This document shows positions 1 through 64,000 of a stretch of 64,000 nucleotides of DNA, piece by piece. Each line of letters begins with the position of its first letter. Within the stretch, counting starts at the first letter, position 1. This DNA comes from Fodinibius roseus (GTDB taxonomy: Bacteria > Bacteroidota > Rhodothermia > Balneolales > Balneolaceae). Both the position numbers and the translations under genes were made by a program. Under the pieces are notes generated by a model. The model worked only from the letters and a program-made list of their open reading frames with translations. It was not told the origin of the DNA and ran no database searches. The DNA lies in the NCBI RefSeq assembly GCF_900129315.1, contig NZ_FQUS01000007.1:1-64000 (forward strand). The letters are read 5' to 3'.

Positions 1-630
1 ATTGGCTTCTGGCAATGTCATCACCGCCTGCGGGCGATGGGTCGCCCCTGGAATCACAAACGGGTGTATCGGGTTTACACGGCCCTGAGGCTTAATATCC
101 GTCGCCGGGCCAAGAAGCGGTTGCCGGCTCGTGCCAAACAGCAGCTGTTCCAGCCCGAAGGACCCAATGAGGTGTGGAGCCTTGATTTTATGCATGACAG
201 CCTCTGGGATGGACGCACGTTTCGCATGTTGAATGTGATCGATGACTACAACCGGCAAGTGCTTTGGATCGAAACGGATACCTCGCTGCCGGCCCCACGG
301 GTGATACGGGTGCTGGAAAACCTGAAAGAATCCCGCGGGCTGCCCCAGATGATTCGGGTGGATAACGGCCCGGAGTTTATCTCTCGAAAATTAGACCTTT
401 GGTGCAAAGACAATAATCTTACCCTGGCCTTTATACAGCCAGGCAAACCAACGCAAAATGCTTACGTTGAGCGGCTTAATGGCAGTATTCGTTCGGAGCT
501 GCTGAACGCTTATATATTTAAAACCCTGAGCGAAGTGCGAGAGAAAACCCAGCAATGGAAATATGATTATAACCACAATCGACCCCACAAATCGCTGGGG
601 TATAAAACACCGGTAGAACTACTACCTTAA
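1..630 (+). CDS. IS3-family transposase OrfB (5' truncated by window edge)
   Basis: This is the DDE integrase-fold transposase that cuts and joins the ends of an IS3-family element. The open frame continues to base 1 without a stop, and the residues before the first internal Met ([13 protein letters not shown]) already match OrfB, so the true start is upstream and probably reached by frameshift from OrfA. The catalytic triad is visible: D in SLDFM, D in VDNGPEF, and E in NAYVERLNG, followed by the usual [18 protein letters not shown]-terminus. It is complete at the 3' end and appears intact, so the element may be active. Assignment to IS3 is firm; the subgroup is not determined. Confidence 0.93.
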
Positions 631-677
631 CCGAAATCCTCTACTTTTAAGTGGCCCAAAAAATGGGGAAGCTGACA
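1..677 (+). mobile_element. IS3-family insertion sequence, right part only
   Basis: The transposase frame runs in from the window edge, so the left end of the element lies outside. The right end is placed at about 677. On the minus strand the sequence starting there reads TGTCAGCTTCCCCATTTTTT, a TG-start terminus typical of IS3 elements, and directly beyond it the dGTPase reading frame resumes its conserved sequence. The target duplication cannot be checked without the other end. Confidence 0.85.
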
Positions 678-1437
678 CTTCCATTAGAAATGCTAATGGG
701 TGCCTTTCCTTTTCTAGGCCAGTTTTTTCCCTGACTTTATCTAAATGCTCTTTTTCTGATTCAAAGACTCCAATTTTATTACTGTAATCACCTTTCTCTT
801 CTGAATTATATTCTCTAGAGGTACAAGGATATTTTAAAAAAGATGCTAAAGTACCAGCTGTAAGGTTTAAGCCAAATCTGTCACTTAAAATCTGGAGTTT
901 AGTTAAGACGCGAAAACCCTGAGCATTTCCATCAAAATTTATAAACTCTTCCTTTTGTTCTTTGGTTAAGTCAATTTCTTTATATTCCTCTTTGGAAAAC
1001 AATTCTTTATAATAGTTTTGAATTATATCTTCGCCATAATGACCAAAAGGAGGGTTCCCAATATCATGGCAAAAGGCAGTAGATGCGAGAATTGTCGGAA
1101 TCCTTCTAATTAAATACTCTTTAAGTGTCTGTTCCTTTTTTAAATTACCTTCTAAGTCGCCTTCAACATGATTCAGAAACTTGTCCCTACTACAAATATC
1201 AAAACCAATTGATTTAGCAACAGATTGAACTTCAATTGAGTGTGTCAGCCTTGTATGGATATTATCATCTGTAGTTAGAGGGAAAACTTGAGTTTTATCA
1301 TGCATTCTTCTAATTGCTGGAGAAAAAGCGATTCTTCCATAATCACTTTCAAATTCATTTCTTTTATCTCCTTCAAATCTGCTATCTCTTGTAGAAGGTC
1401 TAAGGCGTTCTTCAGATAATAGTTTTTTCCAATCCAT
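622..1437 (-). pseudogene. dgt: dGTP triphosphohydrolase, C-terminus removed by IS insertion
   Basis: dGTPases hydrolyse dGTP to deoxyguanosine and triphosphate. The N-terminal half is well conserved: YGRIAFSPAIRRMHDKTQVF, the first metal-binding His in HTRLTHSIEVQ, and the HD pair in AFCHDIGNPPFGHYGE. The match to the family stops after HPLAFLME, where family members go on with an Asp-rich helix. From there (below about 678) the frame reads IS3-end sequence and stops at 622. About 250 of the roughly 450 usual residues remain. The rest of the gene probably lies beyond the other end of the insertion element. Loss of function is inferred from loss of the second half of the HD domain. Confidence 0.9.
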
Positions 1438-1670
1438 TACAAGTCTATGTATTTAATATTAATTTAGTAATAAATACTATTGAAATAGATTAATCAAGCT
1501 ACCTTTAATGTTTCTGAACTTATGTAAGACTGTTGCGAGAGAAACCCGCTACCGTCGAACAAAAATTTCAATGATATCGAAATGAAATTAGAGAGAGGTG
1601 ACGAGAGATGGGCTGTCCCCCAGCTGTCCCGAGGAGCGTTCGACTCATAAATAGAAAGAATTTTCATAAA

Positions 1671-1706
1671 ACAAAAAAGCCGCTAACTCATTGCGAGATA
1701 GCGGCT
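1671..1706 (-). terminator. Intrinsic terminator of tRNA-Asp
   Basis: On the minus strand an 8-bp stem AGCCGCTA/TAGCGGCT with a 13-nt loop is followed at once by a run of T residues. It starts 10 nt after the mature 3' end of the tRNA. Confidence 0.9.
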
Positions 1707-1716
1707 TATCGTTGAG

Positions 1717-1790
1717 CGATCCGGACGAGATTCGAACTCGCGACCTCCTGCGTGACAGGCAGGCGTTCTAACCAGCTGAACTACCGGACC
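1717..1790 (-). tRNA. tRNA-Asp (anticodon GTC)
   Basis: The minus strand gives a 74-nt cloverleaf. The 7-bp acceptor stem GGTCCGG/CCGGATC has one G-T pair. The anticodon arm is CCTGC-CTGTCAC-GCAGG with anticodon GTC, the T-loop is GTTCGAATC, and the discriminator base is G, as expected for aspartate. The 3' CCA is not encoded. It has its own terminator downstream. Confidence 0.97.
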
Positions 1791-2262
1791 GTATAATACT
1801 TAATTTCTTTTACGTCACTATCGTTTCCTCATTCGGACTGTCACATTACCACACCGGGTTTCAGTACAGAAGAAAAAAACCGCTCTGTTCTTCTTCGTGA
1901 CCGGCGGCTGAAGGACGCACTTTAATTCGTCAATAGCAAACAGCCTGTTGCCGGCCAGTCTCACAGATGGTTCGTAATCGTGATTTCGTACCTGAACTAA
2001 GTCAAATCACCGGACCGAATGAGAGCTCTGAATATAACGACCTTTCGACTCCCATGTCAAGTCAAAATTTGATTTAATCAAAAGAACTTTCCGGCGACTC
2101 TGTCTCGGGGTCAAAAGAGGAAAGTTTGAAGCCCGGGGCTGTCATGAAGAAAAACGTTTTTCTGTTTTACACTACAGGAGTCTGCATCGAACATTGTATA
2201 TTTAAAACTTTTGATTCACTGAAAGAATTTAGTTACCATAGGTATAAACCAAGGAATTTCGT
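1791..2262. other. Intergenic region between tRNA-Asp and apaG
   Basis: No convincing gene or RNA is seen in these 472 bases. A short open frame starting at 2126 has no recognisable composition and overlaps the apaG start out of frame. The stretch presumably holds the promoters of the divergent tRNA-Asp and apaG units. Confidence 0.5.
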
Positions 2263-2655
2263 ATGTATCAACCAACATTTGTTGAAGTATCGCACGATAT
2301 CAGCGTCGAGGTAAAACCGATTTACCTCGAGGAAGAATCCCATGCGGTTGCACATAAACATGTATTTGCCTATTTCATCACGATCAAAAATTTAGGGTCC
2401 CGGACCGTGCAGCTGCTCAGGCGTCACTGGGAGATTGAAAACGCTTCGGGCAGCACGCACGAGGTGGACGGGGAAGGCGTAATCGGGCAAAAGCCTACGA
2501 TAGAACCGGGCGGGGAACACACGTACAACAGTTTTTGTGTGCTAAAGTCGTTCCGGGGCAGTATGAAGGGGTTTTATACCATGCAGTCAGACGACGGGGA
2601 GCAGCTGAAGGTGAGAATCCCGAAATTTCGGCTGGTATCACACGTATTAAATTAA
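2263..2655 (+). CDS. apaG: ApaG domain protein (DUF525)
   Basis: This is a 130-residue cytoplasmic protein of the ApaG family, a fibronectin-III-like beta-sandwich of about 125 residues. ApaG occurs alone in many bacteria and as a domain of eukaryotic FBXO3 and PDIP38; it binds pyrophosphate-containing nucleotides in some reports, but its cellular role is unsettled. Family hallmarks seen here are YFITIKNLG, QLLRRHWEIENASG, the GEGVIGQKPTIEPGGEHTY core and a C-terminal MQSDDGEQLKVRIPKFRL. The start is supported by AAGGA seven bases upstream of the ATG. It is a single-gene unit. Confidence 0.95.
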   Translation: MYQPTFVEVSHDISVEVKPIYLEEESHAVAHKHVFAYFITIKNLGSRTVQLLRRHWEIENASGSTHEVDGEGVIGQKPTIEPGGEHTYNSFCVLKSFRGSMKGFYTMQSDDGEQLKVRIPKFRLVSHVLN

Positions 2656-2690
2656 AGGCAGATAAATATAGGAAAGCGTCTTCTTTATAT

Positions 2691-2933
2691 AATACCCTTG
2701 AAAAAAAAGGAATGTTGATTAATATCACCCCTGGACGTATTCAAAACCGCAATATTTCACCCGGATTAGCCACCAAGAAATTTGGGCTATGCTTAATGGT
2801 TGATAGGCCAAACAATATTAAGGGCTTAATTCTTACTGTTTCGTGAATAACCCGGGTTTAGCACATGTGAGGAATGTTGAATGCACTTAACATGCAATAG
2901 ATTGGCCACAGAACGGTTTTTGTAGAGCTTTCT
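2691..2933 (-). repeat. Dispersed ~140-bp repeat, copy A (interrupted)
   Basis: Read on the minus strand, the 5' half (2933 down to about 2862) carries ACAAAAACCGTTCTGTGGCC and CATTCAACATTCCTCACATG. The 3' half (2765 down to 2691) carries TGCGGTTTTGAATACGTCCA and ends in TTTTCAAGGG. The halves are separated by about 96 bp (2766-2861) absent from the other copies. It lies between apaG and the peroxidase terminator. Confidence 0.7.
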
Positions 2934-2935
2934 AT

Positions 2936-2972
2936 AAAAAAAGGAGGACCGTAAGTATCAGTTACGGCCCTC
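2936..2972 (-). terminator. Intrinsic terminator of the glutathione peroxidase gene
   Basis: On the minus strand the arms GAGGGCCGTAA and TTACGGTCCTC pair with one mismatch around a 7-nt loop and are followed by seven T residues. It is 40 nt past the stop codon of the peroxidase. Confidence 0.9.
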
Positions 2973-3011
2973 TGTCGGGATGGTGATGGGATGTATTAGG
3001 GATACAGTATA

Positions 3012-3563
3012 TTAACTCTCCAAAGCCGTTTCTATTGCCTTTAAAATCTGATTACTTTTTGGTGTCGTATCACTGCGGAAACGGCGGACGAGTGTGCCCT
3101 CTTTATCGACCAGGAATTTTTCGAAATTCCACTTGATTTCACCCGTAAAATCGGGGTTAGAAGCCGATGTGAGATAGTTGAAGAGGGGATGCTGGTCCTC
3201 GCCCTTGACGGATATTTTTGAAAACATCGGGAAAGATACATCGTAATTTACCTTGCAAAACTGCTTGATTTCTTCATCCGTACCCGGTTCCTGTCCCCCG
3301 AAATTGTTCGCGGGAAACCCCAGTACGACCAGCCCCTCATCCTTGTACTTTTCGTAAAGCGCTTGCAGGCCTTCATACTGAGGGGTAAAGCCGCACTCCG
3401 AGGCCGTATTTACAATTAATAATACCTTTCCGTTATATTTGTCGAGTGAGGCTTCCTTGCCGTCAATCGTTGTCAAACTAAAGTTATGGACGGAATCTAC
3501 AGGCTTCTCTGCGATAGTTAAGCTCATCAGTGAAAATATAATCAGTAATCCGAGTGTTTTCAT
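3012..3563 (-). CDS. Glutathione peroxidase family protein, exported
   Basis: This is a thiol peroxidase that reduces hydrogen peroxide and organic hydroperoxides; bacterial Cys-type members normally use thioredoxin. The peroxidatic Cys57 lies in VNTASECGFTPQYEGL. The partner residues Gln91 (FPANNFGGQEPG) and Trp145/Asn146 (KWNFEKFLVD) complete the GPx tetrad. A hydrophobic N-terminus (about residues 1-18) looks like a signal peptide or lipid-free export signal, so it probably acts in the periplasm. At 183 residues it is normal for the family plus the leader. It is a single-gene unit with its own terminator. Confidence 0.95.
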   Translation of the reverse strand: MKTLGLLIIFSLMSLTIAEKPVDSVHNFSLTTIDGKEASLDKYNGKVLLIVNTASECGFTPQYEGLQALYEKYKDEGLVVLGFPANNFGGQEPGTDEEIKQFCKVNYDVSFPMFSKISVKGEDQHPLFNYLTSASNPDFTGEIKWNFEKFLVDKEGTLVRRFRSDTTPKSNQILKAIETALES

Positions 3564-3615
3564 AGGTTGTAAACCGTTATTTTAAAGCGCAATAGTAAAT
3601 AATAAATGTAATTTT

Positions 3616-4389
3616 ATGATGAATCATTCCCTCAAACGCAGGTATTCACAGTTTCGGTCACAGGCAGCTGTAATCGTATTCGCGGTGTGCTTTTTATTGA
3701 GCTCGGCCGGGGTGGTGAGAGCACAGATGTTTTCGATGGATGAAGAGGCACCCCCGCAGTTCAGGCAGCCGGTTAACGAACTTTATATTGGTTATGAACC
3801 GACAACGGTAACCTATGAAGGAAGCCAAAATACGAATGAAGCCGGCCAGTTTGCCTATGATGCCCCGGTCCTTCGGGTGGGATACAGCAGCCGGATGTTG
3901 AACCTGTACCTGGGAACGGGGGGGAACATTACGGGCAGCGACGACGTTGCCTATTTTGATGTGGGAGGAAATATCAACGTTGGCTTTCCGCTCTATTTCA
4001 CAGAGAAATTTAGCCTGCTGCTCCCGGTGCGCATATCGTCGCGGCTCACCAATATCACGAACGAAAGGACGGGCATCAGCCTGGACCGGTTTCGCTTCGG
4101 AAGCGTAACAGCCGGGGCGGGCCTGCAGGCCAATGCACGTCCGGTCCGGAATATGCGCATCCGGGTGGGAGCCATACCGAGTTACGGCTTTACCTTTGCA
4201 TCAGGTGGACTGTTCGGGGGCTCGCTGGGAAGTGTGGCCCTGAAGGGGCGGCTCTATTTCGACCGGCTTTTTGGGAACGTGGGGCTCAGCGCCGGGTATA
4301 AATACGATTTGCGCAATTACAATGTGGAGGAAGAGAAATATGACTACCGGATGCAGGGACACAGCATCCAGCTGGGAATTACCTTTTAG
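3616..4389 (+). CDS. Predicted outer-membrane beta-barrel protein
   Basis: No named family is recognised. Residues 1-36 form a signal peptide ending near VVRAQ. The rest is rich in alternating hydrophobic/polar strands with Gly and aromatic residues (for example VLRVGYSSRMLNLYLGTGGN and VGLSAGYKYDLRNYN), and the chain ends in Phe, the usual signal for barrel insertion. About 12 strands could fit. A second ATG one codon downstream could equally be the start; neither has a clear ribosome-binding site. It is followed after 9 bp by the small gene at 4399 and may be co-transcribed with it. Function unknown. Confidence 0.75.
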   Translation: MMNHSLKRRYSQFRSQAAVIVFAVCFLLSSAGVVRAQMFSMDEEAPPQFRQPVNELYIGYEPTTVTYEGSQNTNEAGQFAYDAPVLRVGYSSRMLNLYLGTGGNITGSDDVAYFDVGGNINVGFPLYFTEKFSLLLPVRISSRLTNITNERTGISLDRFRFGSVTAGAGLQANARPVRNMRIRVGAIPSYGFTFASGGLFGGSLGSVALKGRLYFDRLFGNVGLSAGYKYDLRNYNVEEEKYDYRMQGHSIQLGITF

Positions 4390-4398
4390 TTCATCGTT

Positions 4399-4704
4399 AT
4401 GAAAACAGAGCAGCTACTTTTGGAGTTGGAACAGCTGGTCGAGCAGGCGGGCTACACCATCCGCAAGGAAAAGGGAACCTTTCGGGGAGATTCCTGTGTG
4501 ATGGAGGGGGAAAAGCTGGTGGTACTCAACAAGAAAAAGCCGGAACAGCAGCAGGTGGGCCTGCTGGCGAGAGTGCTTCAGGATCAGCCGCTGCACGATA
4601 TTTATATCAAGCCTGCTGTACGCAGGCAGCTGGAGGAGCTCTGGGAGCGCTTTGAGCAGTTTAAGGATCGTGAAATTGAAGAGTTAGATATAGACCTGGA
4701 GTAA
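4399..4704 (+). CDS. Conserved small protein of unknown function
   Basis: This is a 101-residue cytoplasmic protein with no signal peptide or membrane segment. It is rich in Glu, Gln, Lys and Leu and likely helical at both ends (residues 3-20 and 70-100). The middle, GTFRGDSCVMEGEKLVVLNK, looks like a short beta-hairpin. I do not recognise the family. The stop codon shares a base with the ATG of the next gene (TAATG), so the two are almost certainly translationally coupled, which suggests a role linked to the metallo-hydrolase that follows. Confidence 0.75.
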   Translation: MKTEQLLLELEQLVEQAGYTIRKEKGTFRGDSCVMEGEKLVVLNKKKPEQQQVGLLARVLQDQPLHDIYIKPAVRRQLEELWERFEQFKDREIEELDIDLE

Positions 4705-5462
4705 TGCAGATAACATTTTTAGGTACCGGTACATCCATGGGGGTTCCCGTTGCGGGCGGATTCGGCCGGGAACATCTCAGTGCTGACCCCCGGAATATTC
4801 GCTGGCGCTGCTCCGCATGGGTGCAGACCGAACAAACGTCTATCGTCATCGATACAGGGCCGGAATTTCGTCTGCAGACCCTCCGGGCGGGTTTAAGCCA
4901 TATCGACCTGGTGCTGATTACCCATGAGCATATGGATCATATTTCCGGGCTGGATGACCTGCGGCCCTTCTGTTTTGAGCAAAACAAGTGTATGCCGGTC
5001 TATTCCACAAAGGATGGGATTCTTTCCATACGGAGGCGCTTCGACTATATGTTTGGTCCCGATCGCTACCGTGGAGCAACGTCGCTGGACCTGATTGAAA
5101 TGGCGGAACCTGTTTCGTTCAGGGATACCACGATTACGCCCCTGCCTGCCAGGCACGGGAATGTCGATGTCCTCGGCTTCCGGATTAACGACTTGTCCTA
5201 TTTCAGTGACGTCAAGGTGATTCCCGGGGAGACCAAAGAACGGATCAGGGGATCCCGGGTCCTGGTATTGGACGGACTGCGGTGGGAGCCCGACCACCCC
5301 ACGCATATGACAATCCCCCAGGCGGTTGAGGTGGCCCGGGAGCTGGAGGTTCCCCGGACCTACCTGGTGCATATGAACGGGTATGTTGACCATGAGGAGA
5401 GTAACAAAAAGCTCCCCGACGGGATCAGTCTGGCCTACGACCAGCTTACGGTTGAACTATAA
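4704..5462 (+). CDS. Metallo-beta-lactamase-fold hydrolase, PhnP/RNase Z-like
   Basis: The metal-binding motif THEHMDH (His74, His76, Asp78, His79), the opening LGTGTSMGVPV, VIDTGPEFR near residue 50, a later His in PARHGNVDVLGFRI, and the Asp in YFSDV place it in the branch with phosphoribosyl cyclic phosphodiesterase (PhnP) and RNase Z. It likely hydrolyses a cyclic phosphodiester or related phosphodiester using two metal ions. No phosphonate-degradation genes are nearby, so the substrate cannot be assigned. At 252 residues it is of normal length. Its start overlaps the stop of the preceding small gene. Confidence 0.88.
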   Translation: MQITFLGTGTSMGVPVAGGFGREHLSADPRNIRWRCSAWVQTEQTSIVIDTGPEFRLQTLRAGLSHIDLVLITHEHMDHISGLDDLRPFCFEQNKCMPVYSTKDGILSIRRRFDYMFGPDRYRGATSLDLIEMAEPVSFRDTTITPLPARHGNVDVLGFRINDLSYFSDVKVIPGETKERIRGSRVLVLDGLRWEPDHPTHMTIPQAVEVARELEVPRTYLVHMNGYVDHEESNKKLPDGISLAYDQLTVEL

Positions 5463-5525
5463 GTAACGCTGTGAAACTGCCAGGGAGAGCAGCAGGGGAA
5501 TTGACTGTACGCGGGGTTTTATCCT

Positions 5526-6611
5526 CTACAGGAATTTCTTGGTTTCTTCTTTTTCTTTGAGCTGGTTTACAATCTGCTTGACGCCTTGCGCTTCATCCAG
5601 GTTGCATACCAAGATAGCGTCCTCGGTCTCAACCACGGCCAGGTTCTCCACGCCCACCAGAGCAATCATCTTGCCGCTGTCGCTTTGGATGAGGTTACCG
5701 GTGGCGCCGGCCAGCGCGGCGCTGTCGGCTTGAATAACATTGCCGTCCCGGTCCTTGTCACGGAGCTCATAAACGGCCTTCCAGCTTCCCACATCGTTCC
5801 AGCCAAAGGAGCCCGGCACTACGAAAACATCATCCGACGGCTCCATAATGCCGTAATCGATGGAGATTGAGGGACATGCATGATAGAAGGCATCAACCGC
5901 CTCTTTTTGGTTTTCACTGCCGATGGCAGGCCGCAGCTGGTCGACCTGCTTTTTTATGTCCGGCAGATGCCGCCCGAATTCCCGGAGAATGGTTCCGGCG
6001 CTCCAGACAAACATGCCGCTGTTCCACAAGAAGGTACCGGACTCGATAAATTGCCGGGCGGTTTGCTGGTCCGGCTTTTCACGAAATTGTTTTACCTTTT
6101 TTATATCAGGCCCCCGGTAGCTTTCCGAAGAATCTTTATCAAACTCGATATAGCCGTATCCGGTCTCGGGCCGGTCGGGCTGAATGCCGATGGTCACCAG
6201 ATGATGACCTTCCCGGGCTTTGGTGTCTGCTGTTTCTAAAATAGAGAGGAAACTGTCGGTCTGGCTGATCAGGTGGTCGGCGGGAAGCACGGCCATCGTG
6301 CCATCGGGATCCTGCTCGCGGATAAGCGCAGCGGCAAGGGCAACGCAGGGAGCCGTATTTTTGGCAACGGCCTCTCCCACAATATTTTTTTGGGGGACCT
6401 CCGGAAGCTGCTTCCGCACCAGCGACACGTAGCGGTCGTTGGTGATGACCCAGATCCGCTCGGAAGGGATGAGGGGCGCAATGCGATCGGCTGTGGCCTG
6501 CAGCATCGTGCGATCGCCAAAGAGGGTTAAAAATTGTTTGGGATGTTCCCGGGTGCTTCGCGGCCAAAAACGGGTGCCGGATCCCCCGGCCATAATTACA
6601 GCATGCAGCAT
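5526..6611 (-). CDS. manC: Mannose-1-phosphate guanylyltransferase
   Basis: It makes GDP-mannose from GTP and mannose 1-phosphate for glycan synthesis. The nucleotidyltransferase signature MAGGSGTRFWPRS is at residues 7-19, followed by PKQFLTLFG, the VLPADHLI segment and FLWNSGMFVW. A GWNDVGSW motif precedes a short beta-helix-like C-terminus. At 361 residues it is the single-function form without the fused phosphomannose isomerase cupin of larger ManC proteins. No glycan genes lie next to it. The start at the only plausible ATG is followed directly by the active-site strand. Confidence 0.94.
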   Translation of the reverse strand: MLHAVIMAGGSGTRFWPRSTREHPKQFLTLFGDRTMLQATADRIAPLIPSERIWVITNDRYVSLVRKQLPEVPQKNIVGEAVAKNTAPCVALAAALIREQDPDGTMAVLPADHLISQTDSFLSILETADTKAREGHHLVTIGIQPDRPETGYGYIEFDKDSSESYRGPDIKKVKQFREKPDQQTARQFIESGTFLWNSGMFVWSAGTILREFGRHLPDIKKQVDQLRPAIGSENQKEAVDAFYHACPSISIDYGIMEPSDDVFVVPGSFGWNDVGSWKAVYELRDKDRDGNVIQADSAALAGATGNLIQSDSGKMIALVGVENLAVVETEDAILVCNLDEAQGVKQIVNQLKEKEETKKFL

Positions 6612-6720
6612 AATATATAATACAAGTTAAAGAGGATGAATTCTGTATGTAAGGAAAAGTAGCTAATATTGCGGCAATAGTGAAGCGAAGATCTCGCCGG
6701 CTCTTTTTTCCTATCTTACA

Positions 6721-6860
6721 GAGACCTTTGCAAACCGTTGTTTTGCCCGGTTTCCGCGTTTTTGCTATTTCAAAATCCTCACCTGTAGTCTATCCACTAT
6801 GGCATTGAGATCGCTCAGGGGGTGATATTGAACACCCTCCACTGGTTTTAAAGGTCTCTT
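6721..6860 (+). repeat. Dispersed ~140-bp repeat, copy B
   Basis: It begins GAGACCTTTGCAAACCGTTG and ends GGTTTTAAAGGTCTCTT, so its two ends can pair as an imperfect inverted repeat. The interior shares CCTCACCTGTAGTCTAT and GATCGCTCAGGG with other copies. It fills half of the 290-bp gap between the guanylyltransferase start and the histidine kinase stop. Confidence 0.85.
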
Positions 6861-6901
6861 CGTAATATTCAAAGGCTGTTTGTCACGAAATTGGAGGCGA
6901 T

Positions 6902-8002
6902 TCACCCTACGGAGTCGACAGGGGGACGTGTTTGCTCCACCTCCGCTTTGGTAAGGGTGAAACTGAAGGTAGAGCCCTCGTTTGGAGCGCTATCAATGAA
7001 GAATTCCTCCCCGTGCGCCTCCATGATGTGTTTTACGATCGCCAGACCGAGTCCGGTCCCGCCTTTTTCACGGGAACGCGATTTATCAATGCGAAAAAAG
7101 CGTTCGGTCACGCGTTCGATATATTGCTGATCAATGCCGATGCCGGTATCCTTTACGGAGACGAGCATCTTGCCGGGATCATTGGAAAAAGGTTGGGCGC
7201 TCACCGTCACCGATCCGCCCGCCACATTGTATTTGATGGCGTTTTCGACCAGGTTGATGAGCACCTGTTTGATCTGGTTGCGATCGGCGCGAACCAGGGT
7301 ATTTTCATTAAACGCTCCCATTTCCAGCGTCACATTCTCTTTTTGTGCTTTATACTGGAGATTGTCTACCACATCCGAGATCACATTGTGGAGATAAATA
7401 CTCTGCACTTCCGACTTCAGCTCCCCGGTCTCCAGCTTGGAAATTTCCATCAGGTCTTTGGTGAGCAAGATCAGGCGGTTGACGTTGCGCATGGCTTTTT
7501 TCAGGAACCGGCGGTTGACCTCCTCATCATCAATAGCCCCATTGAGCAAGGTTTCGATAAAACCCTGGATTGCAAAAATAGGAGTTTTGAGCTCGTGTGA
7601 AATATCGCCGATGAACTCTTTCCGGTAGTTTTCGATACGATTGAGCCGCTGGATTTCGCGCTCTACCGTTTTGCTGGCCCGGATGGTTTGCTTGATGAGG
7701 TAGTCAAGCTCATCGTGTCCCCCGGTAGAGAGGTTATCGTAGTCCTCAAACCGCTTGCGGGCGATATTCCTGTTAATGCGGTTAAGGGTTTCCATGCGCC
7801 TGATAAGCATCCGGTAGGTGATGGCGTAGACGATACCGAAGGTAAGGATCATCAACAGGAGCCCGAAGAAAAGGAGATTTTCAAGGCTGCTTTCAAAAAA
7901 GAAGTAAGACAAGCCCATGCTGACTCCACCGACTCCGATCGCTGAAAACAGGCCGGCCCTGAAGGAGAGGCGCGATGATTTGGTAAACGGAGATTTCCTC
8001 AT
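6902..8002 (-). CDS. PhoR-type sensor histidine kinase
   Basis: This is an inner-membrane kinase that phosphorylates the adjacent response regulator. Two membrane helices (about residues 14-35 and 43-63) are joined by a loop of only about 7 residues, so there is no real periplasmic sensor domain. The HisKA segment FIGDISHELKTPIFAIQGF carries the phospho-accepting His136. The ATPase domain shows NLVENAIKYN (N box), VKDTGIGI (G1) and GGTGLGLAIVKHIMEAHG (G2). Its first codons overlap the regulator stop by 4 bp (ATGA), which indicates coupled translation. PhoR is the closest type, but no phosphate-transport genes flank it. Confidence 0.93.
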   Translation of the reverse strand: MRKSPFTKSSRLSFRAGLFSAIGVGGVSMGLSYFFFESSLENLLFFGLLLMILTFGIVYAITYRMLIRRMETLNRINRNIARKRFEDYDNLSTGGHDELDYLIKQTIRASKTVEREIQRLNRIENYRKEFIGDISHELKTPIFAIQGFIETLLNGAIDDEEVNRRFLKKAMRNVNRLILLTKDLMEISKLETGELKSEVQSIYLHNVISDVVDNLQYKAQKENVTLEMGAFNENTLVRADRNQIKQVLINLVENAIKYNVAGGSVTVSAQPFSNDPGKMLVSVKDTGIGIDQQYIERVTERFFRIDKSRSREKGGTGLGLAIVKHIMEAHGEEFFIDSAPNEGSTFSFTLTKAEVEQTRPPVDSVG

Positions 8003-8685
8003 TCTTTAAAGCGATATCCGACTCCTTTAACGGTTTCAATATACTCCTTTCCCAGTTTTTCACGAATTTTGCGAACATGTACATCCACCGTTCGGTCAAC
8101 CACATACACATTGTCGCCCCATACGTGGTTAAGCAGCGTCTGGCGATCCATAACCTTGCCTTTGCGATTGGCCAGAAAGTACAGGAGTTCGAACTCTTTT
8201 CGGGGCAGGTGGAATTCTTCTTCGCCCTGGGTCACTATATACCGGTCTTTGTCAATTACGATGTCGTGCACATTAATCTGGTCAGCCATTTCCTCGGTTT
8301 CCTCGAAACGGCGCAGTACCGCTTTTATGCGCGAAATTAGTTTGGTGGTGCTGATGGGCTTCGTGATATAATCGTCGCCGCCTTTGTCGAGTCCCTCTAC
8401 TTCGGTCTTTTCATCGCCCCGGGCCGTAAGGAAGATAATGGGAATGCGCTTGATTTTTTTATCACTGCGCATGCGCTCCACCACCTCAAGTCCGTCCATT
8501 TTGGGCATCATGATATCCAGAAGAACCAGGTCGGGCCGGTGCTTGCGGGCGATATCAATGCCCTCCAGTCCATCTTCGGCTTTCAGAACATCGAAGCCTT
8601 CTTTTTTGAGGTTGTATTCGATTAGATCGAGCAGGTCCTGTTCATCATCGACGACTAAAATTGTTTTTCTGTCAGGCACGGGCAA
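7999..8685 (-). CDS. PhoB/OmpR-type response regulator
   Basis: This is a DNA-binding transcription regulator with an N-terminal receiver domain (residues 8-120) and a C-terminal winged helix (about 135-228). The phosphorylation site is Asp57 in LVLLDIMMPKMDGLEV, with the acidic pair VVDDE at 12-14, the switch Thr in IFLTARG, and Lys in YITKPIS. The DNA-recognition part reads VVDRTVDVHVRKIREKLG, close to PhoB. It is the first gene of the two-gene unit with the histidine kinase. Target genes cannot be read from the window. Confidence 0.94.
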   Translation of the reverse strand: MPVPDRKTILVVDDEQDLLDLIEYNLKKEGFDVLKAEDGLEGIDIARKHRPDLVLLDIMMPKMDGLEVVERMRSDKKIKRIPIIFLTARGDEKTEVEGLDKGGDDYITKPISTTKLISRIKAVLRRFEETEEMADQINVHDIVIDKDRYIVTQGEEEFHLPRKEFELLYFLANRKGKVMDRQTLLNHVWGDNVYVVDRTVDVHVRKIREKLGKEYIETVKGVGYRFKE

Positions 8686-8751
8686 AAGATTAGTTGTAAA
8701 AGTTACGTGATATGAGAAAAATAGTAATCTTAACGTTATCCGTTAATACTA

Positions 8752-8790
8752 CAAAGAGCCCGTCTCAAATTAAAACCACAGTGTGTTAAA
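8752..8790 (-). repeat. Possible remnant of the dispersed repeat
   Basis: The minus strand reads AACACACTGTGGTTTTAATT followed by GGGCTCTTTG. This resembles the centre and the extreme 3' end of copy J joined together, as if the middle had been deleted. It is too short to be sure. Confidence 0.3.
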
Positions 8791-8796
8791 TTATTG

Positions 8797-9396
8797 TTAT
8801 GTATTAAGCTGAGCAAGGGCCATTTTGACCAGCTCCTGTACATTTTGTGCTGAATTCCCATTCTTAACGGCCATGGAAACGGCTTTCTCAGAGTCTCTTT
8901 TCTTGAATCCCAGCGACTGCAGGGCCGAGACCGCTTCTCCTTTGAGGTTTCCTGAGACGGAACCGGCTGCTTGTGTATAGGTCGCATCAACCATTTCGGA
9001 CACTTTGTCCTTTAGCTCCAGGATCATTCGTTCGGCTGTTTTTTTACCGATGCCTTTAATCTGGGAGAGCTTGCCTTTATCCTTTTGCACAATCGCGCCG
9101 GTAATCTCTTCGGCAGGCAGCCCCGACAGGATTGTCAGTCCCAGTTTGGGTCCCACGCCTTTGACCGTAATCAGCAGCTCAAAAAGATCTTTTTCATTTT
9201 GGCCTAAAAACCCGAACAGGCGCTGGTCGTTGTCGGTGATATGGTGGTGGACCAGCAGCTCAGCTTCTTCTCCCAGCGGGGGAAGCTGTTCCAGCGTTTG
9301 CGTCGATATTTCCAGCTGATATCCCACATCGCGTACCTCAAGGATAAGCTGGTTTTCTGACTTGGAATGAACCGTGCCTTTCAAGTATGCGATCAT
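8797..9396 (-). CDS. ruvA: Holliday junction branch-migration protein RuvA
   Basis: RuvA binds four-way junctions as a tetramer and loads the RuvB motor. The 199-residue protein begins MIAYLKGTV, has the OB-fold domain I (1-62), the two helix-hairpin-helix motifs LLITVKGVGPKLGLTILSG and QIKGIGKKTAERMILELK, and a C-terminal domain III (about 145-199, ALQSLGFKKRDSEKAVS) that contacts RuvB. ruvC lies 109 bp upstream in the same direction, so both may form one unit. No ruvB is in the window. Confidence 0.97.
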   Translation of the reverse strand: MIAYLKGTVHSKSENQLILEVRDVGYQLEISTQTLEQLPPLGEEAELLVHHHITDNDQRLFGFLGQNEKDLFELLITVKGVGPKLGLTILSGLPAEEITGAIVQKDKGKLSQIKGIGKKTAERMILELKDKVSEMVDATYTQAAGSVSGNLKGEAVSALQSLGFKKRDSEKAVSMAVKNGNSAQNVQELVKMALAQLNT

Positions 9397-9505
9397 GGCT
9401 GTTAGGTAGACTGTTTTTCTTTAATAATGAATAAGGCGTAAACCGCCGCGGAGGGTTGCAGGTATTGTTCTTCTGTTCGTTGCTTCACGCATGGTCGGGG
9501 TCCTG

Positions 9506-10087
9506 TCATTCTGAAATTCGATCGGGGTTATTGGCTGCGAAGCTCTCCCAGCTCGAGGTGCTGTTATTCTGATGCGTCTTCTTGTTCGATTTCGGAATCC
9601 GGTTTTGAATGCTGTTCTGTTTCATCAGGTGGCACCAGGCTACGGCAAGGGCATCCGTGGCATCTTTGGAGAGTTTTTCCTCCGGCAGTTTTACCATTTT
9701 GCGTAGCATAAAAGCGACCTGTTCCTTGCTGGCATTGCCATTGCCGGTAATGGATTTTTTTACCTGCTTGGGATAGTATTCGGTGACCGGAATGCTGTTA
9801 TTCGTGATCGCCAGCATGGCGGCTGCCTGGGCGCGTCCCAGTTTGAGCATCGCGAGCGGATCGACGCCATAAACGGGGGTCTCGACGGCACAGCTGGTGG
9901 GATGAAAAGAAGCGATAATCTTTGATACTTTGTCAAAAATATGTTGCAGACGATCGGCGTGGTCGTCCATGTGCGCCATATTGATGGTATCGCAGCGCAT
10001 GGCAACCAGCTTGCCGTTTTCTTTGGTGAGAACAGCATAGCCGGTCGTGCGGGATCCGGGATCAATACCTAAAAAAATGTCAGCCAT
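9506..10087 (-). CDS. ruvC: Crossover junction endodeoxyribonuclease RuvC
   Basis: RuvC cuts Holliday junctions symmetrically. The acidic catalytic residues are present: Asp9 in LGIDPGSRTTGY, Glu69 in AVETPVYG, and Asp142/Asp145 in KDATDALAVAWCH. The basic stretch YYPKQVKKSITGNGNASKEQ binds the junction. The protein has 193 residues, with a polar tail of about 35 residues after the conserved core that is longer than usual and of low complexity (Asn, Ser, Lys). It precedes ruvA in the same direction. Confidence 0.96.
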   Translation of the reverse strand: MADIFLGIDPGSRTTGYAVLTKENGKLVAMRCDTINMAHMDDHADRLQHIFDKVSKIIASFHPTSCAVETPVYGVDPLAMLKLGRAQAAAMLAITNNSIPVTEYYPKQVKKSITGNGNASKEQVAFMLRKMVKLPEEKLSKDATDALAVAWCHLMKQNSIQNRIPKSNKKTHQNNSTSSWESFAANNPDRISE

Positions 10088-10252
10088 AACAGTTCGTTCC
10101 TCCGGTTTCTTAAAATATAACAGATTACCCGCACCATTCCATATGCTTAATTCTTAACATATAGAATCCTTTGTAAAGTCCACAACGTCATGGTGAACCA
10201 AATGCAATTGGGATGTACCAGGGTTTTCAGGATCACTTGGAATGATACTTTT

Positions 10253-10394
10253 GGAGAAGGTTTTGAAAAATCGGGAATCATTGTCAATTTCAACCCCTGA
10301 GCGTATTTAAAACCACAGCCAATAAAGCATATGTAAGGATGTCAAATGCGCGAAAATGCAGTAATTGGCAACGGAGCGGTTTTGGAAGTCTTCT
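10253..10394 (-). repeat. Dispersed ~140-bp repeat, copy C
   Basis: On the minus strand it starts AGAAGACTTCCAAAACCGCT, contains TTGACATCCTTACATATG and GGCTGTGGTTTTAAATACGC then TCAGGGGTTGAAATTG, and ends TTTTTCAAAACCTTCTCC. It is inverted relative to most copies. Confidence 0.8.
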
Positions 10395-10480
10395 ATAATC
10401 TATCGCCATGTTTTCCTGCAGCAGGCTTTGAACTAAATTCAGCATGATGCGGTTTGCAATAAACCTCTTAAATATATAAT

Positions 10481-10512
10481 AAAAAAAGTCCCGGCGGATC
10501 TTCACCGGGACT
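10481..10512 (-). terminator. Intrinsic terminator of the ankyrin-repeat gene
   Basis: On the minus strand AGTCCCGG pairs perfectly with CCGGGACT across a 10-nt loop and is followed by seven T residues, 29 nt past the stop codon. Confidence 0.92.
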
Positions 10513-10540
10513 TGCAAGGTACATGTCGGTCCTTTAAATG

Positions 10541-11041
10541 CTACTTGGCAAAGGTCGTTTGCGTTCGCATTTCTTTGATATAATTTACCACTGCATTATG
10601 ACCGTAGGTTGAGGCCAATGTTAATGCTGTGTTATCATTGTTGTCTTTTAGCATGTGATCAGCGTCGTGAACCAGCAGTTTTTCAACAACATGTGTTTGC
10701 CCCGTTTCTGCTGCAATCATCAACGCCGTCTTTCCTTCCTGGTTGCGGACGTTGATATCAGGGTTGTGAGTGAGTATGATATCCAGGATACGGAGATTGC
10801 CAACCTCTGCAGCTACCATCAGCGGAGTGTTGCCTTGCTGGTTGATGATGTTGACATCCATTTCTTCCGCAAGCAATACGTTGATGCTGGTATAGTCAAT
10901 ACTGCGAATGGCCTCAAATATATTTTCTTTAAGAGTGTCAGTTTTAACGGTAATAGTATCAGTGTTAGAATTAGCTCCGGCACCAGGTACCACTAAAAGG
11001 GTTAGGCTGACGCACAAGATTAATCCTTTGAAAGTTTTCAT
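10541..11041 (-). CDS. Exported ankyrin-repeat protein
   Basis: This is a 166-residue protein with a signal peptide (residues 1-23, cleaved near GAGANS) and about four ankyrin repeats. Two are close to consensus: NQQGNTPLMVAAEVGNLRIL and NQEGKTALMIAAETGQTHVV; the next is NNDNTALTLASTYGHNAVV. Ankyrin repeats mediate protein binding; here the site should be the periplasm. It may serve as a small partner or inhibitor protein, but nothing nearby identifies a partner. It is a single-gene unit ended by a strong terminator. Confidence 0.88.
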   Translation of the reverse strand: MKTFKGLILCVSLTLLVVPGAGANSNTDTITVKTDTLKENIFEAIRSIDYTSINVLLAEEMDVNIINQQGNTPLMVAAEVGNLRILDIILTHNPDINVRNQEGKTALMIAAETGQTHVVEKLLVHDADHMLKDNNDNTALTLASTYGHNAVVNYIKEMRTQTTFAK

Positions 11042-11352
11042 AGGTAATATGGAACGTTGTTTTTATCTATTTTATAAGAGCTGTCTGCGCTCTCAATTAG
11101 TGAGCCCAAAGATACGAACCTTACCAACGGAAGGTTACGCAAGGACCAGCTAATGATGTAAAACAGAAAGCTTTAGGGGGGAGGGACAGGCTACCTTAAT
11201 AACTGAATATAGAAAGGATAAAAAGCTAATTGATACCGATATCGTTATAGTACCTTTGAATTAGATAAACAGGCAGGCCTTAGTCTAATATAAAGGAACG
11301 ATGAAGATCCGAAAAAGCTGTGCGGCAAGCTATCCGCCCCCGAAATAAAGGG
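11042..11352. other. Intergenic region, nothing recognised
   Basis: These 311 bases lie between the start of the ankyrin gene and the end of the symporter gene. I see no ORF with coding character, no repeat copy and no clear terminator. Confidence 0.4.
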
Positions 11353-12711
11353 TCACTTGTATTCCTTGAAGGTGCCGATTCTTGCAAAATAATCCCTCGC
11401 CGCTTCCATGACCCTGGGGGCCAGGATAAGCCCGGAAATCATCGTGGGGATGGCCATGAGGGCGAACATTCCGTCGATGAGATCGATGACGGCCCCGATT
11501 GAAGCGACCGAACCGAAAACAATGGATCCCACATAAAAGTAATTGTACCAGTGTTGTCGTTCGGCCCCGATCAGAAACCCGAGACACTTGGTGCCGTAAT
11601 AGGAGTAGGTGAGCATGGAACTGATGGCGAAGAAGACCACACAAATGACCAGCAGGTACGTGCCAACGGCCGGCAGTGCTTCGTTAAATGCATTAAGGGT
11701 AAGAGTTACGCCGTTGGCTTCGGTGGATTTCCATACGCCGGTGACCAAAATGGCCAGGGCGGTCATGGTACAGGTAATGATCGTATCGATAGCGGGGCCC
11801 AGCATGGCAACGAGTCCCTCGCGGACGGGCTCCTTTGTCTTGGCAGCCCCGTGGGCCAGGGCCTCGGTTCCAAGCCCTGCCTCATTGGAGAATACCCCCC
11901 GCTGGATTCCTATGACGATCAGTGAACCTACCGCGCCTCCCATTACGGATTTCCCGGTAAAGGCGTCGGTAAAAATAAGTCCCAAATAATAGGGGATCTC
12001 CTGGATATGGATGGCTAGGATGACCAGCACGCAGCTCACGTAGATGACAACCATGGCCGGAACCAGCCGCGAGGTGACCTTCCCGATGCGGGTGATGCCG
12101 CCGAATATGACGAAGGAAATGATGACCACCAGCACCAGTCCCGTGATAAGATCGCCGCCCATGTGCGCATTGGCAGCGACCCAGCCCTGGGGAATATAGA
12201 TGGTATCCCGAAGAATCTGGGTGAGCTGGTTGGCCTGAAAGATCGGGAGGGGACCGAAGATGCCGGCGGCGGCAAAGAGGGCCGCCAGCGGTTTCCACTT
12301 TTTGCCGAGTCCTTCGGTAATCACGTACATCGGGCCCCCTTGAATTTTGCCCGCCGAGTCTTTGCCGCGGTATAAAATAGCAAGCGAGCAGGTAAAGAAT
12401 TTGGTGGCCATTCCCACGAAGGCGCTCACCCACATCCAAAAGAGCGCGCCGGGACCGCCCATAAAGATGGCAACGGCAACGCCGCTGATGTTCCCCATGC
12501 CGACCGTGGCAGCAAGGGCACTGGCGAGTGCCTCAAAGTGGGAGATGTCCCCGGGGTCATCCGGGTTGTCGTATTTTCCGCGTAATATTTCGAGGGCATG
12601 GATAAAATATTTAAAGGGAGCGAAGCGGGAGTAGATCATAAAAAATAATCCTCCGCCCACCAGCAAATACACCAGCGGCATCCCCCACATAAAGCTTGAA
12701 AACGCAGCCAA
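11353..12711 (-). CDS. Sodium:alanine/glycine symporter (AGCS family)
   Basis: This inner-membrane carrier imports alanine or glycine with sodium. Family signatures are clear: ALASALAATVGMGNISGVAVAI, GPGALFWMWVSAFVGMATKF, the KIQGGPMYVI loop and IGIQRGVFSNEAGLGTEALA. About 11 membrane helices are seen. The start is uncertain. The TTG at 12711 has no clear ribosome-binding site, and the frame stays open seven codons further up to a CTG at 12732 (leader reading LKLIEEYLAAFSSF) with an AGG 9 bases before it; no in-frame ATG exists before the stop upstream. Confidence 0.93.
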   Translation of the reverse strand: MAAFSSFMWGMPLVYLLVGGGLFFMIYSRFAPFKYFIHALEILRGKYDNPDDPGDISHFEALASALAATVGMGNISGVAVAIFMGGPGALFWMWVSAFVGMATKFFTCSLAILYRGKDSAGKIQGGPMYVITEGLGKKWKPLAALFAAAGIFGPLPIFQANQLTQILRDTIYIPQGWVAANAHMGGDLITGLVLVVIISFVIFGGITRIGKVTSRLVPAMVVIYVSCVLVILAIHIQEIPYYLGLIFTDAFTGKSVMGGAVGSLIVIGIQRGVFSNEAGLGTEALAHGAAKTKEPVREGLVAMLGPAIDTIITCTMTALAILVTGVWKSTEANGVTLTLNAFNEALPAVGTYLLVICVVFFAISSMLTYSYYGTKCLGFLIGAERQHWYNYFYVGSIVFGSVASIGAVIDLIDGMFALMAIPTMISGLILAPRVMEAARDYFARIGTFKEYK

Positions 12712-12786
12712 ATATTCTTCAATAAGTTTCAGAACGGATACCTCGTATAACTTTAATCATATTGATTATCAAGCAGTGTGAATATA

Positions 12787-13251
12787 CTAATTAGATCGGC
12801 AAAAAAAGATGAAATCAGTCCCCGGGGGCGCAATACCCGCTTTGCGAAGCAGACTGGCTATTTGTGCCCGGTGGTGTTGACCATGGATAATAAGGTGATG
12901 CAGGATATCGGAAAGCGGCGTTTCAAACTGCCCTTTGGAATTCATATAGGAGATGTTCCGGTCCAGGTCGGAGCGATTCTCTTCAATCAGCAACCGCCAC
13001 TTCTCTGTATAGGTTTTCAGCTTTTGCAGGGCAACGGATAACCCGTAGTCGGGCCAGACTTCCAGGTCTTCGTTCGACAGGTCTTGAATACGATCGTACC
13101 ATACCTCCTGGGTGCCGGCAATATGGCCGTAATAGGAGATAGCCTGCTCGGCGCCCGGAAAATCCAGATGGTCTTGCAGGGTTAACAGAATCTGATCATT
13201 GGCCCATATGTCGTAGGAAAACAAACGAAGCAATCGATCTGCAGGATGCAT
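12787..13251 (-). CDS. DinB family protein
   Basis: DinB proteins are four-helix bundles with a three-His metal site; some act as thiol-dependent S-transferases, but most are uncharacterised. The 154-residue chain has the expected pattern: LFSYDIWANDQIL at the N-terminus, a His in YYGHIAGTQEVWYDRI, and the paired histidines in DILHHLIIHGQHHRAQIASLLR. The C-terminus has the typical PPGTDFIFFCR. Despite the name it is not known to act in the SOS response. Single gene, divergent from coaX across repeat D. Confidence 0.9.
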   Translation of the reverse strand: MHPADRLLRLFSYDIWANDQILLTLQDHLDFPGAEQAISYYGHIAGTQEVWYDRIQDLSNEDLEVWPDYGLSVALQKLKTYTEKWRLLIEENRSDLDRNISYMNSKGQFETPLSDILHHLIIHGQHHRAQIASLLRKAGIAPPGTDFIFFCRSN

Positions 13252-13603
13252 AGTGTTATGGATGGTTTATGATTAAACGTTAATGGTTTATATGAAGCCT
13301 TTGCAAAATCGCTCTTTTGCCCAATGTCGGCGTTATCGGTCGGTTGAAATCCCCACCTGTGAGCTATATCCTGCGAGGACAACCTTCCCGGGGCCGTGAC
13401 CTTGACCAAAATCCCTGGTTTTTCAAGGGCTTCTATATGATCATATCAGAATCATTGCTATTATACAAATTTTGAAGTAGGAAAACGGTACCCTATTTTA
13501 AATTGAATTCTGATAGCAAACTTTGGTGGCCACCCAAATAACCAGTATTTATTGATAAATAATGTTAGCTTTACAGAAATAAAAACAGGAGGTATCACAC
13601 GCC
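13252..13603. other. Divergent intergenic region with repeat copy D
   Basis: It contains repeat D (13293-13434) and, next to coaX, an AT-rich stretch ending in the strong ribosome-binding site AGGAGGT (13588-13594), ten bases before the coaX ATG. Confidence 0.6.
13293..13434 (+). repeat. Dispersed ~140-bp repeat, copy D (subtype 2)
   Basis: It starts TGAAGCCTTTGCAAAATCGC and ends CTGGTTTTTCAAGGGCTTCT. The interior differs from most copies and matches copy I: CGGTTGAAAT, CTGCGAGGACAACC versus CTGCGAGGGCAACC, and GGGGCC. Confidence 0.8.
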
Positions 13604-14371
13604 ATGCTGTTAGCACTGGATATCGGGAATAGCAATATCGTGATCGGCGCATCCGATAACGGAAAATGGATTCATCGGTGGCGCATACAAACGGATGCGG
13701 ACAAGACCGCTGATGAGTACAGCGTTCTTTTTCAAAACTTATTTTCGGGTAGCGGCCTAAATTATCAGCAGTTTGTCCGTGTGATCGTATGCAGTGTTGT
13801 CCCCCGGTTAACCCAGACGATCAGCGAGGTGTTCCGGCGACATTCACATCTGGAGGTGACGATCGTGAACGGGACAACCGACACGGGCATAACGGTAAAA
13901 AGAATCGACCGGCAGAGCGTGGGGGCCGACCTGATCGCCGGTGCGGCGGGAGCTTTTGAGATGTTCGGGGACGACTGTATCGTGGTGGATTTCGGTACGG
14001 CAACCACGGTGATGGCCGTACAAAAGCCGGGAGAGTTAATGGGTGGTGCGATATGCGCGGGATTGAAGGTAACCATTGATGCCCTGGTCGGGAAGGCCGC
14101 GCAGCTCTCCCAGATTCCGCTGGAACCGCCGCCGGAGGTGATAGGGACCAATACGAGGGAGTCTATGCAGTCGGGCCTGGTACTGGGACACCTGTGTATG
14201 ATAGAGGGACTCATAGACCGGATGAAAAAGCAGCTCGGGTCCGATAGCGTCAAGGTGATTGCCACGGGAGGATTTTCGGAGGGGATAGGAGGCTATACCG
14301 ATTATTTCGATGTCGTCGACCCGATGCTTACGCTTGATGGACTACGCGTGATTGCTGACCGGCAACAATGA
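13604..14371 (+). CDS. coaX: Type III pantothenate kinase
   Basis: It phosphorylates pantothenate in the first step of coenzyme A synthesis. The ASKHA-fold phosphate-binding loop LALDIGNSNIVIG (catalytic Asp6) is at the N-terminus. VVDFGTATTVMAV lies near residue 127, followed by GGAICAGLKVTIDALVGKAAQL and the second nucleotide motif VIATGGFSEGIG. At 255 residues it is typical. A strong AGGAGGT sits ten bases before the ATG. It faces the marC-type gene convergently. Confidence 0.96.
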   Translation: MLLALDIGNSNIVIGASDNGKWIHRWRIQTDADKTADEYSVLFQNLFSGSGLNYQQFVRVIVCSVVPRLTQTISEVFRRHSHLEVTIVNGTTDTGITVKRIDRQSVGADLIAGAAGAFEMFGDDCIVVDFGTATTVMAVQKPGELMGGAICAGLKVTIDALVGKAAQLSQIPLEPPPEVIGTNTRESMQSGLVLGHLCMIEGLIDRMKKQLGSDSVKVIATGGFSEGIGGYTDYFDVVDPMLTLDGLRVIADRQQ

Positions 14372-14391
14372 TCAGCCACCTCCCTTAAACC

Positions 14392-15066
14392 CTAAACCCC
14401 GAAAAAGCCGGATATTCCATTCAGGATAAACTGTACGCCTATAGCCATGGCAATAAAGCCCATCATCCGCGTGATAGCGTTCATGCCCGTGGGGCCAATG
14501 TATGTTGCTGAGAAGGGAGCTATTCGTAGCACTCCGTATGCGATAAGCGCCACGAAAACAATGGCAATCGTGATGATGACCAGGTCAATAAACCCCTCGG
14601 CCTGCGAAGCCAGTCCGATAACGACGGCGATGCTGCCGGGACCGGAGAGCATAGGCATGGCCATGGGACTGAAGGAGACGTCCTCTTTTCCTTTGGCCGC
14701 CTCCTGGGCTTCTTTAGAGATTTTTCGGTCGGGTTGTTCCGGATTCAGCATCGAATAGGCCGCCCGCAGGATAATCAGTCCCCCGGCAATACGTATGCCC
14801 GGCAGACTGATACCGAAGAAGCTCATAATATAGGTCCCCGCCCACAGGAAGAGAAGAAGGATAAGAAGCATGTAAAACGATGCTTTTTGGGCGATGGTGA
14901 TGCGTTCGATACCCGTACTTCTTTCTGTCAGGGATAAAAATACCGGCATTGCGGCCAGCGGATTGGCTACGGAAATAATAGAAGTAAAAGCGGCAATCAG
15001 CAATGCTGTTGACCCCGAAAGGTACGTAGTAAAGAAGTCGCCTTGGCTGAATAAAGTTTCAAACAT
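14392..15066 (-). CDS. MarC/NAAT-family membrane protein
   Basis: This is an integral inner-membrane protein of the MarC (UPF0056) family with six predicted helices. It carries the conserved openings FTSIISVANPLAAMPVFLSLT and GTYIMSFFGISLPGIRIAGGL, and the PMAMPMLSGPGSIAVVIGLAS motif. Despite the name, MarC proteins are not shown to cause drug resistance; some archaeal homologues transport neutral amino acids. At 224 residues it is of normal size. It is convergent with coaX, with only 20 bp between them. Confidence 0.92.
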   Translation of the reverse strand: MFETLFSQGDFFTTYLSGSTALLIAAFTSIISVANPLAAMPVFLSLTERSTGIERITIAQKASFYMLLILLLFLWAGTYIMSFFGISLPGIRIAGGLIILRAAYSMLNPEQPDRKISKEAQEAAKGKEDVSFSPMAMPMLSGPGSIAVVIGLASQAEGFIDLVIITIAIVFVALIAYGVLRIAPFSATYIGPTGMNAITRMMGFIAMAIGVQFILNGISGFFGV

Positions 15067-15470
15067 AATCCTCTATATAAAATAGAAAAAGGAAAATAAT
15101 ATATGAATTCATTTTCCCAAAGCGGGTTTTACGGCGCGGTATCGTCCCTTACCAGGAGCAGGATGCAGATACGATTACGGGGGATGTTATTTCGACCTTT
15201 GCCCTTTTCCCGGCAGCGGGAGGCGGACAGGAGGGGTGATAAACAGCTGTAGGTTCTTCCCAGGACCGCAAAAACCCTGGCCACCGAAGGTGCAAGCAGG
15301 GAGACCAAGGCAGTCCGTTGACGCAATTTTATTTCGAAAGACAATTTGTCGTCAGGTGTTAAGAATCCACTCAGAAAAAACCACATTGTATATAAAATTA
15401 ATAGTATTTTTCGGTAGGATATTACGTTTAACCTCGAATCACTAACCCACATTGAAATAACTATATCACC
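15067..15470. other. GC-rich intergenic region with several short hairpins
   Basis: No gene is supported. Between about 15200 and 15320 the sequence is unusually GC-rich for an intergenic stretch and can form small stems, for example CCAGG...CCTGG and CACC-GAA-GGTG. It might encode a structured RNA, but no known RNA class fits. The last 100 bases are AT-rich and probably carry the promoter of the GAF-domain gene. Confidence 0.35.
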
Positions 15471-15932
15471 GTGGAAGATACAAAAGATCTGTTGCGTCGG
15501 GTGAAGGGAATTGTCCATGCATCAACAAAACATCGCGAGGAAAAACTGTACCAAGTATGCCGGTTATTATCCGACGAAGTAGAAGTATTCGACTGGGTGG
15601 GGTTTTACCTGGTGGACCCGAATGCGGATCGCGAGCTGGTGCTGGGGCCCTATGTGGGTGAGCCGACGGATCATACCCGTATTCCTTTTGGGAAAGGTAT
15701 TTGCGGGCAGGCCGCAGAGACCAACGAAACGTTTGTGGTGCAGGACGTAAGCAAGGAGGATAACTACCTGGCATGCAGTATTCATGTAAAGGCAGAAATT
15801 GTGGTGCCCGTCCGAAAACACGGTAAATTTGTTGCAGAGCTTGATATTGATTCGCATTCCAGGAATTCCATAACCAACGATCATCGCAAAACCCTGGAGA
15901 AGATTTGCGACCTGGTATCAGTACTGTTTTAA
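15471..15932 (+). CDS. GAF-domain protein, free methionine-(R)-sulfoxide reductase-like
   Basis: The 153-residue protein is a single GAF domain of the fRMsr type, which reduces free methionine-(R)-sulfoxide. Matching features are RIPFGKGICGQAA (Cys78), NYLACSIHVKAEIVVPV (Cys102, the position of the catalytic cysteine) and AELDIDS. In E. coli a third cysteine sits just before RIPFG; here Thr69 or His68 takes that place, so the disulfide relay would use two cysteines. The start codon is GTG and no ribosome-binding site is obvious. It is a monocistronic unit. Confidence 0.87.
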   Translation: MEDTKDLLRRVKGIVHASTKHREEKLYQVCRLLSDEVEVFDWVGFYLVDPNADRELVLGPYVGEPTDHTRIPFGKGICGQAAETNETFVVQDVSKEDNYLACSIHVKAEIVVPVRKHGKFVAELDIDSHSRNSITNDHRKTLEKICDLVSVLF

Positions 15933-16013
15933 AACCGGACGTTGAGTAGTTCAAACGCCATCGATATTATGTTACGGGCTGTGACAAGTACCTGTCTGCC
16001 CATCGTATTAGGT

Positions 16014-16158
16014 GAGACCTTTGCAAAACCGCAGGTTTGGCCAATCTCTGCTTTTTCTCGATTTCAGCGTCCTCATGTATCGCCTGTATGTACTCTGCGG
16101 TTTTGAAATCGTCCAGAGTATTGGTATTGAACAAGCCCCTGGGTTTTCACAGGCTTCT
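16014..16158 (+). repeat. Dispersed ~140-bp repeat, copy E
   Basis: It starts GAGACCTTTGCAAAACCGCA, has CTCTGCGGTTTTGAAATCG and TATTGGTATTGAAC inside, and ends GGGTTTTCACAGGCTTCT. Confidence 0.85.
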
Positions 16159-16200
16159 GGGTGAGAGGGACGTTTATCACGGCAGGAATGGTAACCCATG

Positions 16201-16225
16201 AAAGGCCGGCGGCGAACGGCCTTTT
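16201..16225 (+). terminator. Possible terminator hairpin
   Basis: AAAGGCCG and CGGCCTTTT can pair over an 8-nt loop. The T run is only four long and the nearest upstream gene ends 270 bp away, so this is weak. Confidence 0.35.
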
Positions 16226-16433
16226 GAGAGAGCAGGTTGTTGAAAAAATTGACCCATATCCGAAAGGCTTTACGTATTATATGGTGCGGGGAATGGCTTC
16301 AGGGAAGGAAAGCTGCCGGAGACTGAGTGAAAGAGAACAACAAAGTCCGTGTATTTATATGAATGTGTTTCTAATTCACCAAAATCGTTACCTTAAGGCT
16401 GAAATTCCATCTCCTAACCAACCACTATTAATT

Positions 16434-16964
16434 ATGGATATACAGTACATTATTGACCGGGCGCAAGGAATCATTTTAAATCCTAAAGAAGAATGGCGTA
16501 AAATCAAAGAGGAGCCTGCGTCCAACGCTGATCTCCTGCTGTATTATGTCTTGCCGCTGGTCGTCATGGCCGTATTCACCGGTTTTATCGGTAGCTGGTC
16601 GTTAACCATCGCCGTATTCCAGTTGATTTCGCCTTTTATAGGGATCGTGATTGCTGCGTATGTCATCAATGAACTGGCTGAAAAATTCAATTCGACCAAG
16701 AGCCTGAATAATGCCTTCAAGCTGGTTGTTTATGCCGCAACCCCCTCTCTGCTGGCTGCCATTGTAGCCAATTTGTCGTTTCTCCTGGGATGGGTCAGCC
16801 TTTTCGGACTATACGGCATCTATCTCTTCTGGGTGGGCATCTCTCCCATGATGGACACCCCCCAGGATAAAAGGCTGGGGTATGTTCTTGCGTCGGCCCT
16901 GGTTATTGTCATTATCCAAATCGTACTTTTTACCCTGATCGGACCCTCAATGATGTGGAGGTAA
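16434..16964 (+). CDS. Yip1-domain membrane protein
   Basis: This is a 176-residue inner-membrane protein. The Yip1 pattern is clear: an N-terminal YIIDRAQGIILNPKEEWRKI followed by four or five hydrophobic helices, with SLNNAFKLVVYAATPSLLA in the middle. In bacteria this family has no defined role. The start is put at the ATG at 16434 because DRAQ..NPKEEW is the normal beginning of the family; upstream codons in the same frame look non-coding. It is a single-gene unit. Confidence 0.85.
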   Translation: MDIQYIIDRAQGIILNPKEEWRKIKEEPASNADLLLYYVLPLVVMAVFTGFIGSWSLTIAVFQLISPFIGIVIAAYVINELAEKFNSTKSLNNAFKLVVYAATPSLLAAIVANLSFLLGWVSLFGLYGIYLFWVGISPMMDTPQDKRLGYVLASALVIVIIQIVLFTLIGPSMMWR

Positions 16965-17106
16965 TGAGATGCCGGCCGTAAGGCGGGTTTATTGCCGTTC
17001 ACAGGCTGAACTCAAGAGAGATATATTGTGTATGACCTTTTTGTAAAATCAGTTACGTATATACAGAGTAGAACCTCATAAATCATCAAGAAAAAAGATA
17101 GATACC

Positions 17107-18399
17107 ATGCAAACAAAGGTACCAATAGCAATACTTATAGCGACATTTCTTTTAATTTTGCAGGGATGCGGGGATAGCTCCTCGGGTCCGGACGAGACGG
17201 AGACCACCGAAGTGACGGGAACCGTGACGGCCCCGGATGGAGACACCCCGCTTGCCGGTGCAACGGTCTATGTATCGGGTGAAGGTGCAAACAAAGTAGT
17301 GGCAAAGGCAAAAGGCGTTTCCTCTTCGACCCTCAATGCCGGTGACTGTGAAGAGCCGCAGGAGAGCTACGCCGCCTATACCTGCACCGAAGCCGACGGC
17401 AGTTTTACTTTTGACGTCCCCGTTTCGAGCAGTGATGTGCTGCTGAAGATCTTTAAAGGCATTTTCGCCTTTGAGCAAACCATTGACATTAGCGGGGGAA
17501 GCGGTGAAATAGGAGAAGTTAACATGCCCAGTGCCAGCGAGAGCTTTGACGGAGAAATTGCGGTCGTAGAAGGGGCCTGGGATCGTATGGAGGATATTCT
17601 TGCAAAAGTAGGATTTGGCGAAGTCGAAACGGACGAAAGCTCCTCCGGTTACGGGCAGCTTGTACCGGGCACCGAGCAGTTTGACCTCCTGGACAATTCC
17701 GCTCCCCTTTTTGAAGATAATGACGGGGATGGAGAGCGGGATCTCTTTAATTACGATATTGTCTTTATAAATTGCGGGGCAAGTGAAGCACCCGTTTATC
17801 CCAGTAAGGCGAAAACCCATAATCATGCGGCGCACCTGAAGTCGTCCGGCGACACTGAGATGCTCAGTTCGGAGGACCGGGACGCTTTGAAAACGTATGT
17901 CGAGGAAGGAGGTATTCTGTATGCAACCGACCTGGCGTATGATTATGTAGAGCAAACCTTTCCCTCATTTGTTGACTATTACGGGAGCGAGGAAACGCCT
18001 GCAGATGAGCGAGAAGGCATTGGAAATGCAGAAGTTGGTAACTCCGGCATTGAAACCGACGGGAGTGTGCTGCAGGACAACCTGGAGTCGTGGTTGGCGA
18101 ATGTAGACTGTTTTGAAGGAGAAAGCTGCCTCAACAGCGACGATACGGTCCATATTACGGACTTTTTAGCCGGATGGGGCGTGATCAAAGGACCGCACAG
18201 CGGGGCCACAGATGCTGTTACCCAGTGGGTGGAAGGCGATGTTGAATGGAGCGGCGGGTCGGGCGTGCGTCCCCTTACCGTCTCATTTGAAGCCGGAGAG
18301 GGAAGTGTGTTTTACAGTTCCTATCACACGGTCGAATCGGAGTTTACTCCCCACTGGAGACCACAAGAGCGTTTGCTCCAGTTCCTCGTGTTTGAATAG
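17107..18399 (+). CDS. Lipoprotein with regulatory-like domain and amidotransferase-like fold
   Basis: The signal peptide ends in a lipobox, LLILQGC, so Cys21 should be lipid-anchored. After an acidic linker, residues 35-145 resemble a carboxypeptidase-regulatory-like beta-sandwich (VTGTVTAPDGDTPLAGATVYVSG, then DGSFTFDVPV). The C-terminal half looks like a class I glutamine-amidotransferase/ThuA-type fold: YDIVFINCG, then DRDALKTYVEEGGILYATD, and GSVFYSSYHTV near the end. No catalytic triad can be assigned with certainty, so it may only bind a ligand. Several paired cysteines suggest disulfides. A terminator follows. Function unknown. Confidence 0.75.
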   Translation: MQTKVPIAILIATFLLILQGCGDSSSGPDETETTEVTGTVTAPDGDTPLAGATVYVSGEGANKVVAKAKGVSSSTLNAGDCEEPQESYAAYTCTEADGSFTFDVPVSSSDVLLKIFKGIFAFEQTIDISGGSGEIGEVNMPSASESFDGEIAVVEGAWDRMEDILAKVGFGEVETDESSSGYGQLVPGTEQFDLLDNSAPLFEDNDGDGERDLFNYDIVFINCGASEAPVYPSKAKTHNHAAHLKSSGDTEMLSSEDRDALKTYVEEGGILYATDLAYDYVEQTFPSFVDYYGSEETPADEREGIGNAEVGNSGIETDGSVLQDNLESWLANVDCFEGESCLNSDDTVHITDFLAGWGVIKGPHSGATDAVTQWVEGDVEWSGGSGVRPLTVSFEAGEGSVFYSSYHTVESEFTPHWRPQERLLQFLVFE

Positions 18400-18444
18400 G
18401 CGTAAACTGGTGCAAGTATAATCTGACTATTGATTAAAAGAGCA

Positions 18445-18482
18445 AACAAAGGCTCTTCCCTTTTTAGGGAGGAGCCTTTGTT
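18445..18482 (+). terminator. Intrinsic terminator of the lipoprotein gene
   Basis: AACAAAGGCTC pairs with GAGCCTTTGTT, and within the loop CCCT/AGGG can pair further. It lies 46 nt after the stop codon. The stem is long and the T run moderate. Confidence 0.85.
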
Positions 18483-18754
18483 ATTTATGATTCCGTTTTA
18501 GGTTACAGTGTGATCCGGATGGTATCGCGATATCTTTGGTATGAGGTACCGTTGATCTATTGATCGCGGCGATCATTCGCTGATTTCGATCGGTTTTAAC
18601 GGGACCCCGATAACCAATTTAATTTGTTGCTGATAACGACCGTAGCAGCCTTATTCGGCTCGTAAAAAACGACTGGAAAATAAATTTCAGTTCTCTCCCG
18701 ATAGTCTTATTTTTGATACAGAAGGCTGTCTTGGAATCAGCAGGAACAGAATTT

Positions 18755-19012
18755 ATGACAACGAAAAATAAGCTTAAGTATATTTTTATCGCAGTGGTTG
18801 CGGTGCTGGCAACTATTGCCCTCGCCGATGCGCTGGGCTTTTTTAATGAAAAGCCTTATACCGCCGTTTCCCACGGCTCCCATTCGCACTATGTGCCCCA
18901 TGATCGAAATCCGGATGTATCGATAGATAACTTTCCGATGGAAGAGCCGGGTCCCAATGAAAAAATTACGCCGGAGGGCCAGATCGTTCCTATCGATCAG
19001 CAGGAGGAATAG
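18755..19012 (+). CDS. Small membrane-anchored protein of unknown function
   Basis: The protein has 85 residues with one hydrophobic helix (about residues 8-28) that anchors it, and a polar C-terminal part. The part after the helix has a His-rich motif, SHGSHSHYVPHD, which could bind a metal. It is followed by a Pro- and Glu-rich tail (EEPGPNEKITPEGQ). The ATG at 18755 is chosen because it begins a normal K-rich N-terminus and has AGGA eight bases upstream. No family is recognised. It stands alone, convergent with the ThuA gene. Confidence 0.7.
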   Translation: MTTKNKLKYIFIAVVAVLATIALADALGFFNEKPYTAVSHGSHSHYVPHDRNPDVSIDNFPMEEPGPNEKITPEGQIVPIDQQEE

Positions 19013-19211
19013 AGGATGAGTCCCGAAGGTTTTTTATGCGATTTATTTCGGGGGGCTACTGTGCCTTGCCCGCTGCCAAATTTTATGGTGAATAATCCGG
19101 GTTAACCGAGGACAGAGCGGATGCGGTAGCGATCGACGAGAAAGACACGGGTACTGATTGCTGAGCTGAAAACCGGGGACCGGCTACTTTCGCATTCCGT
19201 AGGTAATTAAC

Positions 19212-19973
19212 TTATTGTTGTCCACCGATTGCGTACTGCAATGCTCCCCGCAGGTGGTCCAGAAACAAAGGTTCAGCATAGGCCTCGTCGGTGTGCCCCA
19301 GCCCGGTGTAAAAAGCCCGGCCCCCGTCAATGTTGTGATACCAGGCGATCGGATGGTAATCCCCGTTTTCCCCTCCTTCATAGCTGGATTCATCCAGCTC
19401 CATCAAAACCTTAATTTCACTACTGATATTCTTGTAGTTATACCATTCGTCGGTACGAACCCATTTTTCGGGTAAAAAAGTGGTAGCGGCATGGGAGCGG
19501 TCGAGCACCTCTATCGTGGCCTCCTGTACTTGCGGGTGACTGGTGAAATAAGCACCGACCAGGTTGCCGTACCAGGGCCATTCGTACTCGGTATCAGCAG
19601 CAGAATGAATGCCTAAAAACCCACCTCCATGTTGGATATACTGCTCAAAAGCCTCTTGTTGGGCATCATCCAGGATATCACCGGTGGTATTTAGGAAAAT
19701 CACGGCATCATAAGCCTGCAGGGTGTCCGGGTGAAAATACTCGGCATCTTCTGTATGATAGGCGCGGATCCCCTCTTGATCGGTCAGTCGTATGACTGCT
19801 TCAACACCCGTTGGGATGGAAGCATGGCGAAAGCCTTCGGTTTTTGTAAAAATAAGGACCGATTCTTCTCCCTTCTTGTCCTGTGCTCCGGCCGGGTGAT
19901 AAGAAAGACTGAGAACGAAGAAAAGTCCGATAAACAGCGGTGTGAGATAACATTCAAAACGATTCCTGTCCAT
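19212..19973 (-). CDS. ThuA-domain protein, exported
   Basis: ThuA-like proteins share a glutamine-amidotransferase-type fold and occur with sugar-metabolism genes; their chemistry is mostly unproven. After a signal peptide (start at 19973, cleaved near PAGAQ) the domain shows VLIFTKTEGFRHASIPTGV, YDAVIFLNTTGDILDDAQQ, YIQHGGGFLGIHSAADTEY and a C-terminal GRAFYTGLGHTDEAY, all typical. It spans the usual 220-230 residues. The frame remains open 21 codons upstream, but that extension lacks signal-peptide features. No sugar genes are adjacent. Likely periplasmic. Confidence 0.9.
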   Translation of the reverse strand: MDRNRFECYLTPLFIGLFFVLSLSYHPAGAQDKKGEESVLIFTKTEGFRHASIPTGVEAVIRLTDQEGIRAYHTEDAEYFHPDTLQAYDAVIFLNTTGDILDDAQQEAFEQYIQHGGGFLGIHSAADTEYEWPWYGNLVGAYFTSHPQVQEATIEVLDRSHAATTFLPEKWVRTDEWYNYKNISSEIKVLMELDESSYEGGENGDYHPIAWYHNIDGGRAFYTGLGHTDEAYAEPLFLDHLRGALQYAIGGQQ

Positions 19974-20173
19974 AGTATGAGAAAGACATTTAGAGTTAAA
20001 CAAAATGTGAGGATAGTCAAGGAAGAGCAACGCCACAATAAAGGCCGGGCCTTAACCTGTTCCGATCTGTGGGGCATTGGAGCATCCCCACAAAGAGGAG
20101 GTTATGTTCTCCCAATAGTATCGCAGGATCATGTTAAATAATAATCTACCAAAATGGATAGTCAGGGCAAAAT

Positions 20174-20206
20174 ATAATAAAAGGCTTCACCGATGCCGGT
20201 GAAGCC
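20174..20206 (-). terminator. Intrinsic terminator of the small barrel-protein gene
   Basis: On the minus strand GGCTTCACCG pairs perfectly with CGGTGAAGCC around a 4-nt loop, followed by TTTTATTAT. It lies 32 nt past the stop codon. Confidence 0.92.
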
Positions 20207-20237
20207 CTTAAAGAATGGGGTTATTTATAACAGGATC

Positions 20238-20807
20238 TTAAAAATTGATACCCGCTACAACCGAAAAAACGCCGTTTTTACCGTCTCCTTCTTCAAAAGC
20301 ATTGGTAAGGCCGGCGGAATATCGCACGCCGACATTAAATTTGGTGATATCAGCCCCGGCGCCGACGACCACACCAAAGTCGGTACCTTTAACTTCGTCT
20401 TCAAAGTCGGGAGTCCCTTCTTGCTCCGCATTCATATTTAAGCCCAGGTAGGGTCCAAAGTAAACATGGGGCGTTAGCATGGGATTATCCAGGATAAAGG
20501 CGAACTTTGCTACAACGGGAATTTCAAGGTAGTCCAGTTTGGCTGTTGTTTCGACATCTCCCCCTGAGTACTTGGCTCCCTTTTGAGCATAGAACACGCC
20601 GGGTTGAATGGTAATGGGACTCATCGGTATTCCCAGATCATACGTAAGTCCGGCCATGATACCCGATCGCGAGTCAAAGGAATCGTCGGTATCATTGAAA
20701 TTGGCTATGTTAAGCCCTCCCTGAACACCTAACTGGGCCCGGGCATCGGGTGTCGTTATAAAAACCAATCCCGCCAAGAGAAAAACAGATAGTAATAATT
20801 TTTTCAT
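20238..20807 (-). CDS. Outer-membrane beta-barrel protein (porin-like)
   Basis: This is a 189-residue protein of the small 8-10 strand barrel type common in Bacteroidota. The signal peptide ends at DARAQ. The mature part begins LGVQGGLNIANFND, contains PITIQPGVFYAQKGAKY and LDYLEIPVVAKF, and ends in Phe within FSVVAGINF. These features match the outer-membrane beta-barrel domain usually annotated as porin family protein. Transport is not demonstrated for such small barrels. It is a single-gene unit with a strong terminator. Confidence 0.9.
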   Translation of the reverse strand: MKKLLLSVFLLAGLVFITTPDARAQLGVQGGLNIANFNDTDDSFDSRSGIMAGLTYDLGIPMSPITIQPGVFYAQKGAKYSGGDVETTAKLDYLEIPVVAKFAFILDNPMLTPHVYFGPYLGLNMNAEQEGTPDFEDEVKGTDFGVVVGAGADITKFNVGVRYSAGLTNAFEEGDGKNGVFSVVAGINF

Positions 20808-21166
20808 AAGATATAATAGGTTGATTAAGATTCAACGGTAACTGATACTACTTTTGTGATGAATAAGTTTCATTGAAATATGCAAAAGAATGATAAAGCT
20901 AAACAAAAAATAACATTTTTTAAGAGGCCTTTGCAAAACCGTTGTTTTGTCCAATCGCTACATATTCGCAAATTCAACATCCTCACCTGTAGTCTATAGA
21001 TACCCTGCGGTTCTGACATCACTCAGGGGTTGGTATTGAACAAAACCACTGGTTTTCAAGGATCTCTTTAAGTGAAAGCCGGGCGAAAGGATACGTTTTT
21101 AGCAGATAAATCAATTTACGATTATAGATACAGCCCTCAAATAGCACAATCGGGGCTGTTTTTGGG
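20808..21166. other. Intergenic region with repeat copy F
   Basis: The AT-rich part next to 20807 probably holds the barrel-gene promoter. Repeat F occupies 20932-21070. A short inverted repeat around the kinase stop (AGCCCTCAAATAGCACAATCGGGGCT, 21131-21157) could end the kinase transcript on the minus strand, but the T run is poor. Confidence 0.45.
20932..21070 (+). repeat. Dispersed ~140-bp repeat, copy F
   Basis: This is one of the best-preserved copies. It starts AAGAGGCCTTTGCAAAACCG and ends GGTTTTCAAGGATCTCTT; the reverse complement of the end, AAGAGATCCTTGAAAACC, aligns with the start. The interior includes AATTCAACATCCTCACCTG and CACTCAGGGGTTGGTATTG. Confidence 0.9.
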
Positions 21167-23602
21167 TCAGTTATTTAAAAAAGCCTGCGCTTTTTGTGAT
21201 TTATCCCACCTCTTATAGAGCTTTACCAGCGTCTGGCGGGCGCTTTGAGTCCTCCAGTCAGCCACCCCAAATTGTTCCCGGAACACTTCGTGCGTATTCA
21301 GCAGGGTCTCTTCCGCCTGGGCAAATTCTCCCTGGCCTATCCAGGCCAGTGCTAATACTCCCTCCGAAGCCGCTATTTTCCAATGACCGGCCGGCAGGTG
21401 GTTTTTAAAGCTTTGGCAGGCCTTTCGGGCCAGGGGGACAGCCTGGTCGATATTTCCCCGATCGAGAAGCACCCAGGCCAGCCGGAGATGGGATGAAGCG
21501 ATATACGTATGTCCCGTTTCAAAAATAGTCCGGCGGATTTGCAGGGCCTTCCGGTGATGGTCTTCAGCAGCGGCCAGGTCTCCCTGCAGGTGCAGCACTT
21601 GTCCCAGGCCGGTAAGCGCATTGGCAATAGCTACGTCCGGTTCCTCGGAATATGTTTTAAACAGGGGTATTGCCCGGGCCAGTTTTCTTTGGGCTTCATC
21701 CATTCTCCCCATATCCATAAGCAGGTATCCCAGGTCCATTGTTGTTCCCGCGATACCGGGTGAATCCTGCTGCTTGTATATTTCTATGGCGCTGATATAC
21801 TGTCGCAGGGCTTGCTTTTGCCGGCCGGTTTCGGCGTATAGGTTGCCCAGCATGCTCAGAATATCCGCATAATGGGTATCTGTTTCACCATATTCTTTTT
21901 GGTATATACGGGCAGCCTCTTTAAAAAGTGCTTCGGCCTCTTCATATGCCCCTTTGCGAAACAGGAGAAAGCCCAGCAGCTGCGAGGTTTCGGCTACATC
22001 CGGGTGGTCGGGACCCAGCTCCCGTTTATAGGTAGCAAGGGCTTTGCGAAGCAGGGGTTCTGCTTTGGGGTACATGATCAACCCGGAATAGACGCTGCCC
22101 AGCGCTTCCTGCAACTCGGCCCTAACCAGCGGCTGGGATTCCAGGGAGGAGGATACCCTTTGGGTTCCCCGATCCAGTACTTCCTGTACCGATAGGTTCT
22201 TGGCCTCCGGCTCCCGGAAGGGGTCACTACGCTGGAAAATTTCAACAAGCAGATCTTTAACCTGTTCTGTTTTTTGTGCTTCCAGTTGTGCTTCGTTGCG
22301 TTCCTTCGCGAGTTGAAAGGTATAGAAAATCGTCAATACCGTAATAACAGCCACTGCAGCTGCTGCAATACCCATTCTCTTTTTATGTCGTTTAAAGAAC
22401 TTGGACAGGCGGTAGCGGGTAGAATCCCGCTGGGCCGAGACCGGCTTGTCGGCCCTGAACCGGTCCAGGTCCGCAATGAGCTGAATGACCGACTCGTAGC
22501 GTTGTCCTGTCTCTTTTCGGAGGGCTTTGAGTGTAATCGCGTCCAGATCGCCGCGGAGCAGGGTAGTCAGCCCCGGTTGGTCGGTGTTGCGTTTATCAGC
22601 AATGGCTGAAGGGGATGGATGTTCAGCATCATTCAACCTTCGGCTCGGGGGCAGTGGATCTTCATGCATGATCATCTGTTCGATAGCGCGAAATCCCTGC
22701 TCTTCAATATCAAGGGGATGCCGGCCGGCAAGGAGCTGGTACAAGAGGGTACCCAGCGCATAGACATCCGCGGAAGTAGTGACCGGGTCGCCGGAAATTT
22801 GTTCAGGTGCGGCCGCCTCCAGACTCATCAATCGCATGCTCCGGTGCGTTTTAACGGTGGATAACTCATAGAGCGTCTCATCAAGTATTTTGGCAATGCC
22901 GAAATCGAGGATTTTAACGTGCCCGTCCTCGGCAATAAGGATGTTTTCCGGTTTCAGGTCGCGATGAACAATGAGGTTCTTGTGGGCGTGTTGCACAGCC
23001 CGGCATACTTCCCGGAAGAGCGCCAGCCGGTCGGAGATGGTCAGCCGGCGTTGATCACAATACCGGTCGATCGGCACCCCGTCAACGAACTCCATGACCA
23101 GGTACGGCAATCCGTCCTCGCTGATGCCTCCGTCAATCAGCCGGGCTATATTTGGGTGGTTTAATCCGGCCAGAATCTGCTTTTCCAGCCGAAAACGGCG
23201 GATATTTTCAGGGGTATCCAGTCCGCGGCGCATGATTTTTAAAGCGCCTTTTTGCTGAATGTCGGAATCGAAGCGTTCGACTTCGTACACTTCACCCATG
23301 CCGCCCCGGCCCAGGAGATCGCTAACCTTCCAGTGACCGACCGTCTTCCCCGTTAAGGAGCCGGAGGGCCCGTCCTTCTCGAGGTGCGCGGTTAAGTCGC
23401 TGAGGAGGAGGTGGTTTTTCCGGAGCTGTTCTTCCAGCATCTTGTCCGATTCTTCGATAGAGGAGAGCAGGCTGCTGACCTCTTGCCGGAGCTCCGGATC
23501 GCCGGCACAGAGATTTCGAATGTAGGTGGTTCGCCGCTCGGGGGAAAGGGTGAGGGCAAGGTCAAAAATATGGCTCAACTTCTTCCAGTGTTGTTTGTCC
23601 AT
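21167..23602 (-). CDS. Membrane Ser/Thr protein kinase with TPR repeats
   Basis: This is an 811-residue Hanks-type kinase. After an N-terminal helical region (1-80) the kinase domain runs from about 89 to 390: glycine loop LLGRGGMGEVYEV, Lys in GALKIMRRG, catalytic VHRDLKPENIL, DFGIAK and the APEQ segment. One membrane helix (AAAAVAVITVLTIFYTFQLA, about 412-432) separates it from a long C-terminal part made of tetratricopeptide repeats (about 500-780), probably outside the cytoplasm. An ECF sigma gene lies upstream in the same direction with 140 bp between; the pair suggests the kinase signals to that sigma factor. Confidence 0.95.
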   Translation of the reverse strand: MDKQHWKKLSHIFDLALTLSPERRTTYIRNLCAGDPELRQEVSSLLSSIEESDKMLEEQLRKNHLLLSDLTAHLEKDGPSGSLTGKTVGHWKVSDLLGRGGMGEVYEVERFDSDIQQKGALKIMRRGLDTPENIRRFRLEKQILAGLNHPNIARLIDGGISEDGLPYLVMEFVDGVPIDRYCDQRRLTISDRLALFREVCRAVQHAHKNLIVHRDLKPENILIAEDGHVKILDFGIAKILDETLYELSTVKTHRSMRLMSLEAAAPEQISGDPVTTSADVYALGTLLYQLLAGRHPLDIEEQGFRAIEQMIMHEDPLPPSRRLNDAEHPSPSAIADKRNTDQPGLTTLLRGDLDAITLKALRKETGQRYESVIQLIADLDRFRADKPVSAQRDSTRYRLSKFFKRHKKRMGIAAAAVAVITVLTIFYTFQLAKERNEAQLEAQKTEQVKDLLVEIFQRSDPFREPEAKNLSVQEVLDRGTQRVSSSLESQPLVRAELQEALGSVYSGLIMYPKAEPLLRKALATYKRELGPDHPDVAETSQLLGFLLFRKGAYEEAEALFKEAARIYQKEYGETDTHYADILSMLGNLYAETGRQKQALRQYISAIEIYKQQDSPGIAGTTMDLGYLLMDMGRMDEAQRKLARAIPLFKTYSEEPDVAIANALTGLGQVLHLQGDLAAAEDHHRKALQIRRTIFETGHTYIASSHLRLAWVLLDRGNIDQAVPLARKACQSFKNHLPAGHWKIAASEGVLALAWIGQGEFAQAEETLLNTHEVFREQFGVADWRTQSARQTLVKLYKRWDKSQKAQAFLNN

Positions 23603-23640
23603 AATGCTGAATTTCTTGGTGACTAATCCGGGATATTATG

Positions 23641-23705
23641 TTGCGGTTTTAAATACGTTCGGGGGTTGATATCGACTAAAATCCCTGGTTTTCAAAGTCC
23701 TCTTC
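23641..23705 (+). repeat. Dispersed repeat, copy G (3' half only)
   Basis: Only the second half is present: TTGCGGTTTTAAATACGTTC, GGGGGTTGATATCGAC, then CCCTGGTTTTCAAAGTCCTC. It sits between the ECF sigma gene and the kinase gene, inside their presumed transcript. Confidence 0.7.
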
Positions 23706-23742
23706 ATATAGTATGATCGGTTAAGAGGTAATACCTTACATA

Positions 23743-24303
23743 TTATTTTGATAATTCCCGGTAAATCCATCCCCGGGCCTTCAGCCAGTCGCGATCGACC
23801 GTTCGGGTGGACACATCCAGCAGCTCAGCAATCTCCCGGATCGTCATGCCGGAAAAAAAACGCATTTCGACCACCTTGCTTTTGCGTTCGTCGAACCGGG
23901 CCAGCTTATCGATCAGGTCATTGAGTTCCAACAGCTCCTCAGCATGGTTGTCCAGATCGATCATATCTTCCCTGAAAGGTATGCGGTCCCGGTCTCCTCC
24001 TCTTTTTTGCGCCTTTCTTTTCCGGGCGTAATCCACCAGAATTTGACGCATGGCACGGGCAGCAATGGCGTAAAAGTGAGCGCGGTCCTGCCAATTGGTC
24101 TGAGTCTGATCGATCAGTTTTAGGTAGACTTCATGAACTAATGCTGTTTTTTGCAGGGTATGATTATCGCGTTCTTTTTGCAGCTGCAGTTTGGCAATAT
24201 CACGAAGCCGGTTATACACCCGGGGATATAGCGCATCAAATGCTTCTTCATCGCCTGAGCTGGCGTTGCGAAGTAACTGCGTTATATCATGTTTTTTATC
24301 CAT
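23743..24303 (-). CDS. ECF sigma factor of the kinase-associated type
   Basis: This is a 186-residue group 4 sigma factor. Region 2 spans about 8-95 (EEAFDALYPRVYNRLRDIA, then LVHEVYLKLIDQ and AHFYAIAARAMRQILVDYAR). Region 4 spans about 125-186, with the helix-turn-helix GMTIREIAELLDVSTRTVDRDW. The DKRDR-like basic linker and YARKRKAQKRGGD are typical of the TIGR02999-type sigma factors found beside Ser/Thr kinases in Planctomycetes and Rhodothermota. No anti-sigma factor is encoded next to it; the downstream kinase is the probable regulator. Confidence 0.94.
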   Translation of the reverse strand: MDKKHDITQLLRNASSGDEEAFDALYPRVYNRLRDIAKLQLQKERDNHTLQKTALVHEVYLKLIDQTQTNWQDRAHFYAIAARAMRQILVDYARKRKAQKRGGDRDRIPFREDMIDLDNHAEELLELNDLIDKLARFDERKSKVVEMRFFSGMTIREIAELLDVSTRTVDRDWLKARGWIYRELSK

Positions 24304-24983
24304 AACCGATGAAGGGTGTCGTATATCCTCTGTTATTTACGCATACATAAATAGCAGTGTTATGATAATAACATAGAATGTGGTGATTGCCGCTGCAAGA
24401 GTATTACGAAGTTTATATCGCGGGCTCCAAAGATTACATTATTGCATATTAATAAAAAATTTGGGAAAAGTAAGCAGAGCATAAAACAAGGGAGACCCTG
24501 CTTGCCTATGATGCCACTGCTGGAGGCGGTGGCATCATTTTTTATGCCACAGGGCAGCTTTGCTGGTTGTCGCATTCCGGGTATTTTTTAAGAATATCTC
24601 TGTTGCCGTCTATTTGGGTCAGTATGGAATTAGGATTTACTTCCGGGGATGTTGCAGGAGAGCATGACACCCTGATTTCCCTAATTGCAGGTATCTACTA
24701 CTATTTTTCAGAGGTTGTACGGAAGCGTTCGTGGATGGATTACCGATTATGGGTGGCTCAACAGAGAGGGAGGGAAGCTTTAGCGGGTAACAGCGAAGCC
24801 GCAAGGTCAAATCGAGAATAATCAGTCCCCCCCCTTTGTAATAGCTTCGGAAGATCGATGCAATTATATGCATCCTCGTGTCGTACTTTGCCCGGATTTT
24901 ACGCATATATAAGGTGAAAGGGAAGAAGTCCCTTATATCTATTCAACAAATAGAATCATATAAGTCGAATACAGCGATCTACT
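24304..24983. other. Long intergenic region, no gene recognised
   Basis: These 680 bases separate the divergent sigma-factor gene and the collagen-like lipoprotein gene. Short ORFs such as 24567-24821 show no protein-like pattern. A clear terminator-like hairpin at 24510-24543 has no gene upstream on its strand, which leaves room for a small RNA between about 24380 and 24540. Confidence 0.45.
24510..24543 (+). terminator. Orphan intrinsic terminator
   Basis: GATGCCAC pairs perfectly with GTGGCATC over an 11-nt loop and is followed by ATTTTTT. No protein gene reads into it from the left on the plus strand. Confidence 0.75.
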
Positions 24984-25934
24984 ATGAATCCAACAACAAA
25001 TACGAAGAACAAACATGGAAACACCATTTATCGCATCTCGTACCTGCTATTATCTTTTATGCTGGTTCTTGGGTTGGGTCTTATGGGCTGCGAAGGCCCG
25101 CAGGGGCCGCAGGGCGAGCGGGGGCAACAGGGAGAGCAGGGACCGGAGGGCCCCGTCGGCCCCGCCGGGGAGGACGGCAGCGTGATGTATGCCGATGAAG
25201 GCGCACCCAGCGAAGAAATCGGGGCCGTTGGCGACTACTACCTGAACCAGAACACCGGCGAGCTGTACGGTCCCAAAGATGAAGACGGATGGGGTAATCC
25301 CATTATTGTACTGATGGGCGAAGATGGCCAGGACGGAGCCGACGGGCAGGATGGCCAAGACGGCAGCCAGATTCATTCCGGCAGCGGTGCACCCGACGGA
25401 TCGCTGGGTGCGGTAGGTGACTTTTACCTGGACAAATCAAGCTATGAACTCTATGGACCCAAAACCGGTGATGGATGGGAAAGTCCCATCAATTTGAAAG
25501 GTGCCAACGGTAACGCAAACGTAACGCTGTATATTTTTAGCAGCCATGATTTTACAACAGGAGAAGCCGAAATGGATATTGATGTAACGCGAACCGAGAT
25601 GGAAGAAAGTGAATGGCGGGTATATTTAGTAACTACTTTTATTAATCCCACCTATTATCACATGCCGGGTTATGGTTCTGGCCAAAATACACTCTATCAG
25701 ATATTTCACTATTACTTTGGTTCATCGGTTGGTGCCCGGTTTGTTATATCTGTGGCAGACGGCCCCGGGGAGACGTATGACGAGATTCATATCATCCGTA
25801 CCGCCGCCAATAATGTAAATGACCAAACCTCTGCCTCATCATTGGTACCTCAAGAGCTGGATTACTCAGATTACCATGCTGTACTCGAACATTACGGATT
25901 GGAAAATGTGAGGCGCACTTTTTTAGAACAATAA
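24984..25934 (+). CDS. Collagen-like repeat lipoprotein
   Basis: The signal peptide ends in a lipobox, GLGLMGC, and the lipidated Cys is followed at once by a collagen-type stretch of Gly-X-Y triplets (EGPQGPQGERGQQGEQGPEG, continuing to GPAGEDG). Two copies of a 30-residue module follow (GAVGDYYLNQNTGELYGPK and GAVGDFYLDKSSYELYGPK), each ending in DGW, separated by a second Gly-Xaa-Asp-rich stretch. The last 130 residues form a separate beta-rich domain. The organisation suggests a surface-exposed stalk carrying a C-terminal domain. Function unknown. No partner gene is adjacent. Confidence 0.85.
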   Translation: MNPTTNTKNKHGNTIYRISYLLLSFMLVLGLGLMGCEGPQGPQGERGQQGEQGPEGPVGPAGEDGSVMYADEGAPSEEIGAVGDYYLNQNTGELYGPKDEDGWGNPIIVLMGEDGQDGADGQDGQDGSQIHSGSGAPDGSLGAVGDFYLDKSSYELYGPKTGDGWESPINLKGANGNANVTLYIFSSHDFTTGEAEMDIDVTRTEMEESEWRVYLVTTFINPTYYHMPGYGSGQNTLYQIFHYYFGSSVGARFVISVADGPGETYDEIHIIRTAANNVNDQTSASSLVPQELDYSDYHAVLEHYGLENVRRTFLEQ

Positions 25935-26088
25935 GGAGTAGAATACAGCTTAAAACAATGAGTAGAATATAGCTGAAAACGGACGGGACGGAGACTCTAT
26001 CACTTTATCTCAATCTCGCCGGAGCAACGCCCGCTCTGTGTTTAGCATCGGACCTCTTGCGATCCGCGCTCATTCATCTGCGGCCTTG

Positions 26089-28899
26089 CTAAAGCACGTC
26101 CTGCAAATACTGTCCGGTGTGGCTTTCATCGATCCCGGCCACCTCCTCAGGCGTACCCGTAGCCACAATCTGTCCCCCCGCAAAACCGCCTTCGGGACCG
26201 ATATCGATGATATGATCGGCGCATTTGATGACATCCAGGTTGTGTTCGATAATGATGACGGTATGCCCGCTGTTGACGAGTTCGTTAAAAGAGTCCAGAA
26301 GCTTGGCGATATCCTCAAAATGGAGGCCGGTGGTAGGCTCGTCAAAGAAGTAGAGCGTATGGTCACCCGCCGGCTTGCTCAGGAATTTGGCCAGCTTTAC
26401 GCGCTGGGCTTCCCCGCCGGATAGCGTTGGCGCGCTCTGTCCCAGTTTAAGGTACCCAAGCCCCACATCTTCCAGCGTTTGCAGTTTACCGGTAATGCGG
26501 TCCTCATCCACAAAAAACTCGATCGCTTCCGAGACGGACATCTCCAGCACGTCGTGAATATTTTTGCCGCGGTATTTGACCTGCAGCACATCCTTGCGGT
26601 ATCGTTTGCCGCCGCACTCTTCACAGGTGAGTTCAATATCGGCCATAAACTGCATTTCAATCGTCTGGATCCCTTCGCCCTGGCAGGTTTCACAGCGGCC
26701 GCCCGGCACATTAAAGGAAAAATGTCCCGGCTCATATCCCATAATCTTAGACTGCCGCGTATTGGAAAACAGGTCGCGGATGCCGTCAAAGGCTTTCGTA
26801 TAGGTGGCCGGGTTCGATCGCGAGGATCGGCCGATGGGCGACTGGTCTACCATTTCCACCGAATCGATATGGTGGAGTCCGGAGATCGCGCGATGTCGCC
26901 CGATGGAATCCTTGTAGGTCCCGAATTCTTTTTGAATGCCGGCATAAAGGGTATCGTGCACCAGCGTTGACTTGCCGGAGCCGGACACGCCGGTCACGCA
27001 AATCAGTTTTCCCAGCGGAAATTCGACATCCAGGCTTTTGAGATTATGTTCTGTCGCGCCCTCCAGGGTAATGACGTTGCCATCACCTTTGCGTCGCTTG
27101 TCGGGGACGGGGATCCCTTTTCTTCCGCTGAGGTATTTGCCCGTCAGGGTTGGGGATTCAAGCAGCTCCCCGTAGCTTCCGGTAAAGTTAAGCTCTCCCC
27201 CGTGCACGCCGGCAAAGGGGCCGATATCGATGATATTGTCGGCCGCTTTGATCATTTCCGGATCGTGTTCGACCACCAGCACCGTATTTCCGATATCGCG
27301 GAGGGATTTTAAAATGTTGATCAGGCGGTCGTTATCGCGGGGATGCAACCCGATGGTCGGCTCATCCAGTACATACAGGCTGCCGATAAGGGAGCTGCCC
27401 AGCGAATTGGCCAGGCTTATGCGCTGCGATTCACCCCCGCTCAGCGTTTTGGCCAGCCTGTTAAGCGTAAGATAACTGAGTCCCACTTCATCCAGGTATT
27501 TCAGCCGCTTCCGGATTTCATATAATACCTGGTCCGCTACTTCTTTCTCAAATTCGGTAAGCTCCAGGTTTTCAAAAAAATCGCGGGCGGCACTGATGGT
27601 CATTTCGGACACTTCGCCGATGTGCCGGTCATTGACTTTTACGTACAGCGCATCTTTTCGCATGCGATACCCCTCACAATCCGGACAGCGGCTGTATCCG
27701 CGGTAGCGCGAATAGAATACGCGTTTGTGCACTTTATACGACTGACTTTTGATCTCCTCAAAAAACGGGCGGATGCCGATATATTCGTCTTTTCCTTCCC
27801 AGAGCACATTTTTGAACTCTTTGGAAAGCTGACTGTACGGCGTGTCGATCGGGTAACCGTAGCGCGCCGACACTTTGATGAGGTCACGAAGGTGCCGGCT
27901 GTATTTTTGTCCGCTGAAGGCCGCAATGGCACCATCGCGTATGGTTTTGCCGGGGTCCGGGATGACCAGGTTTTCATCAATGCCGGCCACGCGACCGAAT
28001 CCTTCGCAGGTATCGCAGGCGCCGAAGGGATTGTTGAACGAAAACATTTGCGGGGAGGGCTCATTAAACTCCATACCGTCCATTTCAAACCGCTCGGAGA
28101 ACGGGAGCTCTTCGCCATCGCGAATTTTGACAGAACATCGTCCCTGTCCCTCACGAAATGCGGTCTCCAGCGAACCCGCGATACGTCCCCGGTTGTCGTC
28201 GGTCTTCTTGACGGCCAGCCGGTCCACCAACACGCGGTGATCATCCCGGTTGACGGCAGAAAGATCGACCTCTTCGGTAGTCAGGTCGATCATACTTTCC
28301 CGGTCGACCTGCAGCAACCTGGAAAACCCTTTTTCCTTGAGTACCTGCAATTCATCCGACAGATCATTGCCTTCGTGCCGGGGAATAGGAAAGAGGATGT
28401 AGAATTTGGTCCCCTCGTCAAACTGTTCAAACAGCGTGTTAATGACGGTTTTCGTGCTGTCCTTTTGAACTTCGCGTCCCGATTTGGGTGAAATGGTATG
28501 ACCGATACGAGCATAAAGAAGCCGCATGTAGTCATAAATCTCGGTCGTGGTACCGACCGTCGAACGCGGATTGGTAGAAGCCGTCTTTTGCTGGATGGCC
28601 ATGGCCGGAGAGATCCCCTGCATAAAGTCTACATCGGGCTTATCCATCCGCTCCAGGAACTGGCGCGCATAGCTGGAAAGGCTCTCCACATACCGGCGTT
28701 GTCCCTCTGCATAGATCGTATCGAAGGCCAGGCTCGATTTGCCGGAGCCGGACACTCCGGTCACGACCGTCATCCGGTTGCGGGGAATCTCAACGTCAAT
28801 ATTCTTTAAATTGTGGACCCGTGCGCCCTTGACGATAATCGGGCGATCCTCGCTGGGTTTCTGTTCTTCTTTGGGGGAGATTGCTTCGGGTTGCGACAT
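26089..28899 (-). CDS. uvrA: Excinuclease ABC subunit A
   Basis: UvrA is the damage-recognition ATPase of nucleotide excision repair. The 936-residue protein has two ABC modules: the first Walker [16 protein letters not shown] near residue 48 and the second [15 protein letters not shown] near 640. The zinc-finger cysteines are in [17 protein letters not shown] and the pair CETCQGEG / [21 protein letters not shown] and [12 protein letters not shown] are the signature motifs, and [13 protein letters not shown] and [13 protein letters not shown] the Walker B segments. A polar 18-residue extension precedes the conserved start. Length is normal. Single gene. Confidence 0.98.
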
Positions 28900-29052
28900 T
28901 CAGCAGAATCTTGCGTTTATATAAACGGCTAAAGATACGAATTTTATGACAGAAAAAGGAGGTTAATCCCATTGAAACAATCCATAATAACATGCATTAT
29001 TGGATTGTCGTTCAGGGATTAACACGCTATCGAATGTTACAAGGGATACATT

Positions 29053-29685
29053 ATGAAAAACAAAAGACCCATAATACTTATTACTGAAGGGATATTGCTG
29101 TTCCTGGGAATACCGCTGTTATTTTACTGGCAACTTGTTCCACTGCCCAAAATAGGGGCACTGCTGTTGGTAGCGGGGTACTGTGGATATCAGCTTTGGA
29201 GAGATGCTGAATTCGGTAGGAGCCTGCTCGTGGGCTCCAAAAACAGCGATACCAGCAAACATATTTTGACTCGTTTTCTCCTTGTATGCGGTGCTCTGGT
29301 TGCATTAGGCTGGATTATTCAGCCGGAGCAGTTTTTTGCGTTTCCCGCAGAGCGACCTTTTCTGTGGATGGTCGTTATGGTATTATACCCGCTGCTGTCG
29401 GCTCTTCCACAGGAGTTCATCTACAGAACGTTTTTTTTTCACCGCTATGACTCGTTGACCTCCCTGAAATACAGCACGATCATTTTAAGCGCTTTAGCTT
29501 TTTCCTTTTTGCACATTGTGTATGATAACTGGTGGGCAGTGGGACTCAGTTTTGTCGCCGGCCTGCTGTTCGGAAGCACCTATGCTCGCACAAAATCCCT
29601 GTTTTGGGTTACCGTTGAACATGTGATCTATGGCTGGCTGATCTTTACGCTGGGGTTCGGAACCTATTTTTATGAACCGTTTTAA
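29053..29685 (+). CDS. CPBP-family intramembrane protein, variant active-site motif
   Basis: This is a 210-residue protein with about six membrane helices of the CPBP (Abi/CAAX protease) family. The first motif, normally EExxxR, reads PQEFIYRTFFFHRY, so the first Glu is replaced by Gln. The second (FSFLHIVYDNW) and third (VTVEHVIYGWLIF) retain His. The family includes glutamic intramembrane peptidases and bacteriocin-immunity proteins. The Glu-to-Gln change leaves activity uncertain. Start ATG at 29053. It is monocistronic. Confidence 0.83.
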   Translation: MKNKRPIILITEGILLFLGIPLLFYWQLVPLPKIGALLLVAGYCGYQLWRDAEFGRSLLVGSKNSDTSKHILTRFLLVCGALVALGWIIQPEQFFAFPAERPFLWMVVMVLYPLLSALPQEFIYRTFFFHRYDSLTSLKYSTIILSALAFSFLHIVYDNWWAVGLSFVAGLLFGSTYARTKSLFWVTVEHVIYGWLIFTLGFGTYFYEPF

Positions 29686-29735
29686 AGTACGGCTGCATTA
29701 GATATGACGGTTAATAATGGACCATGTTACAGCTG

Positions 29736-31241
29736 CTATTCCCTGCTTTCGTTCTGAACCCTTTGATTTTCCGCAGGCTTTTCCCAGCCGCCGCCGAGGG
29801 CGCGGTACAGATCCACACCTGCCGTCAGCTGCTGCAGCCGATCATTGATATTGCTGATTTGAGCAGAGAGCAGCTGTTGCTGGGTGGTCAGCACTTCGGT
29901 GTAGTTGGCTTCTCCGTACTGGAGCAGTTCGCGCGAAAACTCCACCGCATGTTCCAGCGCTTCCAACTGGTTCTGGCGCAGCTGCAATTTTTGCTCGGCC
30001 TTTTGAAATGCACTTAAGGTGTTGGAGACCTCGCTGCTGGCATCGAGAATGGTACTTCGAAGTTCCAGCAGGGCCTGCTTCTGCCGGGCTTTGCTCCGCT
30101 TAAGCCGCGCCCTGTTTTGTCCCCGGTTGAAGATCGGCTGGGTCAGTCCCGCCGCCAGGTTATAGAACAGGGATCCGGGTTGAAACAGATCTTCGGTCTG
30201 CAAGCTCTGGTATCCTCCCCGGGCAGTAAGCGTAAAGGAGGGATAAAAATAAGCCCGGGCGTTATTTGTCAGTTCAAAAGCATTGCGGAAGGAATATTCG
30301 GCGGCTATAATATCCGGGCGGTTGCGAAGAAGCTGCGCCGGAATACCGGTCGCCAGCGAGTCAATCGGATGTTGTTCGCTCAGGCTGGTGCGTTCTATGG
30401 ATCCGGGGGCACGTCCCAATAGCATGCTGAGGGCATGTTCCTGGACGGTAATCTGCTGCTCAATTTCCGGGATCGTTACTTCCGCGGCGTATCGATTGGC
30501 GATACTTTGCTGAAGCGAAACGCCCGTAACCATATCGCTTTCCTTCAGGCTTCGGACCGTTTCAACATCCCGGCGGCGATTTTCCACGGTCTGCCGGGTA
30601 ATTTCAAGCTGTTTATCCAGCGCCAGAAGCCGGTAATAAGTACTGGCAACGTTGGCAATCAGCGTCGTCTGTACCGCCCGCCGCGTGGCTTCGGTTTGCA
30701 GGAGCGCTGCAAAACTCGCTTTTTTGGCGCTGGTCAGCTTTCCCCACACATCCAGCTCCCAACTAGAACTCAGCGAAACAGCATACTGCTCGCTGGCCGG
30801 GATGGAAATATTATCCAATCCTTCACCAAAATTGACACTGTTATCCGACTGCTCATTGTAGGAAACGTCGGCGCCGGCACTAAGATTCGGCAGCATGCTC
30901 ATGCGTCCCTCGAAAAAATTAGCCTCGGCAATTCGTATCTGTTGAATAGCGCTTTGGAGCTCCAGGTTGTGGTCAAGGGCCTCTTCAATAAGATCGCGCA
31001 GCCGGGGATCCCTGAATACTTGCTGCCACGGCATATCAGCCAGGGTCGTACTGTCCAGTTCCACCTGTTCAAAGGGATACAGATTTTCCGTTGCTATATC
31101 GGGCTTTTCATAGGGTTTTGTGGCTATACAGGAAGAGAGCGTGACGCCCAGCAAAATGACTGCTATAAAAGGGACATTGGACTTATAAGGCATGGTATCT
31201 GGAAATAAATCGTTCAACTTAGCAAATAGGTTCATCAGCAT
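29736..31241 (-). CDS. Outer-membrane efflux lipoprotein (TolC/OprM/NodT type)
   Basis: This is the outer-membrane channel of the RND pump encoded upstream. The family pattern is seen throughout: DSTTLADMPWQQVFRDPRL, then EALDHNLELQSAIQQIRIAE, DVSYNEQ, SSWELDVWGKLTSAKKAS, and the second-repeat helices up to LGGGWEK. The lipobox is LGVTLSSC. The ATG overlapping the pump stop (TGATG) gives an N-terminus of 16 extra residues before the signal peptide; the ATG at 31193 gives a normal signal peptide and may be the real start. It is the last gene of the marR-mfp-rnd-omf operon. Confidence 0.93.
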   Translation of the reverse strand: MLMNLFAKLNDLFPDTMPYKSNVPFIAVILLGVTLSSCIATKPYEKPDIATENLYPFEQVELDSTTLADMPWQQVFRDPRLRDLIEEALDHNLELQSAIQQIRIAEANFFEGRMSMLPNLSAGADVSYNEQSDNSVNFGEGLDNISIPASEQYAVSLSSSWELDVWGKLTSAKKASFAALLQTEATRRAVQTTLIANVASTYYRLLALDKQLEITRQTVENRRRDVETVRSLKESDMVTGVSLQQSIANRYAAEVTIPEIEQQITVQEHALSMLLGRAPGSIERTSLSEQHPIDSLATGIPAQLLRNRPDIIAAEYSFRNAFELTNNARAYFYPSFTLTARGGYQSLQTEDLFQPGSLFYNLAAGLTQPIFNRGQNRARLKRSKARQKQALLELRSTILDASSEVSNTLSAFQKAEQKLQLRQNQLEALEHAVEFSRELLQYGEANYTEVLTTQQQLLSAQISNINDRLQQLTAGVDLYRALGGGWEKPAENQRVQNESRE

Positions 31242-34200
31242 CAGGGCAAAATAATTTTCTTTTGTTGCTCACGCACGATTTCGGGGGGACCCGATATCTT
31301 CTCCTGGAGTTTCTGGAAGAGAATAAACAGGACCGGCACCACCAGCAGCCCGATGAAGGTGCCGATGAACATCCCGCCCGCGGTACCGATCCCAATCGAC
31401 TGGTTGGCATTGGCATTGATACCCGTGGCAAGCGCCAGCGGCATCAGCCCTGCAATAAAGGCAAAGGAGGTCATCAGGATGGGTCTCAGCCTGGCTTCAG
31501 CCCCGTTGATCGCGGCTTTGGCGATGCTCATTCCCTCCCGGCGGCGCTGCAGGGCAAATTCCACCACCAGGATGGCATTCTTGGCCAGCAGTCCCATCAG
31601 CATGATCGCTGAGATCTGAAGATATATGTTATTCGCCACGCCAAAAATGTTGGCAAAAATAAACGATCCCGCCAGGCCGATAGGCAGCGGCAGAATAACG
31701 GCCCAGGGTACGAGATAGCTTTCATACTGGGCGCTGAGCAGGAAATACACAAAGAGCAGGCAGAGCGCAAAAATAAAGAGCTCCTGACCACTTGCCTGAC
31801 TTTCTTCCCGGGTAAGTCCCGAAAAGGCATAAGTGTAGTCGGAAGAAATCTGTGCATCAAAAACCTCTTCAATAGCCGCTATGGCATCGCCGGAACTGTA
31901 GCCGGGATTGGTGGCCCCGGTCAGCTGCACAGAATTAAAGAGATTGAAGCGAGAGACATTCTGGGGTCCGTATACCCGCTCCAGGTCGACAAAGGAGTTG
32001 ATCGGAGCCATTTCTCCCCGGCTGTTTCTCACGGAAACCTTTTGGAGGCTTTCCTCAGACCCCCGTTGCTGAGGGTCCGCCTGCACGTAGACACGGTAAA
32101 GCTTGCCAAAACGGTTGAAATTCGATACATACAATCCCCCGTAATACGCCTGCATGACATTCAGAATGGATTGTACGGTATAGCCGGCGCGCTGGGCTTT
32201 GGCGACATCCACATTGACCAAGTACTGGGGATAGTCGGTGTTAAAGTAGGAGGTCGCATACTGTATCTCCGGGCGCTGAAACAGGGCCTGCTGTACCTGT
32301 TTGCTGGTTTTGTCCAGTTCGCTCAGCTCGGCATTGCTCAGATCCTGTACGTTGACCGTAAACCCGCTGGTGTTTCCAAAGCCCGAAATAACGGCGGGAG
32401 AGAAGAAAACGATGTCTGCTTCCCGAAGGCCCGATGTTTTTTTCTGTAGTTCGGAAATAACCTCGTTAACGCTTTGCTCGCGCTGATCCCAGTGCTTTAA
32501 CTTTCCGACGATAAACCCATACTGGCTCCCGGAACCGCTGATAAGACCAAATCCTGAAATGGCCAGACGCGAGTCGATAACATCCATATCGGCGAGGATG
32601 CCGTCAAGTTCTGCCATCACCTCCTCGGTTCGCTCCAGGGACGAAGAGGCGGGCAGGCTTACATTTGCAAAAAACGTTCCCTGGTCCTCATCGGGAACAA
32701 AGCCGGAGGGAGTTGTTTGGAATAGCAGGGCAAACAGCGCTATAGCCCCAACGACGACGGCCACGGCAGACCAGGAATGGCGGGTGAAAAATCCTAACAC
32801 CTTTTTATACCGGTACTTGGCGACATCAAAGGAGGTGTTAAACGCTATGGCAAATCGGTCCACCAGCGTTTTTTCGTCTCCCACCTGCTTGTGTTCCGGT
32901 TTCAGAACCAGCGCGCACAAAGCAGGACTCAGCGTCAGGGCGTTGACGGCCGAAATGATAATGGCCGTAGCGAGGGTAATGCCAAACTGCTGGAAGAATA
33001 CGCCGGTGGAACCGGTCATGAAGGTAACCGGCACAAATATGGCCGACATGACCAGCGTAATGGATACAATAGCCCCGGCGATCTCATTCATCCCCTCGAC
33101 GGCGGCTTCGGTTCCCGACTCCGCCCCCTCCTCCAGCTTGGCATGAATAATTTCCACGACGATGATGGCATCATCCACCACAATTCCGATGGCCAGCACC
33201 AGGGCAAAGAGCGTGAGCAGGTTTACGCTGTAGCCGAAGAGATTCAGAAAGAAAAACGTACCGATGATCGATACCGGTACGGCGATGGCCGGAATCAGGG
33301 TAGATCGCCAGTCCTGCAGGAAGACAAATACCACGATAAAGACCAGGAGGAAGGCTTCTAAAAAAGTAACAAAGACCTTGTCCATCGAGGCGCTCAGAAA
33401 GCTGTTGGCGTCATAAACGGTGGTGTATTCGATGCCTTCGGGAAACGACCGGGAGGCATTCTCGATTTCCGCCTTCACATTTTCCACCACCTCCTGGGCA
33501 TTGGACCCGGCGGTTTGTGATACGAACATCCCCACACTGGGGGCCCCGTTGGCGGTACTGATGATGGAATAGGTTTGCGAGCCCAGTTCCACCTCAGCAA
33601 TGTCTTTCAGTTTAAGCAACTCCGAAGAACCGGATCCCTCTCTGATAATGATATCTTCGTATTCGGGTACCGTCGAAAGACGTCCCTTGTATTTCAGGGT
33701 ATACTGAAACGACTGCCCGCTGTTTTCCCCGATGGCCCCGGGAGCGGCTACAAAGCTTTGCTCATTCAGCGCCGCTATGACATCGGCGGGCACCAAATCG
33801 TAGGAAGCCATCACATCCGGCTTCATCCAGATACGCATGGAGTAGGTGTTGGCTCCGAAGGCATCCGCCGTTCCCACTCCATTTACCCGCTGCAGGCGGG
33901 GGATGAGGTTAATGCGGGCATAATTTTCAAGGAAGGTCCCGTCATGTACGGCTCCGGGGCTGTACAGCGTAAAAATAAGCAGGCGGCTGGTCTGTTGCTT
34001 CTCGGTAGTGACGCCGGTCTGTGTCACCTCCTGCGGGAGCTGGCTGGAGGCCTGAGCCACCCGGTTTTGAACGTTTACCGCTGCAATATCGGGGTCGGTC
34101 CCCAGTTCGAAGTAGACTTGAATTTGAGCTCGCCCGTTGTTGCTGGCGGTTGAGGTGATGTAGGTCATGCCTTCCACCCCGTTAATCTGTTCTTCGAGGG

Positions 34201-34390
34201 GAGCTACCACACTATTGAGTACGGTTTCGGCATTGGCTCCCGGATAGGTCGCCGACACCTGAATAGTCGGGGGAGCAATTTCGGGGTAGAGGGAAACCGG
34301 CAGGGCGTTATAGCCCAAAAAACCGAGAATAATGATGATAATGGATATGACCGTGGATAATACCGGTCGTTCTATAAAGCGTCTTATCAT
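31241..34390 (-). CDS. RND-family multidrug efflux permease (HAE1 type)
   Basis: This is a 1049-residue proton-driven inner-membrane pump of the AcrB/MexB class, which exports hydrophobic drugs. It opens MIRRFIERPVLSTVISIIII and has the usual duplicated 6+6 helix layout with two large periplasmic loops. The proton-relay aspartates are present in GIVVDDAIIVVE. PGANAETVLNSVVAPLEEQI and the FVPDEDQGTFF segment are family signatures. It forms an operon with the upstream adaptor (59 bp gap) and the downstream channel (1-base overlap). Confidence 0.97.
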   Translation of the reverse strand: MIRRFIERPVLSTVISIIIIILGFLGYNALPVSLYPEIAPPTIQVSATYPGANAETVLNSVVAPLEEQINGVEGMTYITSTASNNGRAQIQVYFELGTDPDIAAVNVQNRVAQASSQLPQEVTQTGVTTEKQQTSRLLIFTLYSPGAVHDGTFLENYARINLIPRLQRVNGVGTADAFGANTYSMRIWMKPDVMASYDLVPADVIAALNEQSFVAAPGAIGENSGQSFQYTLKYKGRLSTVPEYEDIIIREGSGSSELLKLKDIAEVELGSQTYSIISTANGAPSVGMFVSQTAGSNAQEVVENVKAEIENASRSFPEGIEYTTVYDANSFLSASMDKVFVTFLEAFLLVFIVVFVFLQDWRSTLIPAIAVPVSIIGTFFFLNLFGYSVNLLTLFALVLAIGIVVDDAIIVVEIIHAKLEEGAESGTEAAVEGMNEIAGAIVSITLVMSAIFVPVTFMTGSTGVFFQQFGITLATAIIISAVNALTLSPALCALVLKPEHKQVGDEKTLVDRFAIAFNTSFDVAKYRYKKVLGFFTRHSWSAVAVVVGAIALFALLFQTTPSGFVPDEDQGTFFANVSLPASSSLERTEEVMAELDGILADMDVIDSRLAISGFGLISGSGSQYGFIVGKLKHWDQREQSVNEVISELQKKTSGLREADIVFFSPAVISGFGNTSGFTVNVQDLSNAELSELDKTSKQVQQALFQRPEIQYATSYFNTDYPQYLVNVDVAKAQRAGYTVQSILNVMQAYYGGLYVSNFNRFGKLYRVYVQADPQQRGSEESLQKVSVRNSRGEMAPINSFVDLERVYGPQNVSRFNLFNSVQLTGATNPGYSSGDAIAAIEEVFDAQISSDYTYAFSGLTREESQASGQELFIFALCLLFVYFLLSAQYESYLVPWAVILPLPIGLAGSFIFANIFGVANNIYLQISAIMLMGLLAKNAILVVEFALQRRREGMSIAKAAINGAEARLRPILMTSFAFIAGLMPLALATGINANANQSIGIGTAGGMFIGTFIGLLVVPVLFILFQKLQEKISGPPEIVREQQKKIILP

Positions 34391-34449
34391 TATAGTGAAT
34401 TTAGAGTCTTAAAATTGATGCTTCTAAAAACTGACAATCCTTAATAATC

Positions 34450-35658
34450 TTAATCAGCCGGTTGCTGTTCCTTCACGGTCAGCGACTGGTATAAACTGTC
34501 GGCATTGACCGGCCGGGGGTTAATTTCGGTCCCGTCCCGGAGGTTGCCAAGGCCCGCGGTCACGATCTTATTTTGGGCCGAGAGTCCCTCTTCCACTACA
34601 AAAAGCTGTTTGGTAGATAGAGGAAGCGTAGTGATTTCGGTACTTTGTACGGTATTGCTGTCGCTGACCGTATAAACAAATCGCTTGTTCTGGATCTCGT
34701 AGGTAGCCGATTTGGGAATGACCACAGCCGAATCCCGGCGGAAGGGGATCTGTACGCTGGCTGATCCCCCGCTCCGGAGTATCTCCTTCGGATTGGGAAA
34801 GAGGGCCCGGAAGGAGGCCGACCCGGTTTCCCTGTCAATGAGTCCGCTTGCCAGCTTTAAGGTCCCCTGCTGGGCATAGGTAGAATTATCGGCCAATATC
34901 AGATTCACGTCGGGCATGTTGGCAACCTGTTGCTGTAAGCTTGTGTTCGGTCCTTCTGTTGAAACATTACGGGACATCTCCAGCAGCTCGCGCTCACTCA
35001 TCGAAAAGTAGGCGTATATTCGGGAGATATTGGAAATGACCGTCAGGGGCTCGGATATGGTGCTGCTTACCAGGCTGCCTATGCGGTATGGGATGGTGCC
35101 CATGACGCCGTCGGTCGGACTTTTGACATTGGTATAACCCAGGTTGACTCGTGCATTTTCCAGGCTTGCCTGCGCCTGGGCCAAAGCGGCCTGCTGCGAT
35201 TCCAGATTGTTTTTGGCCGATTGCAACCGGTATTCACTAATAATCTCTTTTTCCGCCAGTTTGCTCAGGCGCTGCACTTCGTCCTCAGCGGTATTAATGG
35301 CCGCCCGCGCCGCTTTAACATCTGCTTCGGCTGATCGCACTTCCTGCTCGTACTGTTCACTGTTCAGCCTGAAAAGAATTTGGCCTTCCCGCACAATATC
35401 GCCTTCATCTACCGGCATGTCGACAATATACCCTTGTACTCTCGGGCGAATTTCCACGGTCTGAATACCCTCCAGGGTAGCGGGATAACTGCTGGTTAAT
35501 TCAATAGATCGGGGATACAGGGTTAAAACGGGATAAGGCTGAACCTGCTGTGAGTCGGCTTGCCTGGCTTGTTCGTCCGAACTCCCGCAAGATGCGGTGA
35601 GGAGTGAAGCGACGAATAAGAGCAGGATTCCTGTGCTAAATGAATAATCAAACGTCAT
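34450..35658 (-). CDS. RND efflux periplasmic adaptor (membrane-fusion) lipoprotein
   Basis: It connects the inner-membrane pump to the outer-membrane channel. The lipobox LLTASC anchors it. The biotinyl-lipoyl-like halves are ATLEGIQTVEIRPRVQGYIV and VNLGYTNVKSPTDGVMGTIP, with the long alpha-hairpin between them (AEADVKAARAAINTAEDEVQ and on). The membrane-proximal domain follows at about 300-390. I start it at 35658, where a normal signal peptide begins; an ATG 14 codons upstream at 35700 is possible. First structural gene after the marR-type regulator. Confidence 0.94.
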   Translation of the reverse strand: MTFDYSFSTGILLLFVASLLTASCGSSDEQARQADSQQVQPYPVLTLYPRSIELTSSYPATLEGIQTVEIRPRVQGYIVDMPVDEGDIVREGQILFRLNSEQYEQEVRSAEADVKAARAAINTAEDEVQRLSKLAEKEIISEYRLQSAKNNLESQQAALAQAQASLENARVNLGYTNVKSPTDGVMGTIPYRIGSLVSSTISEPLTVISNISRIYAYFSMSERELLEMSRNVSTEGPNTSLQQQVANMPDVNLILADNSTYAQQGTLKLASGLIDRETGSASFRALFPNPKEILRSGGSASVQIPFRRDSAVVIPKSATYEIQNKRFVYTVSDSNTVQSTEITTLPLSTKQLFVVEEGLSAQNKIVTAGLGNLRDGTEINPRPVNADSLYQSLTVKEQQPAD

Positions 35659-35713
35659 GAGATGATATTTTGTATAGTTTGTTTTTATAATGTTACCCAT
35701 AAGGTTGATGATC

Positions 35714-36169
35714 TCAACAAAGCCCTTCGGAATCGATTTGCTTATATATTTTGGCGAGAACCGATTCGAATTGTTGCAGATCTTTCTCGGAGATATCGCA
35801 GGTGATGTCTCTGTTTATTTGCCTTGCCAGCTTTTTTGCCTTCTTCAGTATCTGTATACCGGGTTTGGTAATCAGTAATATTTTTCTTCGCTTGTCTTCC
35901 GGATCGGTGGTACGTGCCACGAAATGTTTTTCTTCCAGCCCGTTTAAGTGCCTGGCTATAGCAGACTTATCGCGATTGAGGATTTCCGTCAGGTCTTGTA
36001 AAATTAATCGTTCTTCATTATTCACTATGTTGAGAATGAAATATTGTTCGAGGGTCAGATCAATATTTTGCCGGGCGAACTTCTTGTCCAGCAACCGGAG
36101 GATTCCTTTTACGGTAAATCCCATTTTACAACCAAGGGTATCACAGCGCAGCTTTCGTTTTAAAGACAT
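35714..36169 (-). CDS. MarR-family transcriptional regulator
   Basis: This is a 151-residue winged-helix repressor. The DNA-binding core reads LILQDLTEILNRDKSAIARHLNGLEEKHFVART, followed by the wing DPEDKRRKILLITKPG. Dimerising helices are at both ends. It is the first gene of the efflux operon and most likely represses it, with release by a small ligand as in other MarR members. A perfect 8-bp inverted repeat 46 bp upstream of the start is a strong operator candidate. The N-terminus has two cysteines (CDTLGC) that might sense oxidants; this is speculation. Confidence 0.94.
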   Translation of the reverse strand: MSLKRKLRCDTLGCKMGFTVKGILRLLDKKFARQNIDLTLEQYFILNIVNNEERLILQDLTEILNRDKSAIARHLNGLEEKHFVARTTDPEDKRRKILLITKPGIQILKKAKKLARQINRDITCDISEKDLQQFESVLAKIYKQIDSEGLC

Positions 36170-36694
36170 ATGGATATTGGGTCAGTATTTTTTGAAACGA
36201 TCAAAGAAAACCATATTAGTTGACATACGCAACTAATTAACGGATAGAAAAGGTTCTCTTAACACGAATTTATTTTTTTATCAATTCGAAGGGGATATAT
36301 CGGCTTGAAGGATGACTGGAGCCCCTGGAGAACTTTGTGGGCTGCCACGGATCCGGAAGCGAGTAGTTATCCCCGTTCACAAACAGCTTGCAGGGCCTGC
36401 TAAGGTCTTTTAAGACGGTGAAAAATATGGGCACAGGAGAAATTTTTGTTTTATTTCAGCCGGCCATTTAGCTTCTTGAACGTACGTATGGCTCCTGCCA
36501 TTTTTTTCTATAGGAAAAACTGTATGTTAGTAACGTCTATGATAATTGGCCAGCCTGTATTTTTTTGATGGGGGCCCATTTTTGAGAAGAGGGTAATTTT
36601 CATTACCTTTTTTAAATGTTTTTAGGGCCCATTTAGTTTTTTGTTAGCAACAAAAGCACCTATTTATAACAAAAGCAATTATTTAAGCAGTTTT
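36170..36694. other. Divergent intergenic region (marR-type / oxoamine synthase)
   Basis: It contains the inverted repeat at 36215-36237 and a direct repeat GGGCCCATTT (36572-36581 and 36625-36634). A weak hairpin GGTAA...TTACC with a T run lies at 36592-36613. The rest is AT-rich and featureless. Confidence 0.5.
36215..36237. promoter_or_regulatory. Candidate MarR operator (8-bp inverted repeat)
   Basis: ATTAGTTG and CAACTAAT are perfect inverted copies with a 7-bp spacer, so the centres of the half-sites are about 15 bp apart. MarR dimers usually bind palindromes of this size. It lies 46 bp before the regulator start codon, where a repressor could block the operon promoter. Confidence 0.7.
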
Positions 36695-37936
36695 ATGGAT
36701 TTATTTGACAAGCTTCAGTGCCGTCCCAGTCCTTTAGGAAAATTTACATCTGAAGGCTATGGTTATTATACCTATCCTAAATTAGAGGGACCATTGGGCC
36801 CTGTAATGAAATTCAATGGTAAGGATGTTATCGTATGGAGTATTAACGATTATCTTGGGGTCGGCAGTAATGAAGAGGTCAGGGAGTACGACAGAGATAT
36901 AGCACGGGACTACAGCCTCAGCAGTCCCATGGGGGCACGGCTGATGACCGGTAACTCCGACGATCACGAGAAGCTTGAAGAAGAGCTGGCTGATTTTGTC
37001 CATAAACCGGATGCTTTGTTATTAAATTACGGGTACCAGGGAATCATGAGCGTGATCCATGCGCTGGTAGATCGCAATGATATCCTTATCTATGATGAAT
37101 TGAGTCATGCCTGTATTGTGGACGGTAAGCAGCTGGCAATGGCAGAAAAATTTGTATTCAAGCATAATGATATCGACAGCTTTGCCAAGCAGTTGAAACG
37201 CGCCCATCGCAATGCGAAATCCAACTCCTCAGTCCTGGTTGTCACAGAGGGCGCTTTCGGAATGACCGGCGACCTCGGCATACTCAAGGAAATGATTGCC
37301 CTCAAGGAGGAATATCCCTTCCGACTGCTGGTAGACGATGCGCATGGTGTGGGTACGATGGGGGATGATGGCTCCGGTACGGGGACCCATCTGGGCTGCC
37401 ACGACGGCATTGATATTTACTTTGGGACCTTCGCCAAGGCTTTTGCTTTAATCGGTGCGTTTGTCGCAACAGAAACCCGCGTTGTTGAATTTTTGAAAGC
37501 CAACGCCCGCAGCCAGATTTTTGCCAAATCGGTACCCATGCCTATTGTAAAATCGGCGCGCAAGCGGCTGTCCATGATTCGTCAACATCCAGAATGGAGA
37601 GAACAACTATGGTCAAATACCAGAAAGCTGCGCAGCGGCCTCCGTGAGATCGGCTATAACGTACTGCCGGCGGAATGCCCCGTAACTCCCGTGCTGACCA
37701 AGGGAAGTACGGATCTGTGTCAGCTTATCATGCGAAGGCTTCGCGAAGAGCATGGCGTATTTGTAAGTGGGGTGACCTATCCGGTCGTGCCAAAGGGGAC
37801 AGTCCTTATTCGTTTGATTCCGACGGCGGCCCATACCGACGAGCATATCCAGCAGACGCTGAACGGCTTTGAGTCAATCAAGGATGTAGCGTTAAACAGC
37901 GTCAGTGCCGAAGTCCAGAAGAAAATGACGGCATAG
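36695..37936 (+). CDS. Alpha-oxoamine synthase, serine palmitoyltransferase-like
   Basis: This PLP enzyme condenses an amino acid with an acyl thioester. Features: SINDYLGVG near the N-terminus, SSPMGARLMTGNSDDHEKLE, the DDAHGVGTMGDDGSG PLP-binding segment with its Asp, and the PLP Lys in FGTFAKAFALIGAF. KLEGPLGPVMKFNGKDV is characteristic of the serine palmitoyltransferase-like branch widespread in Bacteroidota. Serine (sphingolipid) or cysteate (sulfonolipid, as in Salinibacter) are both plausible substrates. The ATG at 36695 starts the conserved MDLFDKLQ; an upstream ATG at 36641 adds unconserved residues. No partner genes are adjacent. Confidence 0.88.
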   Translation: MDLFDKLQCRPSPLGKFTSEGYGYYTYPKLEGPLGPVMKFNGKDVIVWSINDYLGVGSNEEVREYDRDIARDYSLSSPMGARLMTGNSDDHEKLEEELADFVHKPDALLLNYGYQGIMSVIHALVDRNDILIYDELSHACIVDGKQLAMAEKFVFKHNDIDSFAKQLKRAHRNAKSNSSVLVVTEGAFGMTGDLGILKEMIALKEEYPFRLLVDDAHGVGTMGDDGSGTGTHLGCHDGIDIYFGTFAKAFALIGAFVATETRVVEFLKANARSQIFAKSVPMPIVKSARKRLSMIRQHPEWREQLWSNTRKLRSGLREIGYNVLPAECPVTPVLTKGSTDLCQLIMRRLREEHGVFVSGVTYPVVPKGTVLIRLIPTAAHTDEHIQQTLNGFESIKDVALNSVSAEVQKKMTA

Positions 37937-38106
37937 ACCGGGAGTAAGACAGGGCCGCTCTTTCCTTACTTTTAGCCGGATATGCGGGGAACTTTTATCC
38001 AGAAAGTCCATCCCTGACCCATCCTGCTACAACCCATCCTGTCGCCGGATACGGAAAGAAAACCCGCCCGATCGCTTAAAATGACCAGACAGACAAGTAT
38101 TAAAAA

Positions 38107-39471
38107 TTACGAAAACAGGTTTTTAAGCATCTGGATAACGCCCGATTTCTTATCTTTTTTAGGGCTGCTGCCGCTTTTACCGCCACTTAGCTTGTCGTAA
38201 CTGGGACGGGGAAGCTCCAATCCGCTGTCTTTGCTTTTTTTCTTGCTTTTGCGGCTTTTCTTGTTGCCGTTGCGTTGTTTTTTGGAGCCGGACTTTTTCT
38301 GATTTTTTTTGCGTTCCTTCAGCTTTTGCGTAACCTTTTTGGGAAGGTCCAGTTCCTTGGGAACCTGAGTCAGTTCTTTTTCAATTCTGTTGATATCACT
38401 GCGATCCTGCTTGGATACCAGGGAGACGAGGCGAGTGGCCTTTCCGCTTCCCACCAGGTCGGTGCGGTACCGGTACTCGTCGGGATCGCTGGGTACATCA
38501 TAGTTAATGACTTGGGCGACGTTATCGATATCCAGCGCTGCGGCCGAAATATCCGCTACCAGAAGAAACTGAATATCACCATTGGTAAAATTGGCAAGCC
38601 GCTGTGCGACTTTTTCCTCTGAAAGCTTTTCGTGAATGCTGGTGGCTTTGAAGTTGTGTTTACGCAATGTCTTATAGAGGCGATCCGTTCCCCGTTTTGA
38701 TGCGGTAAAGACCACGCACCGTTCCTCCGGAGTCTCTTCAATATGAGCCATAAACGTAGTGATTTTCATGCGGTTAGGCACATAAATATATCCCTGAGAG
38801 AGGTTTCCGGGCACGTTGGGCGGCTTGGAAAGCATCTTTGATTTTGATGGGTCAAAACCAATAGCGATACCGTCGGTCAAGGTGTTTTCAGCAAAATTTT
38901 GCACCTCATCCGTCAACGTATCGGTAAAAATAAGCGTTTGATGCTCAGATATAACTCTTTTCAGGATATTGTTCACCTTGGGGACCAGATTTAGCGAGAA
39001 GAGGGTATCCATTTCGTCGATGACCAGGTAATCCACATGGCGAAATATGTAGCGCAAATCCTGTAAAATTGCGAGCAGTGGACCCGGATTGCCGACAATG
39101 ACCTGTGGAGTATCTTTCAGCAGCTCTTTCTGCTGCTCCTCTTCGCCGTCAAGATCGATCGAAGCACATTCAATTTGTGCATGGTATCCCATGGCCCAGA
39201 TCAGCTCATCTATCTGCTTTGATTCCGCAGAATTGGGCGTAAGGATCAGGGTCGTAGTCTCTTCGACCTTCTTCTTTGCATCTATCTTAGCCAGGGCGGG
39301 AATGACAAACGTAGCGTTTTTATCTTTCCCGGGCTCGGCCTTAATCAATGCATCATCGCCTTCCAGTATCTTTGGAAGCGCCTTTTCCTGTAATTCCGTG
39401 AGTTCAGTATAGTTTACATCGTGCAGCCCGCTCATAATATTGGGGCTTAACGTCATATCTTCAAACTTCAA
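38107..39471 (-). CDS. DEAD-box helicase-like protein with degenerate motifs
   Basis: The overall plan is a two-domain DEAD-box RNA helicase (residues 1-205 and 220-370) with a Lys/Ser-rich basic tail (about 380-454). Most catalytic motifs are altered: motif I is AEPGKDKN (45-52) instead of AxTGxGKT, Ia is TPNSAESK, DEAD is DEMD (152-155), SAT is TDT (183-185), and motif VI is YRTDLVGSG (335-343) where HRIGRTGR is expected. ATP hydrolysis looks unlikely. The basic tail implies nucleic-acid, probably RNA, binding. Single gene. Confidence 0.85.
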   Translation of the reverse strand: MKFEDMTLSPNIMSGLHDVNYTELTELQEKALPKILEGDDALIKAEPGKDKNATFVIPALAKIDAKKKVEETTTLILTPNSAESKQIDELIWAMGYHAQIECASIDLDGEEEQQKELLKDTPQVIVGNPGPLLAILQDLRYIFRHVDYLVIDEMDTLFSLNLVPKVNNILKRVISEHQTLIFTDTLTDEVQNFAENTLTDGIAIGFDPSKSKMLSKPPNVPGNLSQGYIYVPNRMKITTFMAHIEETPEERCVVFTASKRGTDRLYKTLRKHNFKATSIHEKLSEEKVAQRLANFTNGDIQFLLVADISAAALDIDNVAQVINYDVPSDPDEYRYRTDLVGSGKATRLVSLVSKQDRSDINRIEKELTQVPKELDLPKKVTQKLKERKKNQKKSGSKKQRNGNKKSRKSKKKSKDSGLELPRPSYDKLSGGKSGSSPKKDKKSGVIQMLKNLFS

Positions 39472-39563
39472 CGTTCCAACCTTTCATTTAATTAACATTA
39501 TCTTGCATAAATGCATCGCTTCAAGAACAAACGATACTCATCAGGTAGCAGAATATACAAAAC

Positions 39564-40526
39564 TTATTGGGCTTGCTCATCTGATTTTACAGACGAATGG
39601 TGCTCTTTTCTAAAAAGTTTTGCAATAGCACAGTTATAACCCGACACTGTTATATAAACGTATGTACCACCCACCATTATTGCCATGCCAAATATGCCCA
39701 GCAGTCCCGCTTCGGGACCAAAGACCCCGCCGGTCCAAAAGTCAGGTCCTTTTTGTGCGATTTGAATGACCGAGGTATCCAGCTGGGTGCCGCTGACCGG
39801 AAAACCAAAGACGGATGCCTGCACAAAGTTCCAGCTGAAATGGAGCCCGACCGAAAGCCCCAAGCTTCCCGTCAGGATATAGGGAAGAGCCAGCACAATG
39901 CCTGCCAGCATAATATTGAAAGTGGATATGGCCGAGGCGTTGGGATTGTAAAAATGCAGCAATCCGAATAACAGCGAGGAGGCCAGCGTAGCGATGGCTA
40001 CGGCTCCACGGACTCCAAGCCAGGGATACCGAAGCCCTTCGGCAAGGTTCAGGAGCTGGTACCCGCGGGAAAACCACTCCTCATAAAAACCCACCATAAG
40101 CATTGCGCCCAGGGAACTGAGTAATGCCCGGGTGAAGGGAGGTCCGGCTGACATGTCCCAGCCGTAACCGGTGATAGTCAGCCAGTCGAGCGACCACTCC
40201 GTGACAAAAATAGTGCTGATGGCCACCGCAGCGATCAGGGTGCCGACCCAGAACTCTTTCCACCACAGGCTGTTAAACCACAAACCGTATTCGCTCAGTG
40301 GACGTTTATCCAGCAGGCGGGCAGCGAGCCAAATGCTGGTTGTCACCCCGATGCACTGGGCTATCGTGGGGATGATGCTTAGCGAACTGTCCAGGAAACG
40401 ATTAAACGCCAGAGAAAGAAATCCCACCAGGAAAAACATCAGCATGAACTGAATGAGCACACGCCAGCCGGCGCGTAGCCGCTGTTCCTCGCGGTTGAAA
40501 AATAAATTCATTATATCGGGAAACAT
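39564..40526 (-). CDS. CPBP-family intramembrane glutamic endopeptidase
   Basis: This is a 320-residue integral membrane protein with about eight helices. The catalytic motif EEWFSRGY (EExxxR) is intact, as are the second motif FGLLHFYNP and third motif GLHFSWNF, whose His residues complete the active site. The CAAX-like protease family cleaves membrane-embedded or prenylated substrates in eukaryotes; bacterial substrates are mostly unknown. An internal ATG five codons downstream is an alternative start. Monocistronic. Confidence 0.92.
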   Translation of the reverse strand: MFPDIMNLFFNREEQRLRAGWRVLIQFMLMFFLVGFLSLAFNRFLDSSLSIIPTIAQCIGVTTSIWLAARLLDKRPLSEYGLWFNSLWWKEFWVGTLIAAVAISTIFVTEWSLDWLTITGYGWDMSAGPPFTRALLSSLGAMLMVGFYEEWFSRGYQLLNLAEGLRYPWLGVRGAVAIATLASSLLFGLLHFYNPNASAISTFNIMLAGIVLALPYILTGSLGLSVGLHFSWNFVQASVFGFPVSGTQLDTSVIQIAQKGPDFWTGGVFGPEAGLLGIFGMAIMVGGTYVYITVSGYNCAIAKLFRKEHHSSVKSDEQAQ

Positions 40527-40611
40527 TGGGAGTTCTGTAGCGGTTACTTTAATATGTAAAGGAGGTGGAATCTACATTAAATGATGAAAAAGTCTAAAAA
40601 AAACCAACCCT

Positions 40612-41286
40612 ATGAGCGATCGATTTGTTTTTCATGCTTCAAAAGATGAAGTGGAACGCCAGTTTAACGTGCATTCAGAGCGGGAGGATTATTTTGAGTC
40701 GCATTATAATATTACTCCCGGGTCGTTGATATCGGTCGTGTACCGGGAGAACGGTGCACGATTGATTTATAACTTTAAATGGGGGTTGATTCCTCCGGAT
40801 GCAAAGGATGAGCGTGAGGGAACAGAAAATTATCAGACAACGATCGAAGATATACGGGAAGAGGAGTGGAAAACAGCGTGTTTGCAGAAACAGCGCTGCC
40901 TGATTCCGGCTCATGGATTTTATAAGTGGAAAACCACAAAAAAGAAAAATACCCCTTTTTATATCCGGTTGCTTTCGAACGAGCTGATGGCTTTTGCCGG
41001 CATTTATTCGGTTTGGGAATCTGAATCGGGACGCGACGTTTATTCCTGTTCCATGCTCACCACCGAAGCAAATGCATTGGTACAGCCGGTAGGCGACCGG
41101 ATGCCGGTCATTCTGGACCCGGAGCATTATCAAACCTGGCTTCGGGGAGAAGCGTTGAGTGAGCAGATGCTTGATCGGCTTTTACAGTCGTATCCGATGA
41201 GTAAAATGGCGGTCAATCGCGTCTCGGAGGAGGTCAACGATACCGATAATAATCGCCCGGAGTTGATCCAGCCTATCCCAAAGTAG
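40612..41286 (+). CDS. SRAP (YedK/HMCES) domain protein lacking catalytic residues
   Basis: SRAP proteins form a covalent thiazolidine link through Cys2 to abasic sites in single-stranded DNA. The fold signature is present: HYNITPGSLISVV, FKWGLIPPDAKD, RCLIPAHGFYKWK, SMLTTEANALV and DRMPVIL. The catalytic Cys2 is Ser (sequence begins MSDRF instead of MCGRF). The Glu normally in GFYEW is Lys105, and the His normally before DRMPVIL is Gly161. It should not cross-link abasic DNA. It may bind DNA ends or have another role. Whether a normal paralogue exists elsewhere cannot be seen here. Confidence 0.9.
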   Translation: MSDRFVFHASKDEVERQFNVHSEREDYFESHYNITPGSLISVVYRENGARLIYNFKWGLIPPDAKDEREGTENYQTTIEDIREEEWKTACLQKQRCLIPAHGFYKWKTTKKKNTPFYIRLLSNELMAFAGIYSVWESESGRDVYSCSMLTTEANALVQPVGDRMPVILDPEHYQTWLRGEALSEQMLDRLLQSYPMSKMAVNRVSEEVNDTDNNRPELIQPIPK

Positions 41287-41327
41287 GACCACAGATTAAG
41301 CTGATTACCCTGGTTTTTGTGATTACC

Positions 41328-41358
41328 TATGTTACCCGGGTGTCCCCTGGATAACATA
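41328..41358. other. Hairpin between convergent genes
   Basis: TATGTTA and TAACATA can pair with a GC-rich loop of 17 nt between the SRAP and MscS genes. There is no T run, so terminator function is doubtful. Confidence 0.3.
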
Positions 41359-41388
41359 AACTGCGTAGCCCGGTTAATCATTGTATGG

Positions 41389-42276
41389 TCAGGGATCCCT
41401 GTAGATGCGCATGGTCGGGTAGGCTAATTCAATATCATCGTGTTCCTCAAACGCGCGGAGGATATTTTCCCAAATGGCCTGGGAGATTCCCCGCCGGTTG
41501 CGCGGATTCGCAAGGTGGCGGATCGTCAGGCAGATGCCGCTGTCCTGTACATCGGTATAGACAATGGGAGTGAGATGCCGGTAATAAATGAGGTAGGCCT
41601 TTTGGGCGCGCCGTACCTGCCGGTCGGCTTTTTCTATGAACTCCTCGAGATGCTCGTCTGCAATTTGCTGCAAGATCTGTTTTGCTTTATCCCAGTCGCT
41701 TTCGAAGGTGACAAGCACCTCCAGTTCATTCCAGATAAAATCAAAGTCGCTGGTATAGTTAGCCAGCGCGTCGGAAAAAATCAGGTGATTGGGCACATGC
41801 ACTACCCGGCCGGTGCTTTGATCGCTGCGCACCCAGTTGCCAATTTCAAGCACCGTAAATTTAAAAATTCTAAGATCAATGACATCTCCTTTGGTGTCGC
41901 CCACCTGGATGCGGTCTCCCACTTCAAACGGCTTGCGCCAGAGGATGAACAGCCATCCGGCTAAGTCTGAAATCGGATCTTTAAGGGCGATCGCCAGTCC
42001 CGCAGAAAGCAACCCCAGAAACGTTGCCAGCGACTGTAGTCCCTCAAACCAGATACGTCCGACAACCAGAAATCCGATAAAAACGGAAATATACGTGAGG
42101 TTTTTGCGCCACTTGTACTGGTCTTTCGCCTCCGGTATGTGCTTATTGACCGAGCGCACGGCAAGATAGCGAATCAGCCATATGACAAATATGATCCCGA
42201 GGGAGAGAACGACTTTATTACTGAAGGCCGGCGAGCTCTGAATGATATTCTGGAGTTGGTTCGTGAAATCTTCCAC
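41389..42276 (-). CDS. MscS-family mechanosensitive ion channel
   Basis: This is an inner-membrane channel that opens under osmotic shock. The pore-lining helix and the start of the beta domain are recognisable: LATFLGLLSAGLAIALKDPI, GWLFILWRKPFEVGDRIQV, and GDVIDLRIFKFTVLEI. The signature VHVPNHLIFSDALANY follows. Three membrane helices lie at about 20-40, 62-80 and 82-105. The 295-residue length fits the small MscS type with one cytoplasmic vestibule domain. Single gene. Confidence 0.95.
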   Translation of the reverse strand: MEDFTNQLQNIIQSSPAFSNKVVLSLGIIFVIWLIRYLAVRSVNKHIPEAKDQYKWRKNLTYISVFIGFLVVGRIWFEGLQSLATFLGLLSAGLAIALKDPISDLAGWLFILWRKPFEVGDRIQVGDTKGDVIDLRIFKFTVLEIGNWVRSDQSTGRVVHVPNHLIFSDALANYTSDFDFIWNELEVLVTFESDWDKAKQILQQIADEHLEEFIEKADRQVRRAQKAYLIYYRHLTPIVYTDVQDSGICLTIRHLANPRNRRGISQAIWENILRAFEEHDDIELAYPTMRIYRDP

Positions 42277-42419
42277 AGAAAAGGACTTTAGGATAATAAA
42301 TTAACCGTAGCAGGGTTGATAATACAAGAACGGAAATTTTCTTGACATAATAACATTGTAAAAAAAAGGAATTTTGGATAACTTAACGAGTCTAATATTT
42401 ACCGATAGTTGTCTTTATT

Positions 42420-42824
42420 ATGCTGTATAATATCATTTTAGTTCTTATTGTTCTTGTTTGTATTCTCTTAACCATCGTCGTTCTTCTGCAACCGGGTCAG
42501 GGCGGTGGACTTTCCGGCGGCCTGGCCGGCGGCATGCAGGGCGGTGCCGGCCTGGGGGCACGCCGCACGGCCGACTTGCTGTCAAAATCCACCAGCGTGC
42601 TGGGTGGCGCTTTACTTGTGCTCAGCTTGCTCGCCAACTTTGCCATTGACCGGGGTGGGACTTCCGAGAGTGCGGTACAGGAAAGCGGCGTTGAAGTGCC
42701 TGTCCAACAACAGAATAACTTTGACAACTCGTCTCAAAGTCCGTCTGCTGTGCCCGATATGCCGCAAAACCAGGACGGAAATAACGACGCAGGCGGTTCG
42801 GGTTCGGACGGCGGAAATAATTAA
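42420..42824 (+). CDS. secG: Preprotein translocase subunit SecG
   Basis: SecG assists SecYE in protein export. Two membrane helices (about 4-23 and 57-76) flank the conserved QPGQGGGLSGGLAGGMQG segment and GARRTADLLSKSTSVLGG. The C-terminal 50 residues are an Asn/Gln/Gly-rich low-complexity tail (QQQNNFDNSSQS and DGNNDAGGSGSDGG), common in SecG of this phylum. The ATG at 42420 begins the first helix directly. It is convergent with the alpha/beta hydrolase gene. Confidence 0.95.
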   Translation: MLYNIILVLIVLVCILLTIVVLLQPGQGGGLSGGLAGGMQGGAGLGARRTADLLSKSTSVLGGALLVLSLLANFAIDRGGTSESAVQESGVEVPVQQQNNFDNSSQSPSAVPDMPQNQDGNNDAGGSGSDGGNN

Positions 42825-42851
42825 ATCAAGCCCCGCCATCTCCGGAGATGT

Positions 42852-43868
42852 TCAGTTGATGGTAGAAAGCAGGGCGTCCATAAAACGATCAAACGCCTCG
42901 ATATGCGGCAGGTGCCCGATGCCGTCCAGTTCGATGAGCGTAGCATCGGGGATTTCCCGTGCGGTGCGTTTGCCCAGCTTGGGATACTGTCCCATGGTCG
43001 CGGCCACCGAATCGGGAACCAGTCCGGTGCCGAGGGCCGTACGATCACGCTGGCCGATAATAAGTACGGCCGGGACTTCCAGATCCGAAAATTCATACAG
43101 CACGGGCTGGGTAAAAACCATATCGGTGGTCAGCGCCTGGTTCCAGGCATAGCGCTCGTAACCGGGCTGACCGAAAAAGGCCGTCCGCAGGTAGAGCCAC
43201 TCGTCATAGGCGGGGCTCCAGTTGTTGTCGTAATAGCTTTGGGACATATACTGTTTGACGCCTTCATAGGTTTTGTCCAGCTCCTGCCGGAACCAGTGAT
43301 CAATTCCCTGGTAGGGCACTTTTTTCTTCCAGTCTTCCAGCCCGATGGGATTTTCCAGAACCAGCGTTTCCACCGTTCCGGGGTACATCAGCGAGAAGCG
43401 TGTGGCCAGCATGCCGCCCATAGAGTGACCCAGAACCACGGTTCGACTGATTCCCAGGGAATCGGCCAGCGCCTTGGTATTCTGTGCCAGCTGCTGGAAG
43501 GTGTAGTGATAATAGTCGGGTTTGGTCGACTTGCCGAAGCCAATCTGGTCGGGAGCCAATACATTAAACCCTTCGTCCAGTAATGCCTGCATTACTTCCC
43601 CGAAGTAGGCCCCGTTGAAGTTTTTCCCGTGGAACAGCAGGATGGTCCTGCCATTGGGATCGCCGGCTTCCTCGTACATGAACGCCATTTCCATCGACTG
43701 CTGCTGTGACTCAAAGGTAAAATACTCGGCCGGGTAGGGATAGTCGTAGCCCTCGAGGTTGATGCCGAGAGCGGGACGCCGGTCCTGCGCGAACAGGGAA
43801 GCTGTGCTCAAAAGTACCAGAAGTATGATAAAGACGGGCCTTTTCATGGCAGGGGTCGGGTTATCCAT
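42852..43868 (-). CDS. Alpha/beta hydrolase, exported
   Basis: This is a 338-residue serine hydrolase with a signal peptide (cleaved near SLFAQ). The oxyanion strand ILLFHGKNFNGAYFG, the nucleophile elbow VLGHSMGGMLA, a late Asp in LIIGQRDRTALG and the terminal His in IGHLPHIEAFDRF form a complete catalytic set. It is closest to the epoxide hydrolase/haloperoxidase-like group, so the substrate stays open. An ATG six codons downstream (MKRPVF, 43850) gives a shorter, better signal peptide. Confidence 0.92.
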   Translation of the reverse strand: MDNPTPAMKRPVFIILLVLLSTASLFAQDRRPALGINLEGYDYPYPAEYFTFESQQQSMEMAFMYEEAGDPNGRTILLFHGKNFNGAYFGEVMQALLDEGFNVLAPDQIGFGKSTKPDYYHYTFQQLAQNTKALADSLGISRTVVLGHSMGGMLATRFSLMYPGTVETLVLENPIGLEDWKKKVPYQGIDHWFRQELDKTYEGVKQYMSQSYYDNNWSPAYDEWLYLRTAFFGQPGYERYAWNQALTTDMVFTQPVLYEFSDLEVPAVLIIGQRDRTALGTGLVPDSVAATMGQYPKLGKRTAREIPDATLIELDGIGHLPHIEAFDRFMDALLSTIN

Positions 43869-43978
43869 AACAGTTAACTATGCAATGTAGTAAATTTTTT
43901 CCCCGGGTTACAGAGCAACGGGGATATTCCTGCTTTTATTTTTATAGGGCTCATCTAATTAACCGAACATAGGTTTTG

Positions 43979-45025
43979 TTACGATCCCGTGAACTCTTTG
44001 ACCGACGGGGACGATGCTTTTCCCCGCATTACCTCGGCAAACAATCGGTGCGATTTAATACGTTCTGCATGATCATAGACATAGGAGGCGATCATGATTT
44101 CGTCGGCTCCCGTCTCATCCGTAAAAGCGGATATTTCGTTTTCAACCGTCTCTTTGCTTCCGATAAAAGAGTAGGTGAGCATCTGTTCTACCGCCATTTT
44201 CTCCTGCAGGTTCCAGACGGTATTCATGTCATCGACCGGGGGCGGCATTGGCTTGCGCTCGCCGGTGACAACGCCCATGAACATCTGTTTCAGCGAAGTG
44301 GCCAGCCATTCGGCTTGCTTGTCGGTATCGGCTGCCACCACATTAACACAGGGCATGACATAGGGTTCCTCCAGCTGGTCGGAGGGCTCGAACTTATCCC
44401 GGTAGACTTTCAGGGCGGCATGGAGTTGCTGCGGGGAGAAATGGCTCGCAAACACGTAGGGGAGTCCCATCGCCGCAGCCAGGTGAGCGCTGTCGGTGCT
44501 GGATCCCAGAATCCACAGCGGAACGTCGGTCCCTTCTCCCGGGATTGCGCGGACATCGGAGCTGCTGTTGCCGGCGGAAAAATACTGTTGCAGCTGTCTG
44601 ATGTTGTTGGGAAACTGGCGTACTTGCTGCATCCGGTCGGGACGGATGGCCCGGGCTGTAGCCTGGTCAGTGCCGGGGGCGCGTCCCAGTCCGAGATCGA
44701 TCCGCCCGGGATAAAGAGTAGCGAGCGTTCCGAACTGTTCGGCAATGACGAGGGGGGAGTGATTCGGCAGCATGACACCGCCCGATCCGATGCGAATGGA
44801 ATCGGTGGCTTCCGCCACATAGCCGAGCAAAACAGAGGTGGCGGAACTGGCAATATTCTCCATATTGTGATGTTCGGCCATCCAGAACCGGCTGTAGCCC
44901 ATTTTTTCTGCCTGCCGGGCTAAATCGCGGCTGTTATGGATAGCACCGGCGGCGGACTGTCCCTCCGTGATGACCGCCAGGTCCAGGATGGAATAGTTGA
45001 TATCGGCAAGTTGTTTTGTACTCAT
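43979..45025 (-). CDS. LLM-class flavin-dependent oxidoreductase
   Basis: This is a luciferase-like monooxygenase or reductase using FMN or F420. Family segments are [38 protein letters not shown], and [17 protein letters not shown], which place it in the group of about 340-residue proteins annotated as MsnO8-like or TIGR03558. Substrate unknown. The atypical dehydrogenase gene lies 70 bp upstream in the same direction, so both could form one unit. Confidence 0.93.
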
Positions 45026-45095
45026 TTCTCAGGTTTTGAAATTATGAACGTTATACGGTTCCATAGTCCGGCAATCGTTCAGTATTCCGACCGCG

Positions 45096-45692
45096 CTACC
45101 AAACTTTGATAATTTCTCCTGAAACGGCGCCGAGCACGCTCTTTCGGAAAGCGGTTACTACGCGGTCCATGGCTACGGGAATATGACCCGGGAACGCATC
45201 AAAGAATTCCGGGGAATCTTCCACTACGCCCGGACTTACCGCATTGATGCGCACGTCGTTTTCCAGTTCCATTGCTGCAGCCGCTACAAAGCTGTTGATC
45301 GCCCCGTTAACCGCTGCCAGGTTGGCCGAGGCATAGACCGGGTCGTCCGAAAGAATGCCCGATATCAGGGTAAAGGATCCCCTGGGATTGATAAAGTGCT
45401 GACCGGCCAAAACGAGATTTACCTGTCCTGCGAGCTTGCTATTCAAACCAACCTGGAAATCGTCGCTGTCCATTTCCTTCAACGGGCCAAAATGTCCGCC
45501 GCCGGCGGCACTAACCAGGGCATCAAAAGATCCTACCTCCTGGAATAGTTTTTTGATCGATTCCGGTTTCGTAATGTCGGCCCGGATGTCGCCGCTTTGC
45601 GAACCCACTTTTATGATATCATGTTCGCCTTCAAGATCGGCCGTTATTTTCTGTCCGATGGTGCCGGTAGCACCGACGATGATAATTTTCAT
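45096..45692 (-). CDS. Short-chain dehydrogenase, atypical active site
   Basis: This is a 198-residue Rossmann-fold oxidoreductase. The cofactor loop is IIVGATGTIGQKI at the N-terminus, ADITKPESI is the adenine-binding acidic region, and VSAAGGGHFGPL the NAG-equivalent. The catalytic YxxxK is replaced by YASANLAAVN, so Lys is missing, as in a known subgroup of short SDR-like proteins. It might bind NADP without normal dehydrogenase chemistry. RINAVSPGVVEDSPE is retained. It lies upstream of the LLM oxidoreductase gene in the same direction. Confidence 0.88.
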   Translation of the reverse strand: MKIIIVGATGTIGQKITADLEGEHDIIKVGSQSGDIRADITKPESIKKLFQEVGSFDALVSAAGGGHFGPLKEMDSDDFQVGLNSKLAGQVNLVLAGQHFINPRGSFTLISGILSDDPVYASANLAAVNGAINSFVAAAAMELENDVRINAVSPGVVEDSPEFFDAFPGHIPVAMDRVVTAFRKSVLGAVSGEIIKVW

Positions 45693-46051
45693 ATGTCTGA
45701 AGATTTTTCAAGTGATGATGATTCGGAAGAATACTAACAAAAAAGAAGGATCCTCCGTTTGGGAAGGGGAGATAATTAATCGGGGTAGTCTTTCAGGGAA
45801 AAAGGGGCTGTTTGTGCCAACAGGCTTGTACAAAAACAAAGAACGATTTAGTCCATACGTATTTTGGTCGTCCGATACTGTTATCAAATCATAATGATTC
45901 AATTGGTTATAAACAGAAGTCATAATCCAGAAATAACATTGATCTAATACCATGGTTAAGACTTGCCTGTATGTTCGACTTTAAATTTAAATATGAGGAA
46001 GGACTCATATAAAATTACAAATATCAAACTCTTTAAATTGCAAATATTATA
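45693..46051. other. Upstream region of the SusC gene
   Basis: This 359-bp divergent gap is AT-rich in its last 150 bases, where the SusC promoter must lie. No repeat copy, terminator or RNA is seen. Confidence 0.4.
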
Positions 46052-49000
46052 ATGAAAAAGTATTGGCTATTAGTCATTGGCTTTTTATATGTACATGGAA
46101 TTAGTCAGGCTCAGGATAATCAGGTTGGAGGCAGGGTAACCAGCTCTGACAGGGAGGCTTTGCCCGGGGTAAATGTTATGGTCAAAGGGACAACCCAGGG
46201 AACTTCAACCGACATCGACGGGAACTATAGTTTAGAGGCTGGTCAGGCAGATACGCTCATCTTTTCATTTGTTGGATATGAAAAGAAAACGATACCTGTG
46301 GCCGGCCGCGAGGTTATCAATGTGTCTTTGCCAATGGCAATCGGTGAAATTGGTAAAGTGGTAATTACAGCCATGGGGGTTACCCAGCAAAAGGAGAAAA
46401 TCGGTTATTCAACACAGGAAATTGAAAACGAATCTCTTGAAAATACCACTGCTCCTAATATAGCAAACCTATTTAGTGGCAAAGTATCAGGACTGACAGT
46501 AAATAATCCAACCGGTCTGTTCCAGAGTCCGGAAATTTTATTGCGCGGCAAGGAGCCTCTTATCGTCATCGATGATGTGCCGGTCGAAACCGATTTTTTT
46601 GATATCTCAAAAAATGATATCGCCGAGATTAATGTGCTCAAAGGAACTACAGCCTCTGCCTTGTACGGTTCGCGGGGAAAAGACGGGGCTATTTTAATTA
46701 CCACGAAAGATGCTAAAACAGAAGGACTGCAAGTCAATATATCAAACAGTACGATGCGCACCGCAGGCTATGCCGTCTTTCCGGAAGCCCAAAAGCAGTA
46801 TGGCAATGGCTCTAATGGTCAGTATGAGTTCTGGGATGGCAAAGGAGGCGGAGTTTCTGATGGAGATATGATTTGGGGGCCCAAGTTTGAGGAAGGTAAA
46901 ATGATTCCCCAGTGGAATAGCCCCATCCGTGACACACAGACCGGTGAGACTATTGAATGGTATGGCACGGTAGAGGGCTCAAAGTATGATGACAAATCGC
47001 GTTATGAGCGCGTGCCCATTCCCTGGGAGTCCCATAACAATCTGCAAGAATTTATGCGACCGGGTATATTCAGTACTACCGACTTTTCCCTGGCCTATAA
47101 AAAGGATGACGCCCGGTACCGGTTCTCCGGGAATTATGGCTATCAGCAGGGACGTGTGCCGAATACTTCGGTGGATCGCGGCGGACTTTCGTTTGCATCC
47201 ACCTTTAATATCGGTTCTTCCATCACGCTGGATAACAAAGTATCCTATAATAAGGTGAAATCGCCCAATTATCCCGCCTACGGATATGGACCCAACAATC
47301 ATATTTACACCCTCCTGATTTGGCAGGGGGCCGATGTGGATCCTCAGGCGCAGCAAAATCACCTTTGGGTTCCGGGACAAGAGGGGTACAAACAGGCGAA
47401 CTGGAATTATGCCTGGTATAATAATCCCTATTTTGGCGCCTATGAACGTAATCAGGAATATGATTCTGATGTATACCGTGGACAGCTAAAGCTGCGGTGG
47501 GATGTGACAAATAATTTTTATGTACAGGCACGCTCCTCGGTCAATAAGAAAGATCGCTTCGAAGATCAGGAGCGTCCCAAGTCGTACCTCCGGTACGGCG
47601 ATCCCCGGGACGGCTTTTACAAAACCTGGAATGTGGACGCTCTCACCTTTGATAACGACTTGCGATTCCGATACGAAAATCAGCTGACTTCCTTCTTTAA
47701 CTTCCATGTAATTGCCGGCGCAAACTCTAACTTCCAGAGCTACGAAGAATACTATAACTCAACCGACGGCCTGGTGGTCCCCGGCGTGTACAGCCTGTCC
47801 AACACCAAGCGAAATGTACAGGGATCCACCGAGCAGCGGAAAAAGGCAATCCGAAGCTTGTATGGAACAGTTGACCTGGAATTTTTGGATGCTGTTTTCC
47901 TGAACCTGTCGGGACGTAACGACTGGTCGTCCGTGATGCCGGAGTCAACGAACTCCTATTTCTACCCCTCGGCATCATTGAGTACGGTGGTATCTAACCT
48001 TGTTAGCCTGCCGCGGTCCATCTCAAATCTGCGGGTATACGGCTCATGGGCGAAAGTGTCCAGCGATCTCGATCCGGATTTTAACAATCCCTATCAAACG
48101 GTTGCTTACTATAATAAAACGGGTACCTTTAATGGCAATCCGCAGTTGAGCTATCCGGAGGATATTGTGAATCCCTTTATCAATCCGCAGCAGTCGGTTA
48201 CCAAAGAGGTAGGCTTGTCAGCCGGGCTGTTTAGCAACAGGCTTAACTTTGATGTAACTTATTATAACATCATTGATAAGAACCAGATCATTGACTTGCC
48301 GATTTCGCTGGCATCGGGTTTCGAGACCCGAAAAATTAACGGCAACGAGTATACCACCAACGGGGTGGAGGTGACCGTTAATACGGCCCCGGTGCAGAGC
48401 CAAAACTTTAATTGGAATATCACCGCCAACTGGTCGCGGCGCGTTGAACGGTTAACCGGCATTTATGGTGATCAGGATGAGTACAAAAACTTATCAGAGG
48501 GTGAGCGGGCTGATAACTACTATGCGACCGGATGGATGAAAGCCCCGGACGGCCGCCTGGTACTGGATGAGGAAACCGGGTTGCCTACGCAAGATCCCTA
48601 TCCCCAGCTAAAAGGACACCTGCTTCCCGATTGGCGATTTGGCCTTCAAAATCAATTCAAGTACAATAAGTTCGCTCTTAACGTCGGCATTGACGGCGCT
48701 GTCGGCGGAGTGATGAACTCGTTGACCGTAGAAAAAATGTGGTGGGGCGGCAAGCATCCCGAAGCAACCCGATGGAGAGATGAGGAGTATGCCGCCGGCG
48801 AACCGGTATACGTTCCGGAAGGCGTGAATGTGGTAAGCGGAGAACTACAGACCGATACGGATGGAAATGTGATCAGCGATACCCGCGAGTTTAAGGAAAA
48901 TACCACAGCGGTAGGCTGGCAGCAGTGGGCTCAAAACTATCCGTACCGGGCAAAAGTTACCCGGGATGAGAGTGAGCTGTTCGCTAATGTTTTCGATCGC

Positions 49001-49213
49001 AGCTTCCTAAAGCTTCGGGATGTTTCATTGACCTACAGTATGGCCCACTTATTCCCCAATTTAGGTGTAAAAAAGCTAAATCTGACGGCCTTCGGCTACA
49101 ACCTTGCCATCCTGAAGAAGGCAAAAGTTATTGATCCCGATTTCGGCAATGACGACGACCTGCAAGATCCTTCAAGCCGGTATATAGGGCTTAAGATCGA
49201 TCTGTCTTTTTAA
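46052..49213 (+). CDS. SusC/RagA-family TonB-dependent transporter
   Basis: This outer-membrane transporter works with the SusD lipoprotein encoded next. After the signal peptide (cleaved near GISQAQ) comes the carboxypeptidase-like domain (VGGRVTSSDREALPGVNVMV through residue 95). The plug domain follows with the phylum motif TASALYGSRGKDGAILITTK. A 22-strand barrel extends to the C-terminal YIGLKIDLSF ending in Phe. At 1053 residues it is normal. No sigma/anti-sigma pair is adjacent, so it is not under the usual extracytoplasmic switch. Confidence 0.96.
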   Translation: MKKYWLLVIGFLYVHGISQAQDNQVGGRVTSSDREALPGVNVMVKGTTQGTSTDIDGNYSLEAGQADTLIFSFVGYEKKTIPVAGREVINVSLPMAIGEIGKVVITAMGVTQQKEKIGYSTQEIENESLENTTAPNIANLFSGKVSGLTVNNPTGLFQSPEILLRGKEPLIVIDDVPVETDFFDISKNDIAEINVLKGTTASALYGSRGKDGAILITTKDAKTEGLQVNISNSTMRTAGYAVFPEAQKQYGNGSNGQYEFWDGKGGGVSDGDMIWGPKFEEGKMIPQWNSPIRDTQTGETIEWYGTVEGSKYDDKSRYERVPIPWESHNNLQEFMRPGIFSTTDFSLAYKKDDARYRFSGNYGYQQGRVPNTSVDRGGLSFASTFNIGSSITLDNKVSYNKVKSPNYPAYGYGPNNHIYTLLIWQGADVDPQAQQNHLWVPGQEGYKQANWNYAWYNNPYFGAYERNQEYDSDVYRGQLKLRWDVTNNFYVQARSSVNKKDRFEDQERPKSYLRYGDPRDGFYKTWNVDALTFDNDLRFRYENQLTSFFNFHVIAGANSNFQSYEEYYNSTDGLVVPGVYSLSNTKRNVQGSTEQRKKAIRSLYGTVDLEFLDAVFLNLSGRNDWSSVMPESTNSYFYPSASLSTVVSNLVSLPRSISNLRVYGSWAKVSSDLDPDFNNPYQTVAYYNKTGTFNGNPQLSYPEDIVNPFINPQQSVTKEVGLSAGLFSNRLNFDVTYYNIIDKNQIIDLPISLASGFETRKINGNEYTTNGVEVTVNTAPVQSQNFNWNITANWSRRVERLTGIYGDQDEYKNLSEGERADNYYATGWMKAPDGRLVLDEETGLPTQDPYPQLKGHLLPDWRFGLQNQFKYNKFALNVGIDGAVGGVMNSLTVEKMWWGGKHPEATRWRDEEYAAGEPVYVPEGVNVVSGELQTDTDGNVISDTREFKENTTAVGWQQWAQNYPYRAKVTRDESELFANVFDRSFLKLRDVSLTYSMAHLFPNLGVKKLNLTAFGYNLAILKKAKVIDPDFGNDDDLQDPSSRYIGLKIDLSF

Positions 49214-49248
49214 TAATGAATTCATTTAAAACTATAAAGATCCCAACA

Positions 49249-50730
49249 ATGAAACAGTCACTATACATCCTTTTGATGATGGTATTCGTCATTACCTCGT
49301 GTAATGATTTGCAAAAGCTTGACGATAATCCAAACAGTGTATCCGAGACCCCGCCGCAGTTGCTATTGACTGAAATAGCATCTAATGCTTTTCAGGTAGA
49401 AGGGCTTGACCCTTTGCTGGCAAGCCGGATGATCGTGAGTACATCGGGAGAGAGCGCACTTCAGTACTATAAATGGAATCGCGGAAGTTTCGATGCCTAT
49501 AATCGTTTGCGGAATGTCACCAAGATGATTGAGGAGGCAAAGCGTGTTAACAAGCCGGTGTACGAGGCACTGGGTAAGTTTTTTCGGGCCTATTACTTCT
49601 ATAACCTAACGATGACCTTCGGTGATATTCCCTATTCTGAAGCATTGCAAGGTGAAATGGAAAGCATTTATGTTCCGGCATATGATACCCAAAAGAAGGT
49701 ATTCGAGGGTATTTTAACCGAGCTTGAAGAAGCCGACAGCCTGCTGCAAGAATACAATGATGTAATCGAGGGGGATATTATCTATTCATCGGACGCCTCC
49801 AAATGGCGGCGGCTGGTCAATTCCTACCGGCTGAAGGTGCTAATGACCTTATCCAATAAAGTAGGGAAGACCGACTTGGATATTCCCGCTCGATTTGCAT
49901 CCATTGCACAGAATGAGCCACTCATAGAATCGATTGCCGACAACGGTCAGATGGTATTCTATGATCAATTGGGCAGCCGGTATGGAGAATATAACGAAAG
50001 CACGTACGGATCTGATATTTATGTCGATTCAACGTTCATCAAGCGGCTGCAAGACCGGCAGGATCCCCGATTGTTCATCTATGCAACTCAAACCAAGAAT
50101 GCCAGCGAGCAGGGGTTGGCCAGGAATAATTTTGATGCTTACGAAGGTGGCAACCCTATCGGTCAGTATGGCAAAAACAGTGATAAGGCGGCGGCAGGCA
50201 ATATTTCACTCGTTGATTTGCGCTACACTGAAGATCCTACGAATGAACCCCACGTGCTGTTGGGTTATTCCGAGCTTCAGTTTATTTTGGCAGAAGCCCG
50301 GGTACGCGACTGGATAACCATGTCGTCGGCGGAATCCTATTATGATGAAGGCGTGAAGGCCAGTTTTGCCTTTTACAATACCTACGCGGAAAATTATGCC
50401 TCCTATGTCGATGAACAGGCGGCTGAGGAGTACTTGCAGGGAGAAGCGGTAGATTTGTCGACCGCCGTAACAACGGAGGAAAAAATAAAGCGCATCGCTT
50501 TGCAGAAGTATTTGCGTTCGTTCTTGCAGGGTGGATGGACGCTCTACTTTGAGCAGCTGAGAACAGGTTACCCGGAATTCCTGCAGCCACAGACAGGATC
50601 TCCTCCCACACGATGGATTTATCCCCAAAGTGAATATCAAAATAATAAGGCCAATGTCTCAGCGGCCATTGATCGTCAGTTCGGAGCTGGCAATGATGGA
50701 ATTCGTGAAACGTCCTGGTGGCTTAACTAA
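49249..50730 (+). CDS. SusD/RagB-family surface lipoprotein
   Basis: This lipoprotein forms the lid of the SusC channel and captures substrate. The lipobox VFVITSC is followed by NDLQKLDDNPNSVSETPPQL, a typical SusD beginning. Helical TPR-like regions contain YEALGKFFRAYYFYNLTMTFGDIPYSEAL and later LLGYSELQFILAEA. The last part FLQGGWTLYFEQLRTGYPEF matches the SusD-like type that precedes RagB. It starts 35 bp after SusC. The first ATG (49216) adds 11 residues ahead of the signal peptide; 49249 is preferred. Confidence 0.95.
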   Translation: MKQSLYILLMMVFVITSCNDLQKLDDNPNSVSETPPQLLLTEIASNAFQVEGLDPLLASRMIVSTSGESALQYYKWNRGSFDAYNRLRNVTKMIEEAKRVNKPVYEALGKFFRAYYFYNLTMTFGDIPYSEALQGEMESIYVPAYDTQKKVFEGILTELEEADSLLQEYNDVIEGDIIYSSDASKWRRLVNSYRLKVLMTLSNKVGKTDLDIPARFASIAQNEPLIESIADNGQMVFYDQLGSRYGEYNESTYGSDIYVDSTFIKRLQDRQDPRLFIYATQTKNASEQGLARNNFDAYEGGNPIGQYGKNSDKAAAGNISLVDLRYTEDPTNEPHVLLGYSELQFILAEARVRDWITMSSAESYYDEGVKASFAFYNTYAENYASYVDEQAAEEYLQGEAVDLSTAVTTEEKIKRIALQKYLRSFLQGGWTLYFEQLRTGYPEFLQPQTGSPPTRWIYPQSEYQNNKANVSAAIDRQFGAGNDGIRETSWWLN

Positions 50731-51018
50731 TAGAGTTTAGCTTATAAATCAAAAGATTTTCTAACATATTCCGGCAACACTTCCCTGGACTGTCTGTTAA
50801 CGAGAGCAAATACCTACAAACAGTCGAGGGTTAACAAGAAACGGGTCGTGCGTATTGCCCATATTACCGGTGAGCAGGTAAGCAATAATACCGGGGACAC
50901 ATAACCGTTCTCCCACCAAACCCACCGGGCTATACCATGATTAATTTATACAAAGATGGCACTTTTGAGCCGGAATATATAACCTATGCTATCTGTCACA
51001 TTAATTAATATACTTGAT

Positions 51019-52086
51019 ATGAAGAAACAATTTGTACTCTCAGCGCTAATCCTGATCTGGCTCCCGCTCGCTGGCTGGAACAACAACGCCAAGGCTCAGA
51101 ATAATTCGTCAACAGAAAAAGTGGTGCTTATAACCCTTGACGGGTTTCGCTGGCAGGAGCTTTTTACCGGGGCGGATTCTTTGCTAATTGACCATGAAGA
51201 GTATGTATCCGATGCTGCTTCTTTAAAAGAACAGTTTTGGCGCGAAACTCCGACCGGGAGGCGAGAAGCGCTGCTTCCGTTTATATGGAATACGATTGCG
51301 GAGATAGGCAGCATCCATGGTAATCGCGGGGAGGGAAGTAAGGTAAACCTGATGAACGGGATGGTGTTTTCCTATCCCGGGTATAACGAGATTTTGACCG
51401 GCAAAGCGGATGATGAGCGTATTAACAGCAATGACAAGATGAATAATCCCAATGTTACGATTCTCGAAAAGCTGAACAAAAGCGCAGCCTATGAAGGTAA
51501 GGTGGCCGCTTTTGGCAGCTGGAATGTATTTCCGTATATCATCAATGAGAAGCGAAGTGGCGTGCCGGTGAATGCCGGTTTTGAGAAGGCCGAGGGTGAC
51601 AATCTTACGGAAATCGAGCGATTTCTCAATAAGGCTCAACCGCACACCCCCAGCCCCTGGGGATCGGTTCGACTGGATATCTTCACCCATAACTATGCGC
51701 TGGAGTATATGAAAAGGGAGCACCCGGATATGGTCTATATCGCCTATGGGGAGACCGACGATTTTGCCCATGACGGAAACTACCAGGCCTACCTGAATTC
51801 GGCTCACAGTACCGACGCTTTTTTGAAGGAACTGTGGCGCTTTACGCAAGGGAACCCGTATTACCGGGGAAAAACGACTTTTATCGTGACCACGGATCAC
51901 GGCCGGGGAACCAGGCCGTTGGATACGTGGCGAAGTCACGGATCGGAAATCGAGGGAGCCGGACAGGTTTGGCTGATGATGTACGGACACCAGGCGGAGG
52001 CCCGGGGAGAAATGAAGAAAGAAGAGCAGCTATATAGTACGGGAGTTGTCAAAATGATAGAAACTATTGTAGGCGAACAGCGGTAA
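51019..52086 (+). CDS. Alkaline-phosphatase-superfamily protein, exported
   Basis: Signal peptide to about residue 27 (NNNAKAQ). Metal and nucleophile motifs of the superfamily are seen: LITLDGFRWQELF, the NGMVFSYPGYNEILTG loop, YGETDDFAHDGNYQAYL with its Asp/His pair, and TTDHGRGTRPLDTWRSHG. This set fits periplasmic phosphatases or phosphodiesterases with a two-zinc site. It lies about 290 bp after SusD in the same direction, so it may act on the phosphorylated or phosphodiester substrate imported by SusCD. Substrate not determinable. The ATG at 50986 would add 11 residues; 51019 starts the signal peptide. Confidence 0.88.
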   Translation: MKKQFVLSALILIWLPLAGWNNNAKAQNNSSTEKVVLITLDGFRWQELFTGADSLLIDHEEYVSDAASLKEQFWRETPTGRREALLPFIWNTIAEIGSIHGNRGEGSKVNLMNGMVFSYPGYNEILTGKADDERINSNDKMNNPNVTILEKLNKSAAYEGKVAAFGSWNVFPYIINEKRSGVPVNAGFEKAEGDNLTEIERFLNKAQPHTPSPWGSVRLDIFTHNYALEYMKREHPDMVYIAYGETDDFAHDGNYQAYLNSAHSTDAFLKELWRFTQGNPYYRGKTTFIVTTDHGRGTRPLDTWRSHGSEIEGAGQVWLMMYGHQAEARGEMKKEEQLYSTGVVKMIETIVGEQR

Positions 52087-52243
52087 GTATGCGGTGAGCC
52101 CAACTCTTATTTATTACCGGATTGCATCGTTCTGCGGGAGCAGTGCACGTGTCCCGCATTTTTCGCTCAGAGATCCCTTTACAACGATATGCTACCATCC
52201 GGCGACTACTTTTCCCGGTCCCTTACACTCCGCGTCTAATCCC

Positions 52244-53656
52244 TCACTTACCGATACAGAAACGCGAAAATATGGAATCCAGGATATCCTCGTTGGTGAT
52301 CTCGCCGGTGATGGTTCCCAGGTCTTTCAACGCCGAGCGCAGGTCGATGGAAAGGAAGTCGCCGGTCATGCCCTGGTCGAGGGCCTGCAGAGCGCTTTGC
52401 ACGTTTTGCCGGGCTTTTTGAAGGGCGTCACGGTGACGGCTGGAGGTGACCAGCAGGCTCGAGGCATCGTAATGCTTGTTCTCCAGCGCCCGCTGCTTCA
52501 TCAGCTTTTTAAGCTCCGCTATTTTTTCATCTTCCAGAGCCGATATCTTCAGGTCGTAATCCATGCGCTCGTCCTCCAGATCCAGTGCGATATCCTTTTT
52601 GGTGCCAATCAGTACGAAAGGCGTATCGCCGGCCGCTTTTTGAAACCGGGCGATATCCTTGCGCTCCGCTGCCGTCGGTTCGCGGGACAGATCCTTGAGA
52701 TAAACCGCCAGGTCCGCTTCCCGGAACGCTTTCTGAGATCGCTTGACCCCCTCTGCCTCGACCACATCCTCCGTCTCGCGGAGTCCCGCCGTGTCGGTAA
52801 GGATGAACCGGAGTCCCTCGTAGCTCCAGTCCACGTCAATGGTATCGCGGGTGGTTCCGGCGATTTCGGTAACAATCGCCCGGTCTTTGCCCACCAGCGT
52901 ATTCAGCAGGGTCGATTTGCCGGCATTGGGCAGTCCGATAAAGACGGTTCGAACCCCGTGCTTGACCAGCCGGCCGGTTTCGTAGGTGGCAAGTAGTTTG
53001 TCAATTTCTTCTTCCAGTTCGGCGAGCAGCTCCCGGAGCTGTTCCCTGTTGGCGAATTCCACATCCTCCTCCACGAAATCCAGCTCCAGTTCCACCATGG
53101 CGGTTGCGTCAATAATTTGCTGCCGAAACTCCCTGATATGCTCGCCCAGCCGTCCCTCCAGCTGCTGGTGCGCGGAATCCAGCGCTTTGGCGCTTTTTGC
53201 ATGAATCAGGTCGGCCACCGCTTCGGCCTGACTCAGTTCCATTTTGCCATTCAGGAAGGCCCGCTGGGTAAACTCTCCCGCCTCGGCCGGCTGAATGCCG
53301 AGGGCCAATATTGTCTCCAGTACGGCCTGGGTGACCAGCACGCCCCCGTGGCAGGAAATCTCTACCGTCTCTTCTCCCGTGTACGACCGGGGAGCGTGAA
53401 AAAGGGTGGCGAGCACCTCATCCACCACGTCCCCCTGCGCATCTGTGATTTTTCCGAAATGGACGGTATGGCTCTCTTTTTCGATAAGATCCGCTCCCCG
53501 GAAGGCCTCGTTTACTTTTTCAATGGCATTTTTTCCCGACACCCGTATGACGGCAATCCCGCCTTCGCCCACCGGGGTGGCGATAGCCGCAATGGGTTTT
53601 CGTTCTGTAATAGTGGCGTCATCTGTAGGATCGGAGGCTGTAGTCGTGTTGTTCAT
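52244..53656 (-). CDS. mnmE: tRNA modification GTPase MnmE
   Basis: MnmE, with MnmG, installs the 5-carboxymethylaminomethyl group at wobble uridines. The N-terminal folate-binding domain (about 20-135) shows PVGEGGIAVIRVSG and EISCHGGVLVTQAVLE. The G domain lies about 230-395: GLPNAGKSTLLN, GTTRDTID, DTAGLRE. The C-terminal CIGK motif with the catalytic Cys is intact (SRFCIGK at the end). A polar extension of about 22 residues precedes the domain start. Normal length of 470. No mnmG in the window. Confidence 0.97.
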   Translation of the reverse strand: MNNTTTASDPTDDATITERKPIAAIATPVGEGGIAVIRVSGKNAIEKVNEAFRGADLIEKESHTVHFGKITDAQGDVVDEVLATLFHAPRSYTGEETVEISCHGGVLVTQAVLETILALGIQPAEAGEFTQRAFLNGKMELSQAEAVADLIHAKSAKALDSAHQQLEGRLGEHIREFRQQIIDATAMVELELDFVEEDVEFANREQLRELLAELEEEIDKLLATYETGRLVKHGVRTVFIGLPNAGKSTLLNTLVGKDRAIVTEIAGTTRDTIDVDWSYEGLRFILTDTAGLRETEDVVEAEGVKRSQKAFREADLAVYLKDLSREPTAAERKDIARFQKAAGDTPFVLIGTKKDIALDLEDERMDYDLKISALEDEKIAELKKLMKQRALENKHYDASSLLVTSSRHRDALQKARQNVQSALQALDQGMTGDFLSIDLRSALKDLGTITGEITNEDILDSIFSRFCIGK

Positions 53657-53885
53657 AACGGGTAAATATAACGACTCTGGTATCGTTAATCAGCATTCAT
53701 ATCGGATGAAAATAATGCAGGGGGGAAGGGGGATAACTGAAAAGAAATATTGACTGGCGCAGATTTTATTTTTACTGTTGGTGCTGCCGCTTACTGTTTG
53801 ATCGCGGGAAAGAAGAAAGACGCAAACCAGAAAACGGCTGACGGGTAATTTAGTATTAAGATGAAAGTAAAGGTAAAGGTATAAG

Positions 53886-54722
53886 ATGGGAAAACAGGTA
53901 TTGCATATCGACTGTCCGGATGAAAAGGGACTGGTCTACCGGATTACGGAAGTGTTGTACAACTACGGGCTAAATATTGTTAGCAACCAGGAGTTTGTGG
54001 ACGCTACCTCGAATCATTTTGTGATGCGTACGGCCTTTGAGGGAGACCGGACGCCCGAGGGGGTGGTAAGAGATCTCAACAAGGCGTTGCCGGCGGACGC
54101 GAATATTCGCCGGGCCGAGATCGGCCACCGGTCAATCGTCGTTATGGCCACCAAAGAAGCCCACTGCCTGGGAGATTTACTGCTCCGGTACAGTTATGGT
54201 GAAATACCTGCGGATATTGACGCCGTGATCAGCAATTACGGGGAGCTGGAAGCCCTCTCACGGGCCTTTGACGTCCCTTTTCATCAGGTAAGTCACAAAG
54301 GCCTGGAGCGGAGAGCCCATGAAAAGCAACTGCAGGAAGTTATTGACCGGTATGACCCGGATTATATCGTCCTGGCAAAATATATGCGCATATTTACCCC
54401 GGAATTTGTCAACCGCTACCGGGGACGCATTGTCAATATACATCACTCCTTTTTGCCGGCGTTTATCGGGGCGAACCCCTACAGGCAGGCGTTTGAACGG
54501 GGCGTAAAAATAATCGGGGCCACGGCTCACTTTGTGACGGAAGACCTGGATGAGGGACCCATTATTGCCCAGGATGTGCTACCGGTCAATCATACGCACA
54601 CGGCCGATCAAATGGCCAATGCGGGACGGGATGTGGAAAAGACGGTGCTGGCCAAGGCCGTCAAGTTACTGCTGGAGGAACGGATCTTTATCCATAATGG
54701 ACGTACAATTGTTTTTGAGTGA
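53886..54722 (+). CDS. purU: Formyltetrahydrofolate deformylase
   Basis: It hydrolyses 10-formyltetrahydrofolate to formate and tetrahydrofolate, keeping the one-carbon pool balanced. An N-terminal ACT-like regulatory domain (residues 4-80) starts LHIDCPDEKGLVYRITEVLY. The catalytic formyltransferase-like domain follows, with the active-site Asn and His in VNIHHSFLPAFIGANPYRQA and the Asp in VTEDLDEGPIIAQD. Normal length (278). It is monocistronic. Confidence 0.96.
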   Translation: MGKQVLHIDCPDEKGLVYRITEVLYNYGLNIVSNQEFVDATSNHFVMRTAFEGDRTPEGVVRDLNKALPADANIRRAEIGHRSIVVMATKEAHCLGDLLLRYSYGEIPADIDAVISNYGELEALSRAFDVPFHQVSHKGLERRAHEKQLQEVIDRYDPDYIVLAKYMRIFTPEFVNRYRGRIVNIHHSFLPAFIGANPYRQAFERGVKIIGATAHFVTEDLDEGPIIAQDVLPVNHTHTADQMANAGRDVEKTVLAKAVKLLLEERIFIHNGRTIVFE

Positions 54723-54876
54723 GCTAAGTAAGAAAGAGATATTGAGTCTGTATTTAGCTTTATGTTCTTGATTCTGTGACATCGAGCAAAGACAACCCGG
54801 CCCAGTGGATTACTGATTATTGGCCCTTTGGAGAAGTCATCCTTGCAGTTCGTGTAAACGAACTCACCCCGGCGGA

Positions 54877-56091
54877 TTACTGCGGGCAGGTCCCCCAAAC
54901 CGGGTGGTGTTTCTGGGAAAGGGCACTTTCAGATGAAAAATTTTCTGGTTTTTCATCAATATCGTTTACGCACCAGCCGCTGAGATCCTGGTTAAAACTG
55001 GAGGCCCCATCAAACATCCACCTCATATCAATTACATTACTCACATCCCAGCTGCTTATATCGCCATTAAAGCTTGAGGCTCCACTAAACATACCGCTCA
55101 TACCAGAGCCATAGATCTCAGCAGTATGACTATTGCTGCCAGTTACCTTGCTCACATCCCAGCTGCTAAGATCTTGATTGAAGTTAGAGGCGCCAGCAAA
55201 CATCCTACTCATATCCGTGACCTTACTGACGTCCCAGCTGCTTAGATCGCCATTAAAGCTTGTAGCCGCAAAAAACATACGGAACATAACAGTTACGTTG
55301 CTTACATCCCAGCTGCTTAAGTTGCTATTAAAGCTTGAGGCTCCATCAAACATATAGCTCATATTGGTGACCTTGCTGACGTCCCAGCTACTTAGATCGC
55401 TATTAAAGCTTGAAGCCAGAGAAAACATACTGTCCATACCCGTTACATTACTCACGTCCCAGTTGCTCAGGTCCGCATTAAAACTCTCTGCGTAAGCAAA
55501 CATCCCACCCATATCCGTTACCTTGCTGACGTCCCAGCTGCCTATATCAGCATTAAAACTTGAGGCCACATCAAACATGCTTCTCATATTCGTTACGTTG
55601 CTCACATCCCAGCCACTAATATCCCGATTAAAGCTTAAGGCCCCAGCAAACATACCACTCATATCCGTAACATTACTTACATCCCAGCTGCTGATATCAG
55701 CGTTAAAGTTTTTTGCCCCATTAAACATGCTGCTCATATCCGTTATTTTGCTCACATCCCAACTGCTTATATCTTGGTTAAAAGATTCTATATCTTGGTT
55801 ATAAGATCCATTTACTGTACTTAAGCTTGGCATGTTCGTAACGAGCGAGGTGCATACAGCAGACAGATCCTCCCCATTTTCTATTTTTTGCTCCAGAAGG
55901 GTGCTATCAACTGCCACATATTCTACGCCATTAACCACTCCTTTCTGGCCCGGCTCTGCATCCGGGCACATGATGGTAACTCCATTTTCATGGAGGTAAA
56001 ATGTACTGTTGCCGGGGTCAGGGCTTGTTCCCCTATCGCTGCAGGAAACTGTGATAAGCGCTAAGACAAGTAAGAAAAAAGCATAACGCAT
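54877..56091 (-). CDS. BspA-type repeat lipoprotein (DUF285)
   Basis: This is a 404-residue surface lipoprotein. Lipobox ALITVSC. A short N-terminal module with a Cys pair (residues 31-100) is followed by ten 25-residue repeats with the consensus SFNxDISSWDVSNVTDM-xxMFxGA, and a truncated last repeat. The ninth repeat is interrupted by 12 extra residues (NSHTAEIYGSG region). Positions alternate between WDVSK and WDVSN. BspA-like repeats form beta-helices that bind host or matrix ligands in other bacteria. The end (GWCVNDIDEKPENF, WGTCP) has two Cys that may cap the helix. Confidence 0.93.
   Translation of the reverse strand: MRYAFFLLVLALITVSCSDRGTSPDPGNSTFYLHENGVTIMCPDAEPGQKGVVNGVEYVAVDSTLLEQKIENGEDLSAVCTSLVTNMPSLSTVNGSYNQDIESFNQDISSWDVSKITDMSSMFNGAKNFNADISSWDVSNVTDMSGMFAGALSFNRDISGWDVSNVTNMRSMFDVASSFNADIGSWDVSKVTDMGGMFAYAESFNADLSNWDVSNVTGMDSMFSLASSFNSDLSSWDVSKVTNMSYMFDGASSFNSNLSSWDVSNVTVMFRMFFAATSFNGDLSSWDVSKVTDMSRMFAGASNFNQDLSSWDVSKVTGSNSHTAEIYGSGMSGMFSGASSFNGDISSWDVSNVIDMRWMFDGASSFNQDLSGWCVNDIDEKPENFSSESALSQKHHPVWGTCPQ
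54970..55785 (-). repeat. 75-bp tandem coding repeats
   Basis: Ten units of 75 bp (one stretched by 36 bp) and a partial unit encode the 25-residue BspA-like repeats. Nucleotide identity between units is high around the ACATCCCAGCTG (plus-strand) core, which encodes the SSWDV motif, and lower at the ends. Confidence 0.9.
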
Positions 56092-56399
56092 GATGTTCAG
56101 GATGATTTCTGCTGAATAGTTATGATATGAAGGGAAACAGAAAACAGAAAGAAGTACCTCTCGATCGTCTTATGGTATCACTCCATTCCGCCTGGTAGTT
56201 GTTAAGGATGCCGTAATTTCAGGTTTATATCTGCGGAGGTTATCCATCGGCGGATACGGGATCCCTCAATGGTAGTACACAATTTAATATTAACATAACT
56301 AATTAAATTTCAAAAAAACGCAAAAAGAGGTGTACTAAGGTTACATGAATAATTTACTGTATGCATGTAAGAGAAGAAACGGGAGAGGTCAACTTCTAC
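56092..56399. other. Intergenic region, nothing recognised
   Basis: This 308-bp gap separates the BspA-like gene (start at 56091) from the end of the peptide transporter gene. It contains the promoter of the former and no visible terminator for the latter. Confidence 0.4.
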
Positions 56400-58094
56400 C
56401 TACTCCACGTCCCCCATCAGTTTTTTGACAGGGGGCGCGGCAATCAGCGCCACAATTCCACCGCCTCCTACGATCATAGCAACCCACCAGAAGAGGCTTG
56501 TGGGGGCAAGCGTTTCGAGCTGGCCGGCCAGGAGTCCGGCAAACAGATTGCCCACGGCCGCGGCGACAAACCAGATGCCCATCATTTGACTGACCCGGCT
56601 TTGAGGGGCCAGCTTGGTCATGGATGAGAGCCCGACAGGCGACAGGCAGAGTTCGCCGCAGGTATGCAGGAAATAGGTTACGATAAGCCAGGAGGGACTT
56701 ACGGGATTCGCCTCCGTGGCGTTGACTGCTCCCCACGAGAGCACAAAAAAGCCGGCGGCCAGGCCGAATAATCCCAATCCGAATTTAACCGGGATAGAGG
56801 GATTCGCATTTTTGGACGCCAGCCAGGTCCACAGCCACCCGAATATCGGGGCGAAAACGACAATAAAAAACGGGTTGATAAGCTGAAGGGTGCTGGCCGG
56901 CGTTTCCCAGCCGATACCGATCCGCTGAATCAGCCACCAGATAAAAATCAGAATACCTACCGAGGAGATACCGACCACCCATTTGGCAAAGTCCCAGAGA
57001 TTCTTGCGATTGAAAACCCGGTATACCATGTACAATACCGGGATCGCAATAAGCAGCGTAAGGATAGAAGCGGTCGTAGCATCGAGCCAGGCAATGTCTC
57101 CGATAGAACGGTTGGTGAGATCCTGGGCAAAGAGGTTAAGCGAAGAACCCGCCTGTTCAAACCCGCTCCAGAAGAGCGCCGCCAGGATAAAGAGCCAGAA
57201 AATGACCCCTAATTTCTTCTGTTCCTCTCTTGTGTGTCCCCCGAAGAAGATGATGTAGCCGAAGAATAGGATGGTTATCGTCACCGCCGCCCCGCCCAGG
57301 TACTCGGCCAGGGTCTGGAGCGTAATGTTGATGACACCGGAACTCATCAGGAAGGTGAAAGCAACGATAGCACCGGCTGTAACGGAGAGAATCGTATAAA
57401 ATCTACGGCTCCGCGCGTTAAGGACTTCCCGGCTCTCGCCGGTTTTGAGGTCCCCGGCATTGCCTAAAAATTTGTAGCCGTATTTATAGGAAATCAGTCC
57501 GAGCACCATTCCGAATCCGGCCAGTGAAAATCCGTAGTGCCAGTTATAGCCCTCGCCCAGGAGCCCGCAGAGCAGGGGACCCAAAATGGCGCCAAAATTA
57601 ATGCCCATGTAGAAGATAGAAAAGCCGGCATCCCGTCGCGCCCCGCCCTCGGGATACAAGTCCCCCACCATCGAACTGACGTTGGGCTTCAGCAGGCCGG
57701 TGCCGATGACAATGAGTGCCAGTCCGATATAAAAGAACATGGTGGTGGGGACCGCCATGCTAAAGTGTCCCGCCGCGATAATGCACCCGCCGACAAACAC
57801 CGCTTTGCGCTGACCCCAGAGTTTATCAGCAACCCATCCGCCCGGGAGGGAAAGCACATAAACAAAAAAGGTGTATAACCCGTAGATAGCGGTGGCTTTT
57901 CCGACGCTGAAGCCGAGGCCGGGATTGTTTCCCATCGCTTCTGCGGTCATAAAGAGCACCAGCAGGGCGCGCATGCCGTAATAACTGAAACGCTCCCAGA
58001 GTTCCGTAAAAAAAAGTGTTGAGAGTCCCCGGGGATGGCCGAAAAAATCGTTCTTTTGTCCGGTGTGAACCGATCCTGATTGTTCGTTTGCCAT
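56400..58094 (-). CDS. POT-family proton-coupled peptide transporter
   Basis: This inner-membrane carrier imports di- and tripeptides with protons. Key motifs: ELWERFSYYGMRALLVLFM (the ExxER-like proton site), the PTR signature GFSIFYMGINFGAILGPLL, and CGELCLSPVGLSSMTKLAP near the end. About 14 helices. The C-terminal half has several long cytoplasmic linkers. A GTP-free MFS carrier of 564 residues is normal for this family in Bacteroidota. The start at 58094 (MANEQSG) is favoured; an ATG three codons earlier exists. Confidence 0.94.
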   Translation of the reverse strand: MANEQSGSVHTGQKNDFFGHPRGLSTLFFTELWERFSYYGMRALLVLFMTAEAMGNNPGLGFSVGKATAIYGLYTFFVYVLSLPGGWVADKLWGQRKAVFVGGCIIAAGHFSMAVPTTMFFYIGLALIVIGTGLLKPNVSSMVGDLYPEGGARRDAGFSIFYMGINFGAILGPLLCGLLGEGYNWHYGFSLAGFGMVLGLISYKYGYKFLGNAGDLKTGESREVLNARSRRFYTILSVTAGAIVAFTFLMSSGVINITLQTLAEYLGGAAVTITILFFGYIIFFGGHTREEQKKLGVIFWLFILAALFWSGFEQAGSSLNLFAQDLTNRSIGDIAWLDATTASILTLLIAIPVLYMVYRVFNRKNLWDFAKWVVGISSVGILIFIWWLIQRIGIGWETPASTLQLINPFFIVVFAPIFGWLWTWLASKNANPSIPVKFGLGLFGLAAGFFVLSWGAVNATEANPVSPSWLIVTYFLHTCGELCLSPVGLSSMTKLAPQSRVSQMMGIWFVAAAVGNLFAGLLAGQLETLAPTSLFWWVAMIVGGGGIVALIAAPPVKKLMGDVE

Positions 58095-58277
58095 TGCGTA
58101 CACCTGTTATCTTAACATTGCCATTACTCAAAAGTCAACGCTTCTGTATGCGGTGCATGATAATTAAAGCGCCATAGTGAAGCAACTTTTAGTAGCGGGA
58201 CCTTTTGCAACCCGTCATTGACCCGCCGGCCGGGCCACAGGTTTTGCCTGAACGCTATTCCCCGAACTGTCCCCCGA

Positions 58278-58949
58278 TCAACTATTTTCAGCTGGTGGTT
58301 TATGGAACATGATAACGCGATCGGCCGGGAAATTCAGTGCAGCATTCCAGTAACCGGAGAGCCACCGGAACGTCTTCTCCGTAAAGAAGGTAACGTGCGT
58401 ATAATCCAGCCGGTAATGCCAGTCGGCAAAAAAGTCCCGGTTATCCTCGGCTATTTTCGTCATAATACCCAGGTAACCGCCGGGTCGCAGGCAGCTCCAC
58501 AGCCGATCGAGTTCTTTTCCGGGATGAAAGAGATGTTCCACCACCTCGGTGGCGGTAATAAAATCATAGGTCTCCTCGAAAACGGAGGGGGCCCGCTCAT
58601 AAAAGGAGTCGTAGATACGCATTTCATGACCCTCTTCCTCAAACATGATATGCAGGGTGGGACCCGGTCCCGACCCGAAATCAAGTCCCTTGCTCTCTGG
58701 TTTCAGCAGCTCGTTCATCGGGTGAAATAACTGTCCGAGGAAGGCGCGATACCCTTCGTCACCGGGATCATTTTCATGGGTTTCGTAACGCGCGAACTCT
58801 TTATCCCTTGAGGGACGGTTTTCGGGAGCGGCGAAAATCAGACGGCAGCGCCGGCACTGGCAGTAATTGCCGGCATAATGCTCTGAATCATCTTCATAAA
58901 AATGCCGGACATCGGAATGAGCGCATAAAATACAGGAATCAGGCGGCAT
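58278..58949 (-). CDS. Class I SAM-dependent methyltransferase with zinc-ribbon N-terminus
   Basis: A 223-residue protein starts with a CxxC-(about 20)-CxxC zinc-binding module (CILCAHS and YCQCRRCRLIF). The methyltransferase fold follows: SAM loop GLDFGSGPGPTL, then YDFITATEVVEHLFHPGKEL and LRPGGYLGIMT. This layout resembles methyltransferases that act on tRNA or on small-molecule or sugar substrates; the target is unknown. Single gene, close to the end of the transporter start region. Confidence 0.9.
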   Translation of the reverse strand: MPPDSCILCAHSDVRHFYEDDSEHYAGNYCQCRRCRLIFAAPENRPSRDKEFARYETHENDPGDEGYRAFLGQLFHPMNELLKPESKGLDFGSGPGPTLHIMFEEEGHEMRIYDSFYERAPSVFEETYDFITATEVVEHLFHPGKELDRLWSCLRPGGYLGIMTKIAEDNRDFFADWHYRLDYTHVTFFTEKTFRWLSGYWNAALNFPADRVIMFHKPPAENS

Positions 58950-59201
58950 GGGGAAGAATATGCATGGAGATTTATTTGTAGCTTTGAAAATACAAAATTG
59001 TAACGGCTAAGAGGAATCCCGTGCTTAAACAGACAGCACCGCGTTAGCGGGGAGATTACCTGACCTGCAAAGCCGGGGCCCGGGGCCTTGTTATATCCTA
59101 AACCAGCAACTCATCATTAAGAAGGCTAACAACAGGTGGGCATTATCGAAAAAGAAGCATTTACAGCGGTGGAATCAACGTCGAAGCGGATTGGTAATCA
59201 A

Positions 59202-59738
59202 TCATCCCGCGCGTTTGACCTTGGTCTTTTCTTCAGGTACCGACTCCCCGACCGATCGATAGGAGCGATCGTGATACAGCACGCCCGGATGGTCATTTTG
59301 CTGTTCAATTTCCACCACCTCGCCCACAATGATAGTATGATCGCCGGCTTTAAGCTTATCATACGAACGACATTGTATGACGGTTGAGATATTGTTTAAA
59401 ATAGGACTGCCGTATGCGCTGCGATAGTAGTCGACATCCTCAAACTGTTCTTCACCCGTCCGCCCGGAAACGGCAAAGTGATCGCACAGGCTGGATTGTT
59501 CCGGCTGTGGAATATGAATGGCATAATGGGTAGCCCGGGTTATTAATCCGTGAATTTGAGCTTCGTGATCGATATTGAAAGAGATGAGCGGAGGGGTAAG
59601 CGATAAGCTCGTGAAAGAGCCGATGGTGATTCCTCTTTTCTCTTTGCCGATAGCAGCGGTAGCGATCGTTACCGGAAAGGGCAGCTGCCGCATGGCTTTT
59701 TTAAGAGATTCAGCTGTTTCTTCTTTGGAAATAGTCAT
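59202..59738 (-). CDS. Flavin reductase domain protein
   Basis: This is a 178-residue FMN-binding protein of the HpaC-like reductase family. Signatures: PFPVTIATAAIGKEKRGITI, SFTSLSLTPPLISFNI, and HYAIHIPQPEQSSLCDHFAV, plus GDHTIIVGEVVEIE. It supplies reduced flavin to a two-component monooxygenase, most likely SfnG encoded upstream. I start it at 59738; the longer frame to 59786 runs into the dispersed repeat copy I and is not protein-like. Confidence 0.9.
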   Translation of the reverse strand: MTISKEETAESLKKAMRQLPFPVTIATAAIGKEKRGITIGSFTSLSLTPPLISFNIDHEAQIHGLITRATHYAIHIPQPEQSSLCDHFAVSGRTGEEQFEDVDYYRSAYGSPILNNISTVIQCRSYDKLKAGDHTIIVGEVVEIEQQNDHPGVLYHDRSYRSVGESVPEEKTKVKRAG

Positions 59739-59756
59739 ACTGATTGTTGGTTTACG

Positions 59757-59894
59757 ATGCCTTTGCAAAACCGTTCTTTTGTCCAATGCCGGCGTAATCG
59801 GCCGGTTGAAATTCTCACATATGGGCTATGGCTGCGAGGGCAACCTCCCTGGGGCCTTGACTCTGAACAAAATTCCTGATTTTTCAAAGGTTTC
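59757..59894 (+). repeat. Dispersed ~140-bp repeat, copy I (subtype 2)
   Basis: It starts GATGCCTTTGCAAAACCGTT and ends CTGATTTTTCAAAGGTTTC. Its interior CGGCGTAATCGGCCGGTTGA and CTGCGAGGGCAACCTCCC closely follows copy D, unlike the other copies. It lies inside the organosulfur gene cluster, between the FMN reductase and the flavin reductase. Confidence 0.85.
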
Positions 59895-59913
59895 ATTTAG
59901 TGTTAGCCGGAAA

Positions 59914-60504
59914 TCAGAACTGGGGTCCCAGCGAGGATAAAAAGGTGCTTTTGTCAATATACTGCGATAGCTCGATAGTCGATTTGCCCAGGTTCTGCAG
60001 CCGCTGAACAACTTTTTTATCGACGATTCGGTCCTCCTCGAATTGAGAGGCGTTGATATAGATGCCGCCGCCTACCTGGTAGGCCCCAAAAAAAGAAGCA
60101 ATGGGCCCCAGTTCCTGGCTCACGGAAAGGTAGTGATGGTCCGTGGCGCCGGTTGCTATGAGGCCGACCGGCCGGTTTTCCAGCGGGGCTTGGTTTGACT
60201 GCCACTTTCCCCGGGGAATAAGATCAAAAAGATTTTTAAGAACGCCTGAATAGCTCCCCCGGTAGACCGGTGTTCCTATGAGATAGGCCTTGCTGCTGAT
60301 GATGAGCTCCAGTGCCCGGGCCGTATCGCCGCTGTACTGCTCCAGCTTCCGGCCGTCAGCGGTTTCAAGATCATACTCCGCCAGATGGAGGAGGTCGGTT
60401 TCGATATCAAATTCCCCGGCGGCGGACTGTAATGCTATTTCTACGGCTGTTCTGGTTTTTGAAGGGTTCGAAACACTGCCGACGATACCCAGTAGGTTGC
60501 TCAT
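59914..60504 (-). CDS. NAD(P)H-dependent FMN reductase (SsuE/MsuE-like)
   Basis: This is a 196-residue flavodoxin-like reductase. The FMN-binding loop GIVGSVSNPSKTRTAVEIAL is at the N-terminus and the second loop GTPVYRGSYSGVLKNLFDLI near residue 85. SsuE-type enzymes donate reduced FMN to alkanesulfonate or sulfone monooxygenases. Its position directly downstream of sfnG, in the same direction, supports that role. A second flavin reductase follows, so the monooxygenase has two candidate partners. Confidence 0.93.
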   Translation of the reverse strand: MSNLLGIVGSVSNPSKTRTAVEIALQSAAGEFDIETDLLHLAEYDLETADGRKLEQYSGDTARALELIISSKAYLIGTPVYRGSYSGVLKNLFDLIPRGKWQSNQAPLENRPVGLIATGATDHHYLSVSQELGPIASFFGAYQVGGGIYINASQFEEDRIVDKKVVQRLQNLGKSTIELSQYIDKSTFLSSLGPQF

Positions 60505-60767
60505 AATATGTTTAAAATTTTAGCCCGTATTTCTCACAAAATATGAAAAAACTCTACCTTCCTCATGGCCGATGAGTTATAGCCATTTTAGGGTATGGGT
60601 TACATTACCCTGATGAGAAATCCGGCTCGGTGATATTAATTACTATTATGTCTATAAATAAGAATATTCATGTGTTGAAACCGGAATTATCTCATCCTGT
60701 TCAATGATCAGAGGTCGAACAGGGATGAGATATACTCCGGATACCAGGGCTAGTGGTAATGGTAATG

Positions 60768-61850
60768 TTAAACGGGGACGGTTTCCGCTGGCCTGGTCGA
60801 CGCTGTTTCTCTGACGGCAGGGATAATTTCATTACCGAAATGAGGAAGCTCATCGGTGAAATGGAGAAATCCGGTAAGTACGAGGTCCACGCCGATGGCA
60901 TCGAGCTGGCGAATGCGCTCGACTATTTGTTCTTTTGTACCGATAAGACCCGTTTTGAAGCCGTCATTGTATTGGACAAGATCGTTGAAATCGGAATCGG
61001 CCCACATGCCCTCGCCCTCCGGTGCTGACTGCCCGGCGCGTTTGACTTGCTCTTTAAAGCCTTCCACGGCCTCCGCTGTGGCGTGCTCGATAATATTTTC
61101 CAGTACTTCCTTTGCTTCCGCTTCGGTATCCCGGCAAATCACAAAGGAGTTTACGCCTACTTTGGGAGGTTCTGTGCCGAACTCCCTGGCATATTGACGA
61201 ACCTGATCGATCTGGCCCTTTATCTTTTCAAGGCTTCCTCCGTTGAGAAACAGCCAGTCCGAGACCCGGGCCGCCATTTTTAAAGCGCGCGGGGAGTTCC
61301 CGCCCTGGAAAATGTCCGGGGGCGTAATGGGCTTGGGCTCGCAGGGAGCCTCATCAATCTGGTAGAAGCGGCCGTTGAAGGAAAAGCTTTCCTCGGTCCA
61401 CAAGCCTTTCAGTACCTTGATAAACTCTTCACTCCGGTCATACCGCTCGTCGTGGGCAAGCCAGGATTCGCCGAAGCGGGTGAATTCATCCTTAAACCAG
61501 CCGCTGACCACATTAAGGTGGAAGCGTCCATTGCTGATCCGGTCGGAGGTGGCCACAAAGTTGGCGATAGGTCCCGGGTTCCACTGTCCCGGGTGAACGG
61601 CACCGATGAGCCGTAATTTCTCGGTATTGGCGGCAAGAGCATTAGCGATGCTCAACGCCTCCAGCTGTTTTTCGGCATTGTAACTTCCAAAAAAGCGGGC
61701 CTGGGCCAGGCCGTAATCAAAGCCGACCTGCTCGGCGGTTTGTGCCAGTTCCCTGTTGTATTCATAGGTCCAATCCGTTTTCATCGGCCAGTCGGTAATG
61801 ACCAGTCCGCCACTTACGTTGGGAACCCAGTAAGCAAATTTTGTATCCAT
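60768..61850 (-). CDS. sfnG: Dimethylsulfone monooxygenase SfnG (FMNH2-dependent)
   Basis: This is a luciferase-like monooxygenase that converts dimethylsulfone to methanesulfinate, releasing sulfur for growth. SfnG-type features: FAYWVPNVSGGLVITDW at the N-terminus, QVGFDYGLAQARFFGSY, RFHLNVVSGWFKDEFTRFGE, and RYDRSEEFIKVLKGLWTEESF. SsuD (alkanesulfonate) is the nearest alternative. The 360-residue length fits. Two flavin reductases follow. Transcription is probably controlled by the leader described at 61926-62092. It is the first structural gene of the cluster. Confidence 0.9.
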   Translation of the reverse strand: MDTKFAYWVPNVSGGLVITDWPMKTDWTYEYNRELAQTAEQVGFDYGLAQARFFGSYNAEKQLEALSIANALAANTEKLRLIGAVHPGQWNPGPIANFVATSDRISNGRFHLNVVSGWFKDEFTRFGESWLAHDERYDRSEEFIKVLKGLWTEESFSFNGRFYQIDEAPCEPKPITPPDIFQGGNSPRALKMAARVSDWLFLNGGSLEKIKGQIDQVRQYAREFGTEPPKVGVNSFVICRDTEAEAKEVLENIIEHATAEAVEGFKEQVKRAGQSAPEGEGMWADSDFNDLVQYNDGFKTGLIGTKEQIVERIRQLDAIGVDLVLTGFLHFTDELPHFGNEIIPAVRETASTRPAETVPV

Positions 61851-61925
61851 TATGTTAATGTTGTTTCATGTTAGTATTAAAATGTACGACCCGGGGGGTT
61901 CTTCGGTCGATAAAAACCGTATCAA

Positions 61926-61964
61926 TAAAAAAGCCCGCTCACCTGAGAAGATGAGCGGGCTTTT
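61926..61964 (-). terminator. Intrinsic terminator / attenuator before sfnG
   Basis: On the minus strand GCCCGCTCA pairs perfectly with TGAGCGGGC across a 10-nt loop. The stem is extended by AAAA/TTTT and followed by TTTTTTA. It lies 30 nt after the leader-ORF stop and 75 nt before the sfnG start codon, so it would end transcription before sfnG unless prevented. Confidence 0.85.
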
Positions 61965-61993
61965 GATTTTCTTCTGAAAAGAATCTTAAAAAA

Positions 61994-62092
61994 TCATGTG
62001 AGCATTGCTCTCTTACAGGTGGTTTTCTTGTATTCAGGCATACAGCAGAGCGCCATCATACAACACATATAAAGAGAGCAGAACATTCGCAT
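61994..62092 (-). CDS. Cys/Met-rich leader peptide (putative attenuator peptide)
   Basis: This is a 32-codon ORF directly before the terminator. It has Cys at positions 5, 10, 11, 16, 17 and 26 and Met at 1, 3, 9, 12, 13, 18 and 30; the N-terminal 18 residues hold five Cys and six Met. Such a count of sulfur amino acids in a leader ahead of a sulfur-acquisition gene suggests a ribosome-stalling sensor of Cys-tRNA or Met-tRNA charging. Codons 5-7 (TGCTCTCTT) and 27-29 (AAGAGAGCA) are perfectly complementary over 9 bases, so the ORF itself can fold. There is no strong ribosome-binding site. Its alternative, a genuine small protein, cannot be excluded. Confidence 0.55.
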   Translation of the reverse strand: MRMFCSLYMCCMMALCCMPEYKKTTCKRAMLT

Positions 62093-62306
62093 CGTTTTCA
62101 CTTTGTAATTATTTCGTTCATTCGCCCCTAACTTAAAAGTAGTATTGCAAAAAACAAAAATTTTTTATGGTTTTGTTTTAACGGTAAGAATCGTCTGTCC
62201 CTTCTGTTCCTCCCGGTTAAAACCGTGACCGTCTTCCGGCAAAAAAAAGGAGATGAAACGCAGGACGTGCGGTAATGGCAGAGTAGCTGGTTTATTTATT
62301 TTACTT

Positions 62307-62450
62307 AAAGAGGTCTTTGCAAAACCGTTATTTTGCCCCGTCTTGACATTGTCGCAATTTCAACATCCTCATATATTTTTTATACACACTGTGGTTTTGA
62401 AATCGCTCAGGGGTTGGTATTGCCCCCCTGGCTTTTTAAAGCCCTCTTGA
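62307..62450 (+). repeat. Dispersed ~140-bp repeat, copy J
   Basis: It starts AAGAGGTCTTTGCAAAACCG and ends GGCTTTTTAAAGCCCTCTTG. Interior matches with other copies include ATTTCAACATCCTCA, ACTGTGGTTTTGAAATCGCT and CAGGGGTTGGTATTG. Confidence 0.9.
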
Positions 62451-62470
62451 TAGAGAGCCAGGACGCTTAA

Positions 62471-62514
62471 TCAGGCACGGGAGACTACGGGATCAGTCAC
62501 GCGGGACTACGGGC
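62471..62514. repeat. 22-bp tandem duplication at the Mrp stop codon
   Basis: Two adjacent 22-bp units (TCAGGCACGGGAGACTACGG and TCAGTCACGCGGGACTACGG, each plus two bases) agree at 18 of 22 positions. The second overlaps the stop codon of the Mrp gene. Confidence 0.6.
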
Positions 62515-63679
62515 GAATTTTGATATCAATTTTTTCCGTCGGATCTTTCGATTGATTCCGGATCGCAAGCTGTTGAATCACATTATTGGAGAGCTCCACA
62601 AAGGCCTGCGCCGACCGGGACTCGAGTCCCTCTTCCAGTACAATCGGCTTGCCGGCATCTCCGCTTTCACGGACGGCCTGCTCCAGCGGTATTTCGCCCA
62701 GGAAGTTGGCTCCGATTCGCTCAGCAAGATCGCGGGCGCCGTGTTTGCCGAAGATATGATATTTTTTGCCGGGCCTGTCTTCGGGGATAAAATAGGCCAT
62801 ATTTTCGACCAGTCCCAGGACCGGGACGTTTACTTTCTTAAACATGGCAACGCCTTTTCGAGCGTCATCCAGGGCCACCGTTTGCGGGGTGGAAACGATG
62901 ACGGCTCCCGTCAGCGGAACGGTTTGTACCAGCGTCAGCTGGATATCGCCGGTTCCCGGGGGAAGGTCGAGCACGAGATAATCGAGTTCCCCCCATTCAA
63001 CTTCTTCCATAAACTGTTTGACTGCACTGGTGACCATCGGTCCCCGCCAGATCATGGCCTGGTCGGGGTCCACCAGCAGTCCCATCGACAGAAAGCGGAT
63101 GCCGTACTTCTTGAGAGGGATCAGCTTTTTCTGGGTCGTGATATTGGGACGCTCATGCGTATCCATCATCGTGGGGATACTGGGACCGTAGATGTCGGTA
63201 TCCAGCAGTCCCACCTTCGCCCCCGTGCGGGCCAGTCCGCAGGCCAGGTTAACCGCTACTGTAGATTTGCCAACTCCGCCCTTGCCGGAAGCAACGGCGA
63301 TTACATTTTTGACGCCGGAAAGCAGCTCCTCTTCCCCCTCATCTTTTTGTCGCTTCTTTTTTTTACGGTGTCCCTGGCCCGGAAAGGCCTGCTCCTCTCC
63401 CCGACCGTCTTCCCGGTCCCGGAATTTAGAGATATTGACCGCCGTGGTGACATCCAGCACGGCCCCTTCGTCCACATACGTGCGAATGGCTTCTTCGCAC
63501 TTTTCTTTGAGATGGGACTCCAGCTGGCTGTTTTTTTCGGGGAGATCGATCGTGAAGGTAATAAAGCTGTCTTGCACGATTAGATCTTCAATCATGTCGA
63601 GGGTGACGAGATCTTTCTCCATCTCGGGATGCATCACATGGGTCAGGGCCGTGCGTACTTGCTGCTTGTTAATCGGCAT
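62507..63679 (-). CDS. mrp: Mrp/NBP35-type iron-sulfur carrier ATPase
   Basis: This P-loop ATPase helps deliver iron-sulfur clusters. N-terminal MIP18-like domain (residues 1-95) with LTHVMHPEMEKDLVTLDMIE; then a charged linker with RKKKKRQKDEG. The ATPase has the deviant Walker A VASGKGGVGKSTVAVNLA, LDTDIYGPSIPTMM, and LDLPPGTGDIQLTL. In Bacteroidota the CxxC cluster motif seen in other Mrp proteins is usually missing; here too VENMAYFIPED has no cysteines. The start at 63679 opens the conserved domain; 21 further codons upstream are open but not conserved. Confidence 0.94.
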   Translation of the reverse strand: MPINKQQVRTALTHVMHPEMEKDLVTLDMIEDLIVQDSFITFTIDLPEKNSQLESHLKEKCEEAIRTYVDEGAVLDVTTAVNISKFRDREDGRGEEQAFPGQGHRKKKKRQKDEGEEELLSGVKNVIAVASGKGGVGKSTVAVNLACGLARTGAKVGLLDTDIYGPSIPTMMDTHERPNITTQKKLIPLKKYGIRFLSMGLLVDPDQAMIWRGPMVTSAVKQFMEEVEWGELDYLVLDLPPGTGDIQLTLVQTVPLTGAVIVSTPQTVALDDARKGVAMFKKVNVPVLGLVENMAYFIPEDRPGKKYHIFGKHGARDLAERIGANFLGEIPLEQAVRESGDAGKPIVLEEGLESRSAQAFVELSNNVIQQLAIRNQSKDPTEKIDIKIRP

Positions 63680-64000
63680 GTTAAAAAAAGGTTGGTTTAA
63701 GCTCGCTAAAATTAGTTTTATAAGATAAGGATTTATATCCACATGCTAAACGTATTCACCCGTCTTTCTCACACATAAAAATTCAGGCTGAGCAATCCGG
63801 GCTAATACCTGAAGAATTCATTCTTCATTCTATTCAGAAATGCGTATTTTATGCAACTGAAATTATGAATAGCCCCAAAGCCGGATATTCAGATAAAAAT
63901 ATTTTCCTCCTGGAAAACCCGGTATCGGATCTGTCCGGGTTGTTTATGGGTTGTGGTCGTTATTACATTTGATAAGAGGTGGCAAGAAAGTTAAAACTGA
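63680..64000. other. Window end, nothing recognised
   Basis: The stretch up to the edge has no supported gene. A 35-codon plus-strand frame starting near 63865 has no family character. The segment next to 63679 should hold the Mrp promoter. Confidence 0.4.

Follow-up and report, generated by a model that had tools for sequence, protein, structure and literature searches.

Sulfur assimilation is classically controlled by transcription factors (CysB, CymR) or by SAM riboswitches. The classical attenuators of the trp, his, leu, thr and ilv type (RF00513, RF00512, RF00506) are built from an amino-acid-rich ORF, mutually exclusive 2:3 and 3:4 helices and a terminator, and the leaders described below share all of these parts. 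Polycysteine leaders were predicted before the cys operons of Actinobacteria, where no terminator hairpin could be found (PMC1262725), and the mycobacterial leader ORFs of this kind were tested experimentally, according to the accounts of Canestrari 2020 given in PMC13236596 and PMC9094748. In Rhodobacterales, ribosome-mediated attenuation was proposed for the uORFC-8-2 motif located before cysS (PMC8632094). Leader-peptide attenuators were also inferred in the main text on Flavobacterium psychrophilum, before amino acid operons, pheA, hisG and others (PMC9723704).

The leader characterised here precedes sfnG, the gene for dimethylsulfone monooxygenase, in a 64-kb window, by which we mean the whole stretch of DNA analysed. 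The source genome belongs to Balneolaceae, and the closest named relative found was Fodinibius sediminis of the phylum Balneolota. The first-pass annotation of the window had pointed to a 32-codon ORF with 6 Cys and 7 Met codons and two Cys-Cys pairs within the first 17 codons, and we confirmed this ORF on the minus strand (Table 1); the Met count includes the start, and the pairs are codons 10-11 and 16-17. The perfect complementarity over nine bases was also found as claimed, between 62080-62072 and 62014-62006. An intrinsic terminator is indeed present before sfnG, but its stem is stronger than had been stated, with 16 consecutive pairs, 8 of them G-C, instead of 9 bp. The reported spacings of 30 and 75 nt were close to the measured ones, which are 29 nt from the stop codon to the terminator and 78 nt from the terminator end to the sfnG ATG (61850). 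One element had to be replaced. The annotation regarded GCTCA near the ORF end as a possible competitor for the terminator 3′ arm, but this sequence is not conserved (AGTCCC in L006, GGCCAC in L002). Conservation instead singles out as competitor the ORF hairpin 3′ arm (AAGAGAGC, 62014-62007), which pairs with the terminator 5′ arm GCTCaTCTT (61956-61948).

Table 1. Features of the sfnG leader and operon in the window.
Feature	Position	Strand	Remarks
Leader ORF MRMFCSLYMCCMMALCCMPEYKKTTCKRAMLT	61994..62092	minus	32 codons; ATG 62092, stop 61994
Cys/Met cluster MCCMMALCCM, codons 9-18	62039..62068	minus	proposed stall site; stalls there permit the antiterminator in silico
Region 1 TGCTCTCTT	62072..62080	minus	partner of region 2; covaries in four sfnG leaders
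Region 2 AAGAGAGCA	62006..62014	minus	ORF hairpin 3′ arm and antiterminator 5′ arm
Region 3 GCTCaTCTT	61948..61956	minus	terminator 5′ arm and loop start; partner of region 2 in the antiterminator
Region 4 GGTGAGCGGGC	61933..61943	minus	terminator 3′ arm; partner of region 3
Intrinsic terminator	61927..61964	minus	16-bp stem 61964-61929, loop of 4, six T at 61932-61927
sfnG, dimethylsulfone monooxygenase, regulated gene	60768..61850	minus	TIGR04021, E 2.6e-171
NADPH-dependent FMN reductase, MsuE-like	59914..60504	minus	TIGR03566, E 8e-31, under the curated cut-off of the family
Flavin reductase-like protein	59202..59786	minus	PF01613, E 1.7e-37
Candidate promoter, Bacteroidota type: TTTTTG, 19 nt, TAAGTTAG	62128..62160	minus	suggestive only

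The MsuE-like FMN reductase and the flavin reductase-like gene probably share the operon of sfnG. Regarding the promoter, the candidate lies upstream of the leader ORF and a similar pair of elements was seen by eye in L006; the Bacteroidota-type motif showed no enrichment over all leaders. Approximately 400 nt (62093-62506, minus strand) separate the leader from the gene that lies next upstream on this strand and encodes a Mrp/ApbC-type iron-sulfur carrier (62507-63742).

The Cys and Met content of the ORF is far above expectation, as 12 of the 31 non-start codons specify one of the two amino acids against a background of 2.7 % (binomial p ~1e-11). Nine terminator-like hairpins were recognised in the window, and only the one before sfnG has such an ORF in front. 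The window leader also folds 5 sd better than its dinucleotide shuffles. It reached the gathering score of no Rfam family, a tRNA being the sole match in the whole window, and its best sub-threshold scores came from terminator hairpins. Likewise, no Rfam gathering score, including those of SAM riboswitches, T-box and amino acid leaders, was reached in 20 leader loci, and no NCBIfam model matched the window peptide or seven other leader peptides.

We found a Cys/Met-rich ORF followed by an intrinsic terminator upstream of sfnG in all seven related genomes that carry this sfnG lineage (G227, G396/Fodinibius sediminis, G422, a Rhodothermaceae MAG, two near-identical f11 genomes and G466). Their sfnG genes are 77-92 % identical to the one in the window, and the ORFs lie 26-45 nt ahead of the terminator. 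The peptides are otherwise little alike (MTFFCSMYMCCCITDPMMSERHSCTCMGAKAT, MQFFCSLYMCCMMDMACMPTYPNTACKRARVP, MNNNSSFYFGNMMCECCMQMQLCMRKLHPSVKGAGL, MLCLCCGDTCMCPPEEPVRAVE, MTGMMPCCGMCNSNLNQVRNEDSE), so the ORF, its Cys/Met codons and the terminator are all kept in the relatives while the peptide diverges. This pattern supports the sulfur-amino-acid attenuator proposed in the first-pass annotation, in which a ribosome held at the Cys/Met codons would free the downstream arm. A second sfnG lineage, with homologues at 58-61 % identity, lacks the leader. In G466 (L016), two Cys/Met leaders, each with its own terminator, stand in tandem before one sfnG, ~550 nt upstream. A search of the source genome with a leader-peptide profile recovered the window ORF alone, and an RNA model was needed to find further leaders.

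The covariance model R1, made from four sfnG leaders only, was run over 245 genomes of the class and located the leader at unrelated genes. In the source genome it lies ahead of a rhodanese-sulfite reductase pair (C16) and ahead of an isochorismatase-family gene (C44). The genes that follow it in relatives are sulfite reductase, SusC-type receptors and an OsmC-family gene. All 20 Balneolaceae genomes with sulfite reductase have the leader, namely 18 of them together with G406, where it stands directly before the sulfite reductase gene, and G119, where the leader-rhodanese end is on a separate contig. A second model, R2, also run over the class, extended the set, mostly within family f56 of the same order. 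Its additions were a DASS/CitMHS-type permease with cysD and cysN, sulfite reductase with cobA and cysH, cobA with cysH, cysH alone, and rhodanese with a YeeE/TsuA-like sulfur transporter. In total we recovered 60 sulfur leaders with defined ORFs in 39 genomes of Balneolota/Rhodothermia, with 17-48 nt between stop codon and terminator, and the arrangement recurs ahead of most sulfate-assimilation genes in the group. Target genes were named through curated families, and nearly all those identified serve sulfur or peptide acquisition; only one isochorismatase-family gene and one OsmC-family gene fall outside this description. The annotation was right about the sfnG instance but took too narrow a view, since sfnG belongs to a larger regulon.

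Several members of the set deserve separate description. Leaders of the Cys/Met type were observed over operons of SusC, a gene in the SusD position and an M14 carboxypeptidase (L050-L053, L056, L061, L091, L100). Both genomes in which this operon was examined have all three genes, and the gene in the SusD position has no Pfam match. The SusC-SusD-M14 carboxypeptidase system is a probable route of peptide uptake as a sulfur source. A SusC homologue of 56 % identity in G372 (L085) was found without the leader, and the SusC paralogues of ~42 % identity (L087-L090) have no Cys/Met ORF before their terminators and were rejected. Other weak model matches (L057-L060, L062-L066, L092-L104) were also discarded as terminators without a preceding Cys/Met ORF. 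In the source genome, the leader at C44:5385-5551 (L048:985-1152) resembles the SusC leader of G396 and precedes the isochorismatase-family gene. No close SusC orthologue was found in this genome, and the leader may have been left behind or may have gained a new target. The cysD-cysN operon of the source genome (C44:139400) was found without the leader. In L112 (G465), a Cys-rich leader precedes rhodanese and the YeeE/TsuA-like transporter, which suggests that the uptake of thiosulfate or a related form of sulfur is under the same control. Beyond the class, a single match was obtained at 1e-5 among 395 genomes of the phylum. This leader (L125:582-713), from G074 of another class, encodes the Met-rich peptide MKTTIKNIISLTNLTMAMRMMMRMKIFVCEGM with 7 Met and 1 Cys, has a terminator and precedes O-acetylhomoserine sulfhydrylase and aspartate kinase. 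It is a possible methionine attenuator.

In nearly all leaders, the 2:3 pairing involves a segment close to the ORF end and a constant part of the terminator. When terminators were swapped between the first 34 leaders, the own terminator gave -16.2 kcal/mol and the swapped ones -12.6 kcal/mol (0 of 10,000 permutations, p = 1e-4); the leaders are related by descent, so the counts are non-independent and all such significance figures are descriptive. The own terminator again fitted better when swaps in the 34 leaders were limited to within gene classes, and the test gave p = 0.005 for the sfnG leaders alone and p = 2e-4 for all 60. For ten trp leaders alone, whose terminators are nearly alike, p was 0.18. 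By energy alone, the antiterminator did not outperform dinucleotide shuffles of the leader (7 leaders, combined p 0.29). We therefore dropped this energy as evidence, and the support for the antiterminator comes from its position, its partner specificity and covariation.

In 17 sulfite reductase leaders, 98.5 % of the cells of the 2:3 helix are paired, and 3 of its 8 pairs show double changes. Slid by 1-3 columns, the same helix is paired in 24-59 %. Compensatory changes were likewise present in the terminator of the sulfite reductase leaders, and in the sfnG leaders of Balneolaceae pairs of the 1:2 helix changed on both sides. Region 2 of the sulfite reductase leaders, GGUAGUGG, is translated as Gly-Ser-Gly in most of them and as Val-Val in L073, L074, L076 and L077. 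Its letters remain constant across the change of frame, which argues that it was selected as RNA and not as peptide. The opposite holds for the cluster, where Cys is encoded by TGT 129 times and by TGC 62 times in 34 leaders, a variation which indicates selection for Cys and Met codons, i.e. for the amino acid. Met and Cys codons are equally frequent in these leaders (193 and 191).

We folded the leaders with a ribosome masked at each codon and the terminator 3′ arm not yet made, which is an equilibrium approximation, and called the antiterminator at a probability of at least 0.5. In silico, 355 of 384 Cys/Met codons were stall positions that allow the antiterminator, as against 542 of 818 other codons (34 leaders). 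With the stop codon in the A site, the antiterminator had a predicted probability of 0.00 in all 34. Without a ribosome, it ranged from 0.00 to 1.00 between leaders and was 0.72 for the window leader. Since this last outcome differs by leader, the protector helix formed with region 1 may not be general and the untranslated state is predicted not to be uniformly off.

These foldings suggest how the switch could operate. When charged tRNA-Cys and tRNA-Met are ample, the ribosome would reach the stop at 61994 and cover region 2, region 3 would then pair with region 4, and transcription would stop before sfnG. If either amino acid runs low, the ribosome would stall at codons 9-18, covering or already past region 1. 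Region 2 could then engage region 3 ahead of the synthesis of region 4, no terminator would form and sfnG would be transcribed. Whichever Cys or Met codon of the cluster holds the ribosome, that should be enough, and the leader is thus expected to respond to the lack of either amino acid. We infer that transcription begins ahead of the ORF, that the ORF is translated, that the ribosome stalls, and which way the response goes; as to the direction, low Cys or Met leading to readthrough, we agree with the first-pass annotation. Judged from sequence, the sfnG leader very probably works as a ribosome-mediated transcription attenuator, with charged tRNA-Cys and tRNA-Met as its signals.

A natural control is provided by tryptophan. 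Ten Balneolaceae genomes (L124, L127, L129-L135, L137) have a leader ORF with Trp-Trp-Trp and a terminator before trpE. These are classical trp attenuators of the same design as the sulfur leaders. They contain 3 Trp and approximately one Cys/Met codon each, whereas the sulfur leaders contain ~10 Cys/Met and 0.2 Trp. The codon therefore tracks the pathway while the architecture stays constant.

We considered several other explanations of the leaders. What is kept among them is in-frame codon content, with synonymous Cys codons varying and no fixed aptamer; the helices alone covary, and there was no match at Rfam gathering scores in the window (tRNA aside) or in the 20 leader loci. These observations speak against a metabolite-binding riboswitch, e.g. 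of the SAM or cobalamin class, with an expression platform and an incidental ORF. SAM riboswitches in other phyla do sit before sulfur genes, with a structured leader and a terminator, and a leader of this form would be at a typical SAM riboswitch site there. Nevertheless, this is the explanation to which we give the least credence.

The ORF might instead encode a functional Cys/Met-rich protein, e.g. a metal-binding one, with the hairpin being merely its terminator and sfnG having its own promoter. Small proteins rich in Cys and Met can bind copper. Leader peptides that act in trans have also been reported, as for peTrpL (PMC7298713). On the other hand, neither the order and number of Cys and Met nor the C-terminal sequence is kept, region 2 switches reading frame with unchanged letters, the hairpin covaries with the ORF end, and the identified targets nearly all belong to sulfur/peptide acquisition, bar the isochorismatase-family and OsmC-family genes; we regard a functional protein as very unlikely. 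Slightly less probable still is a stalling leader that answers to translation slowing down in general or to a Cys pool that is oxidised or under metal stress, or one whose ribosome is halted by the nascent peptide. Translational control by a copper-sensing nascent exported protein has been reported (PMC9973294) and makes such a signal conceivable, but the peptides diverge and contain no conserved arrest motif, and the Trp counterparts in Balneolaceae indicate that the plain amino-acid version is in use.

Attenuation by Cys and Met codons is thus the reading that we retain. What the sequences show is an ORF with its codon content, a terminator, helices that exclude each other, and both covariation and conservation across genes; as far as sequences can test it, the device agrees with the definition of a ribosome-mediated transcription attenuator. 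Balneolota/Rhodothermia probably activate the uptake of sulfur in response to ribosomes that stall because Cys or Met is scarce. It seems more likely than not that many copies of the same device coordinate the sulfate-type permease, cysD-cysN, PAPS reductase, siroheme methylase, sulfite reductase, sulfone monooxygenase and the outer-membrane SusC-SusD-carboxypeptidase system in Balneolota and related Rhodothermia, acting as an OR gate for the lack of Cys or Met. Repeated leader-peptide attenuators, which would read Cys/Met charging directly, appear to wire up the pathway as a whole, and the leaders provide a ready catalogue of sulfur-acquisition genes. The pairing of Trp and Cys/Met versions in one family makes codon specificity directly testable.

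The kind of attenuator is known; neither Rfam nor the literature searched yielded its Cys-and-Met version, its targets or its phylum. No regulon of Cys/Met attenuators came out of the literature search, nor did any such attenuator before sfnG or in Balneolota, which is weak evidence as subscription papers lay mostly outside the search. The mycobacterial polycysteine ORFs, as described in the accounts cited above, are similar in their Cys runs, short ORF, association with sulfur assimilation genes and response to cysteine. They differ in being cysteine-only and leaderless, in showing no terminator hairpin that could be found (PMC1262725) and in belonging to another phylum, whereas in the sulfur leaders described here Met is about as frequent as Cys and a terminator is present. 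The uORFC-8-2 motif shares the tandem Cys codons, the hairpin and the intrinsic terminator (PMC8632094), but it guards cysteinyl-tRNA synthetase alone, has two Cys codons with no Met cluster described, and occurs in Alphaproteobacteria. F. psychrophilum, a relative within Bacteroidota, shares leader-peptide attenuation, but the main text names no sulfur leader (PMC9723704). Unlike the classical attenuators, the sulfur leaders would sense Cys and Met together, they guard the acquisition of inorganic and organic sulfur, and their sequences are unrelated and remain below the gathering scores.
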